Part shown: positions 1 through 64,000 of the stretch, piece by piece
How the letters are laid out: each line of letters begins with the position of its first letter
Numbering within the stretch: the first letter of the stretch is position 1
From: Nymphaea colorata
Lineage: Eukaryota; Streptophyta; Magnoliopsida; Nymphaeales; Nymphaeaceae
Direction: 5' to 3'
Length of the DNA stretch: 64,000 nt
Assembly (NCBI RefSeq): GCF_008831285.2
Contig: NC_045142.1
Coordinates: 11,980,716 to 12,044,715 of the forward strand
Translations under genes and position numbers: made by a program
Notes under the pieces: generated by a model
Database searches by the model: none
Seen by the model: the letters and a program-made list of their open reading frames with translations, nothing else
What the model was told of the DNA's origin: nothing

Positions 1-279
1 TCGACTCATTTAACAATTCGAGCATACATTAGAACTTGAGCTTGACTTGTTTATAAACGAGTTGGGTGCAAATCAAGTTTAAATGAGCAAGTTCCAGTTG
101 AGCTCGAGCTGGCTCGACTAGTAGTCGAGTTTTTACAACTTGAGCTTGACTCATTTAACAATTCGAGCATACATTAGAACTCGACCTTGACTTGTTTAGA
201 AATGAGTTGGGAGCGAATCAAGTTGAAATGAGCAAGATCGAGTTGAGCTCGAGCTGCCTCGACTAGTTGTGCAGCCTTA
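1..279. mobile_element. Right part of a TAGGGCTG-family hAT-like MITE
   Basis: The stretch is rich in TCGAGCTCGAG and CTTGACTTGTTT motifs and ends in GTGCAGCCTTA, a variant of the terminal repeat seen in the complete copy at 20,535-20,886. Its left end lies outside the window. Inside it, a segment of about 120 bp is repeated in tandem: the phrase CTCATTTAACAATTCGAGC occurs near 6 and again near 148. No coding potential. Confidence 0.6.
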
Positions 280-1825
280 GTTGGGTATATAGCAAGTGAG
301 CAGCTCGTCTTGAGTTCGATTCCTTGCAACAAGCATTGTCTTTGTTAAGCTGTGGGTGGTATTAAGTGGCTCAAATGACACGGGCTGTAATTGCTCCTTT
401 TCCCCTTGGTTTCCCATCGACTTGGAAACTTTGAATATTTAAAAGTTTCACATATATTGAGAAATTATAAAGCGCATAAAACACCAAAAATATCCGAATA
501 GATAGAATGAAAAATACAGAAACTGATTTTCGATGCTTTAGAAAAAAACGTGCTGGAGGATCAACTTTTTGGCTTTTACATCGGAAAAAATAAAATCTTG
601 GAAAATATAGTCATGTTCTAACAAGATTGGGCCTAGACAATTATCCTAAATACTTTCTTTTATTAATCCACTGATGCAGTGTAGTGTTGTTAGATGCGTG
701 CGCATCAATAGTTTAGTGAAGTTTCTAAAATTTCAAATGTAACAGGGTTAATAATATCAGTTACGCATTCTATAAAAAACCAATAAGACTTTTTATTTTT
801 CTATTTAAAATCAAATAACAATATTCAGAATTATATTTTTAATCATAGTCATAAATATTGTTTTAAACACCACGAACTTGAAAAAATCAGAAATAGATGC
901 AATAAATTTTTAAAAAATTTAGAAATTAGAAATAAATAAAATAAATGAGAAACTAATAAATCAACATCAAAACATAAATAGATAAGTAATAAATAAAATT
1001 AGAAAATAGAAACAAATGGTCTGACATTAAAAAATATAAAAAAGCTGTTTTTACTATTTTTCAGCTGACTTGTTCTTCACATTTTTAACATGATTTTGAG
1101 AAAAAAAACCATTTTTTGTGGTTATGCTTTTAATTAAATGAAAAATGAAAGGCGATAGAGGAAAGATGTTTATCGGTATGCTGTGTCCTGCACAAGTGCT
1201 CACACAACTGACAGGAGTTTTCCCATACCCTCATGACCTGCATAAACTAAAGTGGTCGTGCTTCAAAATCAAGTGCCTTTCATTTGTTTTATTTTAAATA
1301 TCTTAGCAACTTATGATACTTTCTGATTTTATGCAATTCAAAACATCACGAAACTTGTTTCAAATTTTTATACTTATGGTTGAACTTCAATGTAGAAGAA
1401 CACATGTTTTTGAGTTGTTCGGACTCTCAGGCGACTAGTTGGGACTGTTTGTCGAAACACTATATTATAGTTTTTCATTTATTTTTAAAGCAGATTCATA
1501 AAACAATAACAAACTGGTACCATTATCAAACAGACTTGGCGTATATTTATTTGCATGATAGAAATGTTTTACTACCTTAGAAGTTTGAGGAATCTTTTAT
1601 TTAAGACTCACATATTTAGGTGACATGTTAAACTCTGTTTTGAAACAAAAAAACATGGTCTTGTCTCTAGACAAATGTTTAAGGCGTGTTTGGTAACATT
1701 CGAAACTAGGTTTATGGAAAAACTCAACATTGACTAAAAACATCAAATTTTGATGTATAATCTAAACACTACCTCATACTTTTTTTTTTGTTTTAACTAA
1801 AGGACATAACATTCCATATACGGAA
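280..1825. other. AT-rich intergenic stretch, nothing supported
   Basis: No credible ORF. The phrase GAGTTCGATTCC near 310 resembles a polymerase III B box, but no convincing tRNA or SINE body surrounds it. The rest is AT-rich with short A runs. Confidence 0.6.
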
Positions 1826-1960
1826 TTCCAGAGGCGGAGCCACGTATGGGCATATGCCAGCCTTTCAATGTTTCTTTATTTTTATATTAACATTTTCAGA
1901 TATTTATTTTGTTATGTAAATAGTGCATTTTTACATATAAAAATTTGTGGATGAGTGCCT
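1826..1960. repeat. GGCGGAGCCA-type short element, left part
   Basis: It opens with CCAGAGGCGGAGCCACG and continues into AT-rich DNA, the arrangement of many small plant hAT-like MITEs. Related copies lie at about 57,140 and 57,467, and an inverted one near 16,155. Its right end could not be fixed. The following 600 bp is AT-rich with no supported feature. Confidence 0.35.
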
Positions 1961-2560
1961 CTCCAAATTTTATTTTTTATTTTTTTTTTATCCGCAAGTG
2001 CCTAACAGTTCCATTTGACAAAGTAAAACCTCTTAAATTGTGGCATTGCTATAAAGGCCTATGGTTGAGACTGAAGCCAAGAAAGCTCAACCCATTTCTG
2101 CTACTCAAGTTAAATTGGATGAGGATACAATTTGGTGTACCTCCCCAACTTCAAGTCCATATTTGATCATCTCAAATTTATTAATTGCCATGAGCTAAGG
2201 CACTTTCCATGTTATCTTGTTAACATAGGAAGGCATGTTCCTACTTTTTAATAGAAGGTCATTTTGATAATTTTATAAGGTAAAAAAATTTTGAGTTGTT
2301 TTCAGTCATAATGCGATGTTCCTTTTTTTTTTTTTTTTAATCTGCATGAAAAACCCCAAAGATATACCTTTACATATAGTTTTGTGTTGCTTTTAGATTT
2401 AGGTAGACCTACGATATCTCTTTCTAACTCAAGTCGCACTTGTCATCATTTGTAATCCATTTTAGAATGTGATAATAACTTTAGAATTCAAACCTTAGAT
2501 CCCTTAAATGTGAGCTGTCTTAGGGTTTGATTGGGACATGTAGGATTTTGGCATCATGAA

Positions 2561-3040
2561 TGGATCAGGCCTGAGCATCGGCTTAGCCGGGTAGGGCCCG
2601 ACAACTTGAACCTAAGCCTTAGCCCGATCCAGTTAAATAAAAAAAAAATATTTTTAATGAATCTTAATAAATAATATAAAATTATATTCATATTAATGAA
2701 AATAATATTAAAAATGAGTTATTGGGCCAAACTGGACCTAGTCCAGCCATCCCAAGTCCGCCTAGTGCATATTTTTTGAGCTTGAGTCGAAGGTCAAAAT
2801 GGATCAGGAGCATCAACTTAGCCAGGCCGGGCCTGATAACTTGAACGCAAGCCTTAGCCCGACCCAGTTAAATTAAAAAAAAAAATTTTTAGTATAAAAT
2901 AATACATATACATATAATTAATCATAATAAAAAGTATATAATTATATATGTATTAATAAAAATAATATTAAAAAAGAGATATCCGGCCGAACTGAACCTA
3001 ATCTGATTATCCCAAGTTGGCCCAATGCATATTTTTTAAG
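2561..3040. repeat. Two tandem units of about 239 bp
   Basis: Each unit opens with TGGATCAGG, carries a GGGCCxGGCCTGATAACTTGAAC-like head and an AT-rich core, and closes with CCCAAGT...GCATATTTTTT. The second unit starts 239 bp after the first. The GGGCC-rich ends recall the MITEs at 10,042 and 10,482, so these may be a tandem or nested pair of a related element. No coding content. Confidence 0.5.
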
Positions 3041-3519
3041 CCTGAGTTCAGTGTAGCCAAGTACCACGTACCATGGGGTTACCACCCGATGCAAGCCGTG
3101 AAATTCAAGACAAATATCTAAAGGGGTGGTACTTATTTTACATTAAATGGCAGCCAAAGTGTAAATAAGGATATAAAGTGTAAATAAACCGATTTACGCG
3201 GGAGTGGCGTCGGCAGTTGACTGTCGCTAAAAGGTGGCTGAGCAACCTAAAGGCGTGATCCTGAATTTTGCTCAAAACTAACGGCATTTACGTTTATCTC
3301 CATGAATAGGACACAGATTTCTGTTTTCCAAATTTTTAAAGTTAATTTAATTTTTTTAGATTTATTTAAATTCATAAACTCAGCAAATAGACGAAAATTA
3401 CAAGACTGGTTTATCTTATCTTCTATTTATCTTCAAGCAAGGCAGGGAGACAAATAATCTCCAACAAATTCTGAGCACATTAAATTCTTAATCATCTTCA
3501 TCCTCCGTTATTCTGTGCT

Positions 3520-3759
3520 GTTTCCCGTCTCTCTCTCTGTGTGTGTGTGTGCTTATCCCCCACCACAAGTGGATGTGATCTTGGCGGTCGGCCAGATGCA
3601 CGGTGGTCGGTCTACTCCTCGCTCTGCTCCCCACGCAACCGGTGGGGACGAAGCCGTGAGAGACCACCATCCTTCTTCGTCGCTCTTAACCCCCTTCTGC
3701 TCTGTCAAGATGCCCAATTCTTTCCCCCCGTTTTCCTCCTTTCTCCGGCCATCATCCCC
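3520..3759 (+). promoter_or_regulatory. Probable leader of the trihelix gene
   Basis: A pyrimidine-rich block with CTCTCTCTCTGTGTGTGTG sits about 220 bp before the chosen ATG. The coding frame stays open upstream of that ATG only through non-ATG codons, so this part is read as 5' untranslated sequence. No sharp TATA box was identified. Confidence 0.4.
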
Positions 3760-4581
3760 ATGGTGGCCTCCTCCTCCTCTTCTCCCCCACCGCCTCCTCC
3801 TCCCCGGCCGGTACGCCCCTCCCCTACCGGCCGAGAGGATTGCTGGAGCGAAGGCGCCACCTTAGCGCTCATCGAGGCCTGGGGCGATCGACACATTAAC
3901 CTCAGCCGCGGCAATCTCAAGCAGCAGAACTGGTTGGACGTTGCCGACCGCGTCAACGCCCGTTTCGGCGGTCTCCGCCACCGTAAAACGGACTCTCAGT
4001 GCAAGAACCGCATCGACACCCTCAAGAAGAAGTACAAGCTCGAGCGTGCCAAAGTCGTTGCATCCGGCGGCGTCTTCGTCTCTAGGTGGCCCTACTTCTC
4101 CCAGATCGACGACCTCGTCGGCCCCGGGAAGGGCCAAACTCCGGCCGGAGCCGGCGTTCGGACACTCCACGTTCCTGTCTTGCGATCGCCCCGCTCCGTC
4201 CCCTCTCCGAGGCCTGCGAACGGGGAAGAGCAAGACCTTGCGCGTAACCAGGTCGTCAATTCTGCGGCCAATTCCGGAGCATCTTCGAGGTCGAGGGATT
4301 CGACAAAGAGTTCCCCGGTTGCTGGTGGGGGTGGTGATGAAGACGATGGATCGGAGGGTGGATTGGGGAAGATGGGAGAGGTGGGTGCGGGGTTTAGGGA
4401 CTTGGCAAGGGCAATTATGGGGTTAAGTGAGGTATACGAGAAGATCGAGAGCTCCAAGCAGCAACAAATGGTGGATCTGGAAAAGCAGAGGATGGTGTTC
4501 GCTAAAGAATTGGAGTTCCAGAGGATGCAGATGCTCATGGAGGCCTATGTCGAGCTGGAGAAGATGAAACGACGATTTTGA
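3760..4581 (+). CDS. Trihelix (GT-factor) transcription factor, ASIL/SIP1-like
   Basis: Intronless gene for a 273-residue nuclear DNA-binding protein. After a Ser/Pro-rich start, residues 27-121 form a trihelix domain: DCWSEGATLALIEAW opens helix 1, NWLDVADRVN is helix 2, and SQCKNRIDTLKKKYKLE is helix 3, followed by the RWPYFSQIDDLVG closing motif typical of the ASIL/SIP1 clade. A Ser/Gly/Asp-rich linker follows. The last 60 residues (GLSEVYEKIESSKQQQ to EKMKRRF) look like an amphipathic coiled coil that would mediate dimerisation. I chose the ATG at 3,760 because it is the first ATG in frame, has a good context (CCCATGG) and leaves the domain whole. Family members bind GT-type promoter elements, and ASIL proteins repress embryo genes; the exact target here is unknown. 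The gene is GC-rich compared with its flanks. Confidence 0.88.
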   Translation: MVASSSSSPPPPPPPRPVRPSPTGREDCWSEGATLALIEAWGDRHINLSRGNLKQQNWLDVADRVNARFGGLRHRKTDSQCKNRIDTLKKKYKLERAKVVASGGVFVSRWPYFSQIDDLVGPGKGQTPAGAGVRTLHVPVLRSPRSVPSPRPANGEEQDLARNQVVNSAANSGASSRSRDSTKSSPVAGGGGDEDDGSEGGLGKMGEVGAGFRDLARAIMGLSEVYEKIESSKQQQMVDLEKQRMVFAKELEFQRMQMLMEAYVELEKMKRRF

Positions 4582-5176
4582 GCTTCTTGCTTGCCCTTCT
4601 TGATGTCCACCTTTTAGGCTTAGTTCAGGTGATTCTCCGAGGATCAAGATTACTCAAAACCCTTTTTTACCTTGTGCAGTAAGAATCTGTGGAATTTAAG
4701 CAATTGTAGTGCCAATTCAAACCCTTTTCGTGCCTACCCACTTGCCACTGTATCGTCTTGTCAAGGAATTTTTTTTCCCTATTATATGTTTAGTGTACCG
4801 AACCCTTTCTGTTTTTAGTGTTCTTCTAACACAATGCATGATACAGTTTGGATGAGTTATTGCAGAATGTATGAGCTTTTTGTTATTCATAAATCGGCAT
4901 GAGTGCCTTTCAGGATTAATTTAGTTGGAAATGAAAAGTAAAATGAACATGTGTGCAGAAGCTATAATATCTGCATAACATCATTACACTGGCCACTATG
5001 GTAAAAAAGTGTCACTGCGGTTGCAAATGCATCAGATCTGGCAAAAGGATTTTGCCATTTCAGGTATACGTGATCTCCAATTCCGACCTAACGTAAGGAC
5101 CCTGAAGAGGCAAAAGCTCCTCCCCCTTTCTCTGTGCCTCTGGGTTCCAGGGCTGCTTCGGGACATGGTTGGAGAG
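4582..5176. other. 3' flank of the trihelix gene
   Basis: AT-rich sequence that probably includes the 3' untranslated region of the gene ending at 4,581. No other feature is supported. Confidence 0.5.
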
Positions 5177-5310
5177 GAGGACACCCGTACATACCAGTTT
5201 TAAGGTCTGGTAAGTGGTAATAACGTAAACTGTAGGACATTTTGTAGAGGACACCCGTACATACCTGTTTTAAGGTCTGGTAATAACGTAAACTATAAGA
5301 CATTTTGTAG
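5177..5310. repeat. Tandem duplication, unit about 70 bp
   Basis: The phrase GGACACCCGTACATACC occurs at about 5,179 and again 70 bp later. Both copies continue through TTTTAAGGTCTGGTAA to GACATTTTGTAG. The second copy lacks 7 bp (GTAAGTG or equivalent). No coding meaning is apparent. Confidence 0.75.
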
Positions 5311-5703
5311 GTGGTGATGCTTGTCAAAAAAATGATTAGAATCATTAGATGCAGCTGTAGCATGTTCTATACCTTGTGATTCAGTTTCATCATTTTTGTC
5401 TTTTTTGGCTTGAATTGCCTAAAGTTTTTGTATAAAATTCTTCTATTTGTTAACTAAGACTTTTAAATGAACTAGTATCTCTACTAAGTTATCATCATAA
5501 GCTAGAAAATGACTTCAGGAGCTAGTGAATTTCATCATTGGTCTTCATGCTAGATAGAAACTCTGTTTTTTTTGCTTGTGTCCTTTTTCTAAAATGTGTG
5601 GCAAGTCTTCTTGACCAGCTTAAGTATGCATAATGATCTCGTACTCCTATAGATGGTCAACATTCTTCTCGCCCAAGTTTTGCATGTTAAGCCACTGTTT
5701 CAC

Positions 5704-5996
5704 TTACGTCTCTATGCTATTGAAGTTAAGCATGCCTGAGCAATATTTTGTCCCACATTTAGTTATAACATGATTCTGCGGTTTGTTCTTTTGGTTTTTC
5801 AAGCAAATATCCCTTAATTCAGTCATGTCAGGAAGATCAACATTGTGTAGAAAGAGGTTCCTACCTTTCTTGTTGGGACTAGCAAACTGATATTCCGCCA
5901 CAGACACCTGAGTCATGTGTTTCATCAAGAAGCGCTTAGACTCAACGACACTGACATGATCGGAGACTAAAGGAGCTGAACACGTAACCTGAATGA
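5704..5996 (-). pseudogene. Coding-like island of unknown identity
   Basis: On the minus strand an open frame runs from an acceptor-like GAATCATTCAG (just above 5,990) for about 75 codons. It reads VTCSAPLVSDHVSVVESKRF and continues through FLMKHMTQVSVAEYQF and RNLFLHNVDLPDMTELRD. The composition is protein-like and no start codon is needed if this is an internal exon. Possible donors lie after the MKHMTQ segment (CTCAG then GTGTCT) or after SPNKK (AAAG then GTAGGA). I do not recognise the family. It lies about 2.4 kb downstream, on the same strand, of the exon-like pieces at 8,440-11,530 and might belong to the same gene. Confidence 0.35.
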
Positions 5997-6000
5997 TTCA

Positions 6001-7365
6001 ATATTTCAGCAGAGTGGATCGTGCTATGCTAAAGGGCCTTTGGTGCACTAAGAGCTTGTATATTTCAGTAATGCCTACTGCAAGTGATGGGGCCCACACT
6101 TGATTGCAGAAAATGCATGGACGCTTAAGAACTGCATTCACTATGTTGTCTTGAGTCCATTAAAACCTTCTTTTCCATGCAAGTAGGTGGAACATGAAGC
6201 AATGAACGGGTTTAGAGCTCAACCCGTCAACTGCAAGGTGTTCCCAGAGAACGGTCTGTTCTCACGCAAAACCTTTTTCCTTTTTCCCTTTGTCTCCCTT
6301 TTCCTTCTGTCCTCTCAAGTCTCACCCCTGCAGCTTACCGTCAGCTTTTGCCTGTGTCTGCTTGTTCTTCCTTTGCTTCAACCTCCTCTCATTTCTTCCT
6401 GCTTCCACTGCCACTGCCCCCATTCATCATCTTATGCTCCTCATTCATTTTTCCTTCTTCCACCTCTGTGACTTCCCACAACCTCCTGACTGCATCTGGT
6501 TTTGTTTGCACTGCCGCAACTTCTTCCCTATTCTTCCTCTGTTCACCGTTGCAGCTCTCTTTCCCGCAGCCTGCTGCATGTGCTGTCTTGTTCTGCTGCA
6601 CGATCCCTCTTGTAGGCAAAGTGTTTGGTATGATTTAGATCTTATAAGTCGTATATAAACATCTTGATTGTTAGGGCTGTCTTTTGGTTGTGCAGATCAC
6701 ATTCGTGCAGATGTTATCTTTTCAGCATATAACCCTTGTGTATTTTAAGCTTGCTTGAAATATTTTTTTCTTTGCAAAGCACATATTTTGTAATATGACT
6801 CTTCTATGAAAGAGGACATATTTTGGTGGAATCCTTTTGCTTCAATAGTAATTGCAAATCAGAGCGCAGAAACAAAAATATCCTCTGAAATGTGTCTAAA
6901 ATGCTCACCAGCTTGGTTCAATTTTAACATGCTTGCTGTTCTAGCTTGCTTCTCAAATTGAAAGGCAGGTACAATCTGTTTGGCTTTGTCAGTTTGGCTT
7001 AGATGTACCAATCTAATCTATTGGCCTATTGTTCATGCCCTTAATAACCATCCTAACTTGGCCAAGGATATTGCAGATTCAAGAAGGTTGCAGAAACTCT
7101 GTCATAGCAGAAGATTTAGTATCAAGAAACACAAATAAATCGATGGTCAATAGCTTAAACCATGCTGGCCATGTTCTTTTCTTGTTTGATCTCATTCTGA
7201 GGCATGCTAGACCAAGTTAGGCAAATTTGACCGGGTTTGATGCCTTATGGACAATATGGCATTGATATACAACTATGTTGTTATGAACTAGTCTAGCAAG
7301 GTTAAGTACATATTCCCAACATTTTAGACTAGTTTGGAGTATTGTGAATAGGTTGATATAAGCAT
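6001..7365. other. Unassigned stretch with a pyrimidine-rich block
   Basis: From about 6,260 to 6,620 the plus strand is rich in CTT and TTC, which gives overlapping but uninformative open frames. The rest shows nothing supportable. Confidence 0.5.
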
Positions 7366-7455
7366 TCTAGCCGAGCTGGGCATGTGTGCACTTGGGTCGA
7401 CCCTTGAAGTACTGGCTCAACCTCAGCTCGAACTCAGGCCAACTAGCTCAAGTTG
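7366..7455. repeat. Short fragment of the GAGCTCGA repeat family
   Basis: A phrase with GGCTCAACCTCAGCTCGAAC and CAACTAGCTCAAG matches the interior of the TAGGGCTG-family elements. Both ends are missing. The following kilobase to 8,440 shows no supported feature apart from a doubled CGCAAGAGGTGATGAA near 7,940 and 7,970. Confidence 0.4.
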
Positions 7456-8440
7456 TTAAGAATCCTACTTGTAAGTGCCAGAACAATGCCAAACCAAGTG
7501 CAAGGCTTCTTTTGTTTGGTGAAACAAGTGAATAAGTGATAACATTGTTGTACATTTCAACTATTCATCTTTCAACTAATTTATGACACGTTGATGTTTC
7601 ACATGTGATTCATTTGTAATACTGACATGCTTCTAAACTTAAGTCTAGTATCAAGATCTTAACATCTTCTGTCTTGATAGCTTTAGCTTTCTTGACATGC
7701 AGCTTGTGATTGTGATGAAAGAATTAGCTTGGCGACTAGTAGTATGTGCTTACTGTTGCTATTCCTAGAGGCTCCTGGACATCATGAAGCCATGTTGGAA
7801 CAGCATATATGCATGTGAAGGTGATGGAGACATTAGAACTTTGTTCTCCTTCTTGGACGTTGCAGGGTGCATTTCAGATGGAAATGCTGATGTAGTTAAA
7901 TTCTGTCCATATGATTTATCGTCTCATGCAGAATAAACGTCGCAAGAGGTGATGAACCATCTCGACTCGCAAGAGGTGATGAAGGATGATTTGATGTCTA
8001 AGGATGAGAGGTAGATAGCGCTCTCAATTTGATGTGTGCATTAATAGGGTAAACTTATTCTACTCTCCGAACCTCGTGAAGGGGTCCTTCTCTCCTTTTC
8101 TCTATGAAATAGTTCCATGTATCTGGATTATCAAACGTCACTGAAAATAAATGATGCAATTTGTAGTGCGTGTTTGTTTGGTATTAGGAATGATGGAATG
8201 GTTCAAGCTTATGAAAAGTTCAATGTCTTCCCACCATCTCATGAGACAAACGTGAAAATGCTGAGTAATACTATACAATGTGAATATATTATCTGAAACC
8301 GGTGTACTCAAACTCGAGGCCCCACATCTAAATCAGAATGAATGAAATAGGATGCAGTCTGGACCTGTAACATATGAGACTAATACGTCCTGTCCAGAAA
8401 AAAGAAAGACTCAACAAGCCTTTGCCTGAAAATGAATCAG

Positions 8441-8760
8441 AGCTGGTCCATACTGATATTACATCTATTCAAGATACTGTTCTTGATATATTTTCAGACG
8501 GCAAACACTGTTTTAGTAGAGTAGAACTCAAATAAGAAGGTGTCATATCAGAAAAAAGATTAAAAACATACCTGACTAACCCATTCTCCATCAAGCTTAG
8601 AGCTGGTCCATACTGATATTACATCTATGCAAGATACTGTTCTTGATATATTTTCAGACGGCAAACACTGTTTTAGTAGAGTAGAACTCAAATAAGAAGG
8701 TGTCATATCAGAAAAAAGATTAAAAACATACCTGACTAACCCATTCTCCATCAAGCTTAC
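8441..8760 (-). repeat. 160 bp tandem duplication carrying an exon-like segment
   Basis: Two nearly identical 160 bp copies abut (8,441-8,600 and 8,601-8,760); I saw one substitution inside the unit. On the minus strand the unit holds an acceptor-like CTACTAAAACAG, an open stretch beginning CLPSENISRTVS, and a donor CAG followed by GTATGT. In the higher-coordinate copy the frame reads on to KLDGEWVSQ; in the other it meets a TGA. This is what duplication of an exon with its flanking intron would look like. The protein family is not recognised. Confidence 0.6.
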
Positions 8761-8849
8761 AAATAAGTATGGTTGCATTATCCCTCTAATGAATTCAGAT
8801 CGAGATTAGGAACTCATTTGATGGCTACAGGAAACTTTTCAAGAATATT

Positions 8850-9053
8850 TTACCGGGGAAATATATTCTTAGAATGAGGTGGAAGTGGTTTTCTTTTTTG
8901 TTCATTCCAAATCCAGCTTGTCTTTAATGGGATGGATAAACTTCGCCAGACAAAATCTCCTTGTGTAAAATCCTGCAAAAAGTTTACATGACCGTTGCCT
9001 CTCAAAAGGCATTTGCCACGACGGCTAAGCTTATGCCTGAACCCGTTTGCCAT
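8850..9053 (-). pseudogene. Weak coding-like stretch
   Basis: A 67-codon open frame on the minus strand. Inside it an acceptor-like CTTTTTGCAG precedes a second short open frame containing FCLAKFIHPIKDKL. It lies between the duplicated exon-like block and the MITE at 9,191, and could be a further exon of the same unidentified gene. No start or homology can be named. Confidence 0.2.
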
Positions 9054-9190
9054 CCAGCTTCAATTAATTGAGTGTAGCTTGACTTGGCAGGATTAAAATT
9101 TCTGAAAATGTTTTATGTTTTAAGTTAATTCCTATAGATGAACCTGCCAATCGACTGATTTACCAAGTGCAGCAAAGTTTGCTTTGTAAG

Positions 9191-9775
9191 TAGGGCTGTA
9201 CACGAGCCAAGTCCAGCTCGAGCTTGGCCAGCTTGACTCGACTCGGCTCATATATTGCTTGGCTCAAGATCCAGTTGTGCTATACAAATTCCAGCTTGAG
9301 CTCGACTCAATAGATTATTAGGTCCTGACTTAAGGTCGACTAGTTTAAGATCATTTACCAGTTCGTCATTTGACTTGATTTCTTTCATTGGTTTTAAGCT
9401 TGAAAATTAAAGAAAAAAAGATAACCTAGATCAGACGAGCTTACTCGAGTCTAATCGAACTTCACTCATTTACAAGCTGGAGCTTTTAATTAAGCTCAAG
9501 CTCTAACTCCTTTACAAACGAGTCTGAGCATGAGGAGCTTACTCGAGTCAAATCGAACTTGACTTGTTTATAACCTCGAGTTCAACTCCTTTACAAACGA
9601 GTCGAGCATGAGGAGCATACTCGAGTCTAATCGAACTTGACTTGTTTATAAGCTCGAGCTTTTAATTAAGCTTGAGCTCAACTCCTTTACAAACGAGTCG
9701 AGTATGAGTTGAGATTAATTGAACTCGAGTCAAGCTTGAATTGGCTCAAGTCGCTCAACCCATCGTACAACCCTA
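9191..9775. mobile_element. TAGGGCTG-family hAT-like MITE, 585 bp
   Basis: It begins TAGGGCTGTACACGAGCC and ends with TTGTACAACCCTA-like sequence, giving terminal inverted repeats. The interior consists of diverged GAGCTCGAGC and AACTTGACTTGTTTATAA phrases, with an internal unit of roughly 70-110 bp repeated near 9,480, 9,540 and 9,600. The flanking octamers (TTTGTAAG and CCTGCTAG) match only in part, so the target duplication has decayed. No transposase is encoded, so it is non-autonomous. Confidence 0.65.
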
Positions 9776-10041
9776 CCTGCTAGAAAGTAGAACTTCAAGA
9801 TTGAGAGAAACTCAAAACTTGTATCAGCAAAAATATTTTCTAGTAGTTTCTCAGTATATGCAAGATAAGATGCATACATCCTCTAAAACAACTGCAAATA
9901 GATACCCTATTGCAACAAAAAAAAAAGGATTCCTGTTATCCAAATGTGACAACTCTACATCTACAACTTACTATCTACTAGTACCATTGGAACACGCAAG
10001 GAGGTTGCATATAATCAGCTTCAGTCAACGAAGGTGATCTA

Positions 10042-10366
10042 TAAGTCTGGGCATTGGGCCAGGCCGCCGCCGGGTACCCGATACCCGGCCCGACTCGGGC
10101 CTAGGAAAAAGGGACCCGGCCCGATAATTTATCGGGCTGGTCTGGGTGGACCCGATAAGCCGGATTCGGGCCCGATAATTGGTTTTTAATTTTTTTATTA
10201 GTTTATATATATTTATAATATTTAATTAAAATTAATTATATGGATATATATTATTTTATATTAAAAATACGTTTTTAAATTTAATTGGGCCGGGCTCAAA
10301 CTCGGGTTTTTCGAGTTAGGCCGGGCCCGGTTTTTGGATGTTGGGCCGACCCGATGCCCAGGCTTA
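10042..10366. mobile_element. GGGCC-rich MITE with an exact 8 bp target duplication
   Basis: The 325 bp element starts TAAGTCTGGGCATTGGGCC and its right end, reversed, reads TAAGCCTGGGCATCGGGTC, so it has clear terminal inverted repeats. It is flanked by GTGATCTA at 10,034-10,041 and at 10,367-10,374. GC-rich ends surround an AT-rich core near 10,190-10,290. The 8 bp duplication is typical of hAT transposition. It sits inside an exon-like open frame on the minus strand. Confidence 0.88.
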
Positions 10367-10481
10367 GTGATCTACACTTGTTCGACTTCTTAGACACAAC
10401 ATCATCAATATTTAATGCCTTTGAGGCGACAAGCTTATGCTGCTTTCTTAGGATATCCAACTGACTTGTAGCAGTTCCTGT

Positions 10482-10816
10482 TAGACCAGGGTATCGGGCC
10501 AACCCGGCTCAATAAGAGTCGGGCTCGAGTCTGCCCGATGCCGAAACCCAAGTCAGGGCTTGGGCGTGGCCAAATTAAAATAAAAAATATTTTTAAATAT
10601 AAAATAATTTTTTGAGTATAAATATATTTTTAATAATAAAACATATATTATTATTAAATAAAAATAATAATAAAATTTACAAAAAAAAATAATCAGGGCA
10701 AATCGGGCTGACCTGATATATTATCGGGCCATCCCGGGCCAGCTTTTTTAGGCCCAAGCCCCGATCGGGCCGGGTACTAGGTACCCGTCGGGTACTCAGG
10801 CCATTGCCCAGGCTTA
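10482..10816. mobile_element. Second GGGCC-rich MITE with an exact 8 bp target duplication
   Basis: The 335 bp element starts TAGACCAGGGTATCGGGCC and its right end, reversed, reads TAAGCCTGGGCAATGGCC. It is flanked by GTTCCTGT at 10,474-10,481 and 10,817-10,824. It belongs to the same family as 10,042-10,366 and lies only about 115 bp away. The insertion site coincides with a possible splice acceptor of the minus-strand gene remnant. Confidence 0.86.
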
Positions 10817-11530
10817 GTTCCTGTTATATTCTTAAAACCTAGAAGGAAGTAAAATGGTTATGGCTAAATCAACAATTAAAGAGTACAGTAACATGCAAAA
10901 CAACAACCTCCTCTCTCTCTCCCTCTTTCCAATGAGTTATAACATAGAGAAAAGAGGGAGGGTTTTGAAAGCAATTCAAGAAACTAATTTGCCAAACTGT
11001 GTCTCAATACGGTGTTCCATAAATATTCTTTCAAAATCTTTGATAGAGACAAAATGTAGTGAAGATGCAGGATCTATTGTAGACCCTCCTATGTCATCTA
11101 CAATTCAAAGTAAAATTCAAGGCCTACAGAATAATAAGGAGAAAATGTAGAAATTGGGGACACATAATATTGGCAGGTGTCACTTGGACCTTGCCATACA
11201 TGTATTGGCAGGTTTGAATTTCCATAAACTTCTCTATCCAAACTCATGCTCTCAGTACTGCTAACTCTGTACCCTGCTTTGTCCAAGAAAAGGTTAAAGG
11301 CAAATAGTAGAATACCAAGCAGTATAACTATCAACCTCTTCTCCAAAACTTGTCTGTAAATAGAGTTACCAACAACGAATTACTCGCTTGATACTTGGAA
11401 GTTTTATAAAACTCATGATCACTACAAATTCACCATACAAGCATTCAACAAGGGTTTAAGTTGCTCACCTTTGGATAATCCTTTCATTACCATCTGAATT
11501 GAAAAATACACTCCATAAGCATGAAAGGTT

Positions 11531-11790
11531 CTTGGATTTCCCGTAACATTGAAAAAAAAAAGATCTAGACATGTTTAATGCACAATTTACTAACAAATAA
11601 TAACATAATTGTTACGACCACAAAGAGAGAAGCCAAAAAGATTATCATTAGCGTAACCTTAATCTCAAGTTATTCTCAAGTTAAAGAGATTAGGGCTGGT
11701 GATACAGAAATTACAGATTCAGTCCAATAAACATAAAAAATATTTAAAGACATACTCTCCAACTTTATAATATTGCAGAAACACTCTTTA
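11531..11790 (-). repeat. AT-rich flank and possible copia LTR start
   Basis: Directly after the RNase H end of the copia element at 11,790, read on the minus strand, the sequence begins TGTTAAAGAGTGTTTC after a purine-rich CTTGAGGGTGAG. That is where a 3' LTR would start. No matching 5' LTR was found upstream of 15,110, so this is only a plausible LTR remnant. Confidence 0.35.
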
Positions 11791-14700
11791 ACACTCACCC
11801 TCAAGCTGGAGCATAGATATCAATCATGCTCAGCTTGTTACAACCTCTCAGGAAATCACCTATGGGAAGAGTCTTGGTAAAAATATCAGTTGTCTGATCT
11901 TCTGAGGAGCATGAATAGTGCTAATAACTCCTTCTTGAACTAAGTCTCGAACATAGTAGCAATCCACTTCAATAGGTTTCATCCTCTCATGAAAGACAGG
12001 ATTGTTTGCAATATAAGTTCTTGCCTTGTTGTCACTACATCTTCATTGGGACATTCATTGAAACACCCTTCATTGGGACATTCATTGAAACACCCAACTC
12101 TAGAAGCACTGATCTGACCCATGACATTTCCACCGCACTTTGAGCCATGGCCCTATATTCCAACTCAGCATTAGATCAAGCCACTACATTCTGCTTCTTG
12201 CTCTTCTAAGAAATAAAGTTACCTCCCACAAAGACACAAAAAACTGTAGTAAACTTCTTGTCATCTATAGATACTGCATAATCAACATCTCTATACGCTT
12301 CTATGTCAACACCTTTGCCATTTCTGAACCACAACCCCTTTTCCGGGGCTAATTTCAAGTATCTGACAATCATTAGAGCAGTGTCCCAATGCAGGGGTTT
12401 CTCCATGAATTGACTTAGCATATTCACAGTGAAGCTAATGTTAGGGTGGGTGATCGTCAAATATAGCAGTTTTTTTATTAGAGATCTGTAAGATCTAGAA
12501 TCAAAAGGCTCTAATTCATCATTATGTATATGAATGTGGGGATTCATGGGAAGTGTGATAGGTTTAGCCCCCAATAAACATGTTTCGTGCAGAAGATCAA
12601 GAACATATTTTCTTTGAGACACTACAACTTCTTTACTACTACGGGCCACCTCAATACCAAGAAAATAACGGAGTTATCCAAGGTCTTTTGTGACAAAGTG
12701 TTTATGTCGAAACTCCTTTGTTTGAGCTTGAACTATATCTTGATTACTTTTCCCAGTGAGAACAATATCATCAACGTATACAATCAATAACACTATACCA
12801 GATGTACCTTGCTTGATAAATAACGAGTGATCAAGTTGAGATCGTCGAAATCCACACTTAAATAAAATCTCAGTTAGCTTATGGAACCATGCACGGTAAC
12901 TCTGTTTAAGTCCATAAATAACCTTCTTTAATTTGCATACCTTGGAACATTCCCCCTATTGCTCAAATCCAGATGGTTGCTACATATAGACGGTTTCAAA
13001 AAGATTTCCATACAAGAAAACATTTTTCACATCCAACTGAAATAGATGTCACTCTCACTAGACAACAAGGGATATAATCAGTCGAATAGTGCCCAACCGA
13101 GCACGGGCGAAAAGGTCTCAAAGAAGTGGACGCCATAAGTCTATGTATATCTTTTAGCGACAAGATGTGCCTTGAACCGTTCAACTGAACCATCAGAATG
13201 ATACTTGATGGTGAACACTCATTTGGAGCCAACCACATGACAGTGCATCGGTGAATCCACCAAGTCCCAAGTCTCCCAAGAGATAAGAACATCCATTTTC
13301 TCCTACATGGCTTGCCGCCACCGTGAATCTAATAAGGCTTGATGGTAAGAAGACAAGATAATGTGGCTAGACAGAGCTCAACCAAACTGCACCAAATTGT
13401 ACTCAGTCAGTAGAGATAAAATTAGAAATTGGATGTAGTATGCACTGTCACTTGCCCTTGCAAATAGCAATGGGGAAATCATCTGCAGTATGGTCATCAT
13501 TTAAACATGAGTCAGTCTTATCAATGGAGCTTACCTCTTGAGAAGACGTTGGTGGGCGGTTGGGAGAGGGACCGAGATGACGAGTGTAAACTAATGGAGG
13601 ATCAAGGAAACGTTCACATGACATAGATTGAGATGGAGGGATCGACTCAAGTGACACTGGTGGAATAGGAAGAAGAACAGGCACAGGTATCTCAGACGGA
13701 AAAGGACTCAAAGAGGAAAAATAAGGACGAGACTCAAAGAATCTAACATCCGTACTGATAATCTTTTTCTTGGTCTGGGGATCAAAGCACTTATATCCCT
13801 TTTAATTGGCAGAGTATCCAATGAATACACATTTGATGGCTTGGACAATAAGTTTGTTTTTGTCTGGACCTAGGATATGGACAAATCAAGTGCATTCAAA
13901 TACTTTGTGAGGTATATGAAATAATGGTCAATCTGAATATAAAAGTTGAATAGAAATACGTTCTTGGATGGCTGACAAGGGTAATCTGTTAATGAGATAG
14001 CATGCAGTAAGAATAACATCACCCCAAAAGTAGGTAGTCATGTGCGAATGCAATATGAGGGTACAAACCACATTTAGAAATTACCGATGTTTGCATTCGG
14101 TAATACCATTTTGTTGGGACGTGTGAGGACAAGTATATTGAGGTCGAATTCCATGATTGACGTAAAATTAAAATAGAACAGAGGATTTGAATTCAAGAAC
14201 ATTATCAGTACGAATATTTTTGACAATGAAACCAAATTGAGTTTTTATTTCTTTGACAAATTTCGGAAGAATACATATGACTTCTGATTTTTTCTGTAAC
14301 AAGAATATCCAATTGACTCTAATAAAATAATCAACTAAAACAAAATAATACCGAAAACGCGAGTGAAAAGGAACCCGACTAGGACCCCACACATCCACAT
14401 GAATGAGATCAAATGGACTTTTGACCAAATGGACTCCGACTCGAAGGAAAGCTGTTCCATGTAAGTTTGCCTAACTGGCAAGCATCACATAAGAAGGACT
14501 CTGATGCAGTAATACCTGAAAACATGGGACGAAGTTGGACATTGATGGATGACCCAATCTGAGATGCCACTGGAAAGGAGAAATCCTTGAGGAAAATGAT
14601 GATGCAACAACATTTACTGGGACAGACAGGAAATAGAGACCCTCATGTTCACGACCACCACCAATCACCTTCTCAGTTAGTAAATCATGAAAAGAACATG

Positions 14701-15110
14701 AACCATGGTAAATAATGACTACACTTTAAATCAATATTCAGCTGCTTAATAGATAACAAATTAACAGGAAACTGAGAAGCATAGAGCACATGGGTAATAG
14801 TGCCTAAATGTGGAAGATAGATATCACTGATGCCCAATACAGGAGATAGCTTGCCATCAACCAGTCTGACATGTTGTGGTGTAGAGTATCTGACTAAGAA
14901 TGAAAAAATCTATGGTTGATTACAACAGTGCTTGGAGGCACTAGAATCTATCATCCACATCATATCTGGGCCATTGGTAGGAGCACCAACATAGAAGACT
15001 GAGTCTATTACAGTAGTATTGGTATATGAGGAGAAATTTCCAGCCATCTTGTAGTCATTGGAACCCTCGAACACATTACCATAAGCCATAGTAAAATTCC
15101 AATCAGAATT
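11791..15110 (-). mobile_element. Decayed Ty1/copia retrotransposon, pol region
   Basis: Read on the minus strand from 15,110 downwards the parts come in copia order. First is a protease-like region with WMIDSSASKHCC. A GAG-pre-integrase motif follows (QWHLRLGHPSMSNF, about 14,570). Then comes the integrase core (FDLIHVDVWGPSRVPF, RYYFVLVDYFIR, NIRTDNVLEFKS, 14,168-14,428) and a Pro/Ser-rich linker (13,448-13,711). Reverse transcriptase pieces include FKAHLVAKRY-like decay near 13,150 and the C-terminal RT block with VVSQRKYVLDLLHE and YLKLAPEKGLWF (12,206-12,649). RNase H is near 11,830-12,200. Stops and frameshifts are frequent, and gag and the 5' LTR are missing. The orientation opposes the second copia at 18,127. 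Confidence 0.9.
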
Positions 15111-16317
15111 TTACAGACAATATGTATGTATAAGGTGCAACAGTCAACTTCAATCAAGAAATGTATCTCTATGGATCACAAAAATCCAAAAAATGTAATA
15201 AGCAACCCCAATTCTAGTTGACCCACATGTGACGCACACACATCCAGCAGTCCACAATTCTGCTCCACCTAAATACTAGATGGTTGCTGCAACACCAGAC
15301 TTAGTAACCTTGTACACGACTGCACATATGACTAGCAGTCTACCATTTTGCTCCACATGAACTACGTGATAGTCTGACCATGTCTTAATACCACCCATGT
15401 ATGACACACAATATATAAGATGCAGCAGTCAGACACCACAGAGAAAAATATCTCTACTGTCCTTAAAGATCATACGAATATGACATGCTATCCAATAAGG
15501 GAGAATCTGTAATCACAGAAACTAACCAAATCTGAACAGTATAAAAAGGAGTAGATAACTAATTACAAAGATTTGAGTCGACTGTTGCGGATGATAATAG
15601 GCTCGCATACAAAACTCCAGAAGACTACTACTGATTTCTGCTACTTATGGTTGACTGTTGTTGTTGCCCCGCACATATGATCAACGTAGCACCATCCTTC
15701 TCAAGAACAGAGCTAAAATAGTCTCCATGATCAGCAGATCATTTCTTCTCCACGTGCCAAACTGCCCCCACAAACAGCAGATCCATTTTGCTCCATACAA
15801 TCTACTATTCCACATGCCAAACAGCAGCCTCATGATTGTCTAATTACTTCTTAACCAATGTCCACATATGGGTACCCTGTTACAATACTCTAATCATTAC
15901 CCACAACCAGCAACCCAACTACAATACTCTAATCATCATCACGACCAGCAACCCCGCCACAATACTTTACAATACTCTAACCCACATATGGCAGATCAAC
16001 CCCTTTTGCTTTCAAATGACTTTTTTTAAATTTACATATAAATTAAAAAAATTCATTTTTCTATATAAAATTTTAAAAAATGACATTTCAGCCTCTGTCA
16101 AAATTTTGAAACCATAATTTGGTGCCTTTGATGAAAATTTCCTGACTCCACCTCTATCTATGTATAGCCTTATTGACTTTACATTCTGATGTAATTGTTG
16201 CGAAAGTTTCTGTAACTTTATTGATCAAAGAATAAAAATGATGTCTAACTGTTATTGATGTCACAGTGGCAAGCTTATTTCTAGAAGTTCAAAGCTCCTC
16301 TCGGGTTCATCTACTGC
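15111..16317. other. Unassigned, probably retroelement-derived
   Basis: Two related phrases (TATGTATAAGGTGCAACAGTCA near 15,125 and TATATAAGATGCAGCAGTCA near 15,412) suggest an old duplication of about 290 bp. Near 16,060-16,155 an inverted GAGGTGGAGTCAGGAAATTT phrase matches the GGCGGAGCCA-type elements. No gene is supported. Confidence 0.4.
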
Positions 16318-16540
16318 TAGGGCTGTTCATGAGCGAGTTCGAGTTGAGCCAGCTCGAACTCAGCTCGTTTGTCTTCAATGGAACTTGAACTCGGCTCAAG
16401 CTCGACTCGAGTTCTATTTCATTAGCTCAAGCTCAACTCAGCTTGAGTTCTTAAAACTCAAACTCGGCTCATTTTTCTTAAGACTCGAGCTCGGCTTCAT
16501 TCAGCTCGAGCCAAAGAGTGGCTTGAGCGAGCCAAGCATT
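16318..16540. mobile_element. Truncated TAGGGCTG-family element
   Basis: It starts TAGGGCTGTTCATGAGCGAG and continues with GAGTTGAGCCAGCTCGAAC and related phrases, but no matching right terminal repeat follows. The right end is therefore lost or diverged. Confidence 0.55.
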
Positions 16541-17920
16541 TCATTAAAAAATTTATTTTTTAAAGGAAGAGGTTCGGGTTCTGTATTTCTGAGTAAAGAA
16601 TCCTCAACAAGGCCATTCTAATGCATTGTAGATTCTTATCCAAGACTTGTACCATTTGATGATGATGTCAAGTAAATGGTGTATATATATATATGTGTGT
16701 GTGTGTGTGCACGCGCCCCCTAGCGCTTCTCTTTCCCTCTCAATCTGAATCCGTCTCCATTGTTCTGGCATGCAAAAAAGGCCTGATTCGTTGCTGTTTC
16801 TTTTTCTCCAGCAAAAGTTCCATGTATATCCGCCCACTTCTTTCTATGACCGTTCCCTTTGGGTTCTCTTCTCCAAGGTTCTAATATCTCACAATTGCAC
16901 ATCGGTGCACTCCGATGGGTTTCTAGTGTCCGGACTTGCAAGAATCCACTTCAGGTTTCCATCAAACCATCAGAGAGTGATGAAGCATCGAGGGAAAAGA
17001 GAGATGTCCGAAAAATAAAACAAAAATTCTTTTGTGTCCAACAAGGTTTTCTAACCATTTTTAAAAAAGATTCAAAATGGGCCATCATTTCCTTGATATT
17101 TCTGCAAAAGCAGTTATTGTTTTCTAAATTTTTTCCAACCTCATTTATTTTGAGGTTTTTTTGAAAGAGGGCTGAAATTCATTGCATTGTGAAAAACTTT
17201 AGAAGAAAACGGGCTCGTTTTTCTATTTTTCTAGTATCCACCTTGCATTTTTTCTGTTTTTCTATACAGAGCTAGATTTTTACAGAAAGCAGGTTGGACC
17301 AATATTCTTGTGCATTCAACCTGGTCTTTAGAGAATTTTACATCTGCTACCCCATGGGTTTATAAAATTAACACAATATGGCCTGTTATGTAGAACTTTA
17401 TAAATCATTTAACACCAAATAAAATGAGAAAAATACAGAAAAATCACTAAAAACCGTGAAAATTATGAAGAACTGAACACCAAACTTAGAATATGCAAGT
17501 AGCAGACACATGAATTACTTTCTTGACTGCTTATTTGGTTTATGTTATGTATCTCCTTTTCAATTATTACACTTGCCATCAAATGAAAATTTAAAAGTAA
17601 TAACAATAATAAGAATATGTCAACTAAAATTTGTGACCCTGAATTGGCCAAGACTGAAAGTTTAAATGGAACGAGCTTTAATGTTTGGAAAAGGTGAATA
17701 CCTCTGGCCTTAACCTTAGAAAGCATTGGGTGTGTACTTGGAAAACCAATTCCTTGCAACAAAATAGTACAGAAAATGACAAGAATTTAAGAGATGGTTT
17801 AGTAGCTAGACCTATATGGATGATGATCTGATTAGAGTAGTTGAAGATTCTGCAACTGCCAAAGAAATTGTTTGAAACAATAGCCTTTAGATTAAGACAA
17901 CTCGAGCACATAGCTATTAA
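16541..17920. other. Unassigned stretch with a (TA)n(TG)n microsatellite
   Basis: A short TATATATATATGTGTGTGTG tract lies near 16,684-16,710. Some minus-strand splice-like signals (for example ATTTAAACTTTCAG near 17,670) border short open frames, but no coherent exon chain could be built. Confidence 0.4.
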
Positions 17921-18135
17921 ACCATCTTGAAAAATCATGGTCTACGAAGGGACACTTAGAGACACAACATACTATTTCCTTCCATTTGTTCCTGATATTA
18001 TTGTTGAAGTGATCTTCTCCAAAATTATGGCATCTCGGTGCACTCTGGTGGTGTGTTGACTTTGGATCATGATATCTATTGATCCAAGGAAATAGTATAA
18101 GTGTCTCTTCATAGACCATGATTTTTCAAGATGGT
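17921..18135. repeat. Near-perfect inverted repeat (long hairpin)
   Basis: The left arm at 17,921-17,981 and the right arm at 18,086-18,135 are reverse complements with two mismatches over the outer 37 bp (ACCATCTTGAAAAATCATGG starts both). The inner 12 bp (TACTATTTCCTT) also pairs. The left arm carries 11 extra bases. The loop is about 104 bp. The right arm abuts the copia protease region at 18,127. Confidence 0.85.
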
Positions 18136-19800
18136 GGGTTGACTTTGGTTCCACTAATCACATAGCAAAAAGCAAGGAAGGAGCGATAAAAATGAAGGAG
18201 TACAAACCTAGAGAGCATAAAGTCTACGTGGGTAATAATTCCTACGCTGATGTATTGAGAGCTAGGACTTACAAAATCAAGGTATCGCAAACTTCATCTG
18301 ACTCACTGATGTACTCATTGTTCCTTCCATGTGAAGAAATTTGAATTTTGTACCTGCATTAACTCAGAAAAGATTTGTAGTTTGTTTTGTACCTAGGAAT
18401 ACCACTATGGGAAAGAATGTCGGATCACCATGGAATGTTTAAATAATGTCAGAAAATAAAGAAACCTTAAGATATTTCAGCTTATATTGGTTGGGCCTTC
18501 AATGTGTATGTTAGTTTTTGGCACCAAAGGCTTGGGCATATCAGTTGAAAGAAGATGAAATCTTTGACAAATCAGGGTATCACCCTTAATTTTAATGAAG
18601 TGGACTTTCAAAAGTGTGAATCATATACATATGAAAAGATGACGAGAAAAGTCTTCCCAAAACAAGCTGTCAGAGATAAAAAATTGCTTGAGTTAATTCA
18701 TACAAATATATGTTGACCTTTTTGGGTGGCCACCAATAGTGGGGTGTTGTTTTATATAACATTCATTGATGATTATTCAAAATATGGATATGTCTATTTG
18801 ATTCATAACAAATCTGAAGTATTTGAGCAATTCGAAGAGTACAAAAGTGAAGTTTAGAATAAGCTAGGCAAGAATATTAAAAAACTAATGTCAGACAGAG
18901 GCAGAGAATGCACCTCAAATGATTTCTTCAAGTACTGTTGCGAACTAGGTACAAACAAAAAAAAAACACTATGCCTAGCACACTACAACATAATTGAATT
19001 GCAGAAAGATGTAACAAAACTCTTTTAAATATGACAACTTTCATGTTAGCAGATGTACTTTTATCTAAAATTTATTGGGAAGAAGCTACATGTACAACAA
19101 TGTATAATTTAAATAGAGTGTCATTTAAAGCAGTCCACTACACCTTATAAAGGATGGACAAACATGAGATTGAATCTTGAAAATCTAAAAAAGGGGGATC
19201 AGTGATGCATGTAAGGTGCTAAATCCTTCAATAGATAAGTTGGATTATAGATCCATTCGATGTGTTTTTATTAGATATCCAAAAGGATCCAAGAGATATA
19301 TGCATATATCCCTTGGATATGAACGTAATTGAAAGTTGTGATGTTGAATTTCTCGAAGAACTCATCTATGAAATTATTACTGAAATAGAAAATCATCATG
19401 ATCTTCTTGATGATGATTATGCTGAATATGATGAGTAGTTACACAATGAACCAACTGCGCAACAAGGCAATGAACAATGGCTGATGAACCTTCTACATCA
19501 TCTGGGCACTCTTTGATCCGTAAAAAAAGAACAAGACCACCTCTGTCCTATTTGAAAGATTATTATGTCTATTTAATAGAGTCTCCGATAAAAAGCATAG
19601 GTAAGTTGAAAGAAGAGAAACATTTGGAAATCAATTTTTTAAAATCAACCTAAGATTTTCCTACTATCTAAAACATTTGATCTTGAATTATTAAGATATT
19701 TTACTATTTCAAGAACAATAGGCCAAAAACACATAAATAGAAAGTAGACTAGTTGGCTATATGATCGCCCGTTACTATTGATCTAGCTACCTCTAACATT
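18127..19800 (+). mobile_element. Decayed Ty1/copia fragment, protease to integrase
   Basis: The plus strand reads a protease-like WVDFGSTNHIAKSKEGAI, then HKVYVGNNSYADVL, a GAG-pre-integrase block, and an integrase core with VLFYITFIDDYSKYGYVYLI and LMSDRGRECTSNDFF near 18,740-18,935. Later pieces with YKGWTNMRLN and a linker rich in acidic residues extend to about 19,450. Stops and frameshifts are frequent, and no LTR was identified. Confidence 0.8.
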
Positions 19801-20526
19801 AGTGAATAGATAACCTAAGTTTTAAACTAGACTTATCCTCGAACAGTACTCACATCACGTACCTGTGTGACTTAATTAGGCTAACACATTTGTCCTTTTC
19901 CAAGCCACTTATGAAAATTATAAGAAAGAAGTTGCCACTTAAACTTTTAGATAATTCAAGATGTAGATTATGCGATATGCAAGAGATGAAAACACACCGT
20001 GACTGAACAACAAACAAAAAAACATTGAGAAAACTCAAAAGCATTATCCAATCTGAGCCTCAAAAAGAAATTGCGTCCACACATGGAAATGTTGTGAGTG
20101 TCAATGGAGAATTGAGTGTAACAGATAAAGGAGATCGTTGACAAAAATTTAAAGAAACAGTTAATCCAATGTGTTACTGAATCTACCCTTTTCATTCTTT
20201 CCGTTCTTTATTTCATCATATTCTTCTCCTACTTAGATCTTTTCATTCTTTCTCCTAGTTCTTCTTTTATTTTGCTTCCAGAAGAATGAGACCTAGACCT
20301 AATCAGGTCTACTCTTATTCATTAGGGCCATTATTTACAAACAATGTTAGTTCCTTTACTTAAAATATTCCACTTCCTTCCAAGGCCTGAACCCCAAGGG
20401 ATGTAGCATGGCCTAAGAGGCGCACAGATGATGTGTCCTCAGTTGGACTCCCATGAGTACTACTCCTCTTTTGAACTGCAGACAGTGGCATGCATAACAC
20501 TTTAATTGAAGGGTATACCATAAGAC
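19801..20526. other. Unassigned stretch
   Basis: Small open frames on the minus strand only; none resembles a known family. Nothing else is supported. Confidence 0.4.
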
Positions 20527-20534
20527 CACCTAGG

Positions 20535-20886
20535 TAGGGCTGCACATGAGCCAAGTTGAGCTCGAACAAAAACAACTCGAGCTCAACTCTACTATACATT
20601 CTAGATCTTAAACTCGACTCAAACTCATTTACGTTAACCTGTCCCGCTTCTTTTAACTCGTTTAACTTGTCAACTCTTTTGATTTGTTTACTTGTTTAAC
20701 TAATTCAACTATGATGCATTGGTTCTACGTAGTCGAGCCAAGGTGAGTTTAAACAAGTCGAGTTCTTACAACTCGAACATGACTTGTTAAACATTTCAAG
20801 TATAAATTTAAATGCGAGCTTGACTTATTTATAAAGGAGTCCAGTCCAATCAAGTTTGAGTTGGCTCAATTCTTTGTACAGCCCTA
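20535..20886. mobile_element. Complete TAGGGCTG-family hAT-like MITE, 352 bp
   Basis: It starts TAGGGCTGCACATGAGCC and ends TTTGTACAGCCCTA, so the termini are inverted repeats of TAGGGCTGxACA. It is flanked by the exact octamer CACCTAGG at 20,527-20,534 and 20,887-20,894. The 8 bp duplication with short TAGGG-type termini supports hAT mobilisation. There is no coding capacity. This copy defines the family for the fragments at 1, 7,366, 9,191, 16,318, 38,735, 61,540 and 61,880. Confidence 0.9.
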
Positions 20887-20894
20887 CACCTAGG

Positions 20895-22860
20895 TCTTGA
20901 AACAGTCCTAGACCCTAAGAACGGGAAGAAGAGGGGGTGACCGAACGGAAGAGGAGGTGGCTTCACTTTCACGTACCACTCCTTCCAAGGTCAGGATCCT
21001 ATTTAAATTTCATACTGGATTCAACAAGTCTTGCCTCATTCAATAGCATGTGTTCTTTTTTCCTGATCAGCATGTTTTTAGCTCGTTCTTTCGGCTGTTT
21101 GGCATTATAAACAAAGTGTAATTATTTTATGAATCTACCATGAAATTGGAATAAATTCATGAAACACTAAAACAAGTGTCTCATGGATCTACCATAAATT
21201 TTGAAGTAGATTCATAGAGTAATCACATGAAGTCCCTACTGCCAAACATCGGCCAAGGGTACAAATGGATCAGATCAACTAAAGACGTACAAAAACATAC
21301 GTGATCAAATTTTGAAGCAGTCAAAAGAAGGAAATCCCATATCTAAAATAGAACCATTTGTCATGGAGCTTTTTCGGCAAATCTCACTAGGGGACGGTGG
21401 GACAACATATTTCTTCCTATAGTAAATTCTACTGCTATTGTTGTCGCGACAAGAAAAGTTCCTTATGATTCCAAGGCAAAATTTTCGTTTGTTTTTACGT
21501 GAAGTAGTGAACCAAAAATCACAAGTACACGGCTTAGTTACTAGCCACTTGCATGGACTACTTGAGCCCATTTAGCTTCGGAGACCACACAACGCGTGCT
21601 TTTTACTGCTTAGAAACATGTAATATGTATTCCATGCGTAATTGTACTGTACATGAAACGCGTTGTGATTAGTAGTCCTAAAATTTTGCCACTTCTACAG
21701 TTTTCCACTGAAATTTGATGCATGCAGTAAATGCACAAAAAAGTCACAATGAAAGGTTAAGGAAACATAGCCTATGAGTTTTAACCATTGTTATATCGTG
21801 TATAGGTATTATACAGCGAGGAATTTCTCGAGTATAATACTGCAAAGTTATATATCTCGAGAATATCTCGAAAAGGTCTCAATTTTTTTAAAAAAAAATT
21901 AAAACATTTAATAAATCCTGAAATTGTAAAAAATACAAAAACGTAAAAAAATGTGTCTAATTGCCGTTTATACAGCCGACTTATTTTTCGGATACTATAT
22001 GCGGTTTTTTTTTAATAATGTGCATTTTATGTGACAATGCGATTGTCAAAGACATCTTTGAGAGGCACCCACCCATATGGTTTCTCTCAGGCATTTATTA
22101 GCAAAGCTATTTTTGTTATGAAAATATCAAGAATTCAAAACATTAAATGATATAATGTACGATAAAAAATATGAAACTATGGATCGATTTTGATTTTCTT
22201 ACAAAGATCGTCTAGAAAAATCCATAATAGTTTTTAAGTTTTCAAAGTGAGAAATTGTAATTTGTACATCCAAAATACATATAAAAAGGAATTTCTTAAA
22301 GGGAAAAACACCGTGGCTGCAATATTCTTGTCACAGTATCTTCCCGATATAAATGCAACCCTGTTTTGTCGATGATATCAAAATGATTTCAAAACATCGC
22401 CAATGATTTAGCAGTGCTCCCAAGAGTATGCAGCCCTGGGTTCCTCAGAACTCATTCATTAAACTCATCTAACTGCAAGTTATATTTGGCGTGATGCATA
22501 CTCAAGGACAAGTCATATATTAATGGTTGAAATCCAAATGATGCTCCAAACCAACTAGTAGAATGCCACGGAGGCATGCAGTAAGTGAAATGGAAAAGCA
22601 AGGAGCTAATGAGGTTGCTAGAATGTAGACTTCTGGCGCACATGCACATACACTGCACAATGCCTGGTTTTATTTTTACCTGAAATTTTATGCAAGGCCA
22701 TGCTTCCCCTGCTGGAAGAACATGGCAAATCCCCTGTATTCCCTTTCATGTTGTGAAGCTATGTCACATGGGTGGAGGTGCTGGTGCAGATGCAGGTGTG
22801 GATTCAGTAATTTTTCAAAAAAAAAAAAAAATCGGTGCCAGTGTAGTGAGGATGTATATA
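20895..22860. other. AT-rich unassigned stretch
   Basis: No gene supported. A run of 15 A residues lies near 22,809-22,823. A phrase on altered TAxTATAC sites near 21,800 is not informative. Confidence 0.45.
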
Positions 22861-23059
22861 TATGTAACGCGCGACTTCTGCAGGTGGACCGGATTGGGTC
22901 CAAACCCGGACCCGAACCCACCCACGTGTGAGCCCAACGCCCTCTTCTCCCTCCTCTTCCTCTCAGCCCCCTTTGTTGCCTCTCGTGCCAACGCAAAGAA
23001 GAAAAAGAAGACGGAGGTTGATGCAGGGCGATGACAAGAACGGTGGTGGTGGCGCTCAG
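22861..23059 (+). promoter_or_regulatory. Possible promoter and short first exon of an unidentified gene
   Basis: A TATATATATGTAACGCGC phrase is followed by a GC-rich stretch with a CCCACGTGTGAG G-box (about 22,921) and a CT-rich leader. An ATG at 23,021 opens 13 codons (MQGDDKNGGGGAQ) ending in CAG before GTGAGG, a good donor at 23,060. A long CT-rich stretch follows, as in a first intron. No downstream exon was found, so this may be an orphan promoter and exon, possibly cut off by insertions. Confidence 0.25.
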
Positions 23060-25990
23060 GTGAGGCTTTCGACTTGTCTACGCCTCCTTCTTCTCCTCCT
23101 CCCTCCTGCACAGCCTTCTCTCCGTTCCGTTAGCGCCCACCTTCTGTCCGCACGATTTCTCTCTCTCTCTCTCCCTCTTTGCTCGAGCTCTCTCCTCGTC
23201 CCTTTTGTCTCCTCCTCACCATCTCCCCCATTTCCCCCGCTCAATTTCCCCTCTCTGTTTGTCTCTCCCCTCTGCCCGAACCCTCTCTCTCACTCGTCTT
23301 CAGCTACCGTGGGGTTCTTCTAACGACAAACCCCTTTTTTGACCTCTCTTTCGCTAAATCTTACCCTATTTATTGTTGTTGGATTGGATTGTAGTTTGGG
23401 GACGCAATTTTTCCTTATAACAACGACTAGAATGCATTGGTGTGGCGGCATTGAAAGATTTTAGCCGCTTGAGGATCACTCGAACTCGTGAGGTGACTGT
23501 CGGGAGAACTGCAGCAGCTAAGACTTTGAAATTGGGCTGAGCAAGGCCTAATCGAGCCTACATTGTTGTATATTTTATGTTGGAGCACGTATAATTATTA
23601 TTTGAGCATTCTATAATTAAGAATTGATGATTTAGAATGCATATTAGCGATGCTGCTATTTAGGGAAGAGTTTATGACTATGTTGTGTAAGACAAGGGCC
23701 CACATGTATGTTTATCTTTGTAGCATTATAAGTTGATTTTTGAAGCAATTGAGAAACATGGTAGAAATTATTGTGCTGTGGAGAAGATTTAGAACCGTGT
23801 TAGCGAACTCATGAAGTATGTTTTTGTTAAGGGCAAGCATGTTGTTTGTTGGGGAATAGTAGGTATGTTAGGATGACGCCTCAAGGAAGGAAGCAAGAGA
23901 GAAACAGATTAGTGACTGGTTCAAATCAATAATGCGGAGCTTGAGTCTTTTGATGTCAACCTCAATGTTTTGGGTAGAGGCCCATTAGAGGGTTTTGTGA
24001 GTCGGTACTACTCGTCGACACCTTCTTGAAGTGATGACATGCCTTAATGATTATATTTTACACTTGTATAGATTGTAAAGCGAAACTAATATAAATCTTA
24101 TCACTTGCTTATGTTTGCAGGCACATCGGGCACGTCCCGTAGACCTTGAGCGACCAGATTTGAAGCTCGAGGCATTTTGAGTGTTTTGTGGACGCGCGAT
24201 AGGTATGGCGGCATTCCAGACAAATCTCTGCCTGGGGCCAACTTGTGAATGTGTGTTTTCAAGATCATGGGATCCTACGATTGTGATGTGATTGAACGAT
24301 TGTGTTGTGAGTGAATGTATGTATGCATGCAAATGATTTGCTATGTGATAAGTTTTGTTTTGAAAAGTTATTAGAAGCTTGTTTTGAAAACTGTTACGCA
24401 TTTACATGTGCATGCTAGAATTGATAACTGCTTAGGACAAATGAAGTGGGGTATCGAGTTGAGTATCTCCTCGACCCCGCTTGTGCATTAGAAAACATCC
24501 TATAATGATAATTATATAGGACAACTACGAGTCAATCGCGGATCGAGACTACTCTCCGGGATTTGGCTAAGTTTTGAAAGATGTGATCGATGTATTAGAT
24601 AAATGTGAATTTTGATGAATGTGAATGTTATGAATTATTAGATATGCATTGCCGTAGGCAATAATGCAATTGAATGAGCTTGAAGGGTAGTTGTACATGT
24701 ATTGTTATGACGGCTAGCTAAGAATGTTAATGATATGTGTAGCCCTCGTGTGGAGGCAATTGGAGATGTGAGTGTACTCGTGAAGTGAACCAATCTCATG
24801 AGCTAGTCAGTCATTTTGTTAATATGCAATTATAATTATAAGAATGAAACAATAAGTTATGAAAGGCTAGTGGGTTGTGGCATTGTGTTTGGGAGTTGTC
24901 CCGCCTTCGCGGCTGGTCTCGCCTGTTCTGAGTGCAGGCGATGCAAAGCCCCAAGGTATTGTTGTGTGATGTACTTGGAGCGTTGGGCTCCCGCCTTTCC
25001 AAACTGGGTGTCTTAGGGAAGGCTGAGTATCTGTCTTTCGAATTCACACATCCATAAACGAGTGTTCTACTGCTGCAACGAGAATGAATCCATATTGTTT
25101 CGGACCACCACGGGAATTCTCCCGGATGTAGGCCGCCCGCGGTGTGCACGTGCTTGTGTTTGCACTCATAGAAACTATCAATTCACTGAAGCTAATGAAA
25201 ATGAAAAGAATATGAATAAAATGTATGTGAATAATGTGCATGTGAATGAAATGAATGGGAATGATATGTTTATGCATACCATGCATGTGAATTGAAATTG
25301 TGTTATCGTGACCATTGAGTGGCCTTTACGTGTCGTGGTATATGTGAGAGGCCTTCTTGTCAAGTTATGTCACTATGCCCTCACGACATGATGATGATTT
25401 GTTTTTATAATTGTGATTATCTCATATTTGAGCTCATACCTAAAGGGTTTGGAGATTTACCTGTCATACTGTGAAGGTTAAGCCTTCAATTCTTTCTCTT
25501 TTTCAAGTTTTGGTAGACCCAGGGCAACAGGTTGATCTGATGACTCTACTCACATTCTACTGAGAAGGTTTTGGGTCTTTTATAGTGTCGACGCGTCGTG
25601 CTTTGGTTATATTGATGTCTTGTTTTTGTTAGGCATCAATTATATAGTTTGAAGCATTTTTGTCTTGAAATTGTTATATAAATGAAAATTTGCCTCATTG
25701 TTTCAAATGTCATAGCTCCCTCTTTTTTAAATTATTATGTAGTCACACCTCAATGCATTATGTTAGAAAAAAAAAAATTTCTGAACATCAAAATGTTGAA
25801 GTGTGACAATATATATGTATATATGTATACAAATTATTTGTTACATAGTTATTTAACTGTTTAGTGGTCTTATTTATCTATATTTACATATAAAATTTGT
25901 GTATTAAAGATAGTTTAGTTATGTGCACATTTAAAATGGTCAGTTTTGACCTGGTTTTATTGACCGAACCAGATGTGTAGTGTCGAAAAA
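23060..25990. other. Unassigned stretch, possibly LTR-type repeat
   Basis: After the CT-rich block (to about 23,330) comes non-coding DNA with patches such as CTCCCGGATGTAGGCCGCCC and GACCCCGCTTGTGCATTAG, the texture of a retroelement LTR. No flanking repeats or polymerase could be recognised. Confidence 0.3.
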
Positions 25991-26796
25991 ACACTAGGAC
26001 CAACACCAACACCGAGACAAGTGCAGCAACCATTTAGAAGCACCCATGTGACATAACTGTGAAACTTCACCTAATTCATAGACTAGACATGCAACGCGAT
26101 GGAGTTCTGTCCACAACGGTGACTTCTGCTAAGAAAATGGGGATTCTTGACTAACCTTCAGAGATGGTCATCTACTTTGTGAGATGGATTCCATGTCTAG
26201 TGCAAGTCATGCAGAAAAAGAAACATTACGTGCAACATGGAAACTTGCTAACTTTTTTGTCTATGTAGTGGCCTTCTAAACTTGATAGGTTCAGACAAAT
26301 ATTAGCAAAAGCAATACCACAGGATGGTACTGTCTAATCCATCGTCCATGCACCACTATATGGAAAAACTCTATCTGCACACATTATATTCAGATCTCTC
26401 CGTGTGAAACAAAATTCATAAATCCAGGCACTTCACATTTCCAACCAGGAAAAAAAATACTCAAGGTTTTGAGATTAGATAGATGATCATGTGCCATGAT
26501 TACAAAGAAGAAAAAAACCTGCTACTTTCTGACCATGTGGTAATGAAACAGCAAACCAGCTAAATGTACAATCAAGAGAAAAAGTAGGAAAACCAAAGAA
26601 ACCCGAGGGAAAAGAAAAAGAAACTCTACTATAATATTTCGCATTTGTGGAGGCAACTCTACAAACAAAATCAGCAGCCTCCTCCAACTCCAATGCCACA
26701 AAATTGCCTCAATGCATTTAGGAAAGGCTAATATAGTGCTACAACAAGCCGACTCATTACATCAAGATAAAAACTTGCTTCGTGGTGATATAATAT
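25991..26796. other. 3' flank of the GH17 gene
   Basis: Lies beyond the stop codon of the minus-strand glucanase. It probably contains its 3' untranslated region (about 26,480-26,796). Nothing else is supported. Confidence 0.4.
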
Positions 26797-29700
26797 CTAG
26801 ATTATCTCATAAAATGACAAAAAGTAAGATAAGCTGCATGCAGTCAAGAAGCTCAACCATATATCTTTCACCCCTTTCAAGGTTTCAGCAATAGACTCAG
26901 TTAGACCCACTGTAAACCTGCAATCATTAAGTGAAGGATTGACGACAGTGATCATACCAGAGCCCCCAAAGTAACAGCTCTCTGCCACCTGATTGTGCAT
27001 CTGATAGTAGCTGTTGAAGGCGTATGAAGCATTATAAGGCCAACCAATCTCAGAACAAGAGCCTCCAGGGAACAAGGCAGTGCAATCAGCAACAGAGCAA
27101 GCAAACTGAACATTGGTTGATACATTAGATAGTTCCTTGTTATCATTTACAACACACCATCTTGCAGGAAGATACTGGACATTCTGAGCATTCACAAGTT
27201 CGTTTGAACCATGTCCTATGTTGGCCTGATATTTTGCCTGACCATCAAATGTGAATATTCCCCAATGTCTCTCAAAGTTGCCAGTAGCAATGCGTCTTTG
27301 ATCTTCATCCAACAAGCTAAAGATATAAACCTCCAGAGGAGATTTATGTGGACGAAGCGGAGTGCCACTCATACTTGACAAGTGATCAATCAATCCATTT
27401 ATAAAGGTACTTGCATTTGAAGGAGAAGCATTGTGAATAGCTCCTTCAGTCGGCCAGCCTACCTGTCCAACTATAATGTCCATATTATCAAATCCTAGCC
27501 CAGACAAGGCTGCTATCAGAGTATCCAAGCTAGCATCAAATGCGTTTTTGTACGCATTATGACCATCCTTGAGAGAATGTGCTGTTGGCTGAAAGAGCGC
27601 AAAATCAGAAGAATAGCTTTTGTTCTTGTAAAGGTTCATGAAAGGGTTGACATTCAGAACAAAGGGGAAGTTATTCTTTGCAAGGAACGTGAGAACCTGA
27701 AGCATGGTCCGGTTCAGATCATGTCGGAACTGACCTTTTGATGGAAGACCTGATGAAGATACTAAGACATCAAAACTGGAGGGGACCACAACCTTCACAT
27801 TGCTACCTAGATTTGCTTTAACCAATGCTCCATGGATATTGATCAATGCGCCAAACACAAAGGGCTGAAATTGATCTCCATAGCTCTGGAGAAATGGCTC
27901 GTTTCCAACTGCAATATACCTGCATCATCAACAAATGCCAACTTCTTCACTTTAACATAATTTTTCTGATGAATGGCTCCTCAGCATTTATTACTCTATA
28001 TTAGTATCAGAAGGAACCTTTTGCTCCATCATGCAGTATAAAAAAGGATTATCAGAAATTTTGCACCACAAGTTTGAGAATTTCTTCAATCTAATTCTTA
28101 GTCCTCTAAACTTTATGCTGTTTAGAATTATGAAGTGGCGAAAGGTCACTATTCTTGGAGCATCAGGGATTCAGAAAGCAGCAGCACATGTCCTGTTGAA
28201 TCTTAATGAATTCAACATGATCATCCGTCCAACAAGGCCAATCAAAGGACACAACATAACGTTTGCAATATGAACAAAAGCAAGACAATCATGTGCTTAT
28301 GCTTTACCATCATTAGCAACAACCACAATTGTTGTTTAAGTCACTCTCTAAACTTGGTATTTTTTTCTCTTTATCAAGAGAAGATGACCAAGGTTGAATG
28401 CTATCAATAATGAGATAAGGTTCACTGAAACTGCTAAATTTGACAGCCCTGATGATTTAAGGCTAATTATCAAGATTATGAATATTTAAGTAAAAGATTA
28501 TCAATCCTTGATGTAAAGTGATTGAAACAATTCATTTTTTTGTTAGAAGGGCTGTGAAAGGTGAATGAAAATAAAGGCCTGAATCACTTAAAATCAAATT
28601 GTTGATATGTTGATGAACTATCATGAAAGCAAGGAATCAGGTGAATCAGGCTGCCCATGATAATCAATAATATATAGGCTAAGGAATAGCTGGAAATTTT
28701 ACAGTAAACTTTATACTATTCTTGGGGAAAACGACAACCATATCTTTTCACAGAATGCCTGCATTGTGACAAGCAATGCCAAGCTTATTTGCAATTGTTT
28801 AAATTACACAAGATTGAAAGCAAGGTTATCTTTTATGGGAGCACTTTTGGTCAAACATTTGACACTCCTCTCGACTATCGTAACTAATTTGGCTGGTTTA
28901 TGCTAGCTTACTTAAGTTAGCATAGCTCTTTGTCTGTACTACACATGGTTATCTTTCATGGAAGAACTTTTGGTCAAACCCTTGATAGTCCTCGGTAACT
29001 AATGTGGATGCTTTACACTAACATACTAAAATTAGCTTAACTTAGCATGGCTCTTTTCCAACACTAAAGTGTTTTATTCAAGTTCTAAATAATGTATTCG
29101 ACTTCATGGTGGTACAGATTGAAATCTTATTCAAGCAAGTTAATTTTCATTAAAAAAAAGTGAAGCCCACAAAACTTCAATTGTTATTCCTTTTCCTACA
29201 TGTCTCCAGCACCATAATTTTTCTTACTTTAAAACAAGGACATTTCTTGCAACTTCTTGAATAGGTAACACAATTCTGTGAAGCTAGAATAAAAAAAACC
29301 TCCTCCAAGTAGAGTATTTGAGGTTGGCTGATACTCAGAGCCGATAAAAGAATACTCAATCATATGGCAGTCCAGAATCATCAAAGGTAGGAGATTGAGA
29401 AAAACAGAGTAAGGTTATATACGATGGATCATGGGCCAAGAAATGCAGCTACTGGGCCTAAAAATCAACCAAAAAGATAAATTAAAGGATGAACAAAGTC
29501 ATAAAGACCTTGACAAAAAAATGTAAGGTCATGATGGAAAAGGCATGAATTAATAAAGTCAGATGTTCTATTTCATGGTAAATGTGTTGTAATGGACAAA
29601 GGAAGCAATCACTAAAAGGTAAATTAGTTCCCTTTAAAACGTTAGAAAACCATCTAAGTCTTTTCCTGAGTTTCGGAAAAGTTCCTAGGCACCATCTCTA

Positions 29701-32344
29701 AACCTCATCGGGGGGTGCTAGGTTCCTAGACAGGCTCCTAGGTTTGGGGCACCTTCCTTTTGCTGACCTTCTATTTATCAATTTTTTTTTTAAAAAAAAA
29801 TAGGTGATACCTCCCAGATTATACGATGAGATTTACCACTGAATTCTTGATCACCTTCAACTTCAATAAGGTCTTTCAGTTGTTTTCAGTTTAGAGCATT
29901 TTCAATTTCTTTTAGTGCATAGGGCACTCTTGTAGTTTCTGAATCCATAAAGTTCTAGTACCCTTTTTGGGCCTGACTAGCACTTTTAGGGGTCTGATTC
30001 CTGGGCATCAGATTAGCACTTCTTGCTGAGAACAAAAATTAGGACTTCTCCAACTTAGCTGAGGATTTTCTAACCAAGTAAAGATGATACAATCAGTTGT
30101 CTTTGGATGGCTACATTTAGTCATTTGACAAGCACCAACATGAGACAGTAGGCTATTCAAAACAACCTCCACATCACCAAAGACACAGAAGCAAGACATT
30201 CAACTATCAAATGGAAACTTTTCCTGCAAAGGTGGATCACATGCTCAAACAAAAGAAACAATGCCTGAATTTCCTCATTTTGAAATGTCATATGGAACAT
30301 ATGCAAGGTGGTAAACTAAAAATTAGAAAAAATTGGAAGATCTGGTCATTAACTGAGCACAACAACACAATATACCCATAGAAGTAGGCCGAACAATGGC
30401 CATCTGTCAGCAGACACATTATATTGAAAATGGCTGCAAATAGGTAGCCAAAAGCACTCCTAGAACCTCTATAGGTGGTCATTTGACTAGGCTGTAGTAT
30501 CTAGGTACTAAGATAAAAAAAGGTCACAAAAAGTTTTTCCCTCTATTTTTCTTCTTCTTCTTTATCTTAGCCCTTTTCCTTCTTTTTCTTTGTTTCTCCT
30601 TCTTTGTCAACATTTATTTCTTCGTTTCTTCTTCTTTGTCTTCATTTACTTCTGCTTTCTCCCCTTTCCTTCTTTCATTTACCATTCATGGCCTGCCTAG
30701 GCCACACAAGAATTTTTCACAGGAAATGGAATGGTAAATTAACCTAATGGTAGAGGACAGGTCGCCTCTTGACAATATCTCCTTGATACAAATAAATACA
30801 TAGACCGAAAAACAAGATCAACCAAATAGTGCTAAGAGCTCCAAATCGCCTTACTTTAGCCTACGTATGTTTCTAACAAGATGCTGACACTCATACAGGT
30901 AGGCATATTAATTGTCAACAATCACTTGACCATGAAATTTTGTATCAGCTTTCTCGTATGATCATGTTCCAAAACAACAACGTCCACACAAAGACATTCT
31001 CTATTCCAAATATGACTGACATAACATGCAGCCATGATAACTTAATCCTCTTCCAAACAGGTTTAAGGATAGTTGGAAAAATAACTAATGATCCTGCAGG
31101 AGCTTCCTTTTAACATCCCTTTCCTTGAGCGAAGGCATTAAAAATAAAAACAGAATAGAAAGGATTCACCATTTTGACAACCCAGAATTTCTAGCCGACT
31201 GATAATTAAGGATCACAGACAGTGGCAGCTTAGGCATGCCCATAATATAAGGTAAATTCTTCATTTTACATTATTAGACAAGTAATCATTCAGGGGAATA
31301 ACTCTTCGCATGTCTTAAAAAACCTACTAAAACACATGCCGTCTCAATAAGAAAACTTCCTCTTCCTAGTCAACCTCCACAAATGCTGGAATAGGTCCCA
31401 AATGCAGAGATTTGAGAACTTTGTCAAAATCTCTACGGGCACAAAGGAATGTAGTATCTCATGAAGAAAGCTAGCATGTTCGATGCAGATAAGCAGAATA
31501 CTAAAAAAATGAATCAAGTAATATGAAAATGGAAATATCAAAAAAGAATTTATTGCAATTACTCAAAAGTTGCAAATGCATAAGCAAGAGTAGACTTCAG
31601 GCTTTTGAATCATGCATGCAACATTTTGCTATCAAACCACATGACAAATATACAGAAGCGTGCCTTTCTCCTAATATCCCTTTGCATTCATAAATCCGTC
31701 GGGGTAGGACACAAGCTATTTATATTTTACCTTTCAAAAGATCATAATAGATACAGCATCTATAATGCAACGACAAATAAAAAATAAACAAGCATGAGAT
31801 GCACCGCCAAAAGGAGGGAAAAGAAGAAATATGATGTTAGAACGTATGCCAAGCCTGAGAGGGAAAGAGAGAGAAACAAGGCCTGGATACAACCCATAAT
31901 GATGCACGCAAAAACAGTACGAGATATTATGCAATACCAATGCCAAACTCCCTAAACCAGCAGAGTGAAAGAGAGCGAAACTCACTCAATGAAGACTCCT
32001 CCTGGCTTGGAGGAGTATCTGGTGACATTATCATGGACCCAACTCTCAGCAGCAGACTTTGAGAAGCTCAAGGGCTTCAGCATGGAGTTCGGAATCCCCA
32101 CCATCACCTTCAGCCCGTTGCCACTAAGGGCCTCCATCACCTCCGCCTCCGCCTCAAACACCCTTACCCTGCTGATGTTGTTCGCCTTCAGCATGCCCAC
32201 CACCAGGGACGACGGCAAAGGGTCAGAGGATTCCCTCCCCCAGTTAACGCCTATGCCACCAACTCTGCAGACCCACCAACATGAGGGTGGTGCCCATGAC
32301 AATGCTACCACCAACAGAAACTGCAGCAGAACCATCATCCCCAT
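26797..32344 (-). CDS. Glucan endo-1,3-β-glucosidase (GH17) with X8 domain and probable GPI tail
   Basis: Two exons: 32,344-31,986 and 27,919-26,797. The donor is GA before GTGAGT and the acceptor is GATGATGCAG before GTATATT, phase 2. The product is 493 residues. Residues 1-26 form a signal peptide, and the mature part opens GIGVNWGRESSDPLP. The GH17 acid/base Glu lies in VGNEPF (about E127) and the nucleophile in GWPTEG (about E278). An X8/CBM43 domain occupies about 383-463 with six Cys (WCVVNDN, CSVADC, AFNSYYQ, ESCYFGGSG, DCRF). The hydrophobic C-terminus (WLSFLTACSLSYFLSF) suggests a GPI anchor, placing the enzyme at the plasma membrane or wall, where the family hydrolyses callose. Several NxS/T sites are present. 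All key residues are intact, so the gene looks functional. A further 3' exon cannot be excluded. Confidence 0.9.
27920..31985 (-). other. 4,066 bp intron of the GH17 gene
   Basis: GT-AG intron splitting the codon for residue 120, just before the YIAVGNEPF catalytic motif. It is AT-rich and holds a tandem duplication (28,822-29,060), a GAACCTAGCACC-type inverted motif near 29,680-29,750, and a CT-rich block (30,540-30,690). No open frame inside it resembles a known protein, so its length is not explained by a recognisable coding transposon. Confidence 0.85.
28822..29060. repeat. Tandem duplication in the GH17 intron
   Basis: GGTTATCTTTTATGGGAGCA at 28,824 recurs about 123 bp later as GGTTATCTTTCATGGAAGAA. 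Both copies go on with ACTTTTGGTCAAAC and end in a TTAGCATxGCTCTTT phrase. The copies have diverged by many substitutions and small indels. Confidence 0.7.
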
Positions 32345-32848
32345 ATGTGTATTAATGTATAATCAGATCCTCCTCCAGAAGCAGAGAGGAAACAGTAGCG
32401 CCAGCAACCAGGAACAATGGTTTTCTTTTCCAGTGTAGAAGATGCTGGTCATAATTTGTCAAACATGGCATGCCAACTTTCCCTCACGGGAGAGAAAGAG
32501 CACGAGCGCGAGAGGGAGGGAGTTTTAAGAAGGGTTTTACCATGTACCCTCGTGCTTATGGTATTTTCAGAAGCTAATTAGTAACGTAGCACAGGTTGAT
32601 GTCCTCGTTAAGTGACGACATACTGTGCCAGGCAATAAAGATTGCTTTGAGAAACCGTATTTCGTAGATGGTTTTAAGTTTGGTTTATAAGTTCGTCGAA
32701 AAAAACAATTAGATTTACGCAAAGTGCTAGGGTCCATTCACCATACTACGAGAGAAATGGTACTTCGTGCACTGTGTGACTATACAGGGAACCATACAAT
32801 AGTGGTGGCGCAAGCGTGAGTTAAGAATTAGCACTGAAAATCTACTTA
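32345..32848. promoter_or_regulatory. Upstream region of the GH17 gene
   Basis: Sequence 5' of the minus-strand ATG at 32,344. A TCTCCCGTGAGGG-like GC patch and a run of CTCTTTCTCTCCCG (minus strand) near 32,480-32,510 would fit a leader. No distinct TATA box was fixed. Confidence 0.3.

Positions 32849-32930
<82 letters not shown>
32849..32930. repeat. Compound (CT)n(AT)n microsatellite
   Basis: About 58 bp of CT repeats with one interruption run directly into about 24 bp of AT repeats. Confidence 0.95.
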
Positions 32931-32937
<7 letters not shown>

Positions 32938-34149
32938 TCTGAAAGGTAATAATTATCTTATATAGTAATGACTAACTTAGTTATCTTTACTTTCTTGGAA
33001 AATGGATATTTTGAGTTCTTGATGAAATGATCTCTCTCTCTCACTTATTACCCTTGCTATTGCTAAGCATTGTATTGTGTCTATCTTCCTTCATGCTATT
33101 GCAGTTTTTCGGATTCCTGCAGTTATTTTGAGAATGTTTGATAATTCATCCATAGTTTTCTTTAGAATGGTGATCAGCCCTCGGATTGCTTTGCACACTA
33201 TGACATGGTTATACCGGATTCTCTTGAGGGTGATGAGGTTACAAACCTTAGTTGAGCGTGTGAGTTTTTGTTGTGTTCTTAATGGTGGCGTTCGGCAATT
33301 GAGCATTTCTCCCTCTTCATTTTCATATGTTTCGAATATGACATGTCATCCCCTAGTGACTGACATTTTTCTCTCTCTCGCACCTCTCCCTCCCACTTTT
33401 GGTGTGGCCTTCTTGCTGTCATTCTCTTTTTCCTCTGCCTTGCTAACCTCCCGTCACTCGCCCCCCATCTTGGCCTCTTTTGTCTTTCCATAATTTCACT
33501 TTTTTTTCTTCCTACCTAGTCTCCTTTGGTTCTTTCAGTGCGTAGCTCCCACTTCAGTCCCTTTGGTCTCTTGGTCTCTCTCCTCATGCCATTACTTTTG
33601 TCTGTCTTTTTCTTGCTTTCGGGTTTACATTTTTACTTCGTGCCCTTTTTTTTATAGTGTTCTTGGCTCTGCATGACCTTCCATTGCTCGTAACCTTTCG
33701 GACCCGCCCTCTATTTGCCTTTTTTTCTTTTACTGTCCTTCCCCCTACCTATCTTTTTTTGGGGGTTCAAATACGAAGACTATGACTTATATCCTCTTGG
33801 TGATGCATTTGGGATAAAAGCAACAATAGGGTCTTCAGGGACACCTCTTCCTTGTCAAATTGTGTGACACGCGTTGTGTAGGGTGATATCCTCTTTGTTA
33901 TTTGGCTAAGGCACCATCTTTTTGTTTGTTATTGTGTGACTCTGATACTCCATCTATTCACTCCCTTTTACTCTGCTTTATTGTATTATTGTCTTGTATA
34001 TATATTTTTTTTTTTTTGCTTTTTGCTGCTTGTTTTTGTATCTAAAGGATTTGTTGTCCCAAATTTTATTATGCATTCTTATTTTATCAGCTCTCTTTTT
34101 TTTTCTCTCTCTCTCTCTCTTTCTCTCTTGCCAAGCTGATGAGTTCTCT
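32931..34149. other. Unassigned T- and C-rich stretch
   Basis: Long open frames on the plus strand (for example 33,077-33,493) have low-complexity Leu/Ser/Phe composition. They probably reflect pyrimidine bias, or the decayed upstream part of the LINE at 34,180. A CTCTCTCTTT tract lies near 34,105-34,128. Confidence 0.35.
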
Positions 34150-34179
34150 TAGCTGCCGAAGGGTTGTTGGCCAAGGCTG

Positions 34180-34975
34180 CCCCTCTTCTCACTTCTGTTC
34201 AACCTCCTCATGAAAGATTTCTCGACCTTCTTTCACCATGTCGTCCAGTCCAACTTCCTTGATGACTTGCCTTTGTCTTGGCTACCCTTATGTGTCAGTG
34301 CTTTATTTGCAGGCATTTCCTGGTCTTTGCCCATGACTCGTGCCAACATATCACTAGGATTTGGCTTTTACATAGACTTTTCGAGTGTTGTTGTTGTTTT
34401 CTTCGGGCAACTGCTCTACCTTTTGAATATCTTGGTCTCACAATCTATCCTAGCCCACCCTTCACCTCCTTGTGGTTTCACCTTATCCAACGGCTACTCT
34501 CACGAGTATATGGGTTGCAGCGTAAACTGCATTCTGTAGTCCATTGGTAGGATCACATTTCTTGTGCCTTGTTGACATCCATTCCTCTTCATAACCTCTC
34601 GTTCTTCCGGCCTCCAGCTTCCTCAATTGACTGGATCCGTTTAGTAGTCCTTTGGAGTGTGCACAAACCATCCAATCAATTAGCATGTGGGGACATTCCA
34701 TGCTTTAGATATTGGGGATACTGGGGTTATGACCTTTGGTGCTTAAGCAATGCCTTGCTTTATTTTTATGGTGGTGGCTCATCACAACTGACCAACCCAA
34801 TTTTTGCCTCCCTACGCTTGCAATATAGCATTGACCAACTCCATACATTGACCCAGCTTCACCCAGGCCCTTCAAACTCGCACCTTTGTAAGACTATCAC
34901 CTCTGATCTCCCACATTTCCTTCACTTCACCACTTCCCAGCTATTGGTCCCTCACCGAATATGTTGACTACTGAT
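34180..34975 (+). mobile_element. LINE (L1-type) fragment, 3' part of ORF2
   Basis: Frames on the plus strand read the C-terminal part of a plant LINE reverse transcriptase. LPFEYLGLTIYPSPPF is followed by IQRLLSRVYGLQRKL, LTSIPLHNLSFFRPP, a decayed tryptophan-rich WSVHK...GDIPCFRYWG block, and SLRLQYSIDQLHTL. Multiple frameshifts show it is dead. The endonuclease and YADD regions are absent. Confidence 0.75.
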
Positions 34976-34989
34976 ACGTTTACCTGCAC

Positions 34990-37650
34990 CTCCTTCTACA
35001 ATGTGTCATAGCTAAGTTGTTGTTGCAAGAGTTTGAAATGCTCATCAAAGAAGATAAAAGAGTTTCTTTTAAGGAAACTCATTCATTTCCCTCTTTTTTG
35101 TTTTCTTTTTCTCTCTCTCTCTCACTTTTCTTCTTTAAAGGGTATTTCATACTCTTGAAAAAACAACCTGGTTTTTAAATTTGTATTTGCATTTTTACTA
35201 TTTGTTCTCTTTGAAATTGACAACATAAATGATTCCCATCAAAATTTAGTACATGACGGTCAAGTACTTAAGTATATGAGGTTCGGGAGCTACTTGTTCT
35301 TATGTGTGTGTGCATGTATCTATGCATAAGACTGCATATGTGTGTGTATATATTAATATATATATATATATATAGCCCTAAAATAAAACTTTGAGACTCT
35401 TCACATCAGCTACATGCTACATTTTTTCCAAGTGCCAATCAACCCATCTGTAATTGTATTTCCATTTGTACCACTGGAAAATGTTTTTAATATCTCAATG
35501 TCTCCTGTTGTTTAAGTCGATTTCCCTAGCAGGAATAAGAAACTAAGCAAGCTTTAGTTACTTCACATAGTTCATAACATGGCAGTTTTTAGAGAGAACC
35601 AGAAAAAATACATATATAATTAAGGTGGTAGAAAATGGCCTCAGAGTCATCTATTTAAGAGCCTTATTTGGGCAAAAGAAAATTTTTCTTTCCCCCTTTG
35701 GATCCACATGGGACTAGCATTAGATGCTTGCAGGCGATCATACCCAGGTACAAGTGGATCTAGTATACTACCAACAGTTCCTGGATCCAGAGATGGGTCA
35801 CTTGAGCAAAAACTTGTCCATATTCCTAACATCTCTTTTTTCTCAATGAATTAAGTTCAAGGATCTTTTAACTGCAACTTTGCTCCACGTGAAAATTTGG
35901 TACACCAAACTCTGTGCATCAATTGGACCTCACCAGGCCACACCTTAATTACTTTGAACTAGGGTTGGTTCCTTGTCAAATCCAACTTTCTCACACACCT
36001 AATGGGGGCACCAATGACTTTTTTGTTTTAAGATCTTGGGGAAATTGCACCTGGGTTAAGAGATCTTGTCGCTAGAAAGTCCATGACTGATTTGGCTTTT
36101 GCAAAGGCTTGATACCCATGGAGTTTGAACAAATGATCACTTGATGTTGGCAAAAGATTTGATGGGGGCATCAAAGGGTTCAATCCATGCTAAATTACAT
36201 GGCCAACAAATTCAAGCTTGACTCATATAAAATCAGTTTGAAATCGATTCATTTGATAAACAAGCGGAGTTTAAGCCAAAAGTCTAATTTGAACAGAAAA
36301 CCAAGCCAAGCTCAAGTTGATTGTGGTGCCAAAAAAAATTTTGAAAAGCCAAGACTAAGGTTTTGCAGTTTGTCTTATTTTAAGGTGCGCTCAAGATATT
36401 TTTATAAAAGTTCCCAAACTATTAGTTATTCCCGTGGTTCATGCCTTTCCATTTTGAACTTTTTATAAAATGGCCCAGGCCATGCTGGACGATATATATA
36501 CTTGTATATTGTTATTTGGAAAATATGTTGGATAAGACATATGGTCCTACATGGGAATGTTGGTAGGAAGCGGCTGGGTAGCTAATCTGAAAGGACTGGA
36601 GCGTCAGTGCTGTATTCTGAGTTTTCAAGCTCAGAAATGGAAGGAAGAAGTCAAGGTACTGGACATTTGGCCGAAAACAGTGTTGGTGAGTGGCAGGGAG
36701 GAGATTGGAGAAGTTGCAGGTGAGAAGATTTTCATTCTATCAGTTCGAAGAGAGGATAGGAAATGAGCAGCGTCTAAAGAGGGCAGATAATGGTAAAGAA
36801 GGCTGGATGGAAGAGAAAGAGATGAAATGAGGTAGAAATGGGGTGGAAATGGAGCTGCTGAAAACAAGCGCATGTAGGCTTGGTGAGGTTGCAGAGAGCG
36901 TTCGCATTATTTCAAATGACAGAATGGGGGAGTCAATGGAGGAGTTTACTAGAAGGAAGGAGGCCTTGGGGCAGCAGCTGGCTGGTGTTTAGAGAAATGG
37001 CAGGAAGGATTGTGATTTCTAATGAAAAAAGGGAGGTGGGCTGAATGGTGATGACAGACATAGTTATGAATGGAAGGTATGACTTTGGTTAACTGTAAAT
37101 ATGGGCAGCAGTAGATTGAACTGCCATGATGTATACTGTTAGTTGAGGGATCTTGATTTGGGGTTGGCTCCGGGAGTGAGCCGGTGTCGGATTGGGCTTT
37201 TTCCATTCATTATTCTTCTGTAACTACATGTTTTTTCTGATTGATAAAGATGAGCCTATGTCCCAGCAAAAGTTTTCATTGGATTAAGATTTGATGCACC
37301 TGCATTGAAGCGAGGACCTGAAAATCCTTTTTTCAAGTTTCTTTTGCCCCGTCCATGTCTATCTTTCAAAAAGTTACTATTTAAAAGGACATACGACCGT
37401 TGCTGGGAGTTCAACCGGTCTACCGTCTACTACCGAGAGAGTTTTCTTGGGCTTACTGATTAAACTTGTTGCAGAAAAAGCCGGCATCTGGCACATGGGG
37501 AGGCCAGGAGTCACGGAGAAGCATCGTACGGGGACCGCTGATGGACGGTCGCGCGTTTCACTCGAGGCTCTCCAGGCAGCACAAGTGTCCATCTCCATCT
37601 TAAATTACGAAGTCGGTTGTGGAAGGAGGCAGGCCTCTACGCTTCTTCAG
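34990..37650. other. Unassigned stretch
   Basis: Contains a (TA)n tract at about 35,347-35,374 and CT tracts near 35,110. No convincing gene. The frame at 36,551-36,766 shows no recognisable motif. Confidence 0.4.
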
Positions 37651-37660
37651 TTTATAAATA
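37651..37660 (+). promoter_or_regulatory. TATA box of the small gene at 37,727
   Basis: TTTATAAATA lies 67-76 bp before the ATG. A CT-rich start region (CCTCTCTCTCCTCTTCTC) begins about 30 bp downstream, the expected distance for transcription initiation. Confidence 0.6.
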
Positions 37661-37726
37661 AGAAAGATAAGCAGGCACGTCAACGGCACAACCCTCTCTC
37701 TCCTCTTCTCTCGCTCTTTTGAAAGC

Positions 37727-38116
37727 ATGGAAGACAGTCTAGTGGACGGTGAGAGTGTCATTCCTGCGCTGAATCTGGAGGAGGAAAGTACCTCACCATC
37801 TTCGAAGTCCCCACCAGGTGAAGCACCACCTCAAGGATCTTCGTCGTCCCCACCACCTGAAGGAAAGGGAGAAATGAAAGGCGGAGAAAGTGCTGAGAAT
37901 GAAGACCTGGAGTGCGAAGGCATTCCTAACAACATGCTTTCTCTTTTCCACGTACTTCCTTATGTCCCAGGTTCTCTCTCTCTCTCTCTCAATGTTAGGA
38001 AAAACCAATCTTAGCACTGATGCTCATCAGAAACTTTTTGTCATTTTTAAGCAGAAGAGGCGACGCCAGCGTCTGATGAAGCTTGCATCCTAATCTCCAC
38101 CATCGTCCATGACTAG
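37727..38116 (+). CDS. Small two-exon gene, 101-residue acidic protein, unrecognised
   Basis: Exon 1 is 37,727-37,970 and exon 2 is 38,055-38,116. The 84 bp intron starts GTTCTCTC and ends TTTTTAAGCAG, phase 1. The product starts MEDSLVDGESVIPALNLEEE, has a Ser/Pro/Glu-rich middle (SPSSKSPPGEAPPQG), then EDLECEGIPNNMLSLFHVLP, and ends ASDEACILISTIVHD. The TATA box, CT-rich start region, short leader and compact intron are all as expected for a real plant gene. If the intron is retained, a 95-residue form ending at 38,014 would result. There is no signal peptide or membrane segment. I do not recognise the family. The Pro/Ser/Glu-rich composition suggests a partly disordered protein with a conserved-looking hydrophobic patch (MLSLFHVLPYVP). 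Confidence 0.5.
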
Positions 38117-38734
38117 CGACTCTCTCTCTCTCGCGCGCTCTCTCTCGGTGTTGCATTTTATGTAAATTGTGTAAAAAGACGATGGTAGGAATGTTTGAAC
38201 ACCCAGCCGACTAGGTTGGTTAAACATAGAAAATCCAGGAATTATCGTGACCGAATCATGGGAGTTTTAACGAGTTAAAAGTGGGCTTAAGCAAGTAATG
38301 TATAGGTCTGATCTAAGTGTGCATATTACACATGTAAAAAAAAATGTAGTTATAAAAGATACCAAAATCACTTATCATATCCAACTTTAGTGCAATATAT
38401 GTATATAATGTATACTAAATACGACAGTAAACCTTGTATATTTTATGTGCGCAAATACATTAGTATACATAAGTGTAATATATCAATCATAATGAATCAA
38501 ACTTACCAAAAATATATTTTATGTCAAAAATGAAGTTGTCAAAACTAAGTCGAGTACCTAAGTTGACCCGTCGAATCACATGTCAATTTACAAGAATCGA
38601 GTCCCCGAACCACTGGGTTTTACATGCTTGGATGGTAGAAGTAGAATGTGATATGTAATATAATGCTTCGCTGGTGACAACTGGAACTCAACTTTTTAAG
38701 CAAGTTCAATTTTTTCAGTTTTGTGGACTCTCAC
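38117..38734. other. AT-rich stretch, nothing supported
   Basis: Begins with the 3' flank of the small gene, including a CTCTCTCGCGCGCTCTCTC tract near 38,130. The remainder is AT-rich without features. Confidence 0.5.
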
Positions 38735-38990
38735 TAGAGCTGCACGCAAACCGAGCCAAGCTCTTGGCCAGCTTGAGCACGGCTACGCTCAAAAAACTCG
38801 AAGTCGATCTCGATTTGAGTTCAACAGCTCTTGGGCCAGCTAGAGCACTACTCGACTCAAAAAACTCTAAGTCGAACTCGATTTGAGCTCAACAAAAACA
38901 AGCTCAAACTCAATTTGACGCTGGACTTGACGATACAATGTCGAGCTCAAACTCCATTCTTTTAACTCGTTTAGCTCGTTATCATAAAGG
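38735..38990. mobile_element. Truncated TAGGGCTG-family element
   Basis: It begins TAGAGCTGCACGCAAACCG and contains doubled AAAAAACTCGAAGTCGA and AAAAAACTCTAAGTCGA phrases about 66 bp apart. No right terminal repeat was found. Confidence 0.5.
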
Positions 38991-39428
38991 TAAAGCAAAT
39001 GTCAGATTAGATTTGAACAAAACGGGAAAAGCACAAATAATAACTTTTTGAATGATGAAAGTGCCCCTGAGGGGCAGCGGTTCAAACAAGTTGTTGAAAG
39101 ATTTTTATTTATTGTGGGCAAGATACACCAACATGGTGGTGAGTGGCATGATTTAACCTTGAAAACCGTGGACGTTGGACCTTTTATTGGAAAACACCAA
39201 GAGTATTTAGACTTGCCAATTGCCATTCATTGTTTTCAGGATTTTCCCATAATCATTACTTAGGAAACTCAAAATCAAGAAGGAAAGGGGAACTTCGTGG
39301 TAATTTAGCTGTTGTATTCTTGTGTTGTGTTATGGAGAGTATAAAAATCATGTAGTACATTTTCAAATTAATTAAATGAAAAGAAGAAGATTTCCTTCTT
39401 GCCAGAAATTCATTGTACAGTCTCTGAC

Positions 39429-41060
39429 ATGGTATCAGAGCCATAAGGGTGATGGCCAACACCGAAGCAAGGGAGAAAGACATACAAGACAACTCAAATG
39501 AATCATATGTTTGTTTCTCAGGTGATGTACAATCCTTTTTACATTAGTCACTCTGACAACCCTAAGAACGTTCTTGTTTCTCAATCTCTTAATAGGAAAA
39601 TTATGCCACTTGGAGTAGGGTTATGATGATGGCCCTTTTGGCAAAACATTGAACTGGTTGTATTGATGACACCATTATTGAATCAAAGAATGTTTATTGG
39701 ATGTGTTTCAATGACATATCTGAAGCATCTCCTTGGGGTGTGTTTCAATGACATGATTGTTTCTTGGATTATGAATTCAATGAGTAAAGAAATAGCTGGC
39801 ACTATTGTTTATACCACTATTAGATAGGTTTGGCGAGACTTTAGAGAGAAATTCACTCAAAGTCAAGCCCCTCACATTTATCAAATTCAAAGTGTCATTT
39901 TTTTACTTCAACAAGACACCATGTTGGTTGCATCATATTTTACTAAGGTAATGTTTTTCCACAAGTAGACATGAGATAGTAGATCAAGTGTTTTGCTAAT
40001 ATTTCAAATAACTGTCTCGAATTCAAATTGATTATGTTTCGCTTCTTCCTTGAAGAAACATGATCAAACAATTCCCAATCATGGTCCTTGCGAATCGGAT
40101 CATCCATATAGGATACAAAAAGAAACTCTAGATATTTGATGTTTTTCTCTTTGAATAAGATCTCAATTCCATCTATTGTTTCATTAGATATCTTACAACT
40201 AGAATCTCTCTCTTTTTGGTCCAGATACTCTACCACTGCGAACCCCAGTTAGATTAAGGCATGATACTCATTGAAATGCTCTATGAATCTGCTGTTTCTC
40301 ATCTCATTTATTTAGACAAAGATTCTGTTTTTTACGAATGGCAAATCTTTTTCAAAACATGGAGTGTGAATCAAACCCATCTTTGAATTGAAACTAAGAT
40401 ACTGATGCAAGTTCTTCCCTTCTGAATCAGATAGTGTTAAAAGTTTTAGGGGATGAACTTAGCTATACTCCACTATTCCTGAGTGTTCTTATCGAGCCAT
40501 GAAAACCTATTCTGAGCAGCTTGAAAGAGAAAAGGTCATTCAGTTCTTGATGGGATTGAATGACTCTTACAATGAGATTAGAGGTCAAATTCTACTTCTT
40601 GATCCTCTACGAAAATCTATGCATTGATTCTTCAAGAAGAAAAATTGTATTAGGCAAGGTGGTTTGGTGCATCTAATGATGAGACTACTACACTTGTTGT
40701 TCTACAAAATGATCATGACAAGCAAATGGTGCATAACATGGTAAGTCAAGCCTATTTGCAGAAGGCATTTGGACATATAAAAGAGAAATCTTTGAAGTAA
40801 CTGGATATCCTCCAAGACACCATTTATATGATCCGAACTTCAAACCCTCTGGCAGCAAATGAAGCATCAAATCAAGCCACAACTGGTTCTCATATGACTC
40901 TACTGGCTGGTAGTGGTAGCTCAATTGGTGAGGGACAAAGCACTAAAGGTGCTGCACTATACCAGCATTCACTTTGGAGGAATACGACTAACTTTTATCC
41001 CTTGTTAAGCATCAACCAACCAACTTTAACGATCAACATATCATTTACCACAAGCTAATG
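39429..41060 (+). mobile_element. Ty1/copia gag region, interrupted by plastid DNA
   Basis: TGGTATCAGAGCC at 39,429 is the initiator-Met tRNA primer site typical of copia elements. The sequence before it, with a TATAAAAATC box near 39,342, should be the 5' LTR, whose start I could not fix. Gag follows: NYATWSRVMMMALLAKH, then IYQIQSVIFLLQQDTMLV and SYFTK, where the 39,948-40,436 insertion begins. It resumes [11 protein letters not shown], then AMKTYSEQLEREKVIQFLMG and LNDSYNEIRGQILLLDPL. Stops and frameshifts abound. Protease, integrase and RT are not seen downstream; a LINE fragment follows instead. Confidence 0.8.
39948..40436 (-). other. ycf2: Nuclear plastid DNA (NUPT): two ycf2 pieces fused
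   Basis: On the minus strand, 40,434 to about 40,272 matches a middle part of plastid Ycf2 ([32 protein letters not shown]). From about 40,271 to 39,950 it switches without a gap to a more N-terminal part ([64 protein letters not shown]). The order is inverted relative to the plastid gene while the strand is the same. In-frame stops show decay. The 489 bp block interrupts a copia gag between the Lys of SYFTK and the Leu of LKVLGDEL. No target duplication is visible, as expected for end-joining capture. Confidence 0.88.
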
Positions 41061-41099
41061 ATTAGCGTTAAGTTCGTGGAAGAGAGAGAGGCTTTGAGT

Positions 41100-43250
41100 G
41101 GCAGGTCGTTCCATGAAGGTTTTTCCATCATCTCCTCCTAGGTATGGGGAGCTTGCGAGGATGTAAGATTTCATGGACTTCAAGTTCACAACACTCGAAC
41201 GAGAGGCTTTTCTTGTTCATTTTGCCCAAGCTGAAGCATGAATCTAGCTCTGAGACAGCGCTCTTGGTGCCTTGCTGGTCAGGTCTTTATTGGGAATTGG
41301 TGGCTTCCATCGCTTGATTTGGATGTAGAAACTTCATTCAAGGTACCTATATAGATTCACTCCCCAAGTTAGCATTTCTCTTATGGAACGACATCATCTT
41401 TAATGCCATTACAGACGCCTTGAAGGATCATTTGGTTTCAATTGACCCTTTCACGGTTGACATAGCCCACACTGACTATGAGAGGATTTGTGTGGAAAGT
41501 CCCTCTTAACTACCAACCAGTTAATGAAGTGGAAATTCAAGTGGACGAATGCGTGAACCAGGTGTATCCCATCAACTATGATGATCACATCAGATCTTGC
41601 CCCAAATGTAAGTCTAATTCCATCTCCCTGAAAGCAGTCCTGTGGTCAGGGATGGAATGACAACATACTCCCAAGATGTTGATCCTCAGCAACTGTGGAC
41701 AAAGGTTCAGACAAGATGCTGCAGGCATAAGGAGATCAGTCGCCCAGCTAGAAATCACTCCCCTGTTCAAGGCAACTGGTTCAAATGGCTGGATAAAGAA
41801 GATGATGCTCAACCCACCCCTATTGTCACATCTTCGCTTGACCATAGACCCATGGCCGTTACTTCTAAGCACGTGAAATGAAACTTGGTTCCTTCTTTGG
41901 ATGTGCAAGTGGAGCAGGAGGCAAAACCTAAGAAACGCCTAAGAGTTTCAACGCAGTTGTTGGATATTTCTCCTGAGCCAAAGATCCCTGCCTCCTGCTA
42001 GAGCTCTTCTCCTTGCCCGCCTTCCATCTCAAAGACTTCGTTGAACCCTCTTAACAGCTTCAACCAGAGATCATCGCCTAATCCTTTGGAGGAACCTGAA
42101 TGTCCCCTAGGCTTCACATTTGAGACCATGAATTCCACTCCCCCAAATCAAGTGGAGGAAAGAAAAGGTCGCGTGCAGATCCCCTTAAGAAAGATTGTCA
42201 TGGCCATTCCAAAATGTCAAAGGACCTCTATAAGCTTCCATCACTAACAGAGTGTGTGACCTTGGCTGGCATACACAATTTTGTGGCAAATTCCCGATGG
42301 GATTTCCATGTGACGAGTTGCAGAAGTAGTACCCGTTCAGATCTCATCTTCCCTAGTAGTCAGACTTCATCCAAAGAAAATCTAACCCACAACAATCCAG
42401 ACCTATCATGTGGCTGCATAGGAGCCTGCCTGCAGCAGGAATGTTCCCTCTAATTTCTTCTTGATGAAGATTCAGGCCTAAAATTTCAGGGCGTAAGTCC
42501 ATGCAGCAGCAAGGTGTGCTCTTCGACACATTTGTTTCCTTTTTATACTATGCTTCATAACTTGGATATGCAGCAGCATCAATACTCTCATTTTGCATGG
42601 TTTCACAATTTGGAAGAAAATTCCATGTTCGGTCGTATTATTGGGCCTTGGAACCCAAAGGAGTTCCCATGCTGGAATATAATTCACTTCTCCTTTGAAA
42701 CTGCTTGGGGTCTTACTAGAAAATTGGATAGTTCGCAACCTGAGGATTTACATAAGCCCCATTTCTGTGAAAAGAGCTGTCGAATTCATTTAAGGAATGT
42801 TGTTTGGTCTGTTTCTTGCCTTTGTGTGATAACTGGAAACTTTAATGCTATGAGAGACTATAATGATAAGACTAGGGGCCCTCCCAGCCTTCCCTCTTGT
42901 GAGATTTTTAATTCCTTCATTATTGGTTGTAACCTTACAGTTGTGGAAGATCTTAGACATCATTTTACCTAGGCTAACAATAAAACGGGCCCTTATTGAT
43001 TATAACATGTACTTGACCGCTAAAGAGGATACATTCATCGATATTGCAGTGGACCTGCTAAGAAAACTTCATCAACCATATGACAAGGAACTACATTTCA
43101 ATATTAAAAACATGCAATGAAACATTTTTCTCCAACTTAAAGAGTGATCGCAATTCCTTCTTTTAAAGTTTTCAGCTGAACCACTTTTGCAGCTTTGGAA
43201 CGTAATTTATAGAAGAAATTGAAAAGGCTAACTTACATTATTTGGTAATG
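41100..43250 (+). mobile_element. LINE (L1-type) fragment: ORF1 end and ORF2 start
   Basis: ORF1-like sequence includes YERICVESP with NYQPVNEVEIQVDECVNQVY and a CPKCKS zinc-knuckle remnant near 41,480-41,620. ORF2 endonuclease pieces follow, with CVITGNFNAMRDYNDKTRG, PSLPSCEIFNSFIIGCNLT and EDLRHHFT then ANNKTGP (42,830-42,990). Everything is frameshifted, and the reverse transcriptase domain is absent, so the element is truncated. Confidence 0.78.
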
Positions 43251-43499
43251 ACCTGCAGATGGCTAGTGTAGTGAATTGTTAAATTATTATGTAACTAGAG
43301 GTAAGTGTGCTTTATTGGAACCTTCAACACCCATTGGATGGACTGGGTGCCATATTCATAGCTTGAAAGTCTAACTGTGCCTTGCTTGAATCCTTCATCT
43401 TTCCTACTAAATACAACAATGTACAAGAACACAGTCACATATATTTTTGTCAATATGCATGACATCCATGTTATGTCATATTAAATTGTATTGCCAATA

Positions 43500-44390
43500 T
43501 GGTAAATCAAATGATATATTTCTTTTTTCCAGTTATACGGGAGCAAATCAATAGATGATCATTTGATCTTTTCCCTGAAGCAATTTTTTATGTTTTGTAC
43601 TACTTCGAAAGCTTTAATGCTTGTCAACATAATAGGAGGAGGCCTCAATTCAACATTACCATCAAATGAGCATCTATTAGATTGAAAATGATGACTCGAT
43701 AGCAGATACCAAGGATGGAACATGTAACAAAATTTCTAACTAGGGATGAGCCAATGAAAAACAATATCCTTTTGATATGGACAAGAAATTTGACTTTTGG
43801 TACTCTATTTTGTTAAAATTTCACATGTAGGAAAATCATTAACTCGTCCATAACAGCATTGCTTGCATTTGAAATGTACCATTTTTTATGTGTCATATGT
43901 CACCCTCCATGACCCCGTGCTCTCTCAGTCCATCAATAAGAAGTTGTCAATAAATGTCAATATTCTTTGGATAAATACTCTTCCTAGGACCAGATGCACG
44001 CTCAATTAATAATAATAGAATCATGTTTGACTACTTCATCTACATCCATTTTGTAAATTATATAAAATAAGAAAAATCAATCATGCACTATGACTTATAC
44101 TCATTGTTCTAAATGGATTGAAACCATCAGTTGCTAATCCAAGCCTAACATTATGAGCTCTAAGGTGAATGAAGACTTACCTTCAACAAATGACTTCTGT
44201 ACTTGAGAATTTGTAGCATGCCTTAAAATGTTGTCCTTGATGTGATGGCAAGCTATCTTTGATGGCATAATAAACTTTTGAAGTCTTGAGATCAAAGGAC
44301 AATTCCACAGTACTTTTAGTGGAGTTTTAAGAACATTTTGTTCATTATTCATCACATCTAAATGAGGCACGTGTTCAAACTCTTCCATTT
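43500..44390 (-). mobile_element. CACTA (En/Spm) transposase remnant, TNP2-type
   Basis: The minus-strand frame at 44,134-44,388 reads NVLKTPLKVLWNCPLISRLQ followed by FIMPSKIACHH, DNILRHATNSQVQKSF and ELIMLGLD, the order seen in Transposase_21 proteins of CACTA elements. Lower coordinates continue the family in broken frames: a TIDWTERARGHGG-like block, then ASNAVMDELMIFL and FDGNVELRPPP-like decay near 43,640. Terminal CACTA repeats were not found. Confidence 0.65.
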
Positions 44391-44449
44391 AGTTGTACCA
44401 AAAATATCAAGAATATTTTTGTAAATAGAATCTTTATAATGTAAAGTGC

Positions 44450-44620
44450 AATCATTTGGATGTTTTGTTAGAGCTCCCGCTACATGCAGTCGCGCGACCG
44501 CTTGTCATGCGACGCTTGCCTGCGTGCACTCGAGCGATCGCGTGACACGCGCCTGCACGCATGCAAGCGATCGCTTAAAGCAATCGATACTGCGCGTGGC
44601 AGCGCATCGAGAAGATGAGT
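44450..44620. repeat. CpG-rich tract with repeated GCGATCGC motif
   Basis: About 150 bp of GC- and CpG-rich sequence in an AT-rich neighbourhood. It contains GAGCGATCGCGTG and CAAGCGATCGCTT, alternating with CGCGCGACCGCTTG, GCATGCAAG and CGTGCAC phrases. It reads like two diverged units of about 45 bp. It lies downstream of the minus-strand TATA-like box at 44,802, so it may be transcribed in the leader of a retroelement LTR. Confidence 0.55.
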
Positions 44621-44801
44621 CCTCCAAGAGATCTTTGGTGCTCCCTTGAATAGTTGTAACTTGCTTCAAGTTGGAGAGAAATAGAAAGAGAAAGAGGGAG
44701 AGAGAGAGAAAAAAAAAAAAACTCTAAGTCTTCAAGTGAGAATACACTAGAGTTTCTTCCAAGGACCAACTCAGTCTTGCCCAAGAAGGGGAATTGTGGG
44801 G

Positions 44802-44813
44802 GTATTTATAGAG
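44802..44813 (-). promoter_or_regulatory. LTR-like TATA box
   Basis: On the minus strand CTCTATAAATACCCCC is followed within 30-120 bp by a CT-rich region with TTTTTTTCTCTCTCTC. This is the layout of an LTR or gene promoter driving leftward transcription toward the CpG-rich tract. No coding region was found that it clearly serves. Confidence 0.4.
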
Positions 44814-44829
44814 ACTTTTGGAGCCAAAA

Positions 44830-47800
44830 TTTAAAATTTGAATTTTCCAACATTTTCATTCGAATTTCAAAGAATTTTGAATTATTTATAAAAAATTTTA
44901 AAAAATTAGGTTTTAATTAAGTGGGATTGGCCACTGGCCTTGCAAATATCTTTTTGGGGTATGGGCAGGGCTATGCCCACCCAAAATTTTCAAAAACAGA
45001 TCCCTCAGGGTCTTTTTTGCAAAGAAAAGGAGAGGGGAGGGGGTAGGGGGCTGCATTGCTGCAGGCCCCTACCCGGGCGTTGTTGCTTGCCATGCGCAAT
45101 AGCTCCCACCTATACCAAGGGCAAACCTATTATTCTTTTTGAGCCAAAATCTTTTTTTACAAGGTTAGGTTATATTTTACATACATTCAAATTTATCATT
45201 TTCAGATCTTTGGAGCTTCAATTCAAAATCTTTTTTTTTTAACTCAAATGCATGATTTGTGATCCAAACCTATACTAGGATACTTGTATGAATCTAAAAC
45301 CATACCCAAGGGCAAAATAGTCATTTTATTTTGAATAATATTCTTCAATATTTAGGTTACGAGTCATATATACCTAACTTCATCATACTTTAAATCTTTA
45401 GAGCTTCAATTCAAATCACTTTATCTGCACCTTAGATCCATGATCCACCTTCATCTTTATCCAAATAATCTATGATCCATTTCTAGGGCTTTATTCAGGT
45501 CTGGATCTTATTCCAGATCTTTGATCATGATCCTACCCAGTGGTCCAAATACATTGGATCTAAATGCTCTCACCTTTGGTATCAATTATATATGTTTCAT
45601 GAACTATATAATATAATGTATATACCACATATTTTCATTATCGCTAGTCTGAGGACCAGCAAAGGTTGAGCAACTCTATAAAATTCTTCTCGACAATGAA
45701 CAGCCCAATCTCCAATTGACTGAATTGATTTCCATTGACAAGGGCAAGGAATGTCAAAAATATTATTGCAATATAATTTGGAGACAAGACATTTTACTAA
45801 CTTTCATTGTTATGATATGGTTTCATAACGTGTCTCATATCTAAAGTTGGAGAGAAGTCACACCCTCCCACTAACCACTATAAATACCCTTTAGTGGTGG
45901 GGGTTTTCTAAAGCAGAAATTCCAACGCAATTTTGCATAGAAGTTGGGGAATCGCCAGCAAGTGCTACAAAAATTAAACCTTAGTGGAAACGACCTTTGA
46001 CCAAAAATTTTTTGCAGACTCATAGAGTTTGTGTTAGAACTTGACCTCAAGCAACAATGGTGATCAATCAAGATAACTAACAAAGGCTCAAGTGAGTCGA
46101 GTTGGGGTCATGATCTGGGTCAGCTCTGTAAGAGTCTGCGTCTCAGGTATATCTTTTTTCCTTTCTTGTCTTTTTAGTTTTTTGCTTTATTTTTTGTTTT
46201 CTTTTAGTAGCATATTTAGGTAAATTTATGCTTTCTTAGTAGCATGTTTTAGGCAATTTTCTATTTTCTTGACATTCTTAGAATACTGTCCTTGTTTCTT
46301 TCTTAAGCATATCTTAGTATAGTTTATTTCTAGCTTTCCTAATTAGAATTTAATTTCTTGTAATTTATATAGTTTTCTTTCTTATAATGTTTATATTTAT
46401 GCAGGCATCTGCATTTGATTTTACATGAGCATTATAATATCACAAGTTCATGTAGATACTAAGACTTGATATGATCAATATTACGCCGAGTGACAATAGT
46501 CGTAGCATGTGAAACTCCAAGCTCATTTTGTGCTCAGTTTGAGCTAACCCACTCGAATCAAAGAGAAATGGTGACTAGACATTCCAAAATGGAGGAAATA
46601 ATCTGTCATTTTCTAGAAATGACTGCTCTAACACTGGAATTTGGACTTGAAAACTAGAAACAAAGCTACCTCACGTTTCTCATTTGATCAACAAGTCTTG
46701 GAGGTCCATCGTTGCCGAGCAAAATTTAATTGACAAGCAGGGAAGTGAGATTTATTATCTATTTTTGTGCTACACTTTAATTCTTAATGAGGGAAGATGT
46801 CATCTTATATGTTGTAACATTTAGAGGTGTTCGGCGTAAGAGATACTCTATGATTGTCGCATGAATCTGCCCCAAAGATTGAACCAGACTCATCGAACGT
46901 TAGTTCTAGTGTTTCATGAATATATAATCTTTGTCCACATTCATAAAACACTTACTTAGTGTCCTTGCTGCCAAGCAACCCCTTAAGAAGTCGACTGGAT
47001 TCTCACAAAAATTTGTAGGAGGTCCTTGGGATTCTCATATCCATTAGAGGGAAGCTTTTAGGTGTCGAAGTCCAGGTGGGCAAACTTGTACACTGTCCAG
47101 TTTTTACCTTCTATCAGTGAATTAGTCCATAAGACATGGGGATTTGGGCTCATACTACTAACTTCTACAAGTATGACATGCCAAAATTGAGAGCTTAGAA
47201 TGACTTCACATTATGAGCAAGTTTAGGCAAAAAATATAAATAGATTTCACCTAAGTTGAGAATAAGAAATGTTCTTGTGCAAGTCTCTCTGTGCAGAAAG
47301 TAACTGAGGATACCCTAGATTTTACCTAATTAAGCAGGCTTAGAGTCATCAAATATGTCAATAATTCCATGGACAGAAATTCGTCGGGTTTCGTACATGT
47401 ATATGTTTGCTACGCAGGTGGGATAGACATCAGAGCTAAGTTAAGTAGGAAACTTTGCACTTGAAATGTTCATAGATGTGGCACAAAGATGAGACAAAAT
47501 GGGCTCAGAGACAACAATTCCTTGATCAAACATGCATATATATGCACATGGTGACTTAGGGACAAGTTAAAATGAAAGTTCAAGATCCTGCTTCAACTAG
47601 AGGCTTCTTCCAAAGGAAGTTTTCTCTAAATTCGTTTGGATAGTTATGGGGACATAAGGAATATTGGCGTATTAGAACGGAGTCCTAGCTGTGGCATATT
47701 ATAATAGGTAACACTTTCCAGTATGATCAGATTAGCAACTATGCAAACAATATCGCAAATATAAGATATTGGCTCATGATGCCAAAGACGGGATCTGATT

Positions 47801-48221
47801 CGAGAAAACCCATTTTATGGAGACTGTGTTGCCATTTGGGTAATAAGGTATGGACCATTTCGAAAGAACCTTAGACAAAGGGAAATATAAAATTAAAGAC
47901 GTGCAATTTTATATCTAATTCGGATTTTATAAGCTGATTCTGAACATGTTCTTACATGAATGAAGCATGCATGTGGCTCCTTGACCTTCGCATATGACTT
48001 CTCCATAACAAGGGGTACAAATGGATATATATATTTTTTAGAGGTTTTTCTTTATGTTGATTAGTAATAAATGCCTGAACAGATGCTGCCTTCCCTAAGA
48101 TGGAGCATTTTTTTTAGAGACAGGATTTTCTGTACGTTGATTAGTAATAAATACCTGGGCAGATGCCGTCTTACCTCAATAAAAGCGTTCCCCTTGTTTA
48201 ATCCTAGCAGCAGTTGTTCAA

Positions 48222-48225
<4 letters not shown>
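44830..48225. other. Unassigned stretch, probably old retroelement DNA
   Basis: No reliable ORF. A second TATA-like motif (CTATAAATACCC, 45,879) is bracketed by CCACTAACCAC and TTTAGTGGTGG, which form a short imperfect palindrome. T-rich, intron-like sequence follows near 46,150-46,400. Open pieces near 46,570 could not be assigned. Confidence 0.35.
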
Positions 48226-48307
<82 letters not shown>

Positions 48308-48416
48308 TTTTTGTATATATATATGTGTGTGTGTGTATGTGTGTGTGTAGCTCTCTCTCTCCCTCTGTGTTTTTGTATATATATATGTGTGTGTGTGTGT
48401 ATGTGTGTGTGTAGCT
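48226..48416. repeat. Compound CT/GT/TA microsatellite with an internal duplication
   Basis: About 65 bp of CT repeats pass into GT repeats. A block of about 48 bp (GTGTTTTTGTATATATATATG, then GT repeats, then TAGCT) then occurs twice, starting near 48,305 and 48,366, separated by CTCTCTCTCCCTCT. Confidence 0.95.
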
Positions 48417-49456
48417 TAATGGCATACTGCAAGCGGAATAAGGTTCAATTTTTTCACGTCATTTCTCGTGCAAGACGAAAGTAAACATGCATCTACCAAT
48501 GAACAGAAGAACAGGTAACAATAAAGAGTCAAGATGTGATTGTGTGGGCTTATAATTGGGGCTAGTCCAATTATATGGACTACATTTCGTTCAAGCAGCA
48601 ACTATTATAAACTGAGAATAGAATTGCTTTTACTGCTGCTTCCAAGCAGAAGTTACAAATACATAAACTTCTAAAATGAGAGATATGTTGAAGGAGCTTT
48701 TGGTGGTGAATTGGAGAAGGTTCTGCTCTGTGCGTCAAGCAATTCATGAGAAGTGGACGATGTATGATGTTCGAGGCAATACTTTGAATCAAAGCCCTTA
48801 GACCTGCCCGGAAATTGATATCCAGATCCAATCCAGTCAATGGGCATTGCTCTTCTACAATTTTTTCCTGGATCCAAAATCTTGATTGAACCCGTAATCT
48901 GACAACTTGTAGTGCAGAGAAATTTCCATGTGGAGTGTATTTTCGGGTCTGGATTGGATGGGTTGTCCTTTATTCATGTCTGGAGTCGTGGCTGCCATGT
49001 ATCTCAATTGCATTTGCAGGGACACCCGCATTCGATGAACTGAAAATAATATATTTTTTATGCAGAAGTGAAAAGGTTTTTGAATTTGAAATGACATTAC
49101 CAACAATCATAGTACGCCACTTCATGCAATTAATAATTGGCAAACACCAGTTTACAGGGAAAGGAAGAAGAAAGATTAACCTGGTACTTTAATTTTGGAG
49201 TAGTTATCTCTGAAACGAATATTAAGAAAGAAAATGAAATAATGAGGATCATTAATGCGGAAATTGTGACGGAAAGATCATGCACCAAACAAAGAATTTA
49301 CTCGTCAGCGAGGGAATTCGAAACAGGACCTTTGGATTCCGGTGCGTTTAGTTTCGGAAAAGGAAAAAAAAAAAGTGAGTGGCTGCCCACGAACTCAGCT
49401 GGTCAACAAACGCTTCCCAGTTAACAAACCAACACCCAAATGTGTGTAGCGCACCA
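48417..49456. other. Unassigned stretch upstream of EXO70
   Basis: Short open frames on both strands with no recognisable motif. The part nearest 49,457 may be promoter of the EXO70 gene. Confidence 0.4.
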
Positions 49457-49604
49457 CTCTCTCTCTCTCTCTCTCTCTCTACGCCGGTGGTAGGTGCCCC
49501 TTCCTTTAGACCGTTTCAATTCCCTTCCTTCTCCCTCCTTAAATCTCTCTCCACCAATTTCTGATCACTATTCGTTCTCCCCATCACCACCATTTTGCCA
49601 TTTC

Positions 49605-49640
<36 letters not shown>

Positions 49641-49764
49641 TCTCTGTCTCTCTCTCACATGGCCGTCGTTCTTCCTTTGTCTTGTTTGCTCACGTAGCCA
49701 TAGGGACTGAGAGAAGAAGGAATCATCGACGTTGTGGAGAGAACCGACACCATAGCTGCGCTGC
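49457..49764 (+). promoter_or_regulatory. CT-rich 5' region of the EXO70 gene with an upstream ORF
   Basis: CT microsatellites lie at 49,457-49,480 and 49,609-49,657. An upstream ATG at 49,659 (context CACATGG) opens a 12-codon ORF (MAVVLPLSCLLT) that stops at 49,697, 67 bp before the EXO70 start. If transcription begins in or before the CT tract, this uORF would lie in the leader and could lower translation of the main ORF. Confidence 0.45.
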
Positions 49765-51792
49765 ATGGACGCGTCGGAGAAATCCCACCTGATGGCTCCC
49801 GGCGACGAGCATGACCACCACGATGACAAAACTCAATCCCCTTCGACTCCATCCTCGAGAATCCGCTCTCTCTCCCTCAAAGGCGATGCCGTGGAGCCCC
49901 AAGTCGATAACAGCCACGACCATAATGACGAAGAGCCTGCAGGCGGCGATGGCGAAACCGACGGCGACGGAAATGATCATTCAAATGAAGATGAGCCTCT
50001 CGAACTCACTTCTGAGAAGCTCGACGCTTTCTTGTCCGGCCTTCCCTCCGCAGAGAACCCCGAGATCCCACCGTGCGTCGAGCGGTTCCTCGATGGCCTC
50101 GCCGAAAAGATAAGGAGGCACGAGTCCGGCGCGGAGAAGGTCGATTGGCGCCATGATCCCGGCCACTTCCCCGCGTTCATTGCACGACTAAACCGCCTGG
50201 TTCAGGCCCTCTCCTCCCTCGAGGAAAGCCCTCCTCCAATAGCGAATAAAGCCGGCGTCCTTCTCCATCAAGCCATGTCATGTCTAGAAGATGAGTTCCG
50301 ACTGTTCCTTGAAGAACCGCTCCGTTCCGGCCACGGGGAGCACGAATCCGCCGCCTTGGGGAGGACGAAATCGTTGGCCGCCACCCCTGACGATCGCTGC
50401 TCCATCGCCGGACCGCCACAGTCGCCCAACGCCCCCGACTCGGCTCCCGCCGAGCCGTATACGCCAGAGAAGGTGGCGATACTCGCCGAGATATCGAAGG
50501 TCATGATCGTCTCGGGGTACGATACGGAGTGTTGTCTCGCCTACAGCACCGCCCGCAAGACTTCTCTGGACGCATCCTTCTCGGAATTGTTGGGCTCCGA
50601 GCGTCTCACTATCGAGGACGTGCACAAGATGCACTGGGACGCCCTCGAATCGGAGATCGCCAAATGGATGAAGGGCTTCCGCCATTGCCTCAGCTTCCAC
50701 CTCGCCGGAGAGCGCCGGCTCTGCTGCTCGATCTTTCTCGAGTCGTCGCAGCTCTCCGGCCCCGTCTTCGCCGACCTTGCCCGCGGCCCGGTGATCCGCC
50801 TCCTCAACTTCGCCGAGGCCGTCGCCATGACCCGCCGGTCCACCGAGCGCCTCTTCAAGTTCCTGGACATGTACGAGGCCTTCCGCGACTCCAGGCAGCT
50901 TACCGACGAGCTCTTTGCCGGCGAGGCCTGCGCGGAGATCCGATTCGAGATAGACTCGGCAAGAACGCAGCTCGGCGAGGCAGCCATCGGCGCCTTCTCC
51001 GACTTGGAGAATTCCATCAAGGGAGACTCGGCTAAAACGCCGGTACCAGGCGGAGCGGTTCACCCGCTGACCCGGTATGTCATGAATTACCTGAAGCTGG
51101 CCTGCGAGTATAAGGAGACATTGCGGCAGGTGTTCGAAACGTACCGGCCGAAGCGGGACGGAGGGGCCGGAGGAGATGACTCGAGATCGTCCCTGTCAGT
51201 GCAGGTGGTCGGAATCATGGACCTATTAGACCACAACCTAGAGACAAAATCCAAGCTCTACAAGGATCCATCTCTGAGCTACATATTCTTGATGAACAAT
51301 GGAAGGTACATAGTGCAGAAGGTGAAGGGTTCGGAGATCTACAGCCTGCTGGGAGATGACTGGTACAGGAAGAGATCCTCCGATCTCCGGCAGTACCACA
51401 AGAACTACCAGAGGGAGACGTGGGGCAAGGTGTTGGCGTGCTTTAGGGATGAAGGGTTGCACAGCGGTGGCGGCGGTAGAAGTGGCGGTGGAAGTGTTTC
51501 GAAGCCGGTGCTCAAGGAGAGGTTCAAAATGTTCAACGCCATGTTTGAGGAGATACACAAGAATCAGTCGTCGTGGATCGTCAGCGACGAGCAGCTGCAG
51601 TCGGAGCTTAGAGTGTCCATATCGGCGGTGATAATTCCGGCGTACAGGTCGTTCCTGGGGAGGTTCAGTCAGTACTTCGACCCCGGGAGGCAGACTGACA
51701 AGTACATCAAGTATGGGCCAGAGGATATGGAAACATTCATTGATGAGCTCTTTGAAGGGACGCCGGCGTCCATGATCAAGAGGAAGGCTTGA
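49765..51792 (+). CDS. EXO70 exocyst subunit, probably EXO70C-like
   Basis: Intronless gene for 675 residues. EXO70 is a subunit of the exocyst, which tethers secretory vesicles to the plasma membrane; plants have many paralogues. The N-terminal 80 residues are Asp/Glu/His-rich and probably disordered. A helical segment with LDAFLSGLPSAENPEIPPCVERFLDGLAEKI follows. The EXO70 C-terminal domain runs from about 290 (HWDALESEIAKWMKGFRHCL) to 665, with LLNFAEAVAMTRRSTERLFKF, VQVVGIMDLLDHNLETKSKLY, LSYIFLMNNGRYIVQKVKGS, LLGDDWYRKRSS and the ending AYRSFLGRFSQYFDPGRQ then KYIKYGPEDMETFIDELFEG. The PPCVERF segment before the domain and the C-terminal wording suggest the EXO70C clade, known from tip-growing cells, but I cannot exclude another clade. 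GC-rich, intact, start at the first in-frame ATG after a leader. Confidence 0.92.
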   Translation: MDASEKSHLMAPGDEHDHHDDKTQSPSTPSSRIRSLSLKGDAVEPQVDNSHDHNDEEPAGGDGETDGDGNDHSNEDEPLELTSEKLDAFLSGLPSAENPEIPPCVERFLDGLAEKIRRHESGAEKVDWRHDPGHFPAFIARLNRLVQALSSLEESPPPIANKAGVLLHQAMSCLEDEFRLFLEEPLRSGHGEHESAALGRTKSLAATPDDRCSIAGPPQSPNAPDSAPAEPYTPEKVAILAEISKVMIVSGYDTECCLAYSTARKTSLDASFSELLGSERLTIEDVHKMHWDALESEIAKWMKGFRHCLSFHLAGERRLCCSIFLESSQLSGPVFADLARGPVIRLLNFAEAVAMTRRSTERLFKFLDMYEAFRDSRQLTDELFAGEACAEIRFEIDSARTQLGEAAIGAFSDLENSIKGDSAKTPVPGGAVHPLTRYVMNYLKLACEYKETLRQVFETYRPKRDGGAGGDDSRSSLSVQVVGIMDLLDHNLETKSKLYKDPSLSYIFLMNNGRYIVQKVKGSEIYSLLGDDWYRKRSSDLRQYHKNYQRETWGKVLACFRDEGLHSGGGGRSGGGSVSKPVLKERFKMFNAMFEEIHKNQSSWIVSDEQLQSELRVSISAVIIPAYRSFLGRFSQYFDPGRQTDKYIKYGPEDMETFIDELFEGTPASMIKRKA

Positions 51793-52769
51793 CGGTGATG
51801 ATGACGATGATGATGTTCTCAAGGTTCAGCCATGGGGTTGGTGCTGAAGAGAGAAAGAGTTTTTTTCTTCAAGAAACTTTTTTCCAGGGATATAATTTTT
51901 GTTTCTGTGATATGTAAGTAAAATATTTTGTATTTGTAGTTTTGTATGATTTAATTCATTCTTTGTTTACTTCCAAATCTCCTTCGTCGTTACTGCAACT
52001 TCTGCATCACCATTATTTCGCTGTCGACTGGCCGATCTTGTCGCCGGCAGCCTCTAAAAAAATCACAAAAAGAAAAACAATGGAAGACGGGAGAATGAAA
52101 GGGCACTCTGCATGGTTTTGGACTTTTCTTTCTTTTTCCTTTCAGCGCCGCAGCAGAATTTCAAGGATGGAAACCCATCGTCGTTGCCGATGAGAGAACA
52201 AAGTTTCGAAGAAGAGGACAATGCTTGTCCGGTATGGTTTTGAGGGTTTTGCTGGAGGGTTACAAGGGCGACAAATAACGGAAGGGCAAACTTCTGGTTT
52301 CCTCCGGAGGGGGATGATCGATAAAAACTATGAGATGTAATATGAAGGAACGAGACTCACCGGAATGAGGCAGATGGAACGTCGCAATTGAAAGATCAAT
52401 CGGCAACTCACCGAAGGACTCTCCACCATACCGGAATACGGCAGACGGACGCTGGGATTTCGCCTGAAGAATCAAACGGAAGAGTTGAAGTGGGAAAAAT
52501 GGTGAGCGCGAAACACAGTATCGCTTGTCGCCGGAAAGCGAAACACTCCATCGCCGGTCGCCGGAGCACGAAACACGTGACTAAGCTTTACATGTAACTA
52601 TGTAGGTTAGTGCACAATGCCTTCTTGACAAGATCAAAGAGCTCAGTGCACTTTACTCTGGGGTTGTCCACACTTAAGATAGCATGTAATAACTGAAACA
52701 CATGTTGCCAAAATGCATGTATTATGGAACATCATGTTCTTCTAGAAAACAAGTTGTTTTGTAAATCAG
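51793..52769. other. 3' flank of EXO70 and unassigned sequence
   Basis: Contains the EXO70 3' untranslated region (TTTTGTATTTG near 51,930) and then sequence with short patches of coding-like composition. The only clear structure is the 30 bp tandem repeat at 52,506-52,580. Confidence 0.45.
52506..52580. repeat. 30 bp tandem repeat, about 2.5 units
   Basis: GCGCGAAACACAGTATCGCT...GTCGCCGGA is followed after 30 bp by a copy with AAACACTCCATCGCCGGTCG and then a partial third (GCACGAAACACGTGAC). Because the period is a multiple of three, the open frame reads repeating AKHSIA and RR motifs. Confidence 0.7.
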
Positions 52770-55700
52770 ATCTTCGGAGGCAACCAACGTGGGTTAGGGC
52801 CTCGGGGGAAAGCTAGGGTTTTTGCGTTTCCACCGTTTCACCCCATGGCCGCCAGCCGTCTGGCGGCTGTCCCTCCTCCTCCGGGTTGCCCGGAAGATGG
52901 GGGACGAGATTCAATTCCCCTGCTACCTGAAGAGAATGTACTTGGGCCTCCACCCCTTCTCATGAGCCTTGGACAGGCAAGCAGAGTCCTGCTCCATTAA
53001 GAGAGGTGACCATGGAAGACGGCGAGTTGGATGATCCAATGGCTTTGAAGTCTAAGACTTATTATGGCCTTTGCATTGGGATGAAGAGAAACTGGCGCTC
53101 ATCCTAAATGGCTTGGTCATCTCCCCCACCTTGGGGAGTTCTTGTTAAACGCTGTTACCAACCATCGGGGCCCAACTCTTGAGAGGAGATTGACGAGGTG
53201 TCTCTGGATGATCCGCTGATCCGCTTTACCTAGGCCCTCAATTGAAGGGAGACGCTGCTTTCTACCAATTTAGGTTTGCTGTCATCAGCATTTTTTATGG
53301 AGGAGGTTCCAAAGTGAATATGAAATATAGTTTCGTCTTCAAGAGCTTGAGACAACAGGAGAGAGAAGTTTGCAACCCGTGCTTCTATGTTCTATGCAAA
53401 GGGTCAGCATTGACCCATTCACTCGCTCATTGGATTGCATGGGCTACTTCTATGTTATTTGCAAAGGGTCAGCATTGACCCATTCACTCACTCACTGGAT
53501 TGCATGGGCTACGCTCGGATGTGCATTGAGGTTCCTCTCTACTTCTCCCCCACCAGAAATTTCCTTGCACATAATTAATGGGATTTCATCTGGGTTGAGA
53601 TTGGTTATGAAAATATGATTAGGTGCTACCGCAATTTTGGATCACTTTCACACTTGGATGCTCAACACAAGATGTTGAGAAGAAAGTTGAGAATTGCATT
53701 CTGAATGGTTGGACTCAAGTAAGAATAGAAAAGAAATTTGCTAAACTGAAATGCCTTGGTGCTATGCAGGAGGCCCCTAAGCAAGCTTAGGAAAGTAATA
53801 GGTTCAATGTGCTCCAAAGAAACATGCAGAGGGGGAAAGCCCCCCTTCCTCTTAAGCTGCTCCATAGGAACAAGTGGTTACCAAATTGGAGAAAACCAAT
53901 CTCATGGCAGCTTGGATTGCAAGAGAGGGATAGGGTACATGAGCTAGCTCCAATAAAAGGCGCCACCCGCTTCACCTTCCCCAGCCAGCCTTGACTGAGA
54001 TAAACCACCCTACACCCTCTAACGACCTGCACACTCCTAAGATTACTGCTCACAAATCCCATTCAAGATTTTTAGCTAAAATCACAGGGAGCTCAAAGCG
54101 TGCTGGCTCAGGGAACACTCTCTCATCTCCCTCCCTCAAGAAGCATGTGAAAAAGTCCTCCTCCTCCTATGGGGAGAACCTTGACTCCTAGATGACCCTC
54201 GCCTTTCAGGCACCCCCCTCATGGCCAATTGACCGAGGCGACACCCGGATCCCTCTTCCATATATATCTTTTCCCCCCCTTGCCTTTGGTGAAAAGCAAA
54301 TAGGTGCATAGCAAGATTTTGTCTACTCTCCCCAGCCAAGACCTCATTATGGAGATCGATCCTGGTGATTCAAGTGCGAGTAGGAGGTCTGTCCTTCCTC
54401 TTGAGAAGGTGGAAACCGAAACTCCCCTGGCTGATTTCTATCTGCCTTGCTTATTGAAGGTACTGCCCTACCACCCCCTCCCTCCCTTCTTATGAAGACC
54501 TTGAATTGGAATATCAGAGGGCTGGTCCGAAAGGAAGCCCAATGTGTGGTTTATAACTCCTTACAAGGAGCAAAATCCTGATGTAGTGTTCTTATTAGAT
54601 TCCATGTTTTCTAGTCATCACATTGCTACTTTTTTTAATATGCATAGCAAGTATAATTTTGTATCCAACTACGACTAGATGGATGGTCAGGCTCGTGTAA
54701 TTGTGAGATAGAATCCCATAACCATCCAAGTTGTAGACATTATTCTTTGCAGGGATTGGATCAGTTTAATTGTCATGGAGCGTAATGTTTCCCCAACTTT
54801 TGCTAGCTTCGGGGTTTACCTCCAACCCAACCGACTCTCCCATCATGCTGCTCTCCATACCCTCAACAACTCTATGAGAACTTTGGTCCTCCCTACTGCC
54901 GTGCTTGGAGACTTTAATGTAGTTAGGAATAGCAATGACAAAAATGGTCAAGCCTCTAATTCCTCCTCTCAACAACCTCAGCATTGTTGAGAACCCCCAA
55001 AGGCATTTCACTAGAGCAATAATAGAAAAGATTTGGTTATGATCTTGTGCAAATTGGACTGAGCCAAGGTTAATGGTGCTTCAGGTTGGTGAGCAAAATA
55101 GTCTTAAAATCTTACCACAGTGTGCTTTAGACCGCAATGCTCTGGTTATCTGATCTGTTAAAGCCTCTTGCAAGAAACCTATAAGAGGCCAATTTAAGTT
55201 CCTTAAGAATTGAAATTTGAGAGGAGAATGTGAGGAAGACACTAGAAAAGGTTGGAGCTATCAAAGATTTGGGTGCACTTTGATCTGTGTTCTGGGCAAG
55301 CTTGATGTTACTAGCAGTAAACTATTGGTTTGGAATCGTTTGCATTATGGCAATATCTCCCCAAGAAGGATTCTCTTCAAAAAGAGCTAGTCATTGTTCA
55401 AGCCAAAATGAATAGTAGGGGCTTATCCCTCTCTGACCTCGAGTATTGCATCAGATTGGAGTTGCAAGCTACATTAAAGGAAGAAGAGCTACTCTGGGTC
55501 CAAAAAGCTAGAACTGATTGGTTGAGGAATGACGACAGAAACACTAAATTCTATCAACAGGCTGCCTCCGAGAGGAAATCTAGGCAATCATTATTTGTTA
55601 TATCATTGAAGAACCTTACTATTGAGGCTCAGGACCATATTAAGGAAGAATGTAACAAATTCTTTAAAGCGCTATTTTGTGAGGATGCTGCCACCAGCTT

Positions 55701-56980
55701 TATGTTTACTCATTTAAGCCCTAGTCCCATTATATTTAGGGAGGAAAATCTAGAGCTCTTAGCTCCTATCTCAGATTTGGAAATCAAGCACTAGGACATG
55801 ACGGCTTCTCGCCTTTTTTTCCAATGCTATTGGCACATTGTTGGTGACGATATCACCAGAGCTGTTAAGGGCTTCTTTGAAATAGGACGCCTCATCAAGA
55901 AGATAAATAGGTCCATTCTAGTGCTTATCCCAAAGCATCAAGGTACTTGCTCACCACAAGACTCAGACCGATTGCACTATGTATCACCAAAGTCATGTGC
56001 TTCCATATGGGACCTATTCTAGCTACAATTATCACATATTCTTAGGGAGCCTTCACCAAAGGCTGGAAATTGCATGATTAGGTTGCTATGGTTCACGAGG
56101 TTGTAAATTCCTTGTTTGACCACTATGCCCTGTCAGCGTGTTGTCAATTGGATTTATCGAAGGCCTATGATCGAGTGAACTAGAATTTTCTTAGAAATTC
56201 CCTACTTTCGCTAGGCTTTCTTGATACATGGATCGTACGCATTATAGCCTGCCTCTCCACAGCCTCGATTGCAATCTCAATCAATGGTGTTGTGGATCAA
56301 TACTTTGATGGCTCTCGTAGAAATCAAAAGTATTATGGGAGATTTCAAGATCAAACCTGATATGAGAATTAATGATTTTAAATCGAGAATGGTAATTTTC
56401 AACTCCCATGAAAACTTGAGCAACTTGGTTGTGGCCTCCACGGGTTGGCCCCTTTCCTCCCTCTCCTTAATACATGGGACCCCTCATCTTTGTGGGAGAA
56501 CTTAGTCTTGACCTCTGCCAACCCCTTGTCCTTAAAGTTCAAAGAAAACTGGCGGCGTAGAAGGCCTCGCTACTCTTCTATGCAGGCAAATTATGTCTAC
56601 ATCAATCTTCCTTTATACCTCTAATATTTTTCTAGTGTTCTCCTTCAAATTTTCGAAAAAAATTATTCAGGTACTCGAGTCTCTTGCAGCTAATTTTTTA
56701 TAGGGCTCTAACCTAGGATGCCGCAAACATCACTTAGTTGCATGGAATAAGCTTTGTTGACCTAAAGGGGAGGGGGTGTAGGCTTGAGAAGCATTACAAA
56801 CCTACACAAAGCCTGCTTAGGGAATCTTGCTTTGCAGATTGGTCATACAACATCTTCTTGGGCATCCCTTGTCTCGAAGAAATATTTCATGAACCACACT
56901 CTCGACGCGAAAGGGTAAGGCTAAAGACTCATAGCTTTGAAAAGGAATAGAATGGGGTTGAGACACCATTAAAAAAGAGG
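52770..56980 (+). mobile_element. Nearly full-length but dead L1-type LINE
   Basis: A GC-rich 5' leader (GGGTTAGGGCCTCGGGGG) leads into ORF1 (about 52,950-54,490: MEDGELDDPMALKSKTY, then GYARMCIEVPLYFSP, ending near LPYHPLPPF). ORF2 begins at 54,494 with MKTLNWNIRGLVRKEAQ and continues with endonuclease pieces (AWRL, then a decayed GDFNVVRNS). An intact 154-codon stretch at 55,330-55,794 follows (SLSDLEYCIRLELQATLKEE, ARTDWLRNDDRNTKFYQQAA). RT pieces are FFQCYWHIVGDDITRAVKGF, SILVLIPKHQGT and LDLSKAYDRVN. Between about 56,330 and 56,500 the RT core with the YADD motif is missing or replaced. The C-terminal part resumes with LLFYAGKLCL, LESLAANF, WNKL and PKGEGG and ends near 56,980. Many stops and frameshifts. 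Confidence 0.85.
53382..53511. repeat. 65 bp tandem duplication in LINE ORF1
   Basis: CTTCTATGTTCTATGCAAAG at 53,382 recurs at 53,447 as CTTCTATGTTATTTGCAAAG. Both copies continue through GGGTCAGCATTGACCCATTC to GATTGCATGGGCTA. The period of 65 shifts the reading frame. TGGGTCAATGCTGACCC is also a local palindrome in each copy. Confidence 0.85.
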
Positions 56981-57139
56981 TCAGATAGTCTGTGGGTATT
57001 GACATGATTATACCAGAATGATGTTTGTCTCTAATAGATACACTTGTGTACAATGACATAAACACCATTAGACAAACTAGCTAATTGTATCACTAGTATA
57101 AAGTTGTATGTGCATAACCAAATCTATACCAACGATGAT
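56981..57139. other. 3' flank of the LINE
   Basis: AT-rich, no feature seen and no clear poly(A) tail. Confidence 0.4.
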
Positions 57140-57312
57140 CAGGGGTAAAGCCAGCAATTGTTTGTACTATAGTTTTAAAATTTTAACAAGGGCCGAAATA
57201 GAAATTCTCAAATTTTTTATGTACATGAAACTAATTTTTGAAATTTACATATAGAATATTTTTAAATCTAAAGTGGGGCCAAGGCCCCTGCACCTTCTCC
57301 TCCCTCCCCCCA
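57140..57312. mobile_element. GGCGGAGCCA-type hAT-like MITE
   Basis: It starts CAGGGGTAAAGCCAGCAATT and ends GGGGCCAAGGCCCCTGCACC then CTCCCTCCCCCCA. This layout is common in small plant hAT MITEs. The flanking octamers ACGATGAT and GTGATGAT agree at six of eight positions. A related left end (AGGGGCAGAGCCAAGAATTTT) lies at about 57,467. Confidence 0.45.
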
Positions 57313-60300
57313 GTGATGATGATGGCATATATGGGTGATTTCTATTGCTGGTATAGATCCTCTACTTTGAGTGCAAAATTATATGCAAGAGAGTTTTATA
57401 ATCGATATAGACCTCTTGTCTGAGTAATTAAATATACTATTCTATGATGGATATCATAGATATCAAAGTAGGGGCAGAGCCAAGAATTTTTTTTTTCATG
57501 GGGCACCAAGCATATAGTTAACAAATTTTCAATTGGTCATGAGGGAGTGACCCAAGTCTCGGGAGGCTGTCCTATATAACTAGATCCATATGCACCCAAA
57601 TTCAGCCACCAATTTAATATTTTAGAGAATGGCTTAGTGGGAGCCCCTCCAATCTATGCCCTGATTCAAAGGTGTACTTTTGTTCGCATTGAATATCGAT
57701 TTCAAGAGTTTCATTATTTTTTTATGTTGATTATGTGAGCTACATTAAGTACCACAGTGCTTGCAGTTTTGGATGGAATATCCAGAAATAGTGTGGGAAC
57801 TTGCCTACTAGGTACAATCTTATTCTTTTTTTTTAATGTATGTTAGATCCCCCATCTTAATTTGGTGTATGTGAATAACATAGCATATGTATTTGATAAA
57901 AATGCAACTTACTGTGGGCCAACTTGGTCATTAATTTGCTTGAATTCATGCCAATAGTTCTTTACTTCAGTGTACAAATTTCAATCAACATTTTTTTCTC
58001 TCTTAGGAGTGTGAATTCATAATTTGCACAAAATTCATGTACTTATTATTAGGCCTACAATTGGACAAATGTTATTATGTGTCCATCCATCAACTGTATA
58101 TAAGTATGGTTTCTTTTTGGTGTTGTTTCTTTGTTATTGATTAATTTAGCCATATTATACTAAATTCATGTCAAATTATTGTTATCCCCATCATCTTTTT
58201 ATTTTACAATTCTGGCATAAAAAGCTCAATTCTTTCACATGATGCAATGTATTAAATCTCTTATAAAACAATATTTTCAATAGAAAAAAATAGAAAACAT
58301 ATAAATCTGAATTTTTTGGCAAGAATGTACCAAGGTAATCAAGCTAGGTCGAAGTTAGGAAACAATTGTTAAAGTTGAAAAGAACATACTCAAGAATGAT
58401 TTTTATTGCTTCAACTAATCAAAATTTCTCCACAATTAGTTCTAAGGAGAAATAAACATAGTCTCATATTTAACTACAAAAGAAAAAATACCAAATTCCT
58501 AAAATTACAACTCCAAGGACCAATCACATTGCTCTAGCTCTCCCACCTTTATTCGATCATTTAAACTTATCATAATGCAGCTACCTATCTTGAAAATAAG
58601 AAAAACAAGACAAAAACAAATTACGCACCCAAACAATAGTAGTTTTCATGATTTATCATTGCAATCTCTTGTTTGACTAAATAGAAAAAATCTTTCATAG
58701 ACCAGAATTAATTGAAATTAATAGAATCAAGCTAGGCAAAACCACATTGCCAGTAGTTTTACTATCCAATGATTCAACTTGACTCTCAAAAAATGAGAAA
58801 ATATTTGATCTAACAAAGTGATATAATTAACAAGATTCAATGCCCTTCTTAAATTGATGAAACTAATGGAAAATAGTGAAAAGGTTCTTATTTTGGAGGT
58901 TTTCCATCAATGCTCTAGTGATTTCTATTTTCCTCTGATGGTGAGTGCCTGCATAAGACATTGAACCATCTAAGAACAACAAAAGGAATAAAAAAACCAA
59001 TCATTTAAAAAGATTAAATAGATGCATAGTTGAAACTCTCCAGCACGATCCCGCCCATCATCACCACCACACAGCTCTTCCTGACCTCCTGCCCTGCACC
59101 TGTGGCAACACACACCAAGCATGGTTTCAGGTTCCCTGGTTCAGGGCTTTTTTGAAGATCTTCACCACATGAATTCATTGTATTTTTCGGTTTTCGTTTG
59201 TTACCCAAAGCTAGGCAGTTGATTACCATCACCTTTCCTTCCTGGCCACCACTGTCCTCAAGCGCCCCAACAGGAAAAAAAAAAACTTTCATGGATTTTG
59301 GTTGTAGCTCTACGACCAAAATCCCCGGATCAAAATTCTGCTTTTGGGCTAAATATCAAGAACTAAAATCCTGCATTTAGTGGAGCATTCTTACAAAATT
59401 TGAATTTACATCCCACTTAAGCTATGATATCCATGCTGCCAAACACACTCAAAATGTTACAACGGTTGGAGCAACAAGTCATTTGCAACATTGTTTGAAC
59501 TATTACAAGAAGCATATTCTTATAAGGTGTCAACTTGTCAAGTCCTTTTTTATAAAACAGAGAAGATTGTTACAAATTTAGGTCTCAACTGTGAGAAGAT
59601 TAATGTCTATTCGACAAACTGTATTATATTCAAAGGACGTTAGGAATACAAATTCATGTGATGTTTCTAAACTATCAAAACTAAAAATATATGAAAGTTG
59701 TGTGGGTGACATTGAAAGTTCATCATCTAAAAAAAATAAAGCATATGCAAAGTGTTGTAGACCTTTCCTGTAATATCATGATCTAGGCAATTATTCATAT
59801 TTTCTAGACAACCTAGTATTGAAATGGCATGACGAACACCATGCAAAAAGATGAAAATTTAAGTCATCATGCAAATCTTGCTTGGAAGTTTTTTGTTGAA
59901 TTACATTGATAATTTATTTCACCTATTGCAATATTAGGCTTAAATTGGCAAATGGTCATTTTAATCCGTAGACATTGAATATCTATTGGTATATGACCCT
60001 CTATATTTGTTTCCTATAATTTGCTATTGTGGATGTGCATAACAAAGTCATATATAAAGCCAATCTTTGTCATATATTGGACATATATTTCATACACACA
60101 CACACATACATATATGACACACAATACAGCTAATGTGAGAAATTGATGTCTCAGATAAAAGTGATTCAACTATGGACTATAATGATGTTCTATATTATAC
60201 AAGTTTGTTATGATGAAACATGAAAGGAGAACATATTTTGTCACAAAGGCATACATCCATATTGATTGAAGCACAATGTAAAAGAATGCTATATGGTTTA

Positions 60301-60329
60301 TCGTCGTGATTTGTAATATAATGATATAT
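57313..60329. other. AT-rich unassigned stretch
   Basis: Holds the second GGGGCAGAGCCA end at 57,467, and otherwise no supported gene. Open pieces near 59,590-59,770 are not recognisable. A short CACACACACACATACATATATG tract lies near 60,095. Confidence 0.4.
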
Positions 60330-60900
60330 TTTATATGGATGCATAATTGTTTGATGGAAATGTGGAATAATTGTTTGATGGAAATGTGGAATTAAACTCT
60401 ACTTTTGTACCACCCACTAATTTAGATGAGTTGCACAATGTAAACTAGGAAAACCTTCTATATAAATTGAAAACGAAAAATAACTTATTGCATCAAGATG
60501 ACATCTTGAAAAGTATATATAGGACAATATTTTGGGACACATTTGAATGCTAGAGGAAAAATAATGAATCATCTCAATGCTCATTTCATTTTACAGGATA
60601 TGTGAATGTCGTGCATTCATCTATTGAAGTGGGAGGAATTAGAGGAAGTGTTTTTCCCATTTACTTGTTTTACTATGAACAACCATGAGAAGTGAACGTT
60701 CTGGAAGACATTAAGTTCATCAAAATATCACTCATGTATCCTTGTAAAATACCATAAACTTTGAGGACCTGAAAGTTTTTGTTGTCATGTGTGAGTGCAT
60801 TAAGTTCTTCTACCATTGACATTGAAAAAATGTTTGTCAAAGAGGATTAGTTCAGTCTCAATTAAACTGCGTGGATTTTTCTAAAGAGTTATGTTAAAAA
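60330..60900 (+). mobile_element. CACTA transposase remnant, TNP2-type
   Basis: The plus strand reads LFDGNVELNSTFVPPTNLDE near 60,350-60,430, then a decayed block with HLNARGKIMNHLNAHF, then FFPFTCFTMNNHEK and a weak FEDLKVFVVMCE. This follows the order of the middle and C-terminal Transposase_21 region (DGNVE, then PHACFTL, then LKSHDCHVL). Heavily frameshifted, with no terminal repeats. The pentadecamer TTGTTTGATGGAAATGTGGAA is doubled at about 60,346 and 60,369. Opposite in strand to the remnant at 43,500. Confidence 0.5.
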
Positions 60901-61133
60901 AATGGACATAATATTGGTTTGTCCAACTCCCAGGAGAATATACAACTCTCATTCTATGCCATTAGGAGATCATAGTTTCACCCACTTTCTCCTATATGGT
61001 TCACATGACCATTCATTTGCATTGAGGTAAGACGAGGCTGACTAGCATAAAATTGGTGGATGTATCCTAGGGAAAGTTATGCAAACTGTAAATGTGCAAT
61101 ATGATGATATTCATTATAAAATTTATAGTATAT

Positions 61134-61167
<34 letters not shown>

Positions 61168-61504
61168 CCATCCATCAACAGATGATGCTTCTCATATCGA
61201 ATAAAAATGCAACTCAATAGCTGCAAAAAATAGGAACAATGACAATTACATCTTGCAGCTGGATGTTTTTTGTGCATTTTGTGTGACTAAAAACTGTTGT
61301 AAAAGGTGTATTTGTGATAACCATTACTTTACCACGATTTTTAGCGAAGGAATGCACCTTTTGTAGCAGTTTTTAGTGACACAAAAAACATCCTGCCACA
61401 ATTGGTAATCGATTGATTTCAAAGATTATATATATATATATATATTTAACTAAAACTCATTTATTCTTGTGATAGATTATTAAAACATTAATAAAGAACT
61501 TAGA
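60901..61504. other. AT-rich stretch with an (AT)n microsatellite
   Basis: The AT repeat covers about 61,136-61,167 and a shorter one about 61,428-61,444. Between them GATAACCATTACTTTACCACGA-type sequence shows no coding content. Confidence 0.6.
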
Positions 61505-61534
61505 TGGTTGTCTCAAAACTTCTAAAGATTGCAT

Positions 61535-62065
61535 TCGAGTTGGGCTTGACACTTAATACTCAGCTCGAGCTTGAGTCGAACTCTACAAATTGGACTCAAG
61601 CTCTGATTTGATAATACATTTTTTCATCTCCACTTGACTCAGGAAGCTCGTTTGTTTGATTTTCAAACAATCAATCAGAACTTGCTACCGACTTCTACTA
61701 AAACACAAAAAGGACTGGAACAATGGCATATCGAAGAAAGCATAACTCACATCACATTTAGACAGACTGAACCAAAAAAGATGGGGGGAGAGAGGAGAGA
61801 GAAATTAATGTCAGCCATCCTTGTAGTCTCATTTCCTTTCTATTTACATCCCTGACATGTGAAGATATTTAAATGGACCCAGGGACACATGAGCCGAGTC
61901 GAGGTTTACTGAGTCGAATTCAGTGAACTCGAGTTCGACTCGGTTAAACACATGAGTTTTTATAAAACTAGAACTCAATTCGTCTGTGAGAAAAGTCGGC
62001 TCTAACTCCTGCTTGAAACGAACCTTGTTGTGTCAAATTTGAGCTACTCGACACGCTGTTCAAAC
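61535..62065. mobile_element. Two degenerate TAGGGCTG-family fragments
   Basis: CTCAGCTCGAGCTTGAGTCG near 61,560 and ACATGAGCCGAGTCGAGG near 61,887 mark two pieces. The second ends near 62,065 with CGACACGCTGTTCAAACCTA, a diverged right terminal repeat. The sequence between them (61,640-61,860) is unassigned. Confidence 0.45.
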
Positions 62066-62586
62066 CTAGCCAAAAGGTGCAATAGCATCATTAAGAAAGG
62101 ACTCTACTTCGATTCACAAGATAAGGAGACAAATTTAATTTGAAAATACAAGATATATAATGAAGTATGAACTTGTTACCACGCAATTGCGAAATTTTTG
62201 AGCTAATTGTTGATGATGTGACATCACAAAATGATGACGGCATTCTTAGATATATGAGTTTGCTTTAATTTAGTGTCGTTTTGTTCTTGATGCACGCAAG
62301 ATAAAAAAAGGTGACTTTGGCTGAAGGCCCAACACACTCGCAGGTTCATGGGCGTATGCCGCTCTCATCTTTGAGTACGCGGCCGCAAGAAGTCGTGAAG
62401 CCAGGAATTTGGGCTTCGACGTGACGAAATGTGAGCAATCGCAAATAATTCTCCCTCCCCTCTTCTCCTTCCCCTCGGCCTTTCGACGTTCACACAACTG
62501 AGATATGGTGGGCGTCAATGGCGCCACAGTCTGTCAGTAAAGAGCGCTTGCGTGATCCCATGAAGTTTAGCCTTCTTTTCCAACAA
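62066..62586 (+). promoter_or_regulatory. Upstream region and leader of the gene at 62,587
   Basis: A CT-rich patch (CTCCCTCCCCTCTTCTCC, about 62,450) is a likely start region. A 12-codon unit starting at ATG 62,505 (stop TAA at 62,538-62,540) is out of frame with the main ORF. A further ATG at 62,518 is in frame and would add 23 residues. Confidence 0.35.
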
Positions 62587-62765
62587 ATGGAATCTCTAAG
62601 CCGCATTCTGGGGGCCTCAGCCTGCATTGCGATCTTGTTGTGGTCGGCAGCGAGTTCGGCATCTCGCGTGTGCGAGCTAACTGCTGTTCAGAGCAAGCAG
62701 GTCTACAGGTTCAGCCTGGCTTCCCCAATCAAAAGTTATCCTCATGGGGTTCTCAGTGAAGATGG
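62587..62765 (+). CDS. First exon of a secreted or membrane protein gene, unrecognised family
   Basis: Translation from the ATG at 62,587 gives MESLSRILGASACIAILLWS then AASSASRVCELTAVQSKQ, a convincing signal peptide, followed by YRFSLASPIKSYPHGVLSED. The exon ends GATGG before GTAAGT (donor at 62,766), phase 2. I prefer this ATG to the in-frame one at 62,518 because it puts the hydrophobic segment at the N-terminus. The wording after the signal peptide looks like a conserved plant secretory-pathway protein, but I cannot name it. No clear second exon is visible before the window ends; a CTTCCAG acceptor-like site lies at about 63,974-63,980. Confidence 0.55.
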
Positions 62766-64000
62766 GTAAGTCTTCCTTCTCTTTCTCCTCCTCTAGATAT
62801 TCCAAATGAATTATTAGATTTGTTGGCATCTAAGATTTGCCTTCATCTCACTTATTTTTTTCCTATCTGGGTGGGTGTGACGCTGAGAATGATGAAATTG
62901 AGCGACTGTGACTTAGTGGTCGTTTTTGTTGCACCCATATTATCGGCCTGTTACTTCCCTGGCTCTGCCTGCTCATAAGAGGCTACCAATGTGTCAGTCA
63001 TATATGGTGACTTACTGTATGTTTACTTTTGTGAATCAAATGATCGGCTGTCCTCTTTCCAAGCAATCCCGAATGTACTGCAATCCGACTCACTGCCATG
63101 GTGCTGGTTACTTGATGTGTTCTGAATAACCAATTTCTGTTGATTTACTCTTTACGATTTCGTTTTTGCCAGAGGGTTCTAGAAATCTTGCTCATCATAT
63201 GCGAATGTAGGGTTCTGATGCGTCCTAAATTTTGTAGGGGGATGTACATGTATCTTCAAGCTCTAAAATTGAACGAACCTATTCAATGATCCATTTAGGT
63301 GCTAAAATGCCCGGTCATGTTTCTATGGTCGAAGTATTCACGTTTTAACTCCACTTAGAATGTACGGTTAGGCGCATGGTATTATTTAGGACAATTTCAT
63401 ATATTAGACAATTTTTTTTAAGACTAATATTGCGTATTAGAAGTAGTTTTATGCTTATATTTTCATATATACGGTCTAGACAAGATCTCATGGTGCAAGT
63501 CGATTGGTTCAATCTGTCATTGCAGAGGTGCTGGAATGTTTGATTCATTAGAAGCAACCCTTGCAAGGAATAAAAGACAAAAATCTCCCCCTTAGTGGAC
63601 AGAATTTAAGTGCATCAGTATTTTTATTGCTAAAGAATGCTGTCACACAGCAGATTTTTGTGAATACAAATGAATGTATGAGGAAAGGACATTGTTCACA
63701 GGATCTAAGCGGACTAATCAAGAACTAAAAAAAATAAATGAAGAAACATGAGAAGCACCATGTAACTTGAAAGAATTTAAATGGGCGCGATTGTTGGATA
63801 TGATGATCAGGTGATATGCTGGTCATTGGATGATTAGCGCTTCCATGGTCGCTGATTTGCTGGTGCTGAAAGTACTCAGACAAGTGAATTGATGATTCCA
63901 TACGGTTGGTAAAGCTGACTAGAGCACATCCTTTGCTTTCTATTGAATGCATACTTGCATAGTTGGCTTCATCTTCCAGATTTCAAGGTTCAGTTCCTGC
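62766..64000 (+). other. Probable first intron of the gene at 62,587
   Basis: Opens GTAAGTCTTCCTTCTC and shows no supported exon. The gene continues beyond the window. Confidence 0.45.

Follow-up and report, generated by a model that had tools for sequence, protein, structure and literature searches.

Two plastid ycf2 pieces in swapped order within a decayed copia-type gag of Nymphaea colorata

The locus and its surroundings

The stretch of Nymphaea colorata nuclear DNA analyzed here (64,000 nucleotides, hereafter the window) contains a block of plastid-like DNA of 488 bases at 39947-40434, with the remains of a copia-type retrotransposon on both sides. Elsewhere in the window, the plus strand at 49756-51792 carries an uninterrupted frame of 675 residues for an Exo70 exocyst subunit (PF03081, E=4.6e-126), and the minus strand at 26797-27924 carries an open frame encoding a glycosyl hydrolase family 17 domain and an X8 domain, presumably of the glucan endo-1,3-beta-glucosidase type; the two differ in GC3, 0.74 for the Exo70 frame vs 0.39 for the GH17-X8 frame. 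A further open frame at 3484-4581 (plus strand) has a trihelix-like Myb/SANT-like DNA-binding domain (PF13837, E=2e-17). The open frame at 12206-12673 (minus strand) gave no Pfam match at E up to 0.01; by eye we take it to resemble copia reverse transcriptase/RNase H. At 8439-8759, two 160-base copies lie head to tail and are 99% alike, which suggests that they are probably a recent tandem duplication. Neither a tRNA nor an Rfam family at gathering thresholds was found within the window, and Pfam matches to Sir1, DUF5678, DDE_3, DUF4219, Bubble and Sprouty were below the cut-off and were taken as chance.

The left flank of the block starts with the primer-binding string TGGTATCAGAGC at 39430, which we take to be the complement of the initiator-Met tRNA, and extends on the plus strand to 39947 as the 5' part of a decayed gag whose last codon is AAG (K). 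Its translation matches PF14244 (Retrotran_gag_3, 'gag-polypeptide of LTR copia-type') with E=8.1e-07 and 29.2 bits at a cut-off of 24.1, and it is by this match that the target is identified as a copia-type gag; the most N-terminal left-flank peptide that we tried (29 aa) had no Pfam match. In the right flank (40437-40640, plus strand), the translation continues the gag and then passes into another frame, YRAMKTYSEQLEREKVIQFLMGLNDSYNEIRGQILLLDPL, and the gag frame is disrupted both before and after the block. Further downstream, at 41000-42970, the copia relic seems to be truncated by a LINE-like stretch, as we assume from an endonuclease-like VITGNFNAMRDYNDK at about 42.8 kb; a Pfam search with three pieces gave no LINE match.

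Two pieces of ycf2 joined in swapped order

When translated on its minus strand, the block gives a ycf2-like peptide spread over three frames. In the left part (piece A, 39947-40267), this peptide matches residues 187-272 of the Pfam profile PF05695 (Ycf2) with E=1.1e-44, and the piece also includes the bases that immediately precede this region in the gene. At the upstream end of the left piece, a 46-residue peptide matched no Pfam-A family, and that stretch is supported by the DNA match described below. The right part (piece B, 40267-40434) matches residues 1166-1199 of the same profile with E=6.9e-13 and continues in order, in another frame, over residues 1200-1225, where the match is weak (E=0.052; 11.2 bits at a cut-off of 29.2). 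Overall, the seven peptides searched against Pfam-A comprised three with a Ycf2 match (one of them weak), one with a gag model below the cut-off and three unmatched. A PDB chain named 'Protein Ycf2' (8xku_D) also matches both pieces, with E=3.1e-33 for A (residues 187-272) and E=7.3e-09 for B (residues 1179-1212); the PDB search with piece B listed three unrelated chains as well, at E values of 0.054 to 0.24.

A contiguous reference at the DNA level came from a Ycf2 peptide scan of bacterial and archaeal genomes, which gave one relative among 18 pattern matches: a 4,179-base scaffold (SACZ01000022.1, 76 of its bases being N) filed under Prolixibacteraceae bacterium JC049. Since it is one single open ycf2 frame of 1,393 residues, this scaffold is evidently a plastid ycf2 fragment contaminating a bacterial assembly. 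Two scans of viral contigs yielded 35 pattern matches in one, none of them related, and zero pattern matches in the other, and a plasmid scan gave no relative either. In blastn, piece A aligns with reference positions 485-164 (308 bits) and piece B with 3352-3187 (166 bits), both on the minus strand. Chance similarity was rejected: among 500 dinucleotide shuffles of the block, the top score was 40.1 bits, compared with these 308 and 166 bits. The rest of the window had no further match to the reference at E up to 1e-3; as the reference spans only part of ycf2, more plastid DNA may be present there.

Pfam, the PDB chain and the blastn alignments agree on a plastid origin, and the chimeric ycf2 that the earlier note had proposed from the letters is borne out by all three. 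One contiguous ycf2 match was tried and rejected: the two segments are 2.7 kb apart in the reference and in the opposite order there, so that the window, when read in the ycf2 sense, has B before A where the gene has A before B. The reversed order on the same strand that had been claimed is what we find. That the block is in nuclear DNA is indicated by the copia-type gag on both sides and by the Exo70 and GH17-X8 frames within the same window. Measured against the contiguous ycf2 of the reference scaffold rather than the plastome of the host, the block is a join of at least two non-contiguous plastid fragments, as in complex nuclear plastid DNA (complex NUPTs).

The interrupted gag and the junctions

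When the translations of the two flanks were joined without the block, they matched PF03732 with 24.9 bits (profile 13-77), above the cut-off of 24.1, compared with 20.8 bits (profile 13-68) and thus below the same cut-off for the left flank alone. Right-flank peptides alone gave no gag match in Pfam. As controls, we joined the left flank to shuffled right-flank peptides, which gave 19.8-21.6 bits with none of nine reaching 24.1, or to its real continuation into the block, which gave 20.3 bits. Because only the joined flanks reach the PF03732 cut-off while both kinds of control fail, we conclude that the flanks are one copia-type gag interrupted by the block. This result and the PF14244 match of the left flank agree with the insertion into a copia gag suspected earlier. 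The codons AAG (K) and TTA (L) adjoin once the block and two following nucleotides are removed, just as the earlier note had described for a block placed between adjacent, intact codons, and the view that no gag codons of the target were visibly lost at the insertion site is supported. The simplest reading is that the copia element was already in place when the block was inserted.

At the left junction, the gag reads ...TTTTACTAAG into plastid GGTA..., with one G at 39947 common to both. Pieces A and B meet in the same way: the C at 40267 is both the last base of A and the first of B, for which reason the switch placed earlier near 40,272 exists as a direct switch but is about 5 bases off. At the right junction, the plastid DNA stops at GATAG (40434), followed by TG at 40435-40436 (plus strand) and then by the resumed gag, TTAAAAGTT. 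These two nucleotides fit neither the reference nor the gag frame, and they are either filler or eroded plastid or gag bases; the absence of filler asserted in the earlier note is therefore true of the inner junction but not of the right border, and the borders it gave (39948 and 40436) are right almost to the base, the actual ones being 39947 and 40434.

The three junctions, read from left to right, have a 1-bp overlap, a 1-bp overlap and 0 bp with a 2-nt filler, signatures that are not above chance. They fit end joining without proving it, since an overlap of at least one base is expected at about 44% of unrelated joins and the 1-bp overlaps do not exceed this. In nine plant genomes, whose nuclear organelle inserts PMC6215612 divides into simple, complex and mosaic classes, inner junctions are described as blunt or with microhomology, the signatures being enriched in recent mosaic inserts and end-joining signatures occurring mainly among recent inserts. 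Since that report ties the signatures to recent inserts and the present block is diverged, its one-base overlaps may be partly a product of erosion.

A direct repeat at both borders, as in a target-site duplication, was not found between 39918-39952 and 40429-40465 as exact words of at least 4 bp, a comparison that an eroded repeat would escape. The words common to the two regions were TGTT (39922/40435) and TTTTA with its sub-words (39938/40444), and none of them lies at both borders. Insertion as a mobile element was rejected as the origin of the block, its borders being without a direct repeat.

The same flanks bear on how the composite came to this site. It is conceivable that the plastid pieces were joined in the mitochondrial genome and that the composite later moved to the nucleus: plastid pieces are common in plant mitochondria, and the nuclear sequence by itself does not distinguish the routes. 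We regard this detour as improbable, however, because the gag directly flanks both sides and the insert is without further sequence of other origin. The composite may also have been captured as part of a copia lineage and amplified with the element, a scenario that finds some room in the fact that no second DNA copy of 38400-42600 was found within the window at E up to 1e-5; but the block is antisense to the gag, its stop codons break the gag frame and the element is decayed, all of which make such a history very unlikely.

Divergence and decay of the block

Piece A differs from the reference at 46 of 304 comparable sites (15.1%, K2P 0.171) and piece B at 24 of 160 (15.0%, K2P 0.168), these counts omitting 21 N sites, 3 gap sites and the shared end bases 39947 and 40267 (one in each piece). 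Because A and B are equally diverged from the reference, their divergence fits a single insertion event, while at 304 and 160 sites two events of similar age would also be possible. The 15% is a divergence from the ycf2 of another species and mixes change in the plastid lineage with change in the nucleus; since the reference is not the ancestor and both kinds of change are mixed, we assign no age to the insert.

Piece A has a 1-bp indel and stop codons, and piece B has a 2-bp length difference from the reference, so that the length differences over the whole block are 1 and 2 bp. Among the 68 classed differences from the reference, 42 change an amino acid, four create stops and 22 are silent, and by codon position 1, 2 and 3 the differences number 20 of 151, 20 of 153 and 30 of 160 sites. 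From these counts, the decay of the block looks mostly neutral, with little sign of coding constraint; given the stops, the frame breaks and this weak constraint, the block is most likely without function. A scan for bacterial promoters around the block was uninformative (6 sites vs 7.1 expected).

With the reference taken as a proxy for the ancestor, C to T or G to A accounts for 27 of the 70 differences in the direction from reference to window and the reverse for 12 of 70. A C-to-T and G-to-A bias is described for NUPTs in PMC7037861. Ordinary divergence between plastids may account for part of the 15%, part of this directionality and perhaps the 2-bp difference of piece B.

Mis-assembly of plastid reads into the nuclear contig would produce a block of plastid DNA in the same place, but such reads would be expected to give an open frame, whereas the pieces here are about 15% diverged from the reference with stops and length changes, and one gag spans both flanks. 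Judged from these sequence features, mis-assembled plastid reads are disfavoured, and we consider an artefact of this kind extremely unlikely.

A complex NUPT and the origin of its two pieces

With a probability of roughly 85%, we interpret the block as a complex NUPT whose ycf2 pieces were captured by end joining within an existing copia copy. Plastid DNA would have been released into the nucleus, a double-strand break would have occurred in the copia copy already present, and the plastid DNA would have served as filler in the non-homologous (or microhomology) end joining of that break, pieces A and B having been joined before or during the capture. Double-strand break repair is reported in PMC12181080 to suppress plastid-to-nucleus transfer.

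The class is already described in print, and the block, lying in a dead retrotransposon, is an unremarkable member of it. Complex NUPTs are presented as a recurrent class in PMC6215612 and PMC7037861, the latter describing rearranged NUPTs, for some species NUPTs co-located with transposable elements, and, in tobacco, end-joined mixtures of chloroplast segments. Like the complex NUPTs of these two reports, the block consists of non-contiguous plastid fragments joined in nuclear DNA, and its junctions would be compatible with the blunt or short-microhomology kind known in the class; it has in common with them the C-to-T and G-to-A bias and the co-location with transposable elements seen for some species in the class. 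Nothing categorical sets it apart from the class as described there, the particular feature here being that a single gene supplied both pieces and that they lie on one strand in swapped order. The tandem NUPTs of PMC7037861 likewise have the same orientation, head to tail; they duplicate one fragment, however, whereas the present pieces do not overlap in ycf2.

The earlier note had explained the block as end-joining of two plastid fragments. This explanation is right in its general kind and the junctions are compatible with it, but two separate fragments are only one possible source, as one rearranged ycf2 molecule fits equally. That variant overlaps with the complex NUPT reading and is a special case of it, and we hold it tentatively, as possible but short of an even chance. 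A piece of about 3.2 kb could have been circularised, with the end of B joined to the start of A, and then opened again, its middle part being lost; alternatively, a repair polymerase could have jumped back on the same template while copying ycf2, the copy being captured. The pieces are on the same strand and merely 2.7 kb apart, and their inner junction has 1 bp in common. A typical plastome has about 155 kb with 26-kb inverted repeats. When such a plastome was assumed, a second random fragment fell within 2,945 bases in 7.6% of draws, and did so on the same strand in 3.8%; a single-molecule origin is favoured to this extent because independent fragments would be this close and on the same strand in only about 4% of cases. 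This probability is post hoc and concerns a single locus, though, fragments freed by the lysis of one plastid could lie close together in any case, and no feature that we found in the sequence sets a rearranged molecule apart from ligation. If a single molecule was indeed the source, part of the 'ligated fragment' class of NUPTs would be copy-based or circle-derived.

The presence of ycf2 had also been read as an argument against a grass, whose plastomes were said to lack the gene. This was overstated: the taxonomic argument is weakened because about 1.1 kb of degraded ycf2 persists in Poaceae plastomes according to PMC5472289. An insertion of great age might, in addition, have reached the nucleus before grasses lost ycf2.

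As a complex NUPT, the block is one more scar of DNA transfer from plastid to nucleus, in this case within a retrotransposon. Such scars are informative only in bulk, where a genome-wide count of nearby fragment pairs on the same strand would bear on random ligation vs single rearranged molecules.
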